Positions 1 through 43,527 of a stretch of DNA of 43,527 nt are shown piece by piece. The position numbers and the translations under genes were made by a program. The notes beneath the pieces were generated by a model. That model had not been told where the DNA came from and did no database searches. It worked only from the letters and a program-made list of their open reading frames with translations. The first letter of the stretch is position 1. Every line of letters starts with the position of its first letter. Source of the DNA: Acidobacteriota bacterium (GTDB lineage Bacteria > Acidobacteriota > Terriglobia > Acidiferrales > UBA7541); the NCBI GenBank assembly GCA_003167215.1, contig PMTV01000024.1, positions 3,606 through 47,132 on the forward strand, given 5' to 3'.

Positions 1-1808
1 CCATCGCGCGGCGATTCGCTGATGGAATAGATTGTCGTGTGAGTCTCCGCGTCCGAGTTATCGACGGTCACACCCCCGGATTCCTCTTGCTTTTGTTTCT
101 CCGGATCATTCGTCGTCAAGTCCGGCGAAATGCGGTCCCAGGTTTGCCCGTGATCGCGTGAGCGGAACAGGAATTGCGCCCCGATATAGACCGTGCCTTT
201 TTCATTGGGACTCATGTAAATAGGAGTGTTCCAGTTGAAGCGAAGCTTGCCTTCGCCGTAGTTCGGCTGCGGTTTGATCGAGCGGCTTTCCAGCGTAACG
301 CGATTCACGCGCCCAATCTCTCCGCCTTGCGCCTCGGCGTAAACATAGTTGGCGTCGGCCGGGTCAGGAAAAACCCAAAAGCCGTCGCCGCCGAAGAGGT
401 TTTCCCAACGGCTGTTCGAGATTCCACCCGGATAAGCCGAATCTCCCATCCAAACGCTGTTGTCCTGCAGTCCGCCGAAAACGTGATATGGATCGGCAGC
501 GTCAACGCTTACGTGATAGAACTGCGAAATCGGCAGGTTGTAAGCTTTCCACCAGGTATTTCCGCTGTCGTAGGAGTACCAAACTCCGCCGTCATCTCCT
601 GCGATCACATGTTGCGTATTGTCCGGATCAACCCAAATGTCGTGGAAATCCCCGTGAGCGCCGCCCGAAATATTGCTGAAGCTTTTTCCGCCGTCGCTGC
701 TCATGATTAGGCCGAGGTCCGGCTTATAAATTTTGTTTTCGTCCTTGGGGTCGACGATCAAGTTGGCGAAATAAAAAGGACGCCACACCATCAATTGGCT
801 GCGGTCACGCTCCTGCCAGGTTTTTCCGCCATCCTCGGAGCGAAACAGCGCGCTGCGATTGGATTCGATCAAGGCGTACACGATATCCGGATTGGAAGGC
901 GCAACGCTCACGGCGATGCGTCCCCAAGGTTTCGGCGGAAGCCCCTGTGAGCTTTTTTCGTCCAGTTCGCTCCAAGTTGCGCCGCCATCTGTTGTGCGGA
1001 AGAAACCGCTGCCGCTCGGCGCGGTGGAATTCTCTCCGCCGGAGCGGAACGTCCAGCCCTTGCGCCGGAAATCCCACATGCCGACAAAAATGGATTTAGA
1101 GTCGCGTGGATTCGTTGACATCATCGAACAGCCGGTGGAAAGGTTGACGCCTTTCAGAATGTTTTTCCAAGACTGCCCGCCATCGGTAGTCTTGTAAACG
1201 CCGCGGTCTTCACTGTCGCTCCACAGTTTGCCCGGGACGCAGACATACACGGTGTTGCCGTCTTTCGGATCAATCAGGATCTTCGAAATTCTCTCAGAAT
1301 TCTTCAAACCCACGTTGGTCCAGTTTTCGCCGCCGTCAGTGGACTTATAGATTCCATCACCGATCGAGACGCTGTTGCGCGTCCACGCTTCTCCGGTGCC
1401 GACCCAAATCGTTTTGGGCGCCTGCGGGTCAATCGCGATCGCGCCGATTGATTGCGACGTCTGCTTATCAAATACCGGCTTGAAGGTTGTGCCGCCATTC
1501 ACAGACTTCCAAACTCCGCCGCTCGCTGCCCCGATGTATACCGTGAGCCGGCCATCCTCTTTTACAGCGCTTAGCGCCGAGACGCGCCCGCTCATCGCGG
1601 CGGACCCGATGTTCCGAGCGCCCAATCCTGAAATCGAGTCGGAATCAAACTTCACTTCCTGGGCTGAGAGAGAATCCGGAAATGACAACGTTGCAAGCAG
1701 AATTAGTGCGCCGATCGTCGTGACAACCGATTTGCGCCGTACGAAATAGTTTTTGCTCTCATTTTGCCGAAAGTCGTTAACGCGAAGCGGCAAGGTCCGG
1801 AAGCTCAC
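1..1808 (-). CDS. Sortilin/BNR-repeat (VPS10-like) secreted protein, 3' end outside window
   Basis: The frame is open from a GTG at 1808 to the left edge, about 602 codons, so the C-terminus is missing. A strong ribosome site (AGGAGGT, 5 nt spacing) precedes the GTG. The N-terminus is basic, followed by a hydrophobic segment (about residues 35-50) ending SLSAQ, consistent with a signal peptide. The body contains repeated Asp-box/BNR-type signatures (SxDxGxTW-like: SVNGGTTF, TTDGGATW, SEDGGKTW, SSDGGKSF, SYDSGNTW, SRDHGQTW) typical of sortilin-like beta-propellers. Early 'ARNIGSAAMSGRVSAL' is typical of proteins often annotated as glycosyl hydrolase or VPS10 domain protein in Acidobacteria. 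The real activity is unknown, and the 'glycosyl hydrolase' name rests only on the propeller fold. The GTG overlaps the stop of the upstream gene (GTGA), so the two are probably translated together. Confidence 0.88.
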   Translation of the reverse strand, partial: MSFRTLPLRVNDFRQNESKNYFVRRKSVVTTIGALILLATLSFPDSLSAQEVKFDSDSISGLGARNIGSAAMSGRVSALSAVKEDGRLTVYIGAASGGVWKSVNGGTTFKPVFDKQTSQSIGAIAIDPQAPKTIWVGTGEAWTRNSVSIGDGIYKSTDGGENWTNVGLKNSERISKILIDPKDGNTVYVCVPGKLWSDSEDRGVYKTTDGGQSWKNILKGVNLSTGCSMMSTNPRDSKSIFVGMWDFRRKGWTFRSGGENSTAPSGSGFFRTTDGGATWSELDEKSSQGLPPKPWGRIAVSVAPSNPDIVYALIESNRSALFRSEDGGKTWQERDRSQLMVWRPFYFANLIVDPKDENKIYKPDLGLIMSSDGGKSFSNISGGAHGDFHDIWVDPDNTQHVIAGDDGGVWYSYDSGNTWWKAYNLPISQFYHVSVDAADPYHVFGGLQDNSVWMGDSAYPGGISNSRWENLFGGDGFWVFPDPADANYVYAEAQGGEIGRVNRVTLESRSIKPQPNYGEGKLRFNWNTPIYMSPNEKGTVYIGAQFLFRSRDHGQTWDRISPDLTTNDPEKQKQEESGGVTVDNSDAETHTTIYSISESPRD

Positions 1809-2563
1809 TGTGGACCTCCTGCCGGCTTCGCTTCAGGTTTGACGATAGGCATGGTAAAAAGCGAATCCTCCAGCGGCACATTGATCTCCACTTTATCCAC
1901 CGCGAATTTCACGCGATTTGAATCGCCTTTTGCGCCGCTCTCAAACGCAAACGAGTAGTACAGTCCTTTCACTTCCTCATAGTCTCCAAAATACGTTTCT
2001 GCATACTGAATAGTCCCGCGGATGCTGCTCTGGGTCTCGATCTTCAATTCTAGAAAAGAGTCCGTGTCCAAGAAATAGTAGCGGACGTCGCCGTTTTTCA
2101 GCGAAAGCTTTATCTTGTAGCAATCTGTCCCTTCGACCGAATCATGTCCCACCAGTTCGGCTTTATGCCCCTTTTCTTTGTAGTCCACCAGCGGACCATC
2201 AATGTCGGCATCGATCGTCAGACTTTTGAGGTCATCCTGCGACATCAATTCCGGGTCCCGTCGGCCTCCGAACGGATTCACCTGCCAGCCGATTTTCCCG
2301 TCATATGCTTGTGAGGCGGCCAAACCTTGAATGATTTGCTCTTCGCGGACTTTATCGGGGCGCTTGTTCTCTTGCAGAAATCCGGCGCGAATGCCGCCCA
2401 CGTCGAGTTTTCCCGTGATACGAATGGTCTGCACGCCTTTCATTTTTTCGATGCCGCCGTGCGCTTGTACGTTCTTGGCGATGATCTCATCGACGGTTTG
2501 CGCGTGCACTGCGACCGGCAGAAAGACGATTGCGGCAGCGATAGTCAAAAAAGTACGAAACAT
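1805..2563 (-). CDS. LolA-like secreted protein (outer-membrane lipoprotein-sorting-like)
   Basis: A 252-aa protein when started at the ATG at 2563, which has AAGGAG 8 nt upstream; a longer frame to 2599 lacks such a site. Residues 1-22 form a clear signal peptide ending in VHAQ. The mature part starts with TVDEIIAKNVQAHGG, the usual opening of acidobacterial LolA/LolB-fold proteins, and continues with alternating beta-strand segments (DGKIGWQVNPFGG, DCYKIKLSLKNGDVRYYFLD). It probably sits in the periplasm and may bind a lipid or lipoprotein, but no ligand can be read from the sequence. Its TGA stop overlaps the GTG of the BNR-repeat protein, suggesting the two act together at the cell surface. 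Confidence 0.8.
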   Translation of the reverse strand: MFRTFLTIAAAIVFLPVAVHAQTVDEIIAKNVQAHGGIEKMKGVQTIRITGKLDVGGIRAGFLQENKRPDKVREEQIIQGLAASQAYDGKIGWQVNPFGGRRDPELMSQDDLKSLTIDADIDGPLVDYKEKGHKAELVGHDSVEGTDCYKIKLSLKNGDVRYYFLDTDSFLELKIETQSSIRGTIQYAETYFGDYEEVKGLYYSFAFESGAKGDSNRVKFAVDKVEINVPLEDSLFTMPIVKPEAKPAGGPQ

Positions 2564-2701
2564 TCCGTGTGCTCCTTGACGGGATTTCGACAAGACCATC
2601 CTCTCACAAGCGTTCAGAAAGCGTTAATTGTGAATTTCTGTGTCGATATTTCGGACCACTGGGAATGCACGAGCAAAAACTGCATTAATGTGGGGTTAGC
2701 A

Positions 2702-4039
2702 TCATGCGTGGTTTAGCTTCGGCAAGATGCGCCGGAGATTGTATCTTTCGATTTCAATCTCAGTTTCCCTTGCGCGGCTTGAGTCAGAAGCCTCGGCGGG
2801 AGCTGCAGTAGGTGTGCCGGCATAGGAAGCAGCCGCAGGCTTAGGCGCGGTCGATCCTGCCTTGGTAGCACGAGTTTGGGCCGGAGAATTCGCCTGCGCT
2901 TCGACGAAATCGGCCAGGCAAAGCCGCAGGTTGCCCATATTCGTGCAGTAGGAAAGACCCACCTCCATATCGACAACACCGGCGCGAATCATCTTCTCTA
3001 TTTCGTCGTCGAAGCATTGCATCTCGCCGTTCTCGGCATCGCGCATGGCGTCCAGCAAAGATTTTCCTTCGGCTTCGCCCTTCTGCACATATTCGCGCGT
3101 TCGTACCGTCGCTTTCAGAATTTCGAATGCAGCCGCGCGGCCGGTTCCGTCCATCCGGGGAATTAATCTTTGCGAGATAATGTAGCGGAAAGATTTCGCC
3201 AGGCGCCCGCGAATCGCGTTCTGCTCTTCCAGCGGAAACACGCCGATGATTCTTTCCACCGTCTTGGAAGCATCAATCGTGTGCAGCGTCGAATAAACCA
3301 TGTGGCCGGTTTCGGCGGCTTCCAGCGCCACTTCGATGGTCTGCTTGTCGCGCATTTCGCCTACCAGGATCAGCTTGGGCGCTTGCCGCAACGCAGCGCG
3401 TAAAGCCAGCGCGAAACTGGGACAGTCCGTATGTAATTCGCGCTGGTGAATCGTCGCTAGCTTGTGCTGGTGGAGGAATTCAATGGGATCTTCGATGGTG
3501 ATGACGTGGCACGCCTTGGTTTGATTTATCTTGTCCACAAACGCGGCCAGCGTGGACGATTTTCCGCTGCCCGTCGGTCCTGTAACCAGAACGATTCCCG
3601 GTCGAAGCTCCGCTGCTTCATTCAGTTCTTTCGGCAGATTTAGCGACCTGAAATCCGGCACATCGGTCGGAATCACGCGCATCACGATCCCGCAACTGCC
3701 TCGTTGCGTGAAAATGTTTACTCGAAATCGTGATAGCTTCGGGACGCTATAGGAAATGTCGCAGGACCCTTCTTCCTTGAGCTTTTCCAAGGCGTGCTTG
3801 CTTCGGCCCATCAGATCGGCTGCAATTCGCGCGGTGTCGTCTGGTTTCAATATCCCCACGCTGGGAATCTTCAATTGGACAAGCTGGCCGTTCACTTCCA
3901 CCTGCGGCGCGCGGCCGGGCGAAAAAATCAAGTCGCTGATTTTCGGCGCGGCACGCAACATAGTGGCAATGAGCACCGGTGTTGCAACCGGCGCGGTCGC
4001 TGCCGCTGCAGTCGTCGGGACGGCTACGGGAACATCCAT
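2702..4039 (-). CDS. PilT/PilU-type pilus retraction ATPase
   Basis: A 445-aa secretion ATPase. The ATG at 4039 has GGAGG 7 nt upstream and is preferred over an upstream in-frame start at 4066. Visible motifs are the PilT N-domain (about residues 25-130), Walker A GPTGSGKSS (154-162), the Asp box ITIEDPIEFLH (180-190), Walker B-like LILVGEMRD (223-231) with the catalytic Glu, and the His box AETGHMVYSTLHT (242-254). The family powers disassembly of type IV pili at the inner membrane. Unusual points are an Ala/Pro-rich N-terminal tail, no recognisable AIRNLIRE motif (the region near 310-325 reads TVRTREYVQKGEAEGK), and a 60-residue low-complexity Ala/Thr/Pro tail after 385. This makes it closer to PilU or an accessory paralogue than to canonical PilT. 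The pilD/pilS/pilR-like genes lie 22 kb away. Confidence 0.9.
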   Translation of the reverse strand: MDVPVAVPTTAAAATAPVATPVLIATMLRAAPKISDLIFSPGRAPQVEVNGQLVQLKIPSVGILKPDDTARIAADLMGRSKHALEKLKEEGSCDISYSVPKLSRFRVNIFTQRGSCGIVMRVIPTDVPDFRSLNLPKELNEAAELRPGIVLVTGPTGSGKSSTLAAFVDKINQTKACHVITIEDPIEFLHQHKLATIHQRELHTDCPSFALALRAALRQAPKLILVGEMRDKQTIEVALEAAETGHMVYSTLHTIDASKTVERIIGVFPLEEQNAIRGRLAKSFRYIISQRLIPRMDGTGRAAAFEILKATVRTREYVQKGEAEGKSLLDAMRDAENGEMQCFDDEIEKMIRAGVVDMEVGLSYCTNMGNLRLCLADFVEAQANSPAQTRATKAGSTAPKPAAASYAGTPTAAPAEASDSSRARETEIEIERYNLRRILPKLNHA

Positions 4040-4212
4040 GGCACTTCCTCCGGTGAGTCGTCCCAAATGGGGTCTGGACGCCTGTGGCTAAATAACAGTA
4101 TGAGGGAAGGATGCAGCGTTCTCGCCAGCCGGCATTGCCGCCTGTTCTCAAAGCATTAGTAGTACTAAATTCGTCCTTCAGTACCCCAAGGTTGTTGCCG
4201 CACCTCCCGTAG

Positions 4213-4232
4213 GGGCGCAGCATCCTGCGCCC
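4213..4232. repeat. GC-rich stem-loop downstream of the phosphatase-like gene
   Basis: GGGCGCAG at 4213-4220 and CTGCGCCC at 4225-4232 form an 8-bp perfect stem with a 4-nt CATC loop. It lies about 60 nt beyond the stop of the minus-strand gene at 4295 and about 170 nt upstream of the pilT-like start. There is no T-run, so it is either a weak terminator-like structure or a dispersed palindromic repeat. Confidence 0.4.
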
Positions 4233-4294
4233 GCTGACAACCCGGCTGTAGACATCAGCGCGAGCTCACGAAATCTGCCGCAGTCTCGCAGTTT

Positions 4295-5521
4295 TCATTT
4301 TGCCGGAGGAATGTTTGAGCCAGTCCATCGTCGCGCCACTGGAAGCGGCAGAGCGGCTCGAGGATCGGTTGCGCGGTAATCCTGCCCTAGCAGGGCCGCG
4401 ATCGTCGCAGCAATTTGGCTCTGGGTCACTCTCGGAATATTTGTCATCTCGCCGAGGGGAGGCGTGTCCGGCCCGATTATGCCGATCCAGATATTTTCCG
4501 CGCCATCGATGTCCCTATCATGGTTCTTCCATTGCTCCAATCCGCTCCCGCGCCCATGGTCGGTGGTGACGATAAAAGTTACCTTGTCATGGTATGCAGG
4601 CACGCTTTGCATCGTGTTCCAAAGCTCGGAGATGAACTGGTCATCCTGATGCGCCGCTTGTAACACCAGATCGTACTTTCCTTCGTGCGCCCAATCGTCT
4701 GTGCCGCCGTAGCCCACGAAGAGAACGCGCGGGCTATGGGTTCCGATATAGTCCAGCAAGTCCTGTTGTGTGAAGGAGTCGAACACGTCGTCATCCTCCA
4801 CACGCGTGGTCGTTTCGTACAGTGTCTTAAGTAATTGCTCTCGCGGCGTCAGTTGCTGCGCCCACGGCAAATCCCAGCCCGCGCGCACGAAGAGCCCGCT
4901 TCGTTTTACGTTGAATATGTCGTTGAACGCATTCCATGTGGCGAAAACCGCCACTTGATCGTGAAAATCGGGCTCGTTGTTGAGCCATTCGAAAACCGTC
5001 GTATTCGGGTTCGGTCCATACTCGTTGCTATCGATTCTCTTGTCCGGCTGCCCGGTGGTCATTTCGTTGTAGCCCGGATATGAAAATTTCATCCCGTTTG
5101 TTACTTGCGCGATGCTGCCCTTGTGCTGGTTGCCGTAGATTTCTCCCTGTTTGGCGACCACGCTCCACAGGAACGGCATCAGGGTTTGTCGGCCTTCGGC
5201 CGGAGTGTCGCGCCAGAAATCCTTGCGCAATTGTTTCACGTCCTGCGCGCCACCATGCTTCTCGTCCATCAATGCATGGTCCGGCCCATCGAACACTTCC
5301 TGCCAGCGCAATCCATCCAACACGATCAGAACGACCGCCCTGGTCTTAAGCTCGCCGGATTCTTTCGCGCTTGCAGGCACGACGTGCGGATCGATCATCC
5401 CGCCAAATAACGGCCCCGTTTTCTCCCGGCTGATGCGCGCAGACAAATATGCTGTGAGCAGGAACAGGGTGACCAGAATCGCCAGTGATGCCGCCAGCCG
5501 AGCTTTCAATCCAGCCTCCAC
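4295..5521 (-). CDS. Alkaline phosphatase superfamily protein, membrane-anchored
   Basis: A 408-aa protein with an N-terminal hydrophobic segment (residues 7-27) that anchors or exports it. Signature parts of the metal-dependent alkaline phosphatase/phosphodiesterase/sulfatase fold are present: VLIVLDGLRWQEVF (metal Asp near residue 69), YNEMTTGQPD (candidate Thr nucleophile), GTDDWAHEGKYD (metal Asp/His) and TTDHGRG (metal Asp/His). It probably hydrolyses a phosphate or sulfate ester in the periplasm; the substrate is unknown. The start is uncertain. The GTG at 5521 has a poor ribosome site, while the TTG at 5509 lies 5 nt after GGAGG and would give a 404-aa protein. It is transcribed in the direction of pilT but separated from it by 255 bp. 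Confidence 0.82.
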   Translation of the reverse strand: MEAGLKARLAASLAILVTLFLLTAYLSARISREKTGPLFGGMIDPHVVPASAKESGELKTRAVVLIVLDGLRWQEVFDGPDHALMDEKHGGAQDVKQLRKDFWRDTPAEGRQTLMPFLWSVVAKQGEIYGNQHKGSIAQVTNGMKFSYPGYNEMTTGQPDKRIDSNEYGPNPNTTVFEWLNNEPDFHDQVAVFATWNAFNDIFNVKRSGLFVRAGWDLPWAQQLTPREQLLKTLYETTTRVEDDDVFDSFTQQDLLDYIGTHSPRVLFVGYGGTDDWAHEGKYDLVLQAAHQDDQFISELWNTMQSVPAYHDKVTFIVTTDHGRGSGLEQWKNHDRDIDGAENIWIGIIGPDTPPLGEMTNIPRVTQSQIAATIAALLGQDYRATDPRAALPLPVARRWTGSNIPPAK

Positions 5522-5591
5522 CTCGCGGAGCGATGATAACTCAGGTAAGCAAGGAAGTTTTACAGTTACAAACTATAAATGCGACTCCTGA

Positions 5592-6353
5592 TTAATTCCG
5601 GACCAGCGGAGACGGATCGGGACAGTACGCCAGAACGGTTCTCCCGGGCACGCCAGCGGATAACCGGAGAAGAACGTACAGGAAGGGGCGCGGGCCAGAG
5701 GTGTATGCCGATCTCTCCACACGGAAATAGACATCGCTATATCGAACGACCCGAGGTGGGTCCCATTCAGGCTTAGGGCGGCAGGCGCGTATCTCAAGAA
5801 ATTGTTCGGAATCTCCAGAAGTGTAATGCAGCTCGTCTGGAATCAGAGGCAGTGTGGCAATCAGGTATCTTTGGCGCAGCGCAGAAAAGAAGGAAGTGCC
5901 GCCGGCGCGTGATGAATCTCCAGAGTCTTTTGCGGTGCTCTCACGGCGCATAAAGAGCGCCAATATTCTATCAACGATAAATAAAGGAAATGTCCCGAGA
6001 ATTTCTCCCGTAAAGGCAGCAGCGCAGACTCGCACGATTCCTTCGAGCGAGAATGCTGCGATTACCCAGGTGAGTGGGTGTGCCGCGACAAGAAGCAGCC
6101 CGAAAAACCCCTCGGTTCCTACGGGAATGCCAGTTCCGGGATGTGCACTTAGTTGCGCAAATAGGGACTTCTGCGCCCAGCCCGTTACGGAGTAAGAATA
6201 CCAATATACGAGTCCGATGAGGCCGCACACCGCCTCCACGCATCCGCTGATCATCGTCGCAGCCACCCAAGGCATCGTTGAGCTGTCGGGAAGCCAGTCA
6301 CGCCAGCGTCTTGGCAGCAGAGAAAGCAAAGGCGCAAATAGCTTCATCCACAC
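5592..6353 (-). CDS. Unknown polytopic membrane protein
   Basis: A 253-aa protein not recognised as a named family. It has hydrophobic stretches near residues 28-55, 82-112 and 118-130 (about three to four membrane passes), and a mostly soluble C-terminal half with a conserved-looking RQRYLIATLPLIPDELHYTSGD segment. The GTG at 6353 has GAGGA 7 nt upstream and is preferred; an ATG at 6347 is the alternative. It follows the gene ending at 6381 by 27 bp and is likely in the same transcript as it and possibly the histidine kinase. Confidence 0.6.
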   Translation of the reverse strand: MWMKLFAPLLSLLPRRWRDWLPDSSTMPWVAATMISGCVEAVCGLIGLVYWYSYSVTGWAQKSLFAQLSAHPGTGIPVGTEGFFGLLLVAAHPLTWVIAAFSLEGIVRVCAAAFTGEILGTFPLFIVDRILALFMRRESTAKDSGDSSRAGGTSFFSALRQRYLIATLPLIPDELHYTSGDSEQFLEIRACRPKPEWDPPRVVRYSDVYFRVERSAYTSGPRPFLYVLLRLSAGVPGRTVLAYCPDPSPLVRN

Positions 6354-6380
6354 GGCTGTATCCTCGCTCCGGAAACTCCT

Positions 6381-6992
6381 TCACCGAGGATTGTCGCGAT
6401 TCATTTCGAAAGTACACGCACGCCTAGTCTTACCAGTCCACCGAGACCCCACTTTTTCTAATACGAGGATTGCCCCGGAGTTGCAGTGAGCGCCACAGAG
6501 AAAGACGTACTTCAGAACCGCAAAGCGGTGGCTCTTGTCAAAGACAATTTCGGATAACGCAAGAACCCCCAGATCTCTTGGCATGCCCGAGGCGTCAATC
6601 ATGTAGTCCTTGCCGTGAGTGGCAACGTCCAAATCTCGCTGTTTTAAGATTGCGGTTTCTTCTTGCTCATCGACAATCTGAATCGACTGTCCTCGCAGAA
6701 CTTCTGGCCCCAGTGAATGAATTGCCTGACTCCATTCCTGCGTATCGTCGAGTTGAAGGCCTTGCATGCAGGCGGCATTTTTTCCGAGACCGGAGAGATC
6801 AAGAGGAAACGTTCTATTCGAAAGGACCCTGAAATTTGTCCTGCTGAACGATTCTATGAAATCACTGTATACCTGCAACCGCTCAGGAGTCAGTAGCGTT
6901 TTGGCGGGTAGAGGAGCGCCAGCGAAGGATCGATAAGACATCAGGCTGGCGAACCCGGCACCCACTAACAGTAATTTGAGAGACCCTTTCAT
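6381..6992 (-). CDS. Unknown secreted protein
   Basis: A 203-aa protein with an N-terminal signal sequence (basic MKGSLK, then hydrophobic to about residue 24, SFAGA). No family is recognised. The C-terminal half has VLKYVFLCGAHCNSGAILVLEK followed by RACTFEM, giving three cysteines that could form disulfides in the periplasm. The ribosome site is weak. It lies 60 bp after the sensor kinase gene and 27 bp before the membrane-protein gene, so a three-gene unit with the kinase is plausible. The function cannot be inferred. Confidence 0.6.
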   Translation of the reverse strand: MKGSLKLLLVGAGFASLMSYRSFAGAPLPAKTLLTPERLQVYSDFIESFSRTNFRVLSNRTFPLDLSGLGKNAACMQGLQLDDTQEWSQAIHSLGPEVLRGQSIQIVDEQEETAILKQRDLDVATHGKDYMIDASGMPRDLGVLALSEIVFDKSHRFAVLKYVFLCGAHCNSGAILVLEKVGSRWTGKTRRACTFEMNRDNPR

Positions 6993-7052
6993 TTTTCGGA
7001 CGACCCCAGCGCCCCGCGCTACGCCTTCAATGCGGCCTCAGTGTCCCGTTCT

Positions 7053-8870
7053 CTAATTCGATTTCGACGTGGCCTCGATGGGTGATTCAAGCGAATAGAT
7101 GTCTTCCGTCTCGGCAGGGAATTCGACCAGGAAAGTTGCGCCGCCTTCTGGTCGGTTGAAGCACTCGATCTTGCCGCCATGCTCTTGCATAATCCCGTAG
7201 CAAATACTTAAGCCCAGTCCGGTGCCTTTGCCCACGGGCTTGGTAGTGAAAAACGGGTCAAAGACCTGGTGAGGAAATTTTATTCCCGCGCCGGTGTCGG
7301 AGAACTGGACCATGATCTTCGAACCGTTCTGCCAGGTGCGAATCATCAGTTTGCCGCCGCCGACCTCTTCCAATGCGTCCACGGCATTGCTGATCAAGTT
7401 GAAGAAGACTTGCAGGATTTGATTGGCGTCGCCTCGCACAACCGGCAGTTCGGGCGAGGGCTGCGATTCCACTTCGATGTGCCGGCCGCGCAAGTCGAGA
7501 TTGCTCAAATGCAGAGCAGTCGCGATCACCTGGTTTATTTCCAGGTGTGTCTTTTCGCTGGGAACGCGCCGCGCAAAACTCAGCAGGCTGGTCACCAGAG
7601 TTTTTATTCTGCGAGCAAGCGTGCGGATTTTGTCTGCGACAATTCGCTGGCGTTGCCCGAGCTCGGGATCGTCCACCAGCAAATCGGAATATCCCAGGAT
7701 CCCGGCGAGCGGATTATTTATTTCATGCGCTGCACCTGCAGCAAGTTGGCCGAGCGAAACAAGCTTTTCAGTCTGAATCATCTGCTCCTGAACGTGTTTC
7801 AGGTTATCGAAAGACTCGCGAGCGCGTTCCAGGAGTCGTATCCGGTCATGATCCACCAGTCGTTGCCGCGAAAAAATAAGCAGCGCCACCACCAATGCCG
7901 CTACTTGCGTAACTCCAAATCGAAATGTCCGCACAGCCGCTGGATTTGAACTGAACCAAAGGGTCCATAGAGCCATCAAGGGAATCGAAAAAACGGCAGC
8001 CTTTGCCAGGAAAGACGGCCACTGCTTGCTTTTGTCGTCTTCCGCGCGTATCGCTTCGCGCTGAGGCTTCAAGGCATACGCTACAAAGCCTGCTGTTCCG
8101 AACCAAATGAACGACGCCACAAGCGGCAAATCAAAGACGCTTCCGGTGTAATAATCCTGACGGGTGATGGCCCGGTTCGTGATATACGAGCCCGCGGCGT
8201 ATAAAAGCGAAGCGCTAAACGAGTGAGCATACACTTCGCGCCACTTCCCACGCGATCGCGTCATTAACATCGCAAAGCCTACCGCGAGCAGCATGTTTTC
8301 CGCCGCAGCCAGGTGGTCGTACATCAATCCGTACGTCGAGACGTTGGGCGTAATGTATTGCCACGGAATCACGACGAAAAGATATAGATAAACCCACCAA
8401 ACCAGTAAGAGCGAGAAATCCAGATATCCGGTGCGAACGTTTAGGTCTTCCCGGCGGTCGTGCGGCTTCAGCGCCAGCGCGCCGATCATCGGCACAGGAT
8501 GCAGGAAAAGTATTACGTCACCTATGAACGGGTCTGGGGTGTCCTTGCGGAGAACGACTTCGAAATAGGTCCACAGGGACTGACCCACGAGCCATGCGAA
8601 ACAGCCCAACGCGAGCAACAACCAAAATAATCTGGTTCGCTTCTCCGGCAAGGACGCGTTCATCAACAAGCCTAGGCAGGCGAAGAGGGCTGCGAGGCAC
8701 TGGAAGATGTCACCGAAGGCTGTGAGGCCGCGGCCAGGCGCAACTGTAAGTGAGACAACGCAATAGCCGCCGACAATGAGCGCCCAACCAGCCACCAATC
8801 CCCAGGATGTGGCGGACAGCCGGGGAGCGCGGCTCAAGAATCTGGCGACAGCGGTTTCTTGCGTATTCAT
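7053..8870 (-). CDS. Membrane sensor histidine kinase (NtrB-like transmitter)
   Basis: A 605-aa kinase. Residues 20-335 contain roughly eight to nine membrane segments with no obvious periplasmic sensor domain, followed by a short coiled linker (340-370). The H-box LAAGAAHEINNPLAG places the phosphoacceptor at His382. The N-box (FFNLISNAVDALEE), G1 (DTGAGI), F-box (VFDPFFTTK) and G2 (GKGTGLGLS) of the HATPase domain are all intact. The polytopic input suggests sensing of a membrane or lipophilic signal. No response regulator is adjacent, so it is an orphan kinase in this window; its neighbours are unknown secreted and membrane proteins that might be partners. Confidence 0.93.
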   Translation of the reverse strand: MNTQETAVARFLSRAPRLSATSWGLVAGWALIVGGYCVVSLTVAPGRGLTAFGDIFQCLAALFACLGLLMNASLPEKRTRLFWLLLALGCFAWLVGQSLWTYFEVVLRKDTPDPFIGDVILFLHPVPMIGALALKPHDRREDLNVRTGYLDFSLLLVWWVYLYLFVVIPWQYITPNVSTYGLMYDHLAAAENMLLAVGFAMLMTRSRGKWREVYAHSFSASLLYAAGSYITNRAITRQDYYTGSVFDLPLVASFIWFGTAGFVAYALKPQREAIRAEDDKSKQWPSFLAKAAVFSIPLMALWTLWFSSNPAAVRTFRFGVTQVAALVVALLIFSRQRLVDHDRIRLLERARESFDNLKHVQEQMIQTEKLVSLGQLAAGAAHEINNPLAGILGYSDLLVDDPELGQRQRIVADKIRTLARRIKTLVTSLLSFARRVPSEKTHLEINQVIATALHLSNLDLRGRHIEVESQPSPELPVVRGDANQILQVFFNLISNAVDALEEVGGGKLMIRTWQNGSKIMVQFSDTGAGIKFPHQVFDPFFTTKPVGKGTGLGLSICYGIMQEHGGKIECFNRPEGGATFLVEFPAETEDIYSLESPIEATSKSN

Positions 8871-9011
8871 GCCCAGCCTAGGGGAATTTGGCTTCCTCTG
8901 AGCATACGATTCTCAGGGGGTGTGGGTCGAACGGGATTCCTGAGTGCGTTACTTGAGGAGCAACATTGAACCAGAGTTCCGCGGACGACTGCCGGGTCGT
9001 CCATGAGCGTT

Positions 9012-9043
9012 AAGTCGCGCCCCTATAGGTGTTTGCGCGACTT
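9012..9043 (-). terminator. Hairpin just downstream of ctpA
   Basis: AAGTCGCGC (9012-9020) and GCGCGACTT (9035-9043) form a perfect 9-bp stem with a 14-nt loop that itself contains the palindrome CCTATAGG. The structure starts 8 nt after the ctpA stop on the transcribed minus strand. There is no clear T-run, so termination is inferred from position and stem strength only. Confidence 0.45.
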
Positions 9044-9051
9044 GGCGGATG

Positions 9052-10677
9052 CTACGGGTGAGTCGAACGGCTGGCTTCGCGCTCGGCGACGATTTTGCGG
9101 GCGTTTTGGTAAAGCGCACGAGCTTGGGGAATCAGTTCAACGGCTTTATCGAGCTGAGGATCGTCCTGTAGGGCTACTTTGAAACCCTCATTCAGGCCGA
9201 AAACGGAGGTGAAGACCTCGCGCTTAATCTGCCACTTCAGCCAGGGGAGGTTATCCTGGATTTCGGGTTCGGTATAATGAATGTGCTGGTCGCTCAGGTA
9301 TTTGCGGAGCTGGTTGATGACCTCTTCATTTACAACGAAATATTTGGTGATGTCCGGTTTTTCGCCGAGATAGTGGCGCGTGAAATCGCCAACGCCCTGC
9401 GGGAGCAAGTAGAAAACGCCCCGGCGGTACATGGTCTGCTCGAAATCGTCGGGCTTGGGCTCCGCGATGGTGTCGTCCGGAGTAATTCCGCCTTGTCCGA
9501 AAACCTGCCGACCGCTATCGGTTAGCTTCACTTCCGGCCGCGCCGGCTTCTGGGGATTATAGTGATAATCGTAGAGCGAAACATTTTTGTAGTCGCGTTG
9601 GATCAGGCGCCCGCTGGGAGTGTAGTAACGCGCCGTGGTGAGCAGCATAGCGGTGTCTTCGCTGAGCGGGAACTGAGTCTGCACCAAGCCCTTACCGAAG
9701 CTGGTCTCTCCAACGATCAAGCCGCGATCGTGGTCCTGAATGGCGCCCGCCACGATTTCCGAGGCCGAGGCGCTTTGCCCGTTGATCAGCACAACTACGG
9801 GAACTTCCAGGCCCTGATTTCCACGCAATGCGTAATAGCGGCGCTCCGGGGACAAACGCCCGTGATGAGAAACCACAATTTCGTTTTTGTCCAGAAACAT
9901 GTCGGCCAGACCGACGGCCTGGTTGAGCAGTCCGCCGCCGTTGTTGCGCAGGTCAATGATGAGTCCATCGAGCTTGGGGAAATCGAGCTGCTTCAGTGCT
10001 TCCGCCACGTCGCTGTCAGTGGTTTCGTTGAAGGATATGATGCGGACGTAGCCGATTCCCGGCTTAACCATGCCGTAATATTCAACCGCGGGGCGGTAAA
10101 TCTCGTCACGTGTGACTGAAACTTCGATGGGCTTGTCCCAGCCTTCTCGTCCCAGCGAAATATGAACCACGGTGCCCTTGGGCCCCTTGAGCATCTCGGC
10201 TACTTCGGTGGTGGTCAGGCCGTCGCACACTTTTCCTTCTACCTTCAGGATGATATCGCCAGGGCGAATTCCGGCTTTGTAAGCAGGAGACCCGACAAAT
10301 GGAGCGAGGACCACGGTCTGGTTGTCACGTCCCGTGACGGTCATTCCTACGCCGTAATATTTTCCCTGCTGGTCTTCCTTGAAGAGGGCGTATTGCTTGG
10401 GATCAAAAAAATTCGAGTGCGGGTCCAGGACGTGAAGCATGCCGGGAATCGCGCCATCATAGATGACTTTGTCGGTGTCAACCGGGTCGGCATAATTGCG
10501 TTCGACGACAGATAGAACGCGGGTGAAGCTCTTCACCGAATCCTGGACGTCGGTGTCCTTGGTGCCCGCGGCGGTGGCGCGGACGGAGGGGCCGTAGAGG
10601 CCTCCCAGCAGCGCCGAGACTCCCAAGACGACGACTAGAACGACGATTCCACGCTTAGAGGATGGCTGTGGTTCCAT
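9052..10677 (-). CDS. ctpA: C-terminal processing (tail-specific) S41 protease
   Basis: A 541-aa protease. Residues 10-30 are a signal-anchor. A PDZ domain follows at about 95-185 (GVGMTVTGRDN, YKAGIRPGDIILKVEG, GPKGTVVHISLGR). The peptidase core has DLRNNGGGLLNQAVGLADMF, the catalytic-serine box NGQSASASEIVAGAIQDH, and the catalytic-lysine box GETSFGKGLVQ. This Ser/Lys dyad is characteristic of CtpA/CtpB/Prc proteases that trim or degrade periplasmic proteins. A C-terminal region of about 150 residues is helical and lacks known motifs. The ATG has GAGGT 3 nt upstream, slightly close. A putative extended -10 lies 27-32 nt upstream of the start (see separate entry). Confidence 0.94.
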   Translation of the reverse strand: MEPQPSSKRGIVVLVVVLGVSALLGGLYGPSVRATAAGTKDTDVQDSVKSFTRVLSVVERNYADPVDTDKVIYDGAIPGMLHVLDPHSNFFDPKQYALFKEDQQGKYYGVGMTVTGRDNQTVVLAPFVGSPAYKAGIRPGDIILKVEGKVCDGLTTTEVAEMLKGPKGTVVHISLGREGWDKPIEVSVTRDEIYRPAVEYYGMVKPGIGYVRIISFNETTDSDVAEALKQLDFPKLDGLIIDLRNNGGGLLNQAVGLADMFLDKNEIVVSHHGRLSPERRYYALRGNQGLEVPVVVLINGQSASASEIVAGAIQDHDRGLIVGETSFGKGLVQTQFPLSEDTAMLLTTARYYTPSGRLIQRDYKNVSLYDYHYNPQKPARPEVKLTDSGRQVFGQGGITPDDTIAEPKPDDFEQTMYRRGVFYLLPQGVGDFTRHYLGEKPDITKYFVVNEEVINQLRKYLSDQHIHYTEPEIQDNLPWLKWQIKREVFTSVFGLNEGFKVALQDDPQLDKAVELIPQARALYQNARKIVAEREASRSTHP

Positions 10678-10703
10678 GCGACCTCGCTATGCCCCAAATT
10701 ACG

Positions 10704-10709
10704 ATTGTA
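10704..10709 (-). promoter_or_regulatory. Extended -10 promoter of ctpA
   Basis: On the minus strand the sequence reads TGTGGTACAAT, an extended -10 (TGN plus TACAAT). The predicted start would leave a leader of about 20 nt before the ctpA ATG at 10677. No good -35 is visible, which is normal for extended -10 promoters. The 10-mer GTGGTACAAT recurs upstream of the carboxyltransferase gene near 38376. Confidence 0.5.
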
Positions 10710-11378
10710 CCACATATGTTTTGGATGCCGTTCCGCGGGAGTGCGTGACATTCAACACTCTGTGGCGCCTGTGTTGCGGGATGCTGATGAGCTTTCGACG
10801 CGCTGAAAACGTTCGCGCGGGCGCAAAAAAGAGACGGATGGAGCGATGAAAATCGCGACTCCCATTTATTGATTTTTTGGCGATTTGAGCAGTTCACCGT
10901 TCTTTGTTTTCTGTAACTTAGAGTGGTTTCTACTTCCTGAGTTTGGCGATTTAACTTTCCGCAAAAACGGCTAGTTTTGACTGATGTTTGCATGTATGAG
11001 CGAGGCGTTTTCAAGTTCGCGGACTACGACCTTTCAGACGGCTGCTGGCCGCCTTCGTTAGCGCCGATCCTAATTCCAATTCTCATCGCAACAATGATAG
11101 GAAGTCAGGAGACGGAATGCAAGGATTTGCATGCTGTGGACATTTCAATTTTCGCGTTCAGGGGAAGTCAGAACCCGCACCCCTTCAGAAACCGAAGGGA
11201 TGCGGCAACCCCGCGAGTTCCAATCGTGCTTGAGTGAACCCTGGTGCCGCGAGGAAGGGTTGGCCACCCGCCAAAGTAGGCCCAAATCCCGCGCTCCGAG
11301 CCCAGCGTTGATGCTCATGTGCAACTATCTCTGTGCCTGACGGCATCGAACAAAAAGAGAAGGTCGGGAGGGAAGGGT
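10710..11378. other. Intergenic region without a convincing gene
   Basis: About 670 bases, more AT-rich than the flanking genes in its first half, lying between the ctpA promoter and the 90-aa/PIN unit. Short open frames exist on both strands but none has a good ribosome site or recognisable product. A short hairpin (CCCTTC/GAAGGG type, about 11185-11206) and tRNA-like fragments were examined and not accepted. The last 40 bases carry the ribosome site of the 90-aa gene. I see nothing else that can be supported. Confidence 0.5.
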
Positions 11379-11651
11379 ATGGACCTAAAAGCATACGTGC
11401 AACGTTGGGAAGAGCAAGACTCGCCGTACGGTCGGCATCTCGAATACTTCTTCACTGCAAGTCCCGAAAATGCGGCGACATGGCCAGCTAAAGATGAAGC
11501 CGATATTGATTGTAAGTGGTTTTTTGAACGTGCCAAGATTCGAATTCCTTCAGCGTGGGGCGGCTATCACTTTTGCACCGACTTCAAATCAGAGGAGCGG
11601 AGACCCGGCGAGTTCGTGGTTTTCTGTGAGGCGCCTTTCATACGCCAATGA
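11379..11651 (+). CDS. Unknown 90-aa protein upstream of PIN-like nuclease
   Basis: The ATG at 11379 has GGGAGG 7 nt upstream and is preferred over an in-frame ATG at 11319. The 90-residue product is acidic and rich in aromatic residues (HLEYFF, CKWFFERAKIR, SAWGGYHFCTDF), has no membrane segment and no recognised domain. Its TGA overlaps the next ATG (ATGA, 11648-11651), so translation of the two is coupled. The position is what one would expect of an antitoxin or a small specificity partner of the PIN protein, but nothing in the sequence matches a known DNA-binding antitoxin fold (no evident ribbon-helix-helix, AbrB or Phd pattern). Function unknown. Confidence 0.6.
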   Translation: MDLKAYVQRWEEQDSPYGRHLEYFFTASPENAATWPAKDEADIDCKWFFERAKIRIPSAWGGYHFCTDFKSEERRPGEFVVFCEAPFIRQ

Positions 11652-12535
11652 TTGAGTTCATATCTACATTCGACGGTCCTCCGATCTCGGTGCACGCGTC
11701 AATACGCGGGATGGCGATTTATCTGGATGCTTTCGCCGTGATCGAACTCGCCAAAGATGACCAGAAGCGGCGTCAAAGGTTTTTAGACACGCTGCACTCA
11801 GGCGCAGGCGTTCTCTTTTCCGTCTCAATGGTGGCTGAGCTATCACGGTTACCGAGCCATGCCATTGAGTTGGTTCGGTCTTTTTTGAACGACATCGGAC
11901 CGCACTGGTACCCAGTGGAGTTAGACGCAACCAAAGTCGTCAACCGGGAGAAGGACCTCTCGCGAGAGGGTGCAGCGTGCCTGTCAACGCAATTCATAAA
12001 CGATTACTTCCGAATCCGGATGCAAGATTTAGCCCCTCGACCAATCATCAGTCTTTCGGATGATTTCGCTCGCCTAGGTCCCGTGCTTGATTGGGTAACG
12101 CCCCAGCGCGATTCTATTCGGAAAGGGACTTATGACATGGACGACGCGCTTATAAAAAAGATCTCCGGGTACCGATCTCAGCATGAGCTTGATTCTTCGT
12201 GGCTTGATAGGACATTTCCGGAATTATCGTACGACTCCGTGCCACCTGCAACATTCGTGTACGTTAGCCTGATACGGTCGCTAATTCTCGAGGCAAAGGG
12301 TTATCAGCTGAAAAAGAACGACGGTTTGGATTTCTGCCACACAGTGATCGGTAGCGCGTTTGCAAATGTGGCCACGTTGGACAAACAATGGAAAAGACGA
12401 GTCGCAAACTTACCTAAACCCAACCGTGCGGCACCGGTCTTTTGCGCGAATGAACTCGACGCGATGGTCGACCTCCTAGAATCGGAAGTAAAGATCATGC
12501 GTGACACTCAGGCACTCGGAATGTCAGCGCGATAG
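11648..12535 (+). CDS. Large PIN-like domain protein (putative ribonuclease)
   Basis: A 295-aa protein. The PIN fold is suggested by spaced acidic residues: YLDAFAVIEL (Asp27), MVAELSRL (Glu64), KNDGLDFCHTVIG (Asp225, Asp228, His231) and VATLDKQW (Asp245). These match the usual order of PIN metal ligands, but the segment between the second and third motif is about 160 residues, much longer than in VapC toxins (total about 130 aa). If the assignment holds it is a metal-dependent RNase. The start is fixed by the ATGA overlap with the 90-aa gene; an internal ATG at 11711 lacks a ribosome site. The pair appears lower in GC than its neighbours and stands alone, consistent with horizontal acquisition. 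It could be a VapC-like toxin or part of a defence or RNA-processing pair. Confidence 0.65.
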   Translation: MIEFISTFDGPPISVHASIRGMAIYLDAFAVIELAKDDQKRRQRFLDTLHSGAGVLFSVSMVAELSRLPSHAIELVRSFLNDIGPHWYPVELDATKVVNREKDLSREGAACLSTQFINDYFRIRMQDLAPRPIISLSDDFARLGPVLDWVTPQRDSIRKGTYDMDDALIKKISGYRSQHELDSSWLDRTFPELSYDSVPPATFVYVSLIRSLILEAKGYQLKKNDGLDFCHTVIGSAFANVATLDKQWKRRVANLPKPNRAAPVFCANELDAMVDLLESEVKIMRDTQALGMSAR

Positions 12536-12644
12536 GCGGGTGGTCAAGCTTCGCTCGCGGGCACCGGGGTTCACCCAAGGAAGATTAAAACTCGCAGGGT
12601 CCTGCAGAAAAAGTTCGGGTTTGGGCGCCATCGGTGGCACGAAA

Positions 12645-13217
12645 TTAGAATGGAACGGCCCGCTTCATAGCGGCTTTTGAGTCTCGGGCAAAGCGTTTTT
12701 GCATCGCTCTGGTGTAGGGATAAGCCAAACGCGCCAGGGTTGTGGGACGCGAGATGGCGTAAAGGTCGTACCACACGGATTGATCTTCAGGATTGAATTC
12801 AACCGTGAAGCGCTCTTCTCCGATTTCTCCGTGGTCGGGAAGCGTACCGTAGGCGAAGCCGTACTTTTCCACTGAAGCGCGCTCTTCGACCGGGTAAACG
12901 ATTCGGCAGGCGTTCATGGACCAGAATCCGAGATGGGATATGACGACTGCTACAGTGGCGCCCGGCTCGATGGGCGTATCCGGCCAACATAAATCAATCC
13001 AAGGCATATCGAACATTTTCCACTGATGAACCGCGCTCTTGGCCCGTTCGAATGTATCGATGCCCTGACCTAGCTTGATTCGGTTGTGATCGGCGGTATA
13101 TCCGTTCGGCGCTTTTTGCCGAGTGCATCCAACTTCAGCGTATGAAAAATTCTGATTCTGCTGTACAGCGATGAACGCATTAATTGCGTCCCGGTTAGGT
13201 TTTGACGGGCAGAACAT
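12645..13217 (-). CDS. DUF1990 family protein
   Basis: A 190-aa protein with the DUF1990 pattern: NFSYAEVGCTRQKAPNGYTADHNRIKLGQG, then FERAKSAVHQWKMF, and the C-terminal TLARLAYPYTRAMQKRFARDS. The ATG at 13217 has GAGGA 7 nt upstream. An open frame continues to 13553, but that part antiparallels the padR gene and has no family similarity, so it is not included. The biochemical role of DUF1990 is unknown. It is divergent from padR, and its promoter region contains one copy of the 11-bp repeat also found at the padR promoter. Confidence 0.8.
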   Translation of the reverse strand: MFCPSKPNRDAINAFIAVQQNQNFSYAEVGCTRQKAPNGYTADHNRIKLGQGIDTFERAKSAVHQWKMFDMPWIDLCWPDTPIEPGATVAVVISHLGFWSMNACRIVYPVEERASVEKYGFAYGTLPDHGEIGEERFTVEFNPEDQSVWYDLYAISRPTTLARLAYPYTRAMQKRFARDSKAAMKRAVPF

Positions 13218-13260
13218 ACGCCTTTCCTCTGTGGCTAACGTAAAATCCGGCCATCTTGAG

Positions 13261-13271
13261 TTGTATCGTAT
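13261..13271 (+). promoter_or_regulatory. 11-bp direct repeat, copy 1 (possible PadR operator)
   Basis: TTGTATCGTAT at 13261-13271, identical to the copy at 13353-13363. It lies 44 bp upstream of the DUF1990 start. Its core GTATCGTAT is near-palindromic, as PadR-family sites often are. Operator function is inferred. Confidence 0.4.
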
Positions 13272-13332
13272 AGAACGATTCGCATCCTGGCCACCTGAAC
13301 TGCACAAGTCTGGGGGAGGAGAATCTTTCCTC

Positions 13333-13363
13333 TTGCGCTTCGACAGGAGACTTTGTATCGTAT
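13333..13363 (+). promoter_or_regulatory. padR promoter with overlapping repeat copy 2
   Basis: TTGCGC (13333-13338), a 17-bp spacer and TATCGT (13356-13361) form a moderate sigma-70-like promoter. The second TTGTATCGTAT copy (13353-13363) covers the -10. A repressor bound there would block the padR-permease transcript, the usual PadR autoregulation. This is a prediction from position and identity of the repeats. Confidence 0.4.
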
Positions 13364-13388
13364 CCCTGTAGAAGCGATGGGGGAAGGA

Positions 13389-13721
13389 ATGACGGAACAA
13401 AGGATCGAGCTTCCGCAAGGGACGTTGGACCTGCTGATACTGAGGACGCTGGCGCTGGGGCCGGAGCACGGGTGGGCGATTTCTGAGCGCATTCACCAAG
13501 TGTCCAGCAAAGTTTTGCAGGTGCAGCAAGGGTCGTTGTACCCGGCGCTGCACCGGCTGGAGCGGCGCGGATGGATCAAAGCGCGTTGGGGAGCGTCGGA
13601 GAACAACCGCCGCGCGAAATTCTACGAGCTGACTGCCAGCGGGCGGAAACAGCTGGAAGCGGAGAAGAGCGACTGGAAGAAGCTGGCGGCAGCGGTGGCT
13701 CAGGTGCTGGAGACGACGTAG
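13389..13721 (+). CDS. PadR family transcriptional regulator
   Basis: A 110-aa regulator when started at the ATG at 13389 (purine-rich GGGGGAAGGA immediately upstream; in-frame alternatives at 13353 and 13377). It has the PadR winged helix: ELPQGTLDLLILRTLALGPEHGWAISERI, VQQGSLYPALHRLERRGWI and SENNRRAKFYELTASGRKQLEAE, followed by a short C-terminal helix. This short PadR type is typically found directly upstream of ADOP permeases in Acidobacteria, as here (157 bp before the permease gene). It probably represses its own operon and releases DNA on an unknown stress or compound. Confidence 0.93.
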   Translation: MTEQRIELPQGTLDLLILRTLALGPEHGWAISERIHQVSSKVLQVQQGSLYPALHRLERRGWIKARWGASENNRRAKFYELTASGRKQLEAEKSDWKKLAAAVAQVLETT

Positions 13722-13765
13722 GAAGTACCTCCGCGGCTAAAGCCGGTCGTTTTTCCGGCGTTTAC

Positions 13766-13807
13766 GGCACGACTACCCTTCGCAGGCTCAGGGTAAAAAG
13801 TCGTGCC
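13766..13807. repeat. Long imperfect hairpin between padR and the permease gene
   Basis: GGCACGACT (13766-13774) pairs with AGTCGTGCC (13799-13807), and ACCCT (13775-13779) with AGGGT (13790-13794), with a 4-nt AAAA bulge and a 10-nt loop. A second short palindrome (GCGGCTAAAGCCG type) lies just before it at about 13734. The arrangement resembles dispersed palindromic elements rather than a terminator; it could also form a stem-loop in the padR-permease transcript. Confidence 0.5.
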
Positions 13808-13878
13808 CTGACGAACCGGCTCAGATGCTGGAGACGGCTTAGGGAGCTTCACAGGCGCAATCACTCAGGGAGCGGAAG

Positions 13879-16557
13879 ATGTTTAGCGACATTTTGATTC
13901 GGCTGCGGGCACTGTTCCGGCGCGACGCCGTGGAGAGTGAACTGGACGACGAGCTGCGGTTTCATTTCGAGCAGCAAGTTGCGAAGTACGTGCAATCAGG
14001 CGTGCCGGGCGAGGAAGCGAGGCGGCGCGCGCGGCTGGAATTCGGCGGAGCGGAGCAGATCAGAGAAGAATGCCGCGACGCTCGGGGCGTGAGCTTTTTC
14101 GAAACGCTGGCGCAGGATGTTCGCTACGGTTTCCGCATGCTGCGCAGGACGCCGGGATTTACTGCTATCGCTGTGCTCACGCTGGCTCTTGCCATTGGAG
14201 CGAACACAGCGCTCTTCTCGATAATCAACGGGGTGCTGCTGAATCCGCTGCCGTATCCGCGTCCCGAACAATTAGTGACGCTGCATGAAAGCAAGCCGAA
14301 TTTCAACACCGGCTCCATTTCGTATCCGAACTTCCTGGATTGGCAAAAGGAAAATCACACGCTGTCGTCCATGGCTGTTTCGCGGAGCTATTCTTTCAGC
14401 TTGACCAACCTGGGCGAAGCGGAGCAGATCCAAGGGCAATTTGTTACTTCCGACTTTTTTCCGATACTCGGCGTGAAGCCGGTAATGGGACGAAGTTTCG
14501 TCCGTAGCGACGACCAGATTGGCGCGGCTCCGGTGGCGATGATTAGTGCTGGTTTCTGGAAACGAAAGCTTAGCGGAGAGGCGGACGTGGTTGGCAAGAG
14601 CCTTACGCTCGACGGGAAGGAATTCACGATTGTCGGAGTGATTCCGTCGGACTTCGATCTGAAACTCGATAGCTTCAGCGCCGTTGATGTGTACGCGCCG
14701 GTGGTGCAGTGGAACAACAATTTGCTGTTCGATCGCGGAGCTGGGCTGGGCTTCCACGGGATTGGCCGACTGAAGCCGGACAGTTCGCTTGGACAGGCGC
14801 GCGCGGATTTTGCCGGAGTGACGGGAAATCTTGCCGCCGCTTACCCGGAAGTGAATAAAGGAATCGGCGCCGCGCTGATTCCGTTCAAGCAGCGGATGCT
14901 CGGCGATGTGAAACCGATTCTGCTAGTGCTGTTCTGCGCGGTGGGTTTTGTGCTGCTAATCGCTTGCGCAAATATCGCAAACCTTCTGCTGGCGCGGGCC
15001 AGCGGGCGAGCAAGCGAATTTGCGGTGCGTGCGGCGCTGGGAGCAGGGAAAGCGCGTTTGATCCGCCAGCTTTTGACCGAAAGCGTCTTGTTGGGAATTC
15101 TAGGCGGCGCTCTCGGTTTGCTGTTGGCTGGTTGGGGAACGCACGCGGCCCTGAAAGCGCTGCCTGAGACTTTACCGCGAGCCGGTGAAGTGGGCATGGA
15201 CCTGCGCGTGCTGCTTTTCACCACATCAATTGCTCTGCTGGCGGGGATTCTTTTCGGCCTGGCTCCCGCGCTGAAAATCTCGCGCACGAACGTGCACGAT
15301 AGTTTGAAGGAAGGCGGCCGTGGAGCGAGCGGAGCGCGAAAGGGCGCGCACGGCGTTTTGGTTGTGGTGGAAATGGCGCTCGCGCTCGTTCTGCTGATAG
15401 GCGCGGGGCTTACGCTGCGCAGTTTGGAGCAGCTGTGGAACGTGGATCCGGGATTCAATCCGCAAAACGTGATGTTCTTTGGTTTTTCTCTTTCGCCGAC
15501 GAGTCTGATGACGAGTCCGGCTGCAATTCGCGCTGGCTTTCGCAATGCAGACGGCGCGATTTCCGCCACTCCTGGTGTGCAAGGGGTGTCGATGAGCTGG
15601 GGAGCGTTTCCCATGAGCGGCGACGATGAGTGGCTCTTCTGGTTGGACGGACAACCAAAGCCGACGACGCGAAACGAAATGAACTGGGTGATCGATTACG
15701 TGGTGGAACCCGACTACTTGAAGATCATGGGAACGCCGCTGCGTAGCGGGCGCTTCTTCACGACGCAGGACGACGAGAATGCGCCGAAAGTGGTGGTTGT
15801 GGACGAGGTGCTGGCGCAGAAATATTTCGGAAAGGAAAATCCGATCGGCAAGCGTTTGTTTTTGGAAATTGGCCAGGGGGATATGGAGGCGGAGATTGTC
15901 GGAGTTGCCGCGCATGTGAAGCAGTGGGGGCTTGATACGGACGACACGGAGAGCCTTCGAGCGCAGCTCTACTTTCCGTTCATGCAATTGCCGGATAAGG
16001 TGATGGCGCTCGCGCCGATGGGCATGGGAGCAGTGGTGCGTTCGCGCGGCCCGGCGCCGGGGCTTTTCGATTCGATTCGCCACTCGGTGCAACAAGTGAA
16101 TAGCGAGCAGGTGGTTGCCGGAGCGCAGACGATGGACGAGATTATTTCGAGTTCTATCGCGAGCCGGCGATTCTCCATGATTCTTCTGGGCTCCTTCGCG
16201 CTGCTTGCACTGCTGCTTTCGAGCTTGGGGATCTACGGAGTGGTGTCCTACCTGGTGGGGCAACAAACGCGCGAGATTGGGATACGAATTGCGCTGGGCG
16301 CGCAACGCGGTGACGTGATGCGGCTGGTGCTCGGCGATGGCGTGAAGATGGCGCTGATCGGTGTCGCGCTGGGGCTTGCGGCCGCGGTAGGACTGACGCG
16401 ATTGATGACCAGCGTGCTGTTCGGAGTGAGCGCGACGGACCCGCTGACGTTTGGCGGCGTGGCGCTGCTGTTGGCGCTGGTGGCTCTGGCCGCGGCGTAC
16501 ATTCCAGCACGGCGAGCGACGCGCGTGGATCCGCTGGTTGCACTGCGCTATGAGTGA
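13879..16557 (+). CDS. ADOP-type ABC transporter permease (MacB/FtsX-like)
   Basis: An 892-aa permease. Residues 1-75 form the acidobacterial permease prefix domain ([19 protein letters not shown]). A transmembrane segment follows at about 95-118 ([26 protein letters not shown]), then a MacB-type periplasmic domain, three membrane segments with [14 protein letters not shown], a second periplasmic domain, and a C-terminal membrane block ending [17 protein letters not shown]. The duplicated FtsX layout defines 'acidobacterial duplicated orphan permeases', which lack an adjacent ATPase, as here. Such proteins are thought to export small molecules or act on the envelope with ATPases encoded elsewhere. 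It is regulated with the upstream padR. GGGAGCGGAAG precedes the ATG. Confidence 0.93.
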   Translation: [892 protein letters not shown]

Positions 16558-16582
16558 ACCGCGAGCGGAAGTGGGGGCTGGG

Positions 16583-16696
16583 CTACGCCTGGAGTAAGGC
16601 TGCCATTGGGTGTACCCGGCTTGCGCGGCGGGCGGGCACAAAACTTGCGAGCAGGGCTGCCACCACCAGCACGCGAAGGAAAAATTCAAAAGCTTT
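16583..16696 (-). pseudogene. C-terminal remnant of an ADOP/MacB permease
   Basis: On the minus strand a 38-codon open stretch between stops reads LRVLVVAALLASFVPARRASRVHPMAALLQA. This aligns with the extreme C-terminus of the two full permeases here ([24 protein letters not shown] and [24 protein letters not shown]). There is no start, no upstream permease sequence, and the PsiE-like gene begins its 3' end 28 bp away. This is a deletion remnant of a third permease gene, in the same orientation as the permease at 18343-20787. Confidence 0.7.
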
Positions 16697-16723
16697 TCAC
16701 CCTTTCAAAGCGACGGGAAGCCC

Positions 16724-17257
16724 TTAGGGTTCCGTGCCTTTTGGTGAGGGGGCGTAGCGACGCAAGAGCGTAATGGAGCACACCAAAACTAGGATGAGGA
16801 ATCCCAACAATCCCAGCTCAAGCATGCTAGCTCGAAATATGCTGGCAACCTCGGTCGACCAGGTTCCACCTTTTGTGAGTGTGGCCGCTTCCAAGGTGAT
16901 CACAAGGACGCGCCGGATCGAAGCGATCAGACCGACGACAAGGAACGGCTCAGTAACCAAGTAATGCGAGTGGATGGAAATGCGCACAGTGTGCAGAATC
17001 TCGACGAGCATCAGCACAACGAGCAGTTGGTCCAGCACTAGAAGGGTCTGAGTGGCAATCGTCCAATGAGCGAGGCCTTCCCAGAGCATTTTGCCGGCGT
17101 TTGCAATCGTGGCGAGCGCGGTTATGAAAAGCAACAATGCAAGGACGGTATAGATGATCACTTCGGCCTTGCTGAGATAGTCGCTAAAGTGGACGCGAAG
17201 TTTCTCTTCGGGCATATGGAGTCGCTCGCAGGATCGGTCTGATTCGGGCTCGTTCAC
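16724..17257 (-). CDS. PsiE-like (phosphate-starvation-inducible E family) membrane protein
   Basis: A 177-aa protein with four predicted membrane segments (about 33-55, 69-92, 103-122, 145-166). The middle carries the PsiE pattern VLDQLLVVLMLVEILHTVRISI, then HYLVTEPFLVVGLIASIRRVLVITLE. The family is inner-membrane and of unknown biochemical role. The start is uncertain. A GTG at 17257 lies 5 nt after a TATACT -10 and would be leaderless; an ATG at 17215 would give 163 aa and a leader of about 40 nt. Neither has a good ribosome site. Confidence 0.8.
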   Translation of the reverse strand: MNEPESDRSCERLHMPEEKLRVHFSDYLSKAEVIIYTVLALLLFITALATIANAGKMLWEGLAHWTIATQTLLVLDQLLVVLMLVEILHTVRISIHSHYLVTEPFLVVGLIASIRRVLVITLEAATLTKGGTWSTEVASIFRASMLELGLLGFLILVLVCSITLLRRYAPSPKGTEP

Positions 17258-17262
17258 GGCAG

Positions 17263-17290
17263 AGTATAACGATAAGCCGGTCTATCCCAA
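17263..17290 (-). promoter_or_regulatory. Promoter of the PsiE-like gene
   Basis: On the minus strand TTGGGA (17290-17285), a 16-bp spacer and TATACT (17268-17263). The predicted transcription start falls at or next to the GTG at 17257. Confidence 0.5.
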
Positions 17291-17431
17291 AGCGAGAACG
17301 TCGATGCGCTGTCGGCTGGTCTTCCGTACAGGTAACCCGGGCGATACGCTTGATATGGGAGGGCGTTGACCGCGCCGGACGGGGGACATACCGTTGTCTT
17401 AAGGTTCTGAAGCTCCAGAACGGAGACAACG

Positions 17432-18178
17432 ATGAGCGACGTGCGCGAGAATAGTGTGTCACCGAAATCCTTGCCTGCAGAGGCGGCCGTTTACACACCG
17501 AGTTGGCAGTCTCGAACCCTAGTGTTTCCTGGAACCGCGGTTGGATTGCTGATTCTGGCGCTGAACCTCGCGCCGGCCGCGCTCGGTCAATCGCAATCAA
17601 CGACTCCTTCAGCGGCGACAGCTCCGGCCGCGGCGCAGGCGCAAACCAAAGCAGCTTCGCAATCCGAGCCGCAAATGCAGGACCAATCGGCCCCGGCGCA
17701 GGAATCGTTGGCAGACGCTGCACGTAAAGCGAAAGCGCAAAAAACCAATTCAGCGACCAAGGTTTATACCGAGGATAAGTTGTCCGGGCTATCGGGCCAT
17801 GGAGTTTCCTCTGTGGGGTCGGGGAGTTCGGGCGGAGCTTCAGCCGGTCCAGGAAATTCATATGCCAACTCAGGCGGGAACGCTGGTGCGTCATCTGGAA
17901 AAAATGACGAACAGTACTGGCGGGGCAGAGCGCAAGGCATCCGAGATCAAATGGCTCAGTTGGACCAGCAAATCGCCGGAATTCAGGAAGAGATCAAGGC
18001 GAAAGGCGCTGTCACCATCGATCCCATGAGTGGGGCGTCTGCGGGCGTAATTTATATTGAGGATCGGAACCGCCAGATCAAGGACATCGAAGGGCAAAAA
18101 GCCAAGCTGCAAGATCAGCTGGAAGCCCTGGCGGAAGATGGGCGCAAAGCCGGCGCGGATTCCGGCTGGTTCCGCTGA
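17432..18178 (+). CDS. Secreted Ala/Gln-rich coiled-coil protein, RKAGxDSGWxR family
   Basis: A 248-aa protein; CGGAG lies 6 nt before the ATG. A 30-residue N-terminal stretch precedes a hydrophobic segment (about 31-52, ending PAALGQSQ), so it is exported or anchored. Then come an Ala/Gln/Ser-rich linker, a motif ESLADAARKAKAQ...KVYTEDKLS, a Gly/Ser-rich spacer, and a coiled coil (about 155-240) ending RKAGADSGWFR. The same two motifs in the same order occur in the protein at 27817-28464, so they are paralogues. No enzyme motif is present; an envelope structural or scaffold role is likely but unproven. It is convergent with the permease gene at 18343. Confidence 0.75.
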   Translation: MSDVRENSVSPKSLPAEAAVYTPSWQSRTLVFPGTAVGLLILALNLAPAALGQSQSTTPSAATAPAAAQAQTKAASQSEPQMQDQSAPAQESLADAARKAKAQKTNSATKVYTEDKLSGLSGHGVSSVGSGSSGGASAGPGNSYANSGGNAGASSGKNDEQYWRGRAQGIRDQMAQLDQQIAGIQEEIKAKGAVTIDPMSGASAGVIYIEDRNRQIKDIEGQKAKLQDQLEALAEDGRKAGADSGWFR

Positions 18179-18316
18179 GACCACATGGAAAGACTACACC
18201 TGCTACTTTTGATGAGAAGCTGGCTTCTGGCTATCTGCGCCGTGAAGGCGGCAAGTATGCTCGCGCCGATGAGAGCGAAAGCCATTCGAGCCTGGAATCA
18301 AAATCAGCGCTGACGA

Positions 18317-18343
18317 ACCGCTTGATTCAAAGTATTAAGCGGT
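18317..18343. terminator. Possible bidirectional terminator between convergent genes
   Basis: ACCGCTT (18317-18323) and AAGCGGT (18337-18343) form a 7-bp stem with a 13-nt loop. It lies between the convergent coiled-coil gene and the permease gene and touches the permease stop codon. No T-run on either strand, so support is limited. Confidence 0.3.
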
Positions 18344-20787
18344 CATTCATGCCGAAGCGCGACTAACGGATCTACTCGCGCGGCACGGCGAGCGGGCAGC
18401 CAGCAAGCCAGAAGTCCGGTAATCAGCAGCACAAGCTGTACACACGCGAGAGTCCAAGGATCGTAAGGCGAAACTCCCCAGAGCTGCGTCGCGATGATTT
18501 TTCCCAATGCGACGTTGGCGAGCAATCCCAGCCCCACCCCGATGGCCACCAGCCGGAGGCCCATGCGAATTACCATGACGAGCACATCGGAGCCCTCCGC
18601 ACCGAGGGCCATGCGGATACCGATTTCCTGGGTACGCTGCGCCGTGGTGTAGGCGAGCACGCTGTAAACGCCGATGGTCACCAGGATCAGCCCGATGGAG
18701 GCAAAGATGATCATCAGCGTGAAGCCGAACCGCGGGCCGGCGTAGGAGAACTGGCTGATGTAGCCCTCCAGGGTGCCGGTGAGTGTGAGCGCGACGTTGG
18801 AGTCAGTGGCCCAGATTTCGTGGCGCACGGCATTCATCATGGAGAGAGGATCTTGCGTGGTGCGAACCATAATGCCGCGGAATGCCGATCCGGTGACAGT
18901 ATACGGCACCCAGATTTCCGGCCCGACCGGATCTTGGAGGCCGCGATTCTTGAGGTCGGCGACTACCCCTACGATCTCGAACGTCGGGTCCGCCACCTTA
19001 TCGTCGAATTCAGAAAGTTGCGCGATGCGCACGCGATCGCCGATGGGATTCTCTGCGGGCAAGTATCGCTTCACGAACGCCTGATTCACTACGGCGAGTT
19101 TGCGGGCGTCATTGACCTCCGGTTCGGTAAAAGGTCTGCCATCGAGAAACTGGATTTTGAGAACGGGGAAGTAACCTTCGCTACAGAGTTGGAACATGGC
19201 GTTCCATTTCTCCGAGTGCGTCTTCCCAGGGATATCGATGTCGCTGACTAATCCGCCGTAGGGAGGAAGATCGCTCGTCTCAGTGGCTGCGACAACACCC
19301 GGCAAGGCTTTCAAGCGCTGTAGTAATGGGCGGTAAAAACCAGCCAGCTGGTCCGCGGTTTTGTAGCGCTCTGCCGGGAGAGGCAATCGCGCGACGAGGA
19401 TATGGTCCGGTTGGAAGCCGAGATGCACTTCGCGGAGAGCCATAAAGCTCCGCATCAAAAGGCCCGCCGCTACCAGAAGCGTGAGCGAAAGCGCGACCTC
19501 CGTGACCACGAGTGCATTACGGAATTTTCCGTGGCGGAAACCGCCGCTGAAACCTTTGCCGGTGTCGCGCAGCGGCTCGTTCAAGTCTTTTCGGGCGGCC
19601 TTCAGCGCCGGGGCTAAGCCAAAGATCAGCGCAGTAACGATCGCTACAGCCAGCGTGAAGAGTAGAACGGTCGTGTTCAGTCGGATGACCGCTTCCGAGG
19701 GGATAATGTCCTGCGGCACGAGCGCCACGATGAATTTCAAACCAACCCATGCCAGCAACGCTCCCAGTAGTGCGCCGCTCAGCGCTAGAATCAGGCTCTC
19801 CACGAGAAGCTGGCTAATCAAACGGCGACGGTTCGCGCCAAGCGCGGAGCGAATAGCAAATTCTTTCTCGCGAGTTGTGGCTCGGGCCAGAAGAAGATTC
19901 GCCACGTTTCCGCAACCGATTAATAGGAGCAAACCGACGGCGGAAAGCACGAGATAAAGAGTTTTGCTGAATTGCCCGACGACCATATCCGCCAGCGAGT
20001 GAATTTCGACGGTAAAGTGTTTTGGATAATCTTTGGGGTAAACGGTTGCGAGCTGCTTGGCCACGACAGTCAAATCTGCTTCGGCTTGCTTCACCGAAAC
20101 GCCGTGCTTTAGGTGGCCCAAGAAAAACCAATAACGCGTGAACGCTCCGGATCGGTCCTTCGCCGCAGCCGCGCGGCTGGGCTTCTCGGGAATCCACGCT
20201 TCAGCATCGCCCCATGAGAAGCGCGGGGGCATGATGCCGATCAGCGTTCGCGACGTGCCATTCAGGACGAAATTCTTGTTCAGGATAGCTGGATCGGCGC
20301 CAAAGTCTTTGACCCAGGTCTTGTAGCGCAGAACGAAAACAGGAGGCGCGCCCGGCTCATAATCCGCCGGCTGCATTACTCGGCCCAGGAGCGCAGGCAT
20401 GCCGAAAAATTCAAACGTCCCCGGCGTGACGTAATCTCCCTGGAAGCGTAGCGTGCCCTCGCCGGCCCGGTATAGGAGGTCCACACTGTCGTCGCCGATG
20501 GCGCGGTCGAATACACGATTCTGCGCGACGTAATCCGGAAATTCGGGCCCGCTGAAGTCGCCGCGCCCGCCAGACTCTTCTCTCTCGGTGTCGTGGATCC
20601 GTATGGCCATGAAGCGTTGCGCATCGGGGTAAGGAAACGGCTCCATCAGAATGTTTTCGATAACGCTGAAAATCGCGGTGGAGGCTCCAATTCCCAGAGC
20701 CAGGGTGAGGACTGCAACGAGGGCGAAGGCGGGTGCCTTCCTTAAAGTCCTGAGTGCATACCGGATATCCTGTGCGAGTGTTTCCAT
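18343..20787 (-). CDS. ADOP-type ABC transporter permease without prefix domain
   Basis: An 814-aa permease with the duplicated MacB/FtsX layout. A first membrane segment (about 17-40) leads into a MacB-type periplasmic domain; membrane segments with GCGNVANLLLARATTREKEFAIRSALGA follow. After a second periplasmic domain, the C-terminal block has TAQRTQEIGIRMALGAEGSDV and ends PARRAARVDPLVALRHE. It starts at METLAQDIRYALRTLRKAPAF, so it lacks the 75-residue prefix domain of the permease at 13879, whose matching segment begins near its residue 75. AAGG precedes the ATG by 4 nt. No ATPase or PadR gene is adjacent. Export of an unknown compound is inferred from the family. Confidence 0.92.
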   Translation of the reverse strand: METLAQDIRYALRTLRKAPAFALVAVLTLALGIGASTAIFSVIENILMEPFPYPDAQRFMAIRIHDTEREESGGRGDFSGPEFPDYVAQNRVFDRAIGDDSVDLLYRAGEGTLRFQGDYVTPGTFEFFGMPALLGRVMQPADYEPGAPPVFVLRYKTWVKDFGADPAILNKNFVLNGTSRTLIGIMPPRFSWGDAEAWIPEKPSRAAAAKDRSGAFTRYWFFLGHLKHGVSVKQAEADLTVVAKQLATVYPKDYPKHFTVEIHSLADMVVGQFSKTLYLVLSAVGLLLLIGCGNVANLLLARATTREKEFAIRSALGANRRRLISQLLVESLILALSGALLGALLAWVGLKFIVALVPQDIIPSEAVIRLNTTVLLFTLAVAIVTALIFGLAPALKAARKDLNEPLRDTGKGFSGGFRHGKFRNALVVTEVALSLTLLVAAGLLMRSFMALREVHLGFQPDHILVARLPLPAERYKTADQLAGFYRPLLQRLKALPGVVAATETSDLPPYGGLVSDIDIPGKTHSEKWNAMFQLCSEGYFPVLKIQFLDGRPFTEPEVNDARKLAVVNQAFVKRYLPAENPIGDRVRIAQLSEFDDKVADPTFEIVGVVADLKNRGLQDPVGPEIWVPYTVTGSAFRGIMVRTTQDPLSMMNAVRHEIWATDSNVALTLTGTLEGYISQFSYAGPRFGFTLMIIFASIGLILVTIGVYSVLAYTTAQRTQEIGIRMALGAEGSDVLVMVIRMGLRLVAIGVGLGLLANVALGKIIATQLWGVSPYDPWTLACVQLVLLITGLLACWLPARRAARVDPLVALRHE

Positions 20788-20970
20788 ATAGCCTTACGTA
20801 CGACGGGGTTTTCCGCTGCCACAAAGACATATTGAAACATAAATTGTTCGACGCAGGCGCGCCAAATAGGTTGTTTGGGCCGGCATCCGGCGGAGGACTA
20901 AAGTGCTGCCGGTGGCCGCAGGGAAACGAGCCGGTTTGCGGATTCTTGGCACCAATGCGAGAATACCTTC
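20788..20970. promoter_or_regulatory. Divergent promoter region (permease / FKBP isomerase)
   Basis: 183 bp between divergent starts. On the plus strand TTGCGG, 17 bp, then TGC-GAGAAT (20959-20964) is a plausible extended -10 ending 6 nt before the FKBP ATG, which has no ribosome site. For the permease side no clear promoter was found. Confidence 0.3.
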
Positions 20971-21795
20971 ATGAAAAAACTATTGATCACGGCGGTAGCA
21001 ATATTGGCGGCAGGCATCATATCGGCTGGGAATGCGATGGCACAGCAGACTCCCGCGTCGAGTCCTTCACAAGCACCTCCTGCTCCGGCGTCACAAGCGC
21101 CTGCTACGAAGGCACCAGCGGCTGCAGGGACCGCTCATCATGCGACTGCGGCGAAAAGCGCGGCGCCCTTGGTGCTGAAAACGGATAAAGATAAAGCCAG
21201 CTACGCCCTCGGCATGAATATGGGGAAGGGCCTGCAAAAGGACGCTGTAGACATTGACCCGAATATCTTCGCGCGGGGATTAAAAGACGGAATGGCCGGC
21301 GGCAAGACGCTGATGACGGAAGAAGAAGCGACGGCAGCGATAAACGTACTAAAGGCGGCAGTGAAGAAAAACCAGGAGGCAAAGATGCAGCTAGCCGGAG
21401 ATGCGAACAAGAAAGAAGGCGACGCATTTTTGGCCGCCAACAAAACGAAAGAAGGTGTGGTTACGCTACCGAGCGGCCTGCAATACAAAATTTTGACCGC
21501 AGGGGACGGGGCGAAGCCGACCGCGGCTGACTCCGTCGTCTGCAACTACAAGGGCACGCTCATTAACGGAAAAGAATTCGACGCTTCTTCCAAACATGGC
21601 GGGCCGGCGACGTTTCCAGTCGGCGGAGTGATTAAGGGATGGACGGAAGCACTGCAACTCATGCCAGTTGGATCGAAGTGGCAACTTTTTGTTCCGGCTG
21701 ACCTGGCCTATGGCCAGCGCGCCATGGGCCCCGATATAACGCCAGGAGCCACGCTGATTTTTGAGGTTGAGCTACTTTCAATCAAAGCCAAGTGA
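20971..21795 (+). CDS. FKBP-type peptidyl-prolyl isomerase (FkpA/Mip-like)
   Basis: A 274-aa periplasmic chaperone/isomerase. The signal peptide (residues 1-24, ending AMAQQ) is followed by an Ala/Pro-rich linker. An FKBP N-terminal dimerisation domain is at about 70-165 (DKASYALGMNMGKGLQKD, FARGLKDGMAGGKTLMTEEEA). The FKBP catalytic domain is at about 175-272 (VVCNYKGTLINGKEFDASS, FPVGGVIKGWTEALQLMPVGSKWQLFVPADLAYG, TLIFEVELLSI). Catalytic-pocket aromatic and Asp residues of the family (Y, F, D, W, Y) are present. It assists folding of exported proteins. There is no good ribosome site; the gene may be leaderless. It heads a plus-strand run that includes the Tat translocase genes. Confidence 0.93.
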   Translation: MKKLLITAVAILAAGIISAGNAMAQQTPASSPSQAPPAPASQAPATKAPAAAGTAHHATAAKSAAPLVLKTDKDKASYALGMNMGKGLQKDAVDIDPNIFARGLKDGMAGGKTLMTEEEATAAINVLKAAVKKNQEAKMQLAGDANKKEGDAFLAANKTKEGVVTLPSGLQYKILTAGDGAKPTAADSVVCNYKGTLINGKEFDASSKHGGPATFPVGGVIKGWTEALQLMPVGSKWQLFVPADLAYGQRAMGPDITPGATLIFEVELLSIKAK

Positions 21796-21856
21796 GAACT
21801 CGCGTTTAACAAACTGATGCGATAAACGGCTCTCCGCCGCGGGCGCGCTCGATTGT

Positions 21857-21886
21857 TTGACAGGCGCTGAGCCGTCTTCCTATTAT
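21857..21886 (+). promoter_or_regulatory. Near-consensus sigma-70 promoter of the tat genes
   Basis: TTGACA (21857-21862), 18-bp spacer, TATTAT (21881-21886). This is the best housekeeping promoter in the window. It would start transcription near 21893, giving a leader of about 67 nt before the TatA/B start. Confidence 0.65.
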
Positions 21887-21959
21887 GCAAAAACAGCGTT
21901 TAGAAAGCGCGTTGAGTATAAGCTACTACCGCGAGGCGAAGCGGCGCACGTAACCCCCT

Positions 21960-22502
21960 ATGTTCAGCATTCCACACCTGGTCATAATTTTCGTCGTAGT
22001 TCTGGTGGTATTCGGGCCAGAAAAGCTGCCGGAATTGGCGCGGAATCTCGGGAAGATCATGGGAGAATTCCGGCGCGCTACAGGAGACCTGCAGAATACG
22101 TTCGAAGGCCATCTTCGGGATATCGAGCGCGAGTCGAGCCTGCGCCAGACGGCTACGGGAGCGGGAACGACAATCGCTCCAGCCGTGCAGACTACAATCG
22201 CTCAGCCCCAAACGGATTTCGCCAGCGCGGCGGGAACTGTTCCCAGTGATGCGCCGCACGGTTGGACCGTGGCGCCCTCGAACCCATCTGCAGGAGAGAA
22301 TGCCGGGACGCCTGCGGATACTACGGCGGAAACGACCGGAGCGACGCAGGCGGACGCAAGCCATGCGCAGCCGGATGTGGTCAAACTGACGCGAGAGCCC
22401 TTGGTCAGTCCACCGGGCAAGAAAGCAGACTTAGACCAGGCGAGCGCAGCCGGCGCGCCCAAGCCAGTCCGCGCGAAGGGGAGCGATGGCGGCGCAAACT
22501 GA
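21960..22502 (+). CDS. tatB: Twin-arginine translocase subunit TatA/TatB
   Basis: A 180-aa protein. One N-terminal membrane helix (residues 5-19), the FGPEKLPELARNLG hinge, and an amphipathic helix (about 24-60) with GEFRRATGDLQNTFEGHL are the TatA/B layout. The Asp/Glu-rich amphipathic helix and long disordered Ala/Pro/Thr tail fit TatB better than TatA, but the two cannot be separated with certainty. It works with TatC at the inner membrane to export folded proteins. The last 17 bases overlap tatC, indicating one transcript. A strong promoter lies upstream. The ribosome site is weak. Confidence 0.88.
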   Translation: MFSIPHLVIIFVVVLVVFGPEKLPELARNLGKIMGEFRRATGDLQNTFEGHLRDIERESSLRQTATGAGTTIAPAVQTTIAQPQTDFASAAGTVPSDAPHGWTVAPSNPSAGENAGTPADTTAETTGATQADASHAQPDVVKLTREPLVSPPGKKADLDQASAAGAPKPVRAKGSDGGAN

Positions 22503-23319
22503 TCCGAAGGTGACGCCACCTGCTGCTAATTTGGCGTCTGCCGCCGACAAGGATCCGGGCGGGCGGATGTCTTTTTTTGAACACCTGGTGGAACTACGAA
22601 CGCGGCTGATTCACTCCGCGATTGCCATCGTGATTTGTACGGGAATCGGGCTGCTGCTATCGAAGCATTTCATTACGTTCATCGTGCAGCCGATGCACAT
22701 GGCGCTGCGTTCAGCGGGTCTGGCTGACAATCTTTACTACACGAGTCCCGCGGGCTACGTCAGCTTGGTAATTAATCTGGGGCTGTATCTGGGTATCGCC
22801 ATCGCGATGCCTTACGTTCTCTATCAAGTATGGCTGTTTGTAGCACCGGGACTTTTCAAGCACGAGCGCAACGCGGTGGCAGGATTCATCGTTTCTTCGA
22901 TGTTTCTCTTTCTGTGCGGGCTGGCGTTTGCGTATTTCATCATGCTGCCGACGACGCTGAAATTCCTGATTGGATTTGCAAATGAAGGGCCGATCAAGCC
23001 GCTGATCAGCATCAATGAATATTTTGATTTAACTTTGATGATTCTGTTGGGGCTGGGTCTGGTATTCGAGCTGCCCGTGCTCATTTTTATTCTTTCGCTG
23101 TTCGGAATCGTGACGCCGAAATTTTTGCTGAAGAATTTCAGATATGCGATGGTGATTATCACGGTTGCGGCGGCGATCATAACGCCCACGCCGGATGCCA
23201 CCACGATGCTGGTGTTCATGGCGCCGATGATCTTGCTGTATTTTCTCGGCGTGTTTGTTTCATACGTGGTGTTGAGGCGGAAGCAGGCTGCGGACGTAGC
23301 CACCGGGGAGGCGCACTAG
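22486..23319 (+). CDS. tatC: Twin-arginine translocase subunit TatC
   Basis: A 277-aa polytopic protein with six membrane segments. The family signature FFEHLVELRTRLIHS is at residues 29-43, followed by the expected pattern: PMPYVLYQVWLFVAPGL-like segment (IAMPYVLYQVWLF), a FAYFIMLPTTLKFL helix, and the FELPVLIFIL and TPTPDATTMLVFMAPMILLY helices. It is the receptor for twin-arginine signal peptides. The ATG lies inside the end of tatB with GGGGAG close upstream. An N-terminal 28-residue extension rich in Ala/Pro/Asp is unusual but harmless. The M28 peptidase gene starts on the next base after its stop. Confidence 0.96.
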   Translation: MAAQTDPKVTPPAANLASAADKDPGGRMSFFEHLVELRTRLIHSAIAIVICTGIGLLLSKHFITFIVQPMHMALRSAGLADNLYYTSPAGYVSLVINLGLYLGIAIAMPYVLYQVWLFVAPGLFKHERNAVAGFIVSSMFLFLCGLAFAYFIMLPTTLKFLIGFANEGPIKPLISINEYFDLTLMILLGLGLVFELPVLIFILSLFGIVTPKFLLKNFRYAMVIITVAAAIITPTPDATTMLVFMAPMILLYFLGVFVSYVVLRRKQAADVATGEAH

Positions 23320-24336
23320 ATGCCGAATACATGCCGCAGGTTCGTGTTCGCCGGTGTGCTGATCGCGGCGATCGGTGTTGCCGCGTGCAGCCACGATGGC
23401 TCGCGCTCGGAGGCCTCGGCAAGCGCTGCAACCACATCGCAGGCATCAGCAAGCCAAAATAGCGCGGCGGCGGCAAAACCCGCTGAATCAGCGCCGCCGG
23501 CCTCGCAGACGGGAGGGTTCGATGGCGCGAAAGCCTACGATCAGGTGGCCAAGATCGTGAGCTTCGGGCCGCGCCCGCCGGGGTCGGAAGGCATTCATCA
23601 CGTGCAGGATTACATTCACGGGCAACTGCAAAGCTTTGGGTGCACCGTGGATGAAGACGATTTTCACGCGTCCACGCCGACCGGATCCATCGCGATGAAG
23701 AACATCATTGCGAAAACACCCGGAACGGGGCAGGGAATTATTCTGCTGCTCACGCATTACGATTCGCTGGGCAGCGTGCCGAATTTTGTGGGCGCGGAGG
23801 ATAGCGCGTCGTCCACGGGAGTGATGCTTGAGATGGCACGCCTGCTCTGCGGCAAAAAACAGGCGAATGCCGTGTGGATCGCTTTTCTGGATGGCGAAGA
23901 AGCGATTATCGATTGGGACAAAGACAACGACCACACCTATGGGAGCCGTGAACTGTCGGCGAGCCTCGCAGTATCGGGAGATTTGAAGCGAGTGAAAGCC
24001 GCGATTCTTGCCGACATGATCGGCCAATACGGCCTGGAAATTCCGCGCGAATCGAATTCAACGAGGTGGCTTGTCGATCTGATTTGGAAGACGGCGGCGC
24101 ATCTGGGTTACCAGAATATTTTCGTGTCGCGTGAAGCGGGCTATTCGGACGATCACGAGCCGTTTCTGGCGCGCGGGGTGCCGACGGTGGATCTCATCGA
24201 CTATGATGGCTATCAGCAGCCGAAATACTGGCACACGGCGGAGGATACGCTCGATAAAGTAAGCCCGCGGAGTATTGCGATCGTGGGCCACGTGATTCTG
24301 GAATCCGTGGCTGAGCTCCAGAAGAAATTTCACTAA
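23320..24336 (+). CDS. M28-family peptidase / glutaminyl-cyclase-like lipoprotein
   Basis: A 338-aa protein starting immediately after the tatC stop. A lipoprotein signal peptide is evident (hydrophobic 9-22, lipobox VAAC with Cys23), followed by an Ala/Ser-rich linker. Metal-site motifs of the M28 fold are present: THYDSLG (His/Asp), AEDSASSTGVMLEMA, FLDGEEAIIDW, and a late His in YWHTAEDTLDKV. The FLDGEEA...DHTYGSRELS block and DDHEPFLARGVPTVDLIDY resemble glutaminyl-peptide cyclotransferases more than aminopeptidases. It probably acts on N-termini of exported proteins in the periplasm. Whether it cyclises Gln or cleaves peptides cannot be decided from sequence alone. Confidence 0.87.
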   Translation: MPNTCRRFVFAGVLIAAIGVAACSHDGSRSEASASAATTSQASASQNSAAAAKPAESAPPASQTGGFDGAKAYDQVAKIVSFGPRPPGSEGIHHVQDYIHGQLQSFGCTVDEDDFHASTPTGSIAMKNIIAKTPGTGQGIILLLTHYDSLGSVPNFVGAEDSASSTGVMLEMARLLCGKKQANAVWIAFLDGEEAIIDWDKDNDHTYGSRELSASLAVSGDLKRVKAAILADMIGQYGLEIPRESNSTRWLVDLIWKTAAHLGYQNIFVSREAGYSDDHEPFLARGVPTVDLIDYDGYQQPKYWHTAEDTLDKVSPRSIAIVGHVILESVAELQKKFH

Positions 24337-24410
24337 CGGTTATTTCCGAGAGTACAGTTGCGGCCCGTTCAGGCGGACTAGGCCGCTCGCGGTGCCAGTT
24401 TTCATTTCAA

Positions 24411-25514
24411 ATGCCGACCATCCGCATTCCATCCTCCCACGGCGCATATCGCGTGTTCTGTTCGCGCGGCGCCTTGGCGCGTGCAGAATCTGCGATCGAG
24501 GGACTGGGCGATTCGACAGGCACCTTCGTGCTTTCGTCACCGAACGTGTGGAGACATTGGGGGCGGACGCTCGCGAAGCGCGTTCGCGGAGTGCGCGCGA
24601 ACCGGACGTTTCTCTTCGATGACAGCGAATCGGCGAAAAACCTTGCAACAGTGGAATTGCTGTGTCGCGCGCTGAGCCAGGCTGGAGCGGACCGGCGCGC
24701 CGTGATCGTCGCGGTTGGCGGCGGCGTAGTGGGCGACGTTGCGGGTTTCACGGCGGCCAGCTATCTGCGCGGCGTGAGGCTGGTGCAAGTTCCCACCACG
24801 CTGGTCGCGCAAGTGGACAGCTCGGTGGGTGGCAAGACCGGCGTGAACCTGCCCGAAGGCAAAAATTTGGTGGGCGCGTTCTATCCGCCTCGCGCTGTGA
24901 TCGCCGATTTCGAGACGCTGGCAACGCTGCCGCATCGAGAATATCGATCGGGTCTGTACGAAATAATTAAATACGGCGCGATTGCGGATGCGGAGCTTTT
25001 CAGGTTCCTGGAGCGGCACATGTTGCCGCTGCTGCGGTGCGATCCAGCCGCACTGGCATGGGTGATTCCGCGGTGTATACGCATTAAGGCACGCGTCGTA
25101 GCGCAGGACGAGCGCGAAAGCGGGCTCCGTGAAATACTGAATTTCGGGCACACGTTTGGCCACGCGCTGGAGGCTGTCACCGGCTACCGGCGTTTTCTGC
25201 ACGGGGAAGCGATCGGCTGGGGACTATACGCCGCTACGCTGCTCGGGCTGGCAACGACGCGCATCCCGGAATCGGAAGCGACGCGTGTGATCCGGCTGGT
25301 GGCAAGCGTGGGGCCTTTGCCGCGTTTGGGCGCGATTCGAGCTGCGCAATTACGCCGTATTCTGGCGGGCGATAAAAAGGCGCGCGGCGGACGCGTGCGC
25401 TGGGTGCTTCCGCGGCGCATTGGAAAAGTACAGCGCGGTGTGGAGCTTCCGTGGAAGCTGATCGCGCGCACGATTTCGGAATTGGCGGAGATAGACGCGA
25501 AGGCCAGAGGTTAA
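24411..25514 (+). CDS. aroB: 3-dehydroquinate synthase
   Basis: A 367-aa enzyme converting DAHP to 3-dehydroquinate, the second step of the shikimate pathway. Diagnostic motifs are VGGGVVGDVAGFTAASYLRG (NAD-binding), PTTLVAQVDSSVGGKTGVN, KNLVGAFYPP, and the zinc/active-site elements YEIIKYG, NFGHTFGHALE and HGEAIGWG. Length is normal for the family. It follows the peptidase gene by 74 bp and precedes menG by 7 bp, so aromatic-precursor and quinone genes are co-transcribed; chorismate is a precursor of menaquinone, which makes the linkage sensible. Confidence 0.96.
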   Translation: MPTIRIPSSHGAYRVFCSRGALARAESAIEGLGDSTGTFVLSSPNVWRHWGRTLAKRVRGVRANRTFLFDDSESAKNLATVELLCRALSQAGADRRAVIVAVGGGVVGDVAGFTAASYLRGVRLVQVPTTLVAQVDSSVGGKTGVNLPEGKNLVGAFYPPRAVIADFETLATLPHREYRSGLYEIIKYGAIADAELFRFLERHMLPLLRCDPAALAWVIPRCIRIKARVVAQDERESGLREILNFGHTFGHALEAVTGYRRFLHGEAIGWGLYAATLLGLATTRIPESEATRVIRLVASVGPLPRLGAIRAAQLRRILAGDKKARGGRVRWVLPRRIGKVQRGVELPWKLIARTISELAEIDAKARG

Positions 25515-25521
25515 CAGCCGC

Positions 25522-26352
25522 ATGCCGATAATGACCACTCCGATATTTCCGCCGCAGGCGCCGGGTTCGCGTCCCAAAGGCGCTCGCAGCGAACGCGAAG
25601 CTTCGGCGCACGTCAAGAAAATGTTCAGCCGGATTGCGCCGCGGTACGATTTTCTAAACCATTTGCTTTCGTTGTCGGTCGATCGCATTTGGCGGCGTCG
25701 GGCGGCAAGCAAGTTCCAGCGAGTTCTTCGCCGCACAAACACTCGCATTCTGGATCTGTGTTGCGGCACCGGGGATCTAACGTTCGCAATGGAGCGCGTG
25801 CGGATGAAGGCCTTGCGCGACCGCGGAGCGTATCGGATCCCAATGGTCGGCAGCGATTTCGCGCAACCCATGCTCGACCGCGCGCGAGAGAAGGGCCACC
25901 GGCATCATCGAGCGGCAGTTTTCGTCGCGTCGGACGCTTTGCGCCTGCCATTTCCAGACGCTTGCTTCGATCTGGTGACCACGGCGTTCGGTTTTCGCAA
26001 TCTTGCAAATTATGAAAACGGGCTGCGTGAAATCGCACGCGTGCTGAAACCGGATGGGCAGGTGGGCATTCTGGAATTCTCCGAACCCAAGGGCGGACCC
26101 ATGGCGGGCCTGTTTCGACTCTACTTCCGCCATGTACTCCCCAACGTCGGCGGAATAATTTCCGGGAGCAAAGAGGCATACAGGTACTTGCCCACGTCGG
26201 TTGCCAAATTTCCCAGCCGCACTGAGCTGGCTACGATGATGAAAAACGTGGGATTCATCGACGTGCGGATTTATTCCTGGAACTTCGGCTGCGTTGTTTT
26301 GCATTCGGCCCGCATGCCCGAGCAGGCTTCCGAGAACGGGGAAAATAATTAA
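25522..26352 (+). CDS. menG: Demethylmenaquinone/ubiquinone C-methyltransferase
   Basis: A 276-aa SAM-dependent methyltransferase of the UbiE/MenG/COQ5 family. It has MFSRIAPRYDFLNHLLSLSVDRIWRR near the N-terminus, SAM motif I LDLCCGTGDLTFAM, motif II VASDALRLPFPDACFDLVTTAFGFRNL, and motif III VLKPDGQVGILEFSEP with the C-terminal GSKEAYRYLPTSVAKFP block. In an acidobacterium it would methylate demethylmenaquinone. The first residues (MPIMTTPIF) leave the exact start open (25522 or 25531). It lies 7 bp after aroB and is convergent with the sigma-54 activator gene. Confidence 0.95.
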   Translation: MPIMTTPIFPPQAPGSRPKGARSEREASAHVKKMFSRIAPRYDFLNHLLSLSVDRIWRRRAASKFQRVLRRTNTRILDLCCGTGDLTFAMERVRMKALRDRGAYRIPMVGSDFAQPMLDRAREKGHRHHRAAVFVASDALRLPFPDACFDLVTTAFGFRNLANYENGLREIARVLKPDGQVGILEFSEPKGGPMAGLFRLYFRHVLPNVGGIISGSKEAYRYLPTSVAKFPSRTELATMMKNVGFIDVRIYSWNFGCVVLHSARMPEQASENGENN

Positions 26353-26415
26353 GTCGATGCTAATTTCCGGCGGGAAGGCTGCATTTTTGTTTGAAACTCC
26401 TTGCTGTGGCGGGAA

Positions 26416-27804
26416 CTAATTGTCGAGGCCTAATGCGCGGATTTTGTGCAGAAGGGTCTTGTAGGAGACTCCCAGCTTTTCGGCCGCGCGCGTTTTATTC
26501 CACTTCGATTCCCGCAAGGCGTTCTGAATCTTGAAGCGCTCCACGTGAGCGACGGCGCGCTGCGAAACATCTTCGAGCGGCCCTTCCCATTGAAATTTCT
26601 CGTCGAGCATTCCTTCCGGAAGCTGCTCGGCGGATGGCTTGGCGGCGGGCAACTGAAGGGCGCTCGCGTCGATTTCGGGGCCGTTCGCCAGGATCGCGGC
26701 GCGCTCGATTGCGTTCTGCAGCTCGCGGACGTTTCCCGGCCATGCATAGGTCACCAAGCGCGCGCGTGTTTCCTCCGAGAATTTCAAGGCCGGCTTGCGA
26801 AACTCGCGCCGGAACCGTTCCAGAAAATGTTCGGCCAGAAGGAAAACGTCGTCGCCGCGGTCGCGCAGGGGCGGAATGGTGATGGGCACAGCCGATATTC
26901 TGAAGTAGAGGTCTTCACGAAAAGTTTTCTCGGCTATGGCGGCATGCAAGTCTTTGTTCGTGGCAGTCAAGATGCGCACGTTGACTTCGATTTCCTGCGT
27001 TCCGCCGACGCGCTCGAATCGCTTTTCTTCGAGCACGCGCAAGAGCTTGCTTTGAATAGCGAGGGGAAGCTCGCCGATTTCGTCGAGGAACAGCGTTCCG
27101 CGATGGGCGAGCTCGAGCTTGCCAATTTTTCGCGCGCCTGCACCCGTGTAGGCTCCGCGCTCGTGGCCGAATAATTCGTTTTCAACCAGGCCTTCGGGAA
27201 TCGCGGCGCAATTCAGAGCCACGAAGGGATGATTGGCGCGCGGGCTCAAGTGATGCACCGCGCGGGCGAAAAGTTCCTTTCCGGTTCCGCTTTCTCCGAG
27301 CAGCAGGACGGTGGAATCCGTCGCAGCTACACGTTGCGTCATTTGGCTCGCATCTTTCATGGAAGGATGTTCCCCCACGATGCGAGGGAAACCGTAGCGC
27401 AGGGCATATTCTTCGCGCAGCAGAAGGTTTTCGCGCAATAGTTCCTGTTGGCGCGCGGCCCTTTCCAGGAGCAGCTTCAGATGATCGAGGTCCACGGGCT
27501 TCTGAATGAAATCGAACGCGCCGTCTTTCATGGCGGTGACGGCCTCTTCCACCGAGCCGTAGGCGGTCATCAGGATTACGGGAAGAGTGGGCTCCACGCG
27601 GCGCGATTCTCGGAGCACGTCCAGTCCGGAATTTCCAGGCAGTTTCAAATCGGAGAGAATCAGCAGGTAACGGCGGCTTCGAATTTTGTCGATTGCGGTA
27701 TTTCCGTCGGGAGCTTCTTCCACCGTGTAGCCGTTGCGTTCGAGGGCCTTGCGCAACATCGCCCGCAACTCGGCTTTGTCTTCAACAAGGAGGACAGGTT
27801 CCAT
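26416..27804 (-). CDS. NtrC/PilR-type sigma-54 response regulator
   Basis: A 462-aa activator from the ATG at 27804 (a TTG at 27810 adds two residues). Receiver domain 1-120 has acidic pocket VEDKAE, phospho-Asp52 (SDLKLPG) and the Lys of FIQKPVD. The AAA+ domain has Walker A GESGTGKE, the GAYTGA loop (GAFTGA in most) contacting sigma-54, Walker B GTLFLDEIGEL and the R-finger segment. The C-terminal Fis-type HTH is RAAEKLGVSYKTLLHKIRALGL. It activates sigma-54 promoters after phosphorylation, presumably by the kinase encoded at 28515-29954. It starts 12 bp after the coiled-coil gene and belongs to the pilD-kinase unit, hence the PilR-like reading. Confidence 0.94.
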   Translation of the reverse strand: MEPVLLVEDKAELRAMLRKALERNGYTVEEAPDGNTAIDKIRSRRYLLILSDLKLPGNSGLDVLRESRRVEPTLPVILMTAYGSVEEAVTAMKDGAFDFIQKPVDLDHLKLLLERAARQQELLRENLLLREEYALRYGFPRIVGEHPSMKDASQMTQRVAATDSTVLLLGESGTGKELFARAVHHLSPRANHPFVALNCAAIPEGLVENELFGHERGAYTGAGARKIGKLELAHRGTLFLDEIGELPLAIQSKLLRVLEEKRFERVGGTQEIEVNVRILTATNKDLHAAIAEKTFREDLYFRISAVPITIPPLRDRGDDVFLLAEHFLERFRREFRKPALKFSEETRARLVTYAWPGNVRELQNAIERAAILANGPEIDASALQLPAAKPSAEQLPEGMLDEKFQWEGPLEDVSQRAVAHVERFKIQNALRESKWNKTRAAEKLGVSYKTLLHKIRALGLDN

Positions 27805-27816
27805 CGGCAAAAGTTG

Positions 27817-28464
27817 CTAACGCGCCCAGCCGGAGTCGCCGCCTGCTTTGCGCAAATCATCCTCGGCATCGGAGATGGCCTGCTTGTCAGCTTCAATCTT
27901 CTGCTTCTTGGCGTCGATGTCGCTGGTTTTCTTGTTGATGTCTTCGCGCGTCAAATCCTGCTGCATGGCTTTTACCGGATTTGCGTAATACTGGACGTCC
28001 AGCACGCCTAGCTCGCGCTGCATTACGTCCAGTTCCTGCTCATCCTGCTCGAGCTTGTGATGCAGTGTCGCAAATTTGGCACGCCAGGTTTTCTCATCAT
28101 TCGCGGGAGCTGCGTTTGCCGCAGGCGCGTTGGCGTCGGTGCCTGCCCCATTTTCTCCTGGCGCAGCAGCTTCACCGACCGAGGAAATGCCGCCCACGTC
28201 CGGAAGATTCTCGTTGGTGAAAACTTTTGCGGGCTTGGACTGATCTTTCTTCTCCTCGCGCGTGCGGCGCGCTGCCGCCACCAAGGAGTCTTTTTGCGCC
28301 GGAGCTGTTTGCGGTGTTTGCGCAGCGGGCTGCGCGCCCGCGGGCGCCTGCGCGGAGCTTGGTTGCTGGCTCGGCTGAGATTGGGTCTGTTGGTAAGCGA
28401 ACCCGCTCGTTGGGACTAAAAGCAGCGCTACGGCCGCAAGGCCAAAGCTAAGATGTTTCCGCAT
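27817..28464 (-). CDS. Secreted coiled-coil protein, RKAGxDSGWxR family (paralogue)
   Basis: A 215-aa protein with an excellent ribosome site (AGGAGG, 8 nt). The signal peptide (1-23, SGFAYQQ) is followed by a Gln/Pro/Ala-rich linker, motif KDSLVAAARRTREEK...KVFTNENLP...GGISSVG, and a Glu/Lys/Gln-rich coiled coil (about 120-205) ending RKAGGDSGWAR. Both motifs recur in the protein at 17432-18178. It sits between the PilS-like kinase (50 bp upstream) and the PilR-like regulator (12 bp downstream), so it is co-transcribed with a two-component system. It may be a periplasmic component sensed by or needed for the pilus or secretion machine. No known family name recalled. Confidence 0.78.
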   Translation of the reverse strand: MRKHLSFGLAAVALLLVPTSGFAYQQTQSQPSQQPSSAQAPAGAQPAAQTPQTAPAQKDSLVAAARRTREEKKDQSKPAKVFTNENLPDVGGISSVGEAAAPGENGAGTDANAPAANAAPANDEKTWRAKFATLHHKLEQDEQELDVMQRELGVLDVQYYANPVKAMQQDLTREDINKKTSDIDAKKQKIEADKQAISDAEDDLRKAGGDSGWAR

Positions 28465-28514
28465 GGTTATGGCCTCCTGAGAGGCATTCCCGTCTGAATA
28501 TGCCTGTTACAAGT

Positions 28515-29954
28515 TTAGATGCGTGCCGCCCGGGAGGCAATCGGGGATGGTGTAGGCTCCTGCCGCAAAGGTAACCATAGCAGAAACTCGGCTCCGCCGT
28601 CCGGGCGGTTGCGCGCTTCAATACTGCCGGCGTGCTGCAGCGCTACTTTCTGAACTACGGCGAGGCCCAGGCCCGTGCCTTCGGACTTTGTGGTGTAGAA
28701 CGGGAGGAAGATTTTAGGCAAGTCATTCGGCGGTATTCCCGGACCGTTGTCCGCGACGCAGATCCGCTGCCATTTTCGGCCGCCAAGATCTTCAATTGTG
28801 CCCAAAATTGTGACGCGCGGAGAATTAGTGGAGTCTTTTGCCGCTTGCGCGCCGTTTCGCGCCAGGTTCAACAAGGCTTGGCGAAGCAGCGCTTCGTCGC
28901 CGGGCAGATCCTGAAACGTTCCTTCGAACTGCAAGGCGCACTCCGGGATCGTTTCGTGGAGCTCTTCGGCAACTTTTTGTACCAGCATTTGCATGGGTAC
29001 GGTTTCGTAGCAAATTTCGAGCGGTTTGGCGAACCGCAGAAACTCCGTGACCACGTGCGTCAGGGCGCGGGTCTGGTCCAGAATGCGCTCGGCCGATTCC
29101 CGCGTTTCGCCGGGTTTCGCTTCGCTGCGAATCATCTGCGCGTAACCTGAAATCGTAGCCAGCGAATTTTTGAATTCATGCGCGATGCCGGCGGACATTT
29201 CTCCCAGCGCGGCCAGATTCTCTTTCCAGCGCATTTGTTTCTGGAGCTCGTTAAGCTCGGTCAAATCGCTCATCAGGCAAAGCGCGCCGCTCACCTTCAT
29301 GTCCGGAGCCGGCGGAACGGAGGAGTCCGCGTTAGCCCGCGTTGCATTTCGTACCGTGCGGTAGATGGGGGAGATGGTCACACCCAGGCGGCGGACTTCA
29401 CCATCGGTGGTCATGTGCTCTACTTCGCCGCGCTGAAAAGTTTTGGCGTCGCGCAAGCAGGCCGTAAGCATTTTGGAGAGATCTGAATCTCCGCCGAGTA
29501 TTTCCTGGTACGAGCGGTAGCGCAGAGTCCGGATGCCGAGCGCTTCTTCGGCCGCAGGATTGGTGGAGCTGATGGCTCCGGTGGCATTTACCAGCAACAG
29601 GCCGGTGGGCATATTGCGGGTGACCTCTTCCGTCAGACGCTCGGATTCCTGCGCGCGCTCTTGCGCCAGCAAATGCAAGCGGGCGAGTTCTTTTTCCTGC
29701 GCTCGCAATTTTTCAATTACACCCTGCATGGATGCAGCCATGAATGCGGAAGCATTGTCGGTGTCGGGATTCGGGCTGGCCCAATCGCCGCCCGGAAGGC
29801 GCGAGTCATCGTGCAGCATTTTGCGCATCACGTAGAAAAGCGCTACGACGCCGAGCAGAAGTACCACGAGCAGCGCTGCGGCGTACCCCAAGCTGAAGGG
29901 CAGCGGGCCGGCTGGGCGCTTGGGAATGAGCGCGAGTATCAGGGAAGTATTCAT
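28515..29954 (-). CDS. PilS/NtrB-type sensor histidine kinase
   Basis: A 479-aa kinase from the ATG at 29954, 2 nt after the stop of the prepilin peptidase gene. An open frame continues to 30251, but that part lies inside the peptidase gene and is not kinase-like. Layout: one membrane helix (about 22-43), a helical linker (70-112), a PAS domain (about 113-235, MPTGLLLVNATGAISSTNPAAEEALG), H-box AGIAHEFKNSLATISGYAQMI with His259, N-box LLNLARNGAQAA, G1 DNGPGIP, F-box IFLPFYTTK and G2 GTGLGLAV. The EFKN H-box is typical of NtrB/PilS partners of sigma-54 regulators, matching the regulator at 26416. Confidence 0.93.
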   Translation of the reverse strand: MNTSLILALIPKRPAGPLPFSLGYAAALLVVLLLGVVALFYVMRKMLHDDSRLPGGDWASPNPDTDNASAFMAASMQGVIEKLRAQEKELARLHLLAQERAQESERLTEEVTRNMPTGLLLVNATGAISSTNPAAEEALGIRTLRYRSYQEILGGDSDLSKMLTACLRDAKTFQRGEVEHMTTDGEVRRLGVTISPIYRTVRNATRANADSSVPPAPDMKVSGALCLMSDLTELNELQKQMRWKENLAALGEMSAGIAHEFKNSLATISGYAQMIRSEAKPGETRESAERILDQTRALTHVVTEFLRFAKPLEICYETVPMQMLVQKVAEELHETIPECALQFEGTFQDLPGDEALLRQALLNLARNGAQAAKDSTNSPRVTILGTIEDLGGRKWQRICVADNGPGIPPNDLPKIFLPFYTTKSEGTGLGLAVVQKVALQHAGSIEARNRPDGGAEFLLWLPLRQEPTPSPIASRAARI

Positions 29955-29956
29955 TT

Positions 29957-30853
29957 TTATCGCACCATCAGCAACGATTGATACCAGTTTACGACCGGCG
30001 TGCCGAAAAACACTACCAGCAATGCGGCCATTCCAAGAAATGTTCCAAACGGCAACTCGTAGTCGGCTTCCTTGCGCCGCGCTACGATCACGGCCACGCC
30101 CAAAACGCTGCCCAGTAAAGAACCTGCGAGGATCGTGAGCAGCGTGCGCTTCGTTCCCAGGAAGGCTCCGGCCATCAACATCATTTTTACGTCCCCGAGG
30201 CCCATGCCTTCTCGCCCGCGCAACCGAAAGTAGGCTTCCGACACGAGCCAAAGCAGCGCGCTTCCAAAAGCTGCGCCAAAAATTGCGTCGGCGAAAGAGA
30301 GCACCGGAGCCGGGGGAGGGAACTCGAAAATATGATTCGCGATCCAGAGTGCGGTGCCGTCCGTAGGCTTGGTGAAAAAGCTAAGCGCGAGCCCGAGCGC
30401 GAGGCCGGTGTAATTAACGAGATCAGGAAGCAGGCGTTCGCGGAGGTCGGTGAAAACGAGAACGATCATGATTGCGGAAAACACGGCCCATTTAAGAGCG
30501 TCGATTGTTAAACCGAACGCGAGATAGCAGGCCAAAAAAAGAATGCCGGTGAGCAGTTCAACCAGCGGATACATCGGCGAAATGGGCGTCTTGCACGCAC
30601 GGCATTTTCCACCCAAGACCAGATAGCTGAGGACTGGAATGTTGTCGTACGGGCGAATGGGCGCGGCGCATTTCGGGCAAGCGGACGCGGGCATCACAAT
30701 GGATTTTCCGCCGGGGATGCGCAGGATGCAGACGTTCAGGAAGCTGCCTATGATCAGGCCGAATAGGAAGACGAAAATAGCGATGAAGAGTTCAGGGGGC
30801 ACCTCTCGAATTTGCCATATCCAGCGCGGGCTCTCAAGCCGCGCCATTCGCAT
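29957..30853 (-). CDS. pilD: Type IV prepilin peptidase / N-methyltransferase
   Basis: A 298-aa inner-membrane aspartic peptidase that cleaves and N-methylates type IV prepilins and type II pseudopilins. It has GSFLNVCILRIP, the zinc-binding pairs CPKC and CRAC around ACPKCAAPIRPYDNIPVLSY and GKCRACKTPISP (methyltransferase part), and the two catalytic aspartates in FTDLRERLLPD and GLGDVKMM. About seven membrane segments. The start could be 30853 or 30847; neither has a clear ribosome site. It heads a four-gene minus-strand unit: peptidase, sensor kinase, coiled-coil protein, sigma-54 regulator. Confidence 0.95.
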   Translation of the reverse strand: MRMARLESPRWIWQIREVPPELFIAIFVFLFGLIIGSFLNVCILRIPGGKSIVMPASACPKCAAPIRPYDNIPVLSYLVLGGKCRACKTPISPMYPLVELLTGILFLACYLAFGLTIDALKWAVFSAIMIVLVFTDLRERLLPDLVNYTGLALGLALSFFTKPTDGTALWIANHIFEFPPPAPVLSFADAIFGAAFGSALLWLVSEAYFRLRGREGMGLGDVKMMLMAGAFLGTKRTLLTILAGSLLGSVLGVAVIVARRKEADYELPFGTFLGMAALLVVFFGTPVVNWYQSLLMVR

Positions 30854-30878
30854 CGTGCCCGACTGCTAACATTTTCTC

Positions 30879-30912
30879 CACTCGAGTGATCCTACTCTCA
30901 GCCCAATGAGAG
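30879..30912. promoter_or_regulatory. Dyad-symmetric sites upstream of pilD
   Basis: A 10-bp perfect palindrome CACTCGAGTG (30879-30888) and a dyad CTCTCA-N6-TGAGAG (30895-30912) lie 26-59 bp upstream of pilD, within the divergent region shared with the gene at 31008. They could be operators for a dimeric regulator; the binding factor is unknown. Confidence 0.3.
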
Positions 30913-31007
30913 AATTTGCCACGTAATGTCTCAATTTAAATTTGATGATCTAACGCCGTCTATTTAAAGATGGGTACTTTATCGGGGAACTGACTACAAT
31001 AGCCGTC

Positions 31008-31409
31008 ATGAAGCCCCGAAGGTTGCTATTCCCGATCGTGGTCGCTGCCGTCTATCTGATAGGCGTCGGCGCAAACAGTGATTCCCTCAAGATTCCACCG
31101 GAGCTCATTGGGACCTGGGACTACACGTCAATGACTTCTCTCAAGAACGGCAAGCCATTTGGCACAGTGAATTTCCAGCCAGGACAGTGGACGGTAGCAT
31201 TCGACCAAAATGCGACTTGGGTTATGAAAACGCCTTCGTCAGCGAATCCGCGTGGCTTGAACGGAAGCTATGAAGTGCACGGGCACGACTTAGACATGAA
31301 GCTGGCTAGCGGGAAGCCCTACTACACGTACCACTTCAATTTTGAACAAGATGGGAAAATGCTGGTTTTGGCGACCAAAGAATCTACCATTAGGGCTAAC
31401 AGAGAATAG
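31008..31409 (+). CDS. Small secreted lipocalin-like protein
   Basis: A 133-aa protein with a signal peptide (1-23, ending GVGANSDS). The mature part begins with IPPELIGTWDYTSMTSLKNGKPF, the opening of bacterial lipocalin-like domains (GTW motif). It continues with predicted beta strands (GQWTVAFDQNATWVMKT, GSYEVHGHDLDMKLASG, KMLVLATKES). A small-ligand-binding periplasmic role is possible but unproven. TACAAT (30995-31000) ends 7 nt before the ATG and there is no ribosome site, so the mRNA may be leaderless. Confidence 0.65.
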   Translation: MKPRRLLFPIVVAAVYLIGVGANSDSLKIPPELIGTWDYTSMTSLKNGKPFGTVNFQPGQWTVAFDQNATWVMKTPSSANPRGLNGSYEVHGHDLDMKLASGKPYYTYHFNFEQDGKMLVLATKESTIRANRE

Positions 31410-31508
31410 ATCGGCTCCGCTACTGCTCTCCGCTTGGAAAAGCACACCCTCGATTCACGAATCAGATTAGCCAATTCAGACTGAGACAGTCCGAGACGCT
31501 AAGGTGGT

Positions 31509-32567
31509 TTGATTGGCTCGCGGCTCTACGATATATTCGATGGTTTGCATACCATGGCTTGGCTCGAACAGAAGATACGGCGGTACGAACACATGCGCTG
31601 GGCGCAAGAACCCAACCGGCGCACGCTTCCGTTTGCCTGGGGGCTGGAACACATCGGTGGGGACCCGAAAGAGCCGGACCCGCGCGGTTTTCTGGAGCGG
31701 TTCGTCGAGCACACACTCGAACACAGTGATGAATGGTATGCCGTCACGCCGGCCGACGACTATTTGCTGGCGGACGACGTTCTTACGTTCACGAGTGCGC
31801 TCGAATCTCCCTGGCCGGGAAACAATCGCGTGCACGCGCAAGTTTTTCGCGCGCGGCATACGGGGCCGGCGGTCGTCGTGCTGGCGCAATGGAACGCGCG
31901 TTGGGAGGAGCAGCAGGATGTTTGCCGGTGGCTCAATCGGCTGGGAATCACCGCGGTGAAGATGACCCTGCCGTATCACGACCGCCGCGCGATTCCAGAC
32001 CATCCTCGCGGCGATCATCTTGTAGGCCCAAATATTGGGCTCACGCTGCAGGCGAACCGCCAGGCGGTGCTGGATGTCCGACGGACTCTGCGCTGGCTGG
32101 AAAGCCAAGGTTACGACCACTTGGGCATTCTCGGCACGAGTATCGGTTCTTCGATCGGGTTCGTCACCATGTGCCACGAACCATTGCTGCGCGCGGGCGC
32201 ATTCTTGCACGTGGCGACTTACTGCGGCGATGTGGTTGCCAGCGGCTTGACCACCATGAATGTGTGGGAATCGCTGAGCACCAAAGTTTCGCACGATGAC
32301 ATCAGGCGCTACTGGTCGCCTATCAGTCCATATCCTTACATTTCACGGCTGGCCGGAACCAACAAGAAGATTCTCGCCATTACCGGACGATACGACCCGA
32401 CATTCTGGCCGGAATATACTGAGTCATTCTTTCACGCCGCGCGACGCGAGAAACTGCAAGTGGAGAACTTGTCGCTGCCGTGCGGGCACTACTCGATGGG
32501 TGTAACGCCATTCAAGTACGCAGCGGGGTACCGCTTCGGGACATTTTTGTTCGAAGCTTTGGCGTGA
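31509..32567 (+). CDS. Alpha/beta hydrolase family protein
   Basis: Up to 352 aa. Catalytic triad elements of the alpha/beta hydrolase fold are visible: nucleophile elbow GTSIGSS (Ser211 counting from the TTG), acid in ITGRYDPTFWPEY and His in LPCGHYSMG. The N-terminal 110 residues (EQKIRRYEHMRWAQ, WGLEHIGG) are a family-specific cap seen in related hypothetical hydrolases. No signal peptide. The substrate is unknown. The start is uncertain: TTG at 31509 has AAGGTGG too close (1-2 nt), while ATG at 31554 has no ribosome site. It is convergent with hutH, 13 bp apart. Confidence 0.82.
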   Translation: MIGSRLYDIFDGLHTMAWLEQKIRRYEHMRWAQEPNRRTLPFAWGLEHIGGDPKEPDPRGFLERFVEHTLEHSDEWYAVTPADDYLLADDVLTFTSALESPWPGNNRVHAQVFRARHTGPAVVVLAQWNARWEEQQDVCRWLNRLGITAVKMTLPYHDRRAIPDHPRGDHLVGPNIGLTLQANRQAVLDVRRTLRWLESQGYDHLGILGTSIGSSIGFVTMCHEPLLRAGAFLHVATYCGDVVASGLTTMNVWESLSTKVSHDDIRRYWSPISPYPYISRLAGTNKKILAITGRYDPTFWPEYTESFFHAARREKLQVENLSLPCGHYSMGVTPFKYAAGYRFGTFLFEALA

Positions 32568-32580
32568 CCGGTGATATTTC

Positions 32581-34116
32581 TTAACGCAGGATGGCGCTGA
32601 ATGACCCTTTGCCGATGAGGCTTGCGACAGCTTCAATGTCAGGGGAAAGCGAGCGATCCACTTCTACTGCGGCCGAAACCTTTCTCACAATGTCGTGAGC
32701 TTTTTGTGCTTCCGCTCCGGTGCGAAGCGGCGCCAGCAGATCGATTCCTTGGCAAGCGCTTAGCAATTCGATAGCTAAAACATTTCGTAGATTTGCCATC
32801 ATCGGTTCGATTCGGCGCGCGGCAGCCATTCCCATGGAAACGTAATCCTCTTGATTCGCGGATGTGGGAATTGAATCCACGGAATGAGGAGTAGCCTGCG
32901 TTTTCATCTCGCTGGCAAGCGCGGCTGCAGCGACCTGCAAAATCATGAATCCGGAGTTCAGTCCGGCGTCACGCACGAGAAACGCGGGCAACTGGCTGGT
33001 CTGAGGGTTGGTCATCTGCTCGACGCGGCGCTCGGAAATTCCCGCGAGCGTTGCGAGCGCAACCGCAAGTTGGTCCGCAGCCATCGCCAGCGGCTGGCCA
33101 TGAAAATTTCCGCCGCTGATTATTTCGCCGGCGCCCGTGGCCGCGTCCGGAGTGGCAAACACGAGGGGATTATCCGTCGCGCTGTTTAATTCCACGGTGA
33201 TGGTGGCGCGGACTTGCGACAGCACGTCGCGAGCGGCTCCATGAACCTGCGGAGTGCAGCGAAGGCTGTAAGGATCTTGCACGCGGGGATCTTTTTCGGG
33301 AGCGCGGTGGGATTCGCGAATCTGGCTGCCGCGATTCAAGCGGCGCAGATTGTGTGCAGAGGCCGCGTGCCCCGGATACGGCCGAACCTGCGCGATTCGT
33401 TCGTCGAATGCCGCGGGGCTTCCGCGCAATGCGTCTAACGAAAGTGCCGCGGCCACATCCGCGGTGTCGGCTGCGATTTCCGCGGCGCGCAGTCCGAGCG
33501 CGAGCAACGCGAGCATTCCTTGCGTGCCATTCAGGAGCGCAAGCCCTTCTTTTGCTTCAAGTGCGAGCGGAGCAATTCCGGCACTTTTCATTGCTTGAGC
33601 GCCCGCGACTCTTCGGCCTTGCAAAACGGCTTGGCCTTCGCCTATCGCCACTTGCGCCAGATGCGCGAGGGGCGCGAGGTCGCCTGAAGCGCCCACGGAG
33701 CCTTGCGCCGGGATCACCGGATGCACGCCCTTGTTCAACATGGCGCAAAGAGTTTCCGCGAGAACCGGGCGCACGCCGGAAAAGCCTTTTGCGATGGCGT
33801 TGGCACGCAGCGCAAGCATCGCGCGCGTTTCGTGTTCGCTCAAAGGCGCGCCGACTCCGCAGGCGTGGCTGCGAACCAGATTCACCTGCAGCGCGCGAAT
33901 CTGCTCGCGCGAAATTCGCACCGACGCCATTTTCCCGAAGCCGGTGTTGACGCCGTACACGGCTGCGTCCGATTCAATCAGCCGCTCGACCACCGCGCGG
34001 GAGCGATTCATGCGTTCACGCGCCTGCGGAGATAGTTCCACTTGCGCGCCTTCGAGCACGACGCTGTACAGCTGCTCCAGCGTGAAGTTGTCGCCGTCAA
34101 TTTGGATTGCTTTCAT
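32581..34116 (-). CDS. hutH: Histidine ammonia-lyase
   Basis: A 511-aa lyase converting L-histidine to urocanate, the first step of histidine degradation. The self-forming MIO cofactor triad Ala-Ser-Gly lies in GSVGASGDLAPLAH. Other family blocks are VYGVNTGFGKMA, the catalytic NLVRSHACGVG, RCTPQVHGAARD, NSATDNPLVF, and ISGGNFHGQPLAMAAD. The start is the ATG at 34116, whose ATGA overlaps the stop of the thioesterase gene; an in-frame start at 34185 would overlap that gene by 70 bp. No hutU, hutI or hutG is in the window. There is no independent ribosome site, consistent with translational coupling. Confidence 0.95.
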   Translation of the reverse strand: MKAIQIDGDNFTLEQLYSVVLEGAQVELSPQARERMNRSRAVVERLIESDAAVYGVNTGFGKMASVRISREQIRALQVNLVRSHACGVGAPLSEHETRAMLALRANAIAKGFSGVRPVLAETLCAMLNKGVHPVIPAQGSVGASGDLAPLAHLAQVAIGEGQAVLQGRRVAGAQAMKSAGIAPLALEAKEGLALLNGTQGMLALLALGLRAAEIAADTADVAAALSLDALRGSPAAFDERIAQVRPYPGHAASAHNLRRLNRGSQIRESHRAPEKDPRVQDPYSLRCTPQVHGAARDVLSQVRATITVELNSATDNPLVFATPDAATGAGEIISGGNFHGQPLAMAADQLAVALATLAGISERRVEQMTNPQTSQLPAFLVRDAGLNSGFMILQVAAAALASEMKTQATPHSVDSIPTSANQEDYVSMGMAAARRIEPMMANLRNVLAIELLSACQGIDLLAPLRTGAEAQKAHDIVRKVSAAVEVDRSLSPDIEAVASLIGKGSFSAILR

Positions 34117-34526
34117 CGGCTGTGCGCTGGAAAAAACTTTCGATACTTTTCGGGCAACGATTTTGGTTTTCCGAGGCGATCGCAAAAAACGTGCAGAGTG
34201 TCTCCAATTGCGATCAGCTCACCGGATGCCTGGTTTACAACCTCATATCCAAAGCGAATCGTGCGCTTCTGGGACTGGGTAACGCTGGTGCGAATCACCA
34301 GGACATCGTCGAATCGCGCCGGGCGCTTGTAGCGACAGTGTGCGTCCGCGACGACGATGAAACTATCATCTTCGGCTTCCATGCGCTTGTACTCGAAGCC
34401 GAGCTGGCGGCAAAGTTCGACGCGGCCCACTTCGAACCAGGTGAAATAATTTCCGTGATAGACGACTCCCATCTGGTCGGTTTCCGCGTAGCGCACGCGA
34501 ATGGTTGTTTCAGCGTATTCATGCAT
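34113..34526 (-). CDS. YbgC-type acyl-CoA thioesterase
   Basis: A 137-aa single hotdog-domain protein of the 4-hydroxybenzoyl-CoA thioesterase family. The catalytic Asp and HGNY element are in RYAETDQMGVVYHGNYFTWFE, with the following VELCRQLGF helix typical of YbgC/FadM. It hydrolyses acyl-CoA esters in the cytoplasm. It follows the enoyl-CoA hydratase gene by 50 bp and is coupled to hutH by an ATGA overlap. A TACACT -10 ends 9 nt before the ATG, so an internal promoter with a very short leader is possible. Confidence 0.88.
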   Translation of the reverse strand: MHEYAETTIRVRYAETDQMGVVYHGNYFTWFEVGRVELCRQLGFEYKRMEAEDDSFIVVADAHCRYKRPARFDDVLVIRTSVTQSQKRTIRFGYEVVNQASGELIAIGDTLHVFCDRLGKPKSLPEKYRKFFPAHSR

Positions 34527-34576
34527 CGGCGGAAAAGTGTATCAGAGTGCCGGAGAGAGCGTGAGCATCGGCTGCG

Positions 34577-35362
34577 CTAGCGCCCTGTCCATTTGGGAGG
34601 GCGCTTTTCAAGGAAAGACGCCAGGCCTTCGCGAAAATCATCCGTTGCGCGAATCTGCGCGTTTTCTTGCGTGGCCAGCTCCAGCTCCCGGCGCAATTGT
34701 TCTTCGTCGTAACGCAGAAGCAAACGCTTGGTCAGTGCCAGGCTTGTAGGACTGGCCTCCAAAAGCGTGTTGGCAACTTCGCGCGCGCGCTTCATAAGAC
34801 CGTCCGGAGGCGTGATCTCGGTAACCAGTCCAAGGCGGAACGCTTCTGCGGCATCAATGATGCGGCCGCTCAGTAAGAGGTCCCGCGCGCGCTTCTCGCC
34901 GACTTGGCGACGGAGCATCACCGAAACCAGCGCGGGAATAAATCCGATACGCACTTCCGTGTAACCGAATTTCGCTTCGGGAACGGCCAAAGTAAAATCT
35001 GAAAGCGTCGCCAGCCCGCAGCCGCCGGCAATCGCGGCGCCATTTACGGCGGTGATCAGCGGCTTGGGGAAACTGTAAACGAGGTGAAACATTTTCGCCA
35101 TGCGGCGCGAGTCCGCGAGATTCTGCGCGGGCGTCTGACTCGCGAGAGTCTTCAAGGCGTCCAGATCCATTCCGGCGCAAAATGCCTTCCCCGCTCCGGT
35201 GAGAATCACGACGCGGACGGATCGATCCTCCTCGGCGCTGGTGAGCGCGGCGACGAGGTCGTCAATCATTGGCGCAGAAATGGCGTTGCGCTTTTCCGGA
35301 CGATTCAGAGTCAGCGTCACGACCTGGCCGTCGCGCTCAAATTTTAGTGTGCTGTATTCCAA
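34577..35362 (-). CDS. Enoyl-CoA hydratase, candidate methylglutaconyl-CoA hydratase
   Basis: A 261-aa crotonase-fold enzyme starting at a TTG (35362) with GAGG 5 nt upstream, 13 nt after the HMG-CoA lyase stop. Oxyanion-hole segments are GKAFCAGMDLDAL and NGAAIAGGCGLATLSDF. The Glu usually found in GGGxELA is Gly here (GGCGLA), while the second catalytic Glu is kept in GYTEVRIGFIPA. That single-Glu form is common in hydratases located beside HMG-CoA lyase and biotin-dependent carboxylase genes. The context points to the 3-methylglutaconyl-CoA to HMG-CoA step of leucine degradation; substrate specificity is inferred from neighbours. Confidence 0.88.
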   Translation of the reverse strand: MEYSTLKFERDGQVVTLTLNRPEKRNAISAPMIDDLVAALTSAEEDRSVRVVILTGAGKAFCAGMDLDALKTLASQTPAQNLADSRRMAKMFHLVYSFPKPLITAVNGAAIAGGCGLATLSDFTLAVPEAKFGYTEVRIGFIPALVSVMLRRQVGEKRARDLLLSGRIIDAAEAFRLGLVTEITPPDGLMKRAREVANTLLEASPTSLALTKRLLLRYDEEQLRRELELATQENAQIRATDDFREGLASFLEKRPPKWTGR

Positions 35363-35375
35363 AATGGCCTCAGTT

Positions 35376-36299
35376 CTAGTTCACTGTCGTAGAGGTTATG
35401 GGGGGAACGGTTTTCTGCACGTGCACATATTTCTCGCGCAGCTCTTCGGTCATGGCGCAGGCGATAGCGAGCGACTTGGTATCAATTCCGGTGGAAACGC
35501 CGCGCGCGGCTAAAGTCGTCAAGATAGCTTCCGTGGGAATATTGCCGACCAGTTCATCTCCGGCGAAAGGGCAACCGCCCAATCCGGTCAACGCTCCATC
35601 GAACCGCCTGCATCCCGCTTCGTATGCTGCGAGAACTTTTTCCGGCGCGTGTTCGGGACGGCTGTGCAAGTGCACACCGATTTCGACTCCGGCGACCGAA
35701 TTCTTCACCGCGCTATACAGACGCGCCACTTCTTCCGGAGACGCCGTGCCCACAGTGTCCGCCAGCGAAACGGTGCGTACTCCGACGTTTTTCAGCCACA
35801 CGAGAGTTTCTTCGATTATTTCCGCGCCCCAGGGTTCGTCGTAAGGATTTCCGAAGGCCATGGAAATATAAATCACGAGGTTCTTTCCCGCAGCTTTCGT
35901 GTCGCGCTGCAACCTATCCACCAACTCGCGAGCTTCCGCGCGCGACATATTCGCATTGGCGCGGCGAAAGTACGCCGAGACGGAATAGGGATAGCCGATC
36001 GTGGTCAAGCCCGGCGTCGCAAGGGCGCGCTCGAGTCCCTGGGCGTTCACCACGATTCCGATAATTTCCGGAGCTTTCCCGGGACCAGCTTTCACTTCGC
36101 TTAGCTGTTGCATCACGGCTTCGCTGTCCGCCATTTGCGGAACGTGCTTGGGCGAAACGAAACTGACCGCATCAATGTGGCAGAAGCCGAGCTTCATCAA
36201 CCGGGTCAGGTACTGTACTTTTTCCGCCGTGGGAATAACCTGGCGCAAACCTTGCCAGGCGTCTCGCGGGCATTCAACAATGGTGACTTCATTTGCCAT
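35376..36299 (-). CDS. mvaB: Hydroxymethylglutaryl-CoA lyase
   Basis: A 307-aa TIM-barrel lyase cleaving HMG-CoA to acetyl-CoA and acetoacetate, the end of leucine degradation. Visible family residues are the N-terminal PRD (ECPRDAWQG; usually GPRDGLQ), FVSPKHVPQMADS, the metal-binding HxH in GVHLHSRPEH (the family usually has HxHDT), and the active-site Cys loop GLGGCPFAGDELVGNIPTE. The PRDAWQ and HLHSR variants make it a somewhat divergent member of the HMG-CoA lyase/homocitrate-synthase superfamily. It is flanked by the carboxyltransferase and hydratase of the same pathway, which supports the assignment. Confidence 0.9.
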   Translation of the reverse strand: MANEVTIVECPRDAWQGLRQVIPTAEKVQYLTRLMKLGFCHIDAVSFVSPKHVPQMADSEAVMQQLSEVKAGPGKAPEIIGIVVNAQGLERALATPGLTTIGYPYSVSAYFRRANANMSRAEARELVDRLQRDTKAAGKNLVIYISMAFGNPYDEPWGAEIIEETLVWLKNVGVRTVSLADTVGTASPEEVARLYSAVKNSVAGVEIGVHLHSRPEHAPEKVLAAYEAGCRRFDGALTGLGGCPFAGDELVGNIPTEAILTTLAARGVSTGIDTKSLAIACAMTEELREKYVHVQKTVPPITSTTVN

Positions 36300-36302
36300 A
36301 GG

Positions 36303-36632
36303 TTAGTACCAAGGGCTCCGATAGATATGAGTTGCGTACCACAAAGCTGAGATTCCACCCACAATCAAGAGTGCCATTAAAAAAATAAAAATTCGAGAGA
36401 TCTCGCGTTGCGAACCGTTAATGATTGTAAGAACCACAGCGACTATAAGGCCCAAATAAGCAATATATTGCGACACCTGATACATGAACCACATCCCAGA
36501 ATGAGAGCCGGCGCCCCCCTGCGAAATCACATACGAGCTTGCCCACGCAAAAAAACATGGCGAGACGAGAAGCGCGGTGAAGAGTAGCGTTGGAACACCG
36601 CTGCGTCCCGGTCCTGCAGTCTCTTCGTCCAT
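36303..36632 (-). CDS. Small unknown membrane protein within the leucine-degradation genes
   Basis: A 109-aa protein with three predicted membrane helices (about 15-35, 50-72, 82-100). Its ATG directly follows the TAA of the carboxyltransferase gene, and its stop lies 3 nt before the HMG-CoA lyase start, so it is part of the same transcript. It resembles no family I can name. Its ribosome site would lie within the 3' end of the preceding gene and is weak. Confidence 0.6.
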   Translation of the reverse strand: MDEETAGPGRSGVPTLLFTALLVSPCFFAWASSYVISQGGAGSHSGMWFMYQVSQYIAYLGLIVAVVLTIINGSQREISRIFIFLMALLIVGGISALWYATHIYRSPWY

Positions 36633-38309
36633 TTAGGTCTGCAATACGCCTGTTTTGAACTCGGCAACGTGCGGATTCAATGCTGCCGATTCCAGAGCTT
36701 CGATCAACGCCTCGCGTGTGTGCGCGGGATCGATAATCGCATCGACCCAGAGGCGCGCAGCGGCGTAGCGCGGGTCGGTTTGGTGCTCGTACGTCGCGCG
36801 CGTGGATTCGTAAAGCTCCTTTTTCTCCGCTTCGCTGAGCTTTTTGCCCTGGCGCTCGAGTTGCTTGATTTTAATCTCGACGAGCGTGCCGGCAGCCGCG
36901 TCGCCGCCCATTACGGCATAGCGCGCCGTAGGCCAGGCGAAAATAAATCGGGGATCGTACGCTTTGCCGCACATGGCGTAGTGGCCCGCGCCAAAACTGC
37001 CGCCGCAAATCACCGCGATTTTCGGCACCACGCTGTTGGCCACGGCATTGACCATTTTCGCGCCCGCGCGAATGATTCCGCTCCACTCCGCTTCTTTACC
37101 GACCATGAATCCGTTCACGTCGTGCAGAAAAATAAGCGGCACGAGATTCTGATTGCAGTCGAGAATGAACCGCGCAGCTTTGTCCGCCGATTCGGTGTAG
37201 ATCACGCCGCCGAACTCGATGCGCTTATCTCCGGTGCCGGGTGCGGCGACGGTAACGGACTTTTTCTGATTGGCCACGATTCCAACGGCCCAACCGCCAA
37301 TGCGCGCGTAGCCGCACAGCAAAGTCTGCCCGTATTCGGCGCGGTATTCTTCGAATTCGCTCTGGTCCACGATGCGCTCAATGATTTCGTGCATGTCGTA
37401 CTGCTGCGCCGGATTCGAAGAGAAAATTCCGTAAATTTCCTCGGCCGGATGTGCGGGTGGCGCAGCCGGTTTGTGATCGAAGGGCGCGCCGGCGGGATGG
37501 CCGAATTTGTCCACCAGGGCGCGGATGCGTTTGAGGCACGCGGGATCGTCCGGCTCGCGAAAATCAATGGTGCCGCTGATCTGCGCGTGCATCTGCGCGC
37601 CGCCCAATTCTTCCGACGAAGTTTTTTGACCGATAGCAGCCTGCACCAGAGCGGGTCCGGCGAGAAACAGGCCGCTTCCGTCGGTCATCAGGATTTTGTC
37701 GCACATGACCGGCAGGTAAGCGCCGCCAGCCACGCACATGCCCATAATCGCGGTAATTTGTGGGATGCCCATCGCGCTCATCACGGCATTGTTTCGAAAC
37801 ACGCGCCCGAAATCGTCGGCGTCCGGGAAAACATCTTCCTGGAGTGGAAGAAAAACGCCGGCGGAATCCACCAGGTAAATCGTGGGAATATGATTTTCGA
37901 TAGCGATATTCTGCGCGCGAATTACTTTCTTCGCCGTCATGGGGAAGAAGGCGCCCGCTTTCACGGTCGCGTCATTGGCGATGATCATCACGCGGCGGCC
38001 GGAAACTTGCGCCAGTCCGGTGATCGTTCCGGCCGCCGGAGCGCCGCCCCATTCTTCATACATCTCATAGGCGGCGTAGAGGCCCAGTTCGAAGAAATCC
38101 GTTTTCGCGTCAATCAGCTTGGCAATGCGTTCGCGCGCGGTCAGGCGGCCTTTCTTATGCTGCGCTTCAATAGCTTTTGCGCCGCCGCACTGGCGAATCC
38201 GCTCTTCTTCGTTTTTAATTTCGGTCAGCCGATCGACCATTTGCCGGCTGCGCTTTTCGAAGTCGGCCGATTTCGTATCGGGACGCTTATCGCTTTTTGT
38301 GGCGCTCAC
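36633..38309 (-). CDS. Acyl-CoA carboxylase beta (carboxyltransferase) subunit, methylcrotonyl-CoA type
   Basis: A 558-aa carboxyltransferase starting at a GTG (38309) with AAGGA 4 nt upstream. The N-terminal half has GRLTARERIAKLIDAKTDFFELG and GMCVAGGAYLPVMCDKIL; the C-terminal half has ICGGSFGAGHYAMCGKAYDPRF and WPTARYAVMGGDAAAGTL, a layout closest to methylcrotonyl-CoA carboxylase beta chains rather than propionyl-CoA carboxylase. It transfers CO2 from carboxybiotin to an acyl-CoA. No biotin carboxylase/BCCP subunit is in the window. Downstream HMG-CoA lyase and hydratase fit leucine degradation. An extended -10 lies about 67 bp upstream. Confidence 0.92.
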   Translation of the reverse strand: MSATKSDKRPDTKSADFEKRSRQMVDRLTEIKNEEERIRQCGGAKAIEAQHKKGRLTARERIAKLIDAKTDFFELGLYAAYEMYEEWGGAPAAGTITGLAQVSGRRVMIIANDATVKAGAFFPMTAKKVIRAQNIAIENHIPTIYLVDSAGVFLPLQEDVFPDADDFGRVFRNNAVMSAMGIPQITAIMGMCVAGGAYLPVMCDKILMTDGSGLFLAGPALVQAAIGQKTSSEELGGAQMHAQISGTIDFREPDDPACLKRIRALVDKFGHPAGAPFDHKPAAPPAHPAEEIYGIFSSNPAQQYDMHEIIERIVDQSEFEEYRAEYGQTLLCGYARIGGWAVGIVANQKKSVTVAAPGTGDKRIEFGGVIYTESADKAARFILDCNQNLVPLIFLHDVNGFMVGKEAEWSGIIRAGAKMVNAVANSVVPKIAVICGGSFGAGHYAMCGKAYDPRFIFAWPTARYAVMGGDAAAGTLVEIKIKQLERQGKKLSEAEKKELYESTRATYEHQTDPRYAAARLWVDAIIDPAHTREALIEALESAALNPHVAEFKTGVLQT

Positions 38310-38375
38310 CGGATCCTTTCTTTCATGGGCATCTTCGCTTCAACGACCGGGCCGACGAGGATTACCAAACCATGA

Positions 38376-38381
38376 ATTGTA
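38376..38381 (-). promoter_or_regulatory. Extended -10 promoter of the carboxyltransferase gene
   Basis: The minus strand reads GTGGTACAAT, a TGN-extended -10 identical over 10 bases to the one upstream of ctpA (10704-10709). The leader to the GTG would be about 60 nt. Confidence 0.5.
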
Positions 38382-38672
38382 CCACCCACTTTCGCTTTTG
38401 ACTTGGCCCGCGGATGAGTTAGAATCCTGGCGGTTCGAGACGATGATCTTGAACCGGCTTCAAATTTCTGAATGGAGGCGCCTATGCGCTGCGATACGTT
38501 TGCGAAGGATAGGTCTGCCTCCGGCCTTCTGTTTTAACCTACCCGGACTGCGCCGATCCTTCTACGCTTGGAACGCTCTAATAGCGTTTTGCTATTCCCA
38601 AGATAATTATATTTCCATTCCCGCCAGCAAAGTTGTTGTGCGGCAACGGCTCGGGCCGAAAGGAAAAGACAA
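38382..38672 (+). promoter_or_regulatory. Leader region of the acetyltransferase gene with hairpin and possible small ORF
   Basis: The gap between divergent starts (38310-38672) is 363 bp. It contains a 9-bp perfect stem (CGGTTCGAG 38431-38439 with CTTGAACCG 38448-38456, one G-U pair, 8-nt loop), then GGAGG 5 nt before a 17-codon ORF (38484-38537), then AT-rich sequence and the ribosome site AAAGGA of the acetyltransferase gene. This could be an attenuator-like leader, but no regulatory logic is evident. Confidence 0.3.
38484..38537 (+). CDS. Possible 17-aa leader peptide
   Basis: ATG at 38484 with GGAGG and ideal spacing; product MRCDTFAKDRSASGLLF. It follows the hairpin at 38431-38456 and precedes the acetyltransferase gene by 135 bp. 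The ribosome site is as good as those of many real genes here, but the peptide is short and conservation is unknown. Confidence 0.2.
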   Translation: MRCDTFAKDRSASGLLF

Positions 38673-39494
38673 ATGGAATTTATCGATTTGAATCTTGCGC
38701 GGCGCATGGAGATGGCCGAAGCCCAAGCCTGCCGCGGATGCGCGGAGTCATTTCACAGCATGCATCCGGATTTCCCGGTCGCAGTGGAAGAAATTGCCGG
38801 GGGCTACGCGGTATTCGCCGGAGTGGATTCGCCGATTACGCAAGCGATTGGCGTGGGGCTCAACGGAGAAGTATCTGACTCCGAACTCGATCACCTGCAG
38901 GATTTTTTCCTCAGCCGTGGCGCAGCGGTGGCCGTTGAACTCTGCCCTTTGGTAGAGATGTCTCTTTACGAGAGATTCGCAAAGCACGGGTTTCATTTGC
39001 TCGAAGTTTCGGACGTTCTATACCGCAAGTTTCCGATGCCGGATGGCAGCGCCGACGCAATGCCCTCTGATGTCACGGTGCGCCGCGCGATGCCCGAGGA
39101 GGCCAAGCTGTGGTCAGAAACTGTGGCGCAGGGCTTCGCCGAACATTTTCCGGTGACGCAGGCCGGACTCGATGTGATGGGAGGCTTTTTCCCTCGCTCG
39201 GGCGACGAGGCGAGTTGTTTCCTGGCCTTCGTCAACGGAACTGTGGCGGGCGGCGCTGCTGTTTCGGCGCGTGGAGGAGTTTGCGGCCTTTTCGGCGCTA
39301 GCACGTTGCCGGCGTTTCGACGGCGCGGCGTTCAGACCGCGTTGATGTCGGCGCGTATGGCGTGGGCGACCGAGCGAGGTTGCGACTTGGCGGTAAGTAT
39401 CGCGCAGCCGGGAAGCGCTTCGCATCGCAACATCGAGCGGCGCTGCTTTCGCGTCGCTTATACGCGCACGAAGCTCATCCGCGCAGTGTCGTAG
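38673..39494 (+). CDS. GNAT-family N-acetyltransferase
   Basis: A 273-aa protein; AAGGA lies 8 nt before the ATG. The C-terminal third carries the GNAT fold with the acetyl-CoA-binding motif A GASTLPAFRRRGVQTALMSARMAWATERGCD and the following SIAQPGSASHRNIERRCFRVAYTRTKL. The N-terminal 120 residues (GCAESFHSMHPDFPVAVEEIAGGY, VAVELCPLVEMSLYERFAKHGFHL) look like a second, degenerate GNAT-like half. The acceptor substrate is unknown. It stands alone on the plus strand between two minus-strand catabolic groups. Confidence 0.85.
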   Translation: MEFIDLNLARRMEMAEAQACRGCAESFHSMHPDFPVAVEEIAGGYAVFAGVDSPITQAIGVGLNGEVSDSELDHLQDFFLSRGAAVAVELCPLVEMSLYERFAKHGFHLLEVSDVLYRKFPMPDGSADAMPSDVTVRRAMPEEAKLWSETVAQGFAEHFPVTQAGLDVMGGFFPRSGDEASCFLAFVNGTVAGGAAVSARGGVCGLFGASTLPAFRRRGVQTALMSARMAWATERGCDLAVSIAQPGSASHRNIERRCFRVAYTRTKLIRAVS

Positions 39495-39540
39495 TTTCGG
39501 AGCACTAACGTCTCGGCCAGGGGCGGCTATTATTCGCGGA

Positions 39541-39954
39541 CTACGCTCCCGCAGGGGCGGGCGTAATTCGGTGGCGGATAAAATCTACGATGGCTTGCGT
39601 GGGAGTTCCGGGAAGAAAAACCTCGGCAATTCCGCCTTTTTTCAGCGCGGGAATGTCCGCCTCGGGAATAATTCCACCGATCAAGACTGTTACGTCATCC
39701 ATGCCTTTTCCGCGCAGCAGCTCCATCAATCGAGGGCAAAGCGTGTTGTGCGCGCCGGAAAGAATCGAAAGGCCGATGACGTCCACGTCTTCTTGAACCG
39801 CGGCCGACGCGATCATTTCGGGCGTTTGGCGCAGGCCAGTGTAAATCACTTCCATCCCGGCGTCGCGCAGCGCGCGCGCGATGATTTTGGCTCCGCGGTC
39901 GTGGCCATCGAGGCCGGGCTTGGCAATCAGCACGCGAATTTTCTTATCGGTCAT
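39541..39954 (-). CDS. icmB: Cobalamin-binding small subunit of a B12-dependent acyl-CoA mutase
   Basis: A 137-aa protein from the ATG at 39954; the open frame runs to a TTG at 40002 whose ribosome site is too close. The B12-binding signature is complete: DGHDRG (DxHxxG with the lower-axial His) in [20 protein letters not shown] (SxL), and [12 protein letters not shown] (GG). It is a Rossmann-like domain normally fused to or paired with the mutase large subunit. The size equals stand-alone IcmB subunits. Its likely partner is the large subunit encoded at 41945-43527, which lacks this domain within the visible part. The symbol follows the Phe/Gln pattern of that partner. Confidence 0.88.
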
Positions 39955-40062
39955 AGCAGGCAAGAATACTTCAAATAGCGCTCGAAACGATAGTAGAGCC
40001 AATCCTCAGTAGCGGATCAGTATCCGAGAAATGCGTTAGTTAGGCGCTAGCCGAGTAGGTGG

Positions 40063-40080
40063 TGATAATGCCTGTTATCA
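40063..40080. promoter_or_regulatory. Palindromic operator candidate TGATAA-N6-TTATCA
   Basis: A perfect 6+6 dyad with a 6-nt spacer (40063-40080) in the divergent region between icmB and the gene at 40130. It lies 109 bp upstream of icmB and about 50 bp upstream of the plus-strand start. It resembles a binding site for a dimeric repressor or activator. The regulator is not known. Confidence 0.35.
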
Positions 40081-40117
40081 GCAGTTATTTCGGAACCAGT
40101 TCAAATTCACGCTGGTT

Positions 40118-40123
40118 TATACT
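40118..40123 (+). promoter_or_regulatory. -10 element of the gene at 40130 (possibly leaderless)
   Basis: TATACT at 40118-40123 ends 6 nt before the ATG, so transcription would begin at or next to the start codon. No ribosome site is present and the -35 is poor. Confidence 0.4.
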
Positions 40124-40129
40124 TGCATC

Positions 40130-40783
40130 ATGGAGTTGCCCGCGGATTTCGACATCACCCACTACTCCTTCGACGAGTTTGTCTCATTCGTTTTCGCCCA
40201 TGACGTGGCGGCCAAGCATGAAAAAGAGTGGTATTGGAAAATGCCGGATGTCACGTTCGCACCGCAGCAAATTTGTAGATATTACGTTCAGCTGTTTCGG
40301 AAACCTGAGTTCCTTCTCGAGCGATTTTCCAAGCCTCAGCTTGAGCAGGGATTCTGGGCGATCTTCAGCGGGATCGACTGGGGGCTTGAAAAACTGCTTT
40401 GGGAAACCGAGATACCGTTCCCGGAGCGAACGGATTGCGTCAGAGCGATGTTCGACCTGTTCAGTCGCTTCTTTGCAACCGAACCTTTGGAGGATTCCTG
40501 CTTCATGTGGTGGGACGCAATTTGCTACGACTGGCATTCTGGGTGGAGAGTTCGAGAGAAAGGTGGAGAGGACTTGGAAATGCAGGACGTCATGTTCCAG
40601 ACACTATCTGCCATCCTTTTCTTGGACTCTCAGCACTGTCAGAGGTCTGCGCTTCACGGGTTGGGTCATTTGCACCACCCCGAGACTCAGAAGCTCGTTC
40701 AACGGTACATCGAAGCTCATCCTTGGCTGACCGAGCCGGAGAAGGAATATGCGTTAGCCGCTGCAAAATTTGAGGTCCAGTGA
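40130..40783 (+). CDS. Unknown soluble protein
   Basis: A 217-aa protein, acidic and very rich in aromatic residues (FDEFVSFVF, KEWYWKMPD, CFMWWDAICYDWHSGW), without signal peptide or membrane segment. The C-terminal part (CQRSALHGLGHLHHPETQKLVQRYIEAH) looks like a single HEAT/Armadillo-type helical pair, as in proteins that monitor partner proteins. No named family is recognised. GC appears lower than in flanking genes. It is divergent from icmB and convergent with the secreted hydrolase. Confidence 0.62.
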   Translation: MELPADFDITHYSFDEFVSFVFAHDVAAKHEKEWYWKMPDVTFAPQQICRYYVQLFRKPEFLLERFSKPQLEQGFWAIFSGIDWGLEKLLWETEIPFPERTDCVRAMFDLFSRFFATEPLEDSCFMWWDAICYDWHSGWRVREKGGEDLEMQDVMFQTLSAILFLDSQHCQRSALHGLGHLHHPETQKLVQRYIEAHPWLTEPEKEYALAAAKFEVQ

Positions 40784-40820
40784 TAGGTGTTTAGAAATCC
40801 TTTTATCACTAGGAATCCAC

Positions 40821-40875
40821 CGTCGCGGCGTGCCAGCTCCTGATTAGTCGGATGCCCGGAAACTGAGCCGCGACG
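40821..40875. repeat. Long-loop inverted repeat between convergent genes
   Basis: CGTCGCGGC (40821-40829) and GCCGCGACG (40867-40875) form a perfect 9-bp stem with a 37-nt loop between two convergent genes. The position suits a bidirectional terminator, but the long loop and lack of T-runs make a dispersed repeat equally possible. Confidence 0.35.
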
Positions 40876-40893
40876 CAATCCTCGAATTGCTGG

Positions 40894-41895
40894 CTAGTAC
40901 CTTATATCCAGAAGGAATTCTTCGAGGAGGGTATTGAACTTGTCGGCGTCGTCCACAAATAGAGCGTGGCCGTCGCCGTCGAAAACCTCTAGCTGCGAGC
41001 CTTGCATTTGTTTTTGCATCTCTACGATGGTGCCCATGTAAGGAGTCTTCGCTGCGCAAACGATGCTGGGCTTGTCAATCTTCGGCAGAACGGAACGGTA
41101 GTCCGCAACGAAATATCCGACCAGCAGCGCGACCGCGGTATTCGTCGGCACGCGCAGAGAAGTCTGGATTACCTTCTGAAGATATTCTTCCGGCTGAGGC
41201 TTCTTGAAATTTAGTTTGCGAACAAAGTTGTTCACTGCGTTTTGCCGGTCCTCCAAAAGGCCCTTGAGCAGGCCGAAGTCCTGATCGGCGGCGCCGGGAG
41301 CGCGGCCGCCGGCATCATTGTCAACAAATACGAACCCAGCGAAATCTCCGGTCCCGAATTGGTCGATGTAGGACATGGTTTCGACCACGGCCATAGACCA
41401 GGCCACGATTACGACCGGAGCGAGATGCAATTGCGTTACGACTGCTTTGATGTCGCGGGCGCGAGCGGCGGGGTATAAGCCGTCGGGTACTTGCGAGGAA
41501 TCGCCCTGCGATCTGGGGTCCATGGCTACCACGCGATAGTCTTTCGAGAAATACGAAATCTGATTTTCCCAAATCCAGGCGGGCATGGTCCATCCGGGGA
41601 CGAATAGGATGGAGGGGAATTGGCGTTCGGGCGAAAGCGCAATATTGCCCTTAGTGGGAGTTACATCCGCCGGCAGAGGATTGCCTACCTGGGCGCGCTG
41701 GGCCGTCACGGAATGCCCAGCTTCGAGGTAATGAATTTTTACGCCGTCCGGGGTGGTGATGAACCCGCTCTTCACCTTTGCAGGCCTTTCGTCTTTTACC
41801 TGCGCAGCGCCTGTTTGCTGAGCAATCGCAAAAGAGAAGAACACAAAGCTCAAAGCCGCAAGCAGAGAAGTTCCGGTCGATCTTAGGCTTTTCAA
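40894..41895 (-). CDS. Secreted alpha/beta hydrolase with atypical nucleophile elbow
   Basis: A 333-aa protein with a signal peptide (1-26, FAIAQQ). The fold is recognisable (PSILFVPGWTMPAWIWENQISYF, YRVVAMDPRSQGDS, and late His in GDGHALFVDDADKF), but the nucleophile motif is VAWSMAV, i.e. A-x-S-x-A instead of GxSxG (Ser167). The usual Asp after strand 7 is not evident (AAKTPYMG); the acid may come from elsewhere or activity may be reduced. It may be a periplasmic esterase, haloalkane-dehalogenase-like or proline-iminopeptidase-like enzyme. It lies 49 bp downstream of the mutase gene. Confidence 0.82.
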   Translation of the reverse strand: MKSLRSTGTSLLAALSFVFFSFAIAQQTGAAQVKDERPAKVKSGFITTPDGVKIHYLEAGHSVTAQRAQVGNPLPADVTPTKGNIALSPERQFPSILFVPGWTMPAWIWENQISYFSKDYRVVAMDPRSQGDSSQVPDGLYPAARARDIKAVVTQLHLAPVVIVAWSMAVVETMSYIDQFGTGDFAGFVFVDNDAGGRAPGAADQDFGLLKGLLEDRQNAVNNFVRKLNFKKPQPEEYLQKVIQTSLRVPTNTAVALLVGYFVADYRSVLPKIDKPSIVCAAKTPYMGTIVEMQKQMQGSQLEVFDGDGHALFVDDADKFNTLLEEFLLDIRY

Positions 41896-41944
41896 TGTCG
41901 GATGGCCTCTGATTTATGTGGCGTCAATTTTCCGGGCTGGATGC

Positions 41945-43527
41945 CTAGGTGATGGCCACTTCTTCGTAGATGCCGAAGACGTCTCGCATGGTATCGCAAA
42001 TTTCGCCGAGCGTCGCGTATGCCTTCACCGCTTCGTAAATATAAGGCATGGTGTTTTCCGTGCCCGCGGCCGCTTTGCGCAGCGCGGCGAGGCGGCGCGC
42101 GACGTCGTCGTTCGAGCGTTCGGCGCGAAGTTTGCGGAGGCGCTTGGTCTGGCCTTCGGCGACGGTTTCGTCGATTTGTAATGTGTCGATGGGCTTCTCA
42201 TCCGCGACGTAATCATTCACGCCCACGATGATTTTCTCTTTGCGGTCCACGGCCACCTGATAGCGGTAAGCGGCTTCGGCGATCTCGCGCTGCGGATAGG
42301 CCCGTTCGATGGCGGGCACCATCCCTCCAAGGGCGTCAATTTTTTGAATGTAATCCCAGGCGCCGCGTTCCATTTCGTCCGTAAGAGTTTCCACGAAGTA
42401 CGAGCCGCCCAGCGGATCGGCTGTGTTGGTGACGCCGCTTTCATGGGCGATGATCTGCTGCGTGCGCAACGCGACGGTGGCGGCAAACTCAGTTGGGAGC
42501 GCCCAGGCTTCGTCGAGAGAATTCGTGTGCAGGGATTGCGTTCCGCCGAGAACCGCTGCAAGAGCTTGTAACGCTGTTCTGACCACGTTGTTGTAGGGTT
42601 GCTGCGCGGTGAGCGAGCATCCGGCTGTCTGCGTGTGAAAGCGCAGCGCCCACGAACGCGGGCTTTTGGCGCCAAAGCGCTCGCGCATGGTCTTGTACCA
42701 GATGCGGCGGGCCGCGCGGTATTTCGCGATTTCCTCGAAGAAGTCATTGTGCGCGTTGAAGAAAAACGAAAGCCGCGGCACGAATTCGTCCACTTCAAGA
42801 CCGCGTCGCAATCCCCACTCCACGTATTCAATGCCGTCGCGCAAAGTGAATGCCAGTTCCTGGATTGCAGTCGATCCCGCCTCGCGAATGTGGTAGCCGC
42901 TGACCGAAATGGGATTGAATCGCGGCGTGTGTTTGGTTCCGAACTCGAAAGTGTCAATCACCAGCCGCATCGAAGGCTCGGGCGGGTAGATGTATTCCTT
43001 CTGTGCGATGTATTCCTTCAGAATATCGTTTTGCAGCGTTCCGGAAATTTTCTTCCAGTCGGCGCCCTGCTTTTCGGCCACGGCTAGATACATGGCCCAA
43101 ATCGCCGCGGCGGGAGAATTGATGGTCATCGAAGTGGTGACGTCGGCGAGCGGGATCTTGTCGAAAAGGATCTCCATGTCCGCAAGCGAACTGATGGCCA
43201 CGCCGCACTTTCCGACTTCGCCTTCTGAGAGAGCGTGGTCGGAGTCGTATCCCATCAGTGTGGGCAGATCGAATGCAACGGAAAGGCCCGTCTGGCCTTG
43301 CGAAAGCAGGTAGCGGAATCTGCGGTTGGTATCCTCGGCGGCACCGAAACCGGCGAACTGGCGCATGGTCCAAAGGCGGCCGCGATACATGGTGGAATGA
43401 ATTCCGCGCGTGTAAGGGGGTTCACCCGGATAGCCTAAATCGCGCTCGGGATTCCAGTCCGGCAGGTCTGCCGGGGTGTAAAGACGCCTGATGGGGTAAC
43501 TTGAAACGGTGGTGAAATCAGAAGGGC
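41945..43527 (-). CDS. icmA: B12-dependent acyl-CoA mutase large subunit, isobutyryl-CoA mutase type (5' end outside window)
   Basis: About 527 codons are visible, open to the right edge; an internal ATG at 43390 is not the start, because upstream codons continue the family's N-terminus ([20 protein letters not shown]). It has [20 protein letters not shown], the SMTINSP block, [26 protein letters not shown] and SGYHIREAG with the catalytic His. Counting from Q197 of Propionibacterium methylmalonyl-CoA mutase with no gaps, Tyr89 is Phe (RQFAGF, codon 43357-43355) and Arg207 is Gln (IAQKE, codon 43003-43001). These are the residues of isobutyryl-CoA mutase (Phe80/Gln198). The B12 domain is absent, supplied by the 39541 subunit. 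Role: isobutyryl-CoA/n-butyryl-CoA interconversion, inferred. Confidence 0.9.

Follow-up and report, generated by a model that had tools for sequence, protein, structure and literature searches.

A predicted PIN-fold nuclease with a long helical insert and its overlapping upstream ORF in a genomic island of an Acidobacteriota bacterium

Known PIN nucleases and the layout of the locus

HARP proteins (homologues of Aquifex RNase P, in the PIN_5 cluster), VapC toxins and the solo toxin-like nucleases of mobile islands are the described systems with which the locus presented here is best compared. In a review, HARP is presented as a PIN domain that is split and has a helical domain inside it (PMC10941002), and in PbHARP two long helices (residues 97-122 and 131-165) protrude from the nuclease domain, the catalytic set being D151, D155 and D173 (PMC9051087). 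Among toxin-antitoxin families, solo toxins are frequent (PMC2701414). The locus lies in a stretch of 43,527 nucleotides of a soil bacterium of the Acidobacteriota (contig PMTV01000024.1, positions 3,606 to 47,132), hereafter the window, whose features of interest are the following.

10725..21850 (approximate ends), no strand: insertion of about 11.1 kb between the ctpA/S41 peptidase gene (9052-10677) and tatA (21960-22502), from synteny with congeners
11166..11272, plus strand: left copy of a dispersed repeat of about 110 bp
11379..11651, plus strand: ORF1, 90 aa, without a family match; Shine-Dalgarno-like stretch GGGAGG at 11366-11371
11648..12535, plus strand: ORF2, 295 aa, predicted PIN-fold protein (model pTM 0.83); start backed by homologues
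11726..11728, plus strand: codon for the first of the acidic PIN-site residues, Asp27, invariant in five members
11837..11839, plus strand: codon for the second of these residues, Glu64 (Glu in four of the five members, Asp in the other)
11957..12319, plus strand: mostly helical insert between the PIN half-domains, residues 104-224, about 110-120 aa, from the secondary structure of the model and a spacing table
12320..12382, plus strand: D225-xx-D228-x16-D245 motif followed by W-x-R-R, conserved in five members
12535..12626, minus strand: right, inverted copy of the repeat of about 110 bp, its inner end coinciding with the final base of the PIN stop codon

As in HARP, a helical insert appears to divide the PIN domain of ORF2 immediately ahead of the catalytic Asp pair, and the spacing of the Asp residues is similar (PMC9051087, PMC10941002); PbHARP has D151-xxx-D155-x17-D173 where ORF2 has D225-xx-D228-x16-D245 (PMC9051087); the places of the two inserts are similar and may be homologous. 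However, HARP is of about 23 kDa, whereas the members of the ORF2 family have 268-295 aa and are mobile and sporadic, and ORF2 differs further in having an acidic residue at position 64, the place of the Glu of VapC-type PINs. Since the PIN_5/HARP profile of Pfam matched none of five ORF2-family members, membership of ORF2 in HARP is unsupported, and the resemblance in layout is to be taken as a lead. With VapC, ORF2 shares the predicted PIN fold, the Asp/Glu/Asp/Asp set and, at this one locus, a small upstream ORF that seems to be coupled to it, but it has an insert of about 110 residues and twice the length (295 against about 130 aa), and it lacks both a conserved antitoxin gene and a Pfam PIN match. 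Like the solo toxin-like nucleases of mobile islands, ORF2 is sporadic, stand-alone and found in mobile settings; toxicity or defence is putative in its case. The ORF2 family is an unannotated mobile branch of the PIN nucleases, absent from PADLOC, whose domain insert follows a HARP-like layout.

Predicted fold, acidic site and insert of ORF2

An AlphaFold model of ORF2, built from an alignment of four sequences, reached a pTM of 0.83 and a mean pLDDT of 80. Its top structural matches, reaching a Z of 7.6, were PIN domains (those of a Pyrococcus protein, Rrp44, VapC, SMG6 and HARP), all Z values being below 8 and so in the middling range of the tool. Foldseek again placed PIN proteins first, with a best E of 0.15, and a search of a viral library of folds returned nothing usable. 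The structure prediction thus bears out the PIN protein that a previous sequence-only reading had proposed, and from the model we consider it very probable that ORF2 has a PIN fold; it is also probable that it acts as an endoribonuclease. The profiles of Pfam, NCBIfam, PADLOC and PHROGs gave no convincing match for ORF2; the Pfam PIN profile did not match it up to E 5, and neither ORF1 nor ORF2 was matched in PADLOC up to the same value. Running PADLOC on four ORF2 relatives revealed a single weak match to RT_UG36 (E 0.0049). A weak sequence resemblance of ORF2 to the T4 clamp-loader gp44 (E 0.0034) was taken as chance.

The acidic residues proposed earlier for the active site (D27, E64, D225, D228 and D245) are all present where they had been placed. 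Five intact members were compared, namely ORF2 of the window and those of G061, palsa_253, G470 and G531, and in all of them D27, D225, D228, D245, W248, R250 and R251 are invariant and the 17-residue spacing between the last two Asp residues is constant, while position 64 has E in all but one member, which has D. The protein had also been described as an oversized PIN of 295 aa with about 160 residues inserted between its motifs: the length is correct (268-295 aa in the family) and the insert exists, but its size was overstated. E64 and D228 are 164 residues apart in ORF2 (153-165 across the family), as against 52 between E47 and D99 of a VapC encoded a few genes from the G061 member, and the net insert is therefore of about 110 residues. 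It ends right before D225 and is helical for the most part (residues 114-214). Placed between the PIN halves, this insert may contact or select RNA, as the spike helices of HARP do.

The island, the ORF pair and the distribution of the family

The gene of the S41 peptidase directly adjoins tatA in 12 of 13 congeners and is about 11.1 kb away from it here, the insertion falling exactly in the divergent ctpA-tatA promoter region that is uninterrupted in the 12. This synteny agrees with the suspicion, raised from the letters of the DNA, that the pair is isolated like an acquired island, and the lower GC content suspected along with it was also found (51.3% for the pair against 56.8% for the window, which places it in the bottom 1% of stretches of the same length). 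When coding was scored with a simple test of codons, ORF1 obtained 0.013 and ORF2 -0.004, below the 0.12-0.24 of most neighbours, as expected for acquired genes; the reading frame of ORF1 has the best coding score of its six frames, near the score of ORF2. According to Pfam, the island also carries genes for a DUF1990 protein, PadR, two MacB/FtsX permeases, a PsiE-family protein and an FKBP isomerase.

Both ORFs lie at the coordinates first read for them, and the end of ORF1 and the start of ORF2 overlap in the sequence ATGA. Coupling of the two is plausible because the Shine-Dalgarno-like GGGAGG stands seven bases 5' of the ORF1 ATG and no such stretch was seen close upstream of ORF2; the overlap would then serve translational coupling. 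The start of ORF2 is supported by the relatives, since all five intact members begin at the equivalent Met (MI in four, ML in one).

Two inverted copies of the dispersed repeat, whose first half is palindromic, bracket the pair, with an alignment score of 85 against a shuffle maximum of 46. The notion that they delimit a separate cassette was weakened: the repeat occurs 11 times in this genome, 30 times in G015, the closest relative, and 5 times in G010, with some copies clustered, and being dispersed it is no proof of a cassette; moreover, no inverted repeat stands out around the other ORF2-family members. Separately, the ORF translations of positions 10655-11014 of the window (minus strand) and of L092 6968-8158 share a KLNRQT..CSNRQKIN-like stretch, which suggests a second dispersed non-coding repeat.

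Relatives of ORF2 were sought in the host's own family, phylum and class and, by means of a motif, in 84,980 species genomes. This brought to light six more loci, every one of them in Acidobacteriota, and two are broken: the copy of SbA1 is split by a frameshift or an assembly error and that of G025 has an internal deletion. Identity to ORF2 is 41-43% for G061, 38% for palsa_253, 31% for G470 and 24% for the remote G531. Counting the genome of the window each time, the protein is present in 3 of 89 genomes of the host's family, 2 of 396 of its phylum and 4 of 399 of its class. The relaxed scan of the 84,980 genomes yielded four loci, again all in Acidobacteriota, and as it used an exact motif diverged relatives could escape it. 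No match was obtained by tblastn of ORF2 and the relatives L007 and L024 against plasmids, or of ORF2 and L024 against phages, and the scans of IMG/VR revealed no relative; the motif pattern matched every family copy known by then. As the members are few and two are broken, selection for function is poorly measurable.

ORF1 and the possible roles of the pair

ORF1 had no Pfam match at the cut-off, none in NCBIfam, PADLOC or PHROGs and none to an antitoxin profile, and its single-sequence model was uninformative (pLDDT 60). No convincing homologue appeared in 89 family genomes, 396 phylum genomes, plasmids or IMG/VR. Matches at E 0.01-0.1 were judged to be chance, and so was one in G374 (E 9e-4 among the 396 genomes), whose frame is antisense to another ORF. 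Five relatives have enough upstream sequence for ORF1 to be looked for (G061, palsa_253, G470, G531 and G025), SbA1 with its mere 75 bp of upstream sequence having been left out, and it is missing at all five. The PIN gene begins about 105 bp past a permease gene in G061 and about 110 bp past a tRNA-Cys in G470, it follows what we read as an excisionase-like remnant in palsa_253, and in G531 its start and the next gene are about 290 bp apart. No plausible coupled upstream ORF was present at four of the five; in G025 the PIN gene is preceded by an ORF of 83 aa, a fragment that weakly resembles the end of DUF4238 and has no relation to ORF1. The pair had been proposed as a possible new toxin/antitoxin, phage-defence or RNA-processing system; with the second gene found without the first at every testable relative, which that reading had itself named as grounds against it, a conserved two-gene system is not supported, and ORF1 is therefore not an obligate partner. 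Any of these roles may still belong to ORF2 by itself. The best reading of the sequences is that ORF1 would be a lineage-specific add-on, an overlap that couples two genes in a single genome being weak evidence for a two-gene system.

ORF1 and ORF2 could still form a toxin-antitoxin pair if ORF1 were an upstream coupled antitoxin, as in vapBC, with ORF2 as the toxin, and if partners were swapped between lineages such that the relatives use other antitoxins or an RNA. The ATGA overlap with a small gene upstream and the similar codon scores of the two ORFs speak for it, as does the frequency of solo toxins already mentioned (PMC2701414); in addition, the end of the PIN gene in the remote G531 overlaps a downstream ORF of 130 aa (L024 393-785), different from ORF1 and with no match in Pfam or PADLOC, which fits an exchange of partners. 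We nevertheless regard this explanation as unlikely, given that ORF1 is missing at all the testable relatives, four of them with no plausible coupled upstream ORF and G025 with its weak DUF4238-like fragment, and that neither an antitoxin profile nor the ORF1 model lends it the character of an antitoxin. Rather improbable too is that ORF2 is transient cargo without a function under selection in its present host and ORF1 a chance ORF: the internal deletion in G025, the frameshift or assembly error in SbA1, the lack of ORF1 homologues and the alien codon usage would fit it, but the copy in the window is unbroken and retains all the residues that are invariant in the family, and ORF1 scores best of its six frames. 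That ORF2 is a HARP-type tRNA- or RNA-processing enzyme (protein-only RNase P-like) and not a conflict gene is very unlikely, for although the insert stands directly before the D225 motif, as the PbHARP motif stands in and after the long helices (PMC9051087), and HARP structures are among the matches of the model (Z up to 6.8), VapC structures match it equally well, Pfam gives no PIN_5/HARP match, and sporadic presence, mobile settings and broken copies are ill-suited to a housekeeping role.

By our own estimates, on which all the likelihoods in this text are based, we somewhat favour a reading of ORF2 as a PIN-fold nuclease that stands alone and moves horizontally, with ORF1 as a lineage-specific add-on and conflict as its most likely role. 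ORF2 would be one of the accessory genes carried by islands and mobile elements, most likely encoding a divalent-metal-dependent endoribonuclease that, when triggered, would cut host or invader RNA in conflict with phages or other elements, and ORF1, coupled by translation, may tune its expression or activity. Taken by itself, the role in conflict is a tentative proposal. It would be a long shot to see here a new family of mobile PIN effectors of Acidobacteriota that use the helical insert to sense or select a specific RNA and that recruit unrelated small partners in different lineages (the 90-aa ORF here, the 130-aa ORF in G531), that is, a defence effector with exchangeable control parts. 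Should the nuclease prove to act in defence, it would offer a way into the study of defence in Acidobacteriota, a major phylum of soils that has been little studied.

Support for a role in defence comes from contexts that resemble one another loosely, since no neighbour gene is common to all the ORF2-family loci. Beside the broken PIN gene of G025 there is a condensin-like operon of four genes (L099 3637-8977; MksE/JetD-like, Wadjet-type), in which the match is good for MksE, weak for the ATPase and JetD-like genes and absent for the first gene. The PIN gene of G470 has two tRNAs and the gene of an N6_N4 DNA methylase nearby, and that of palsa_253 is flanked by two integrase genes. In G061 the PIN gene adjoins an FRG gene scored as PDC-S15, and near both is a pair formed by a MazE-type antitoxin and a VapC (L006 2105-2830), the latter matching PF01850.
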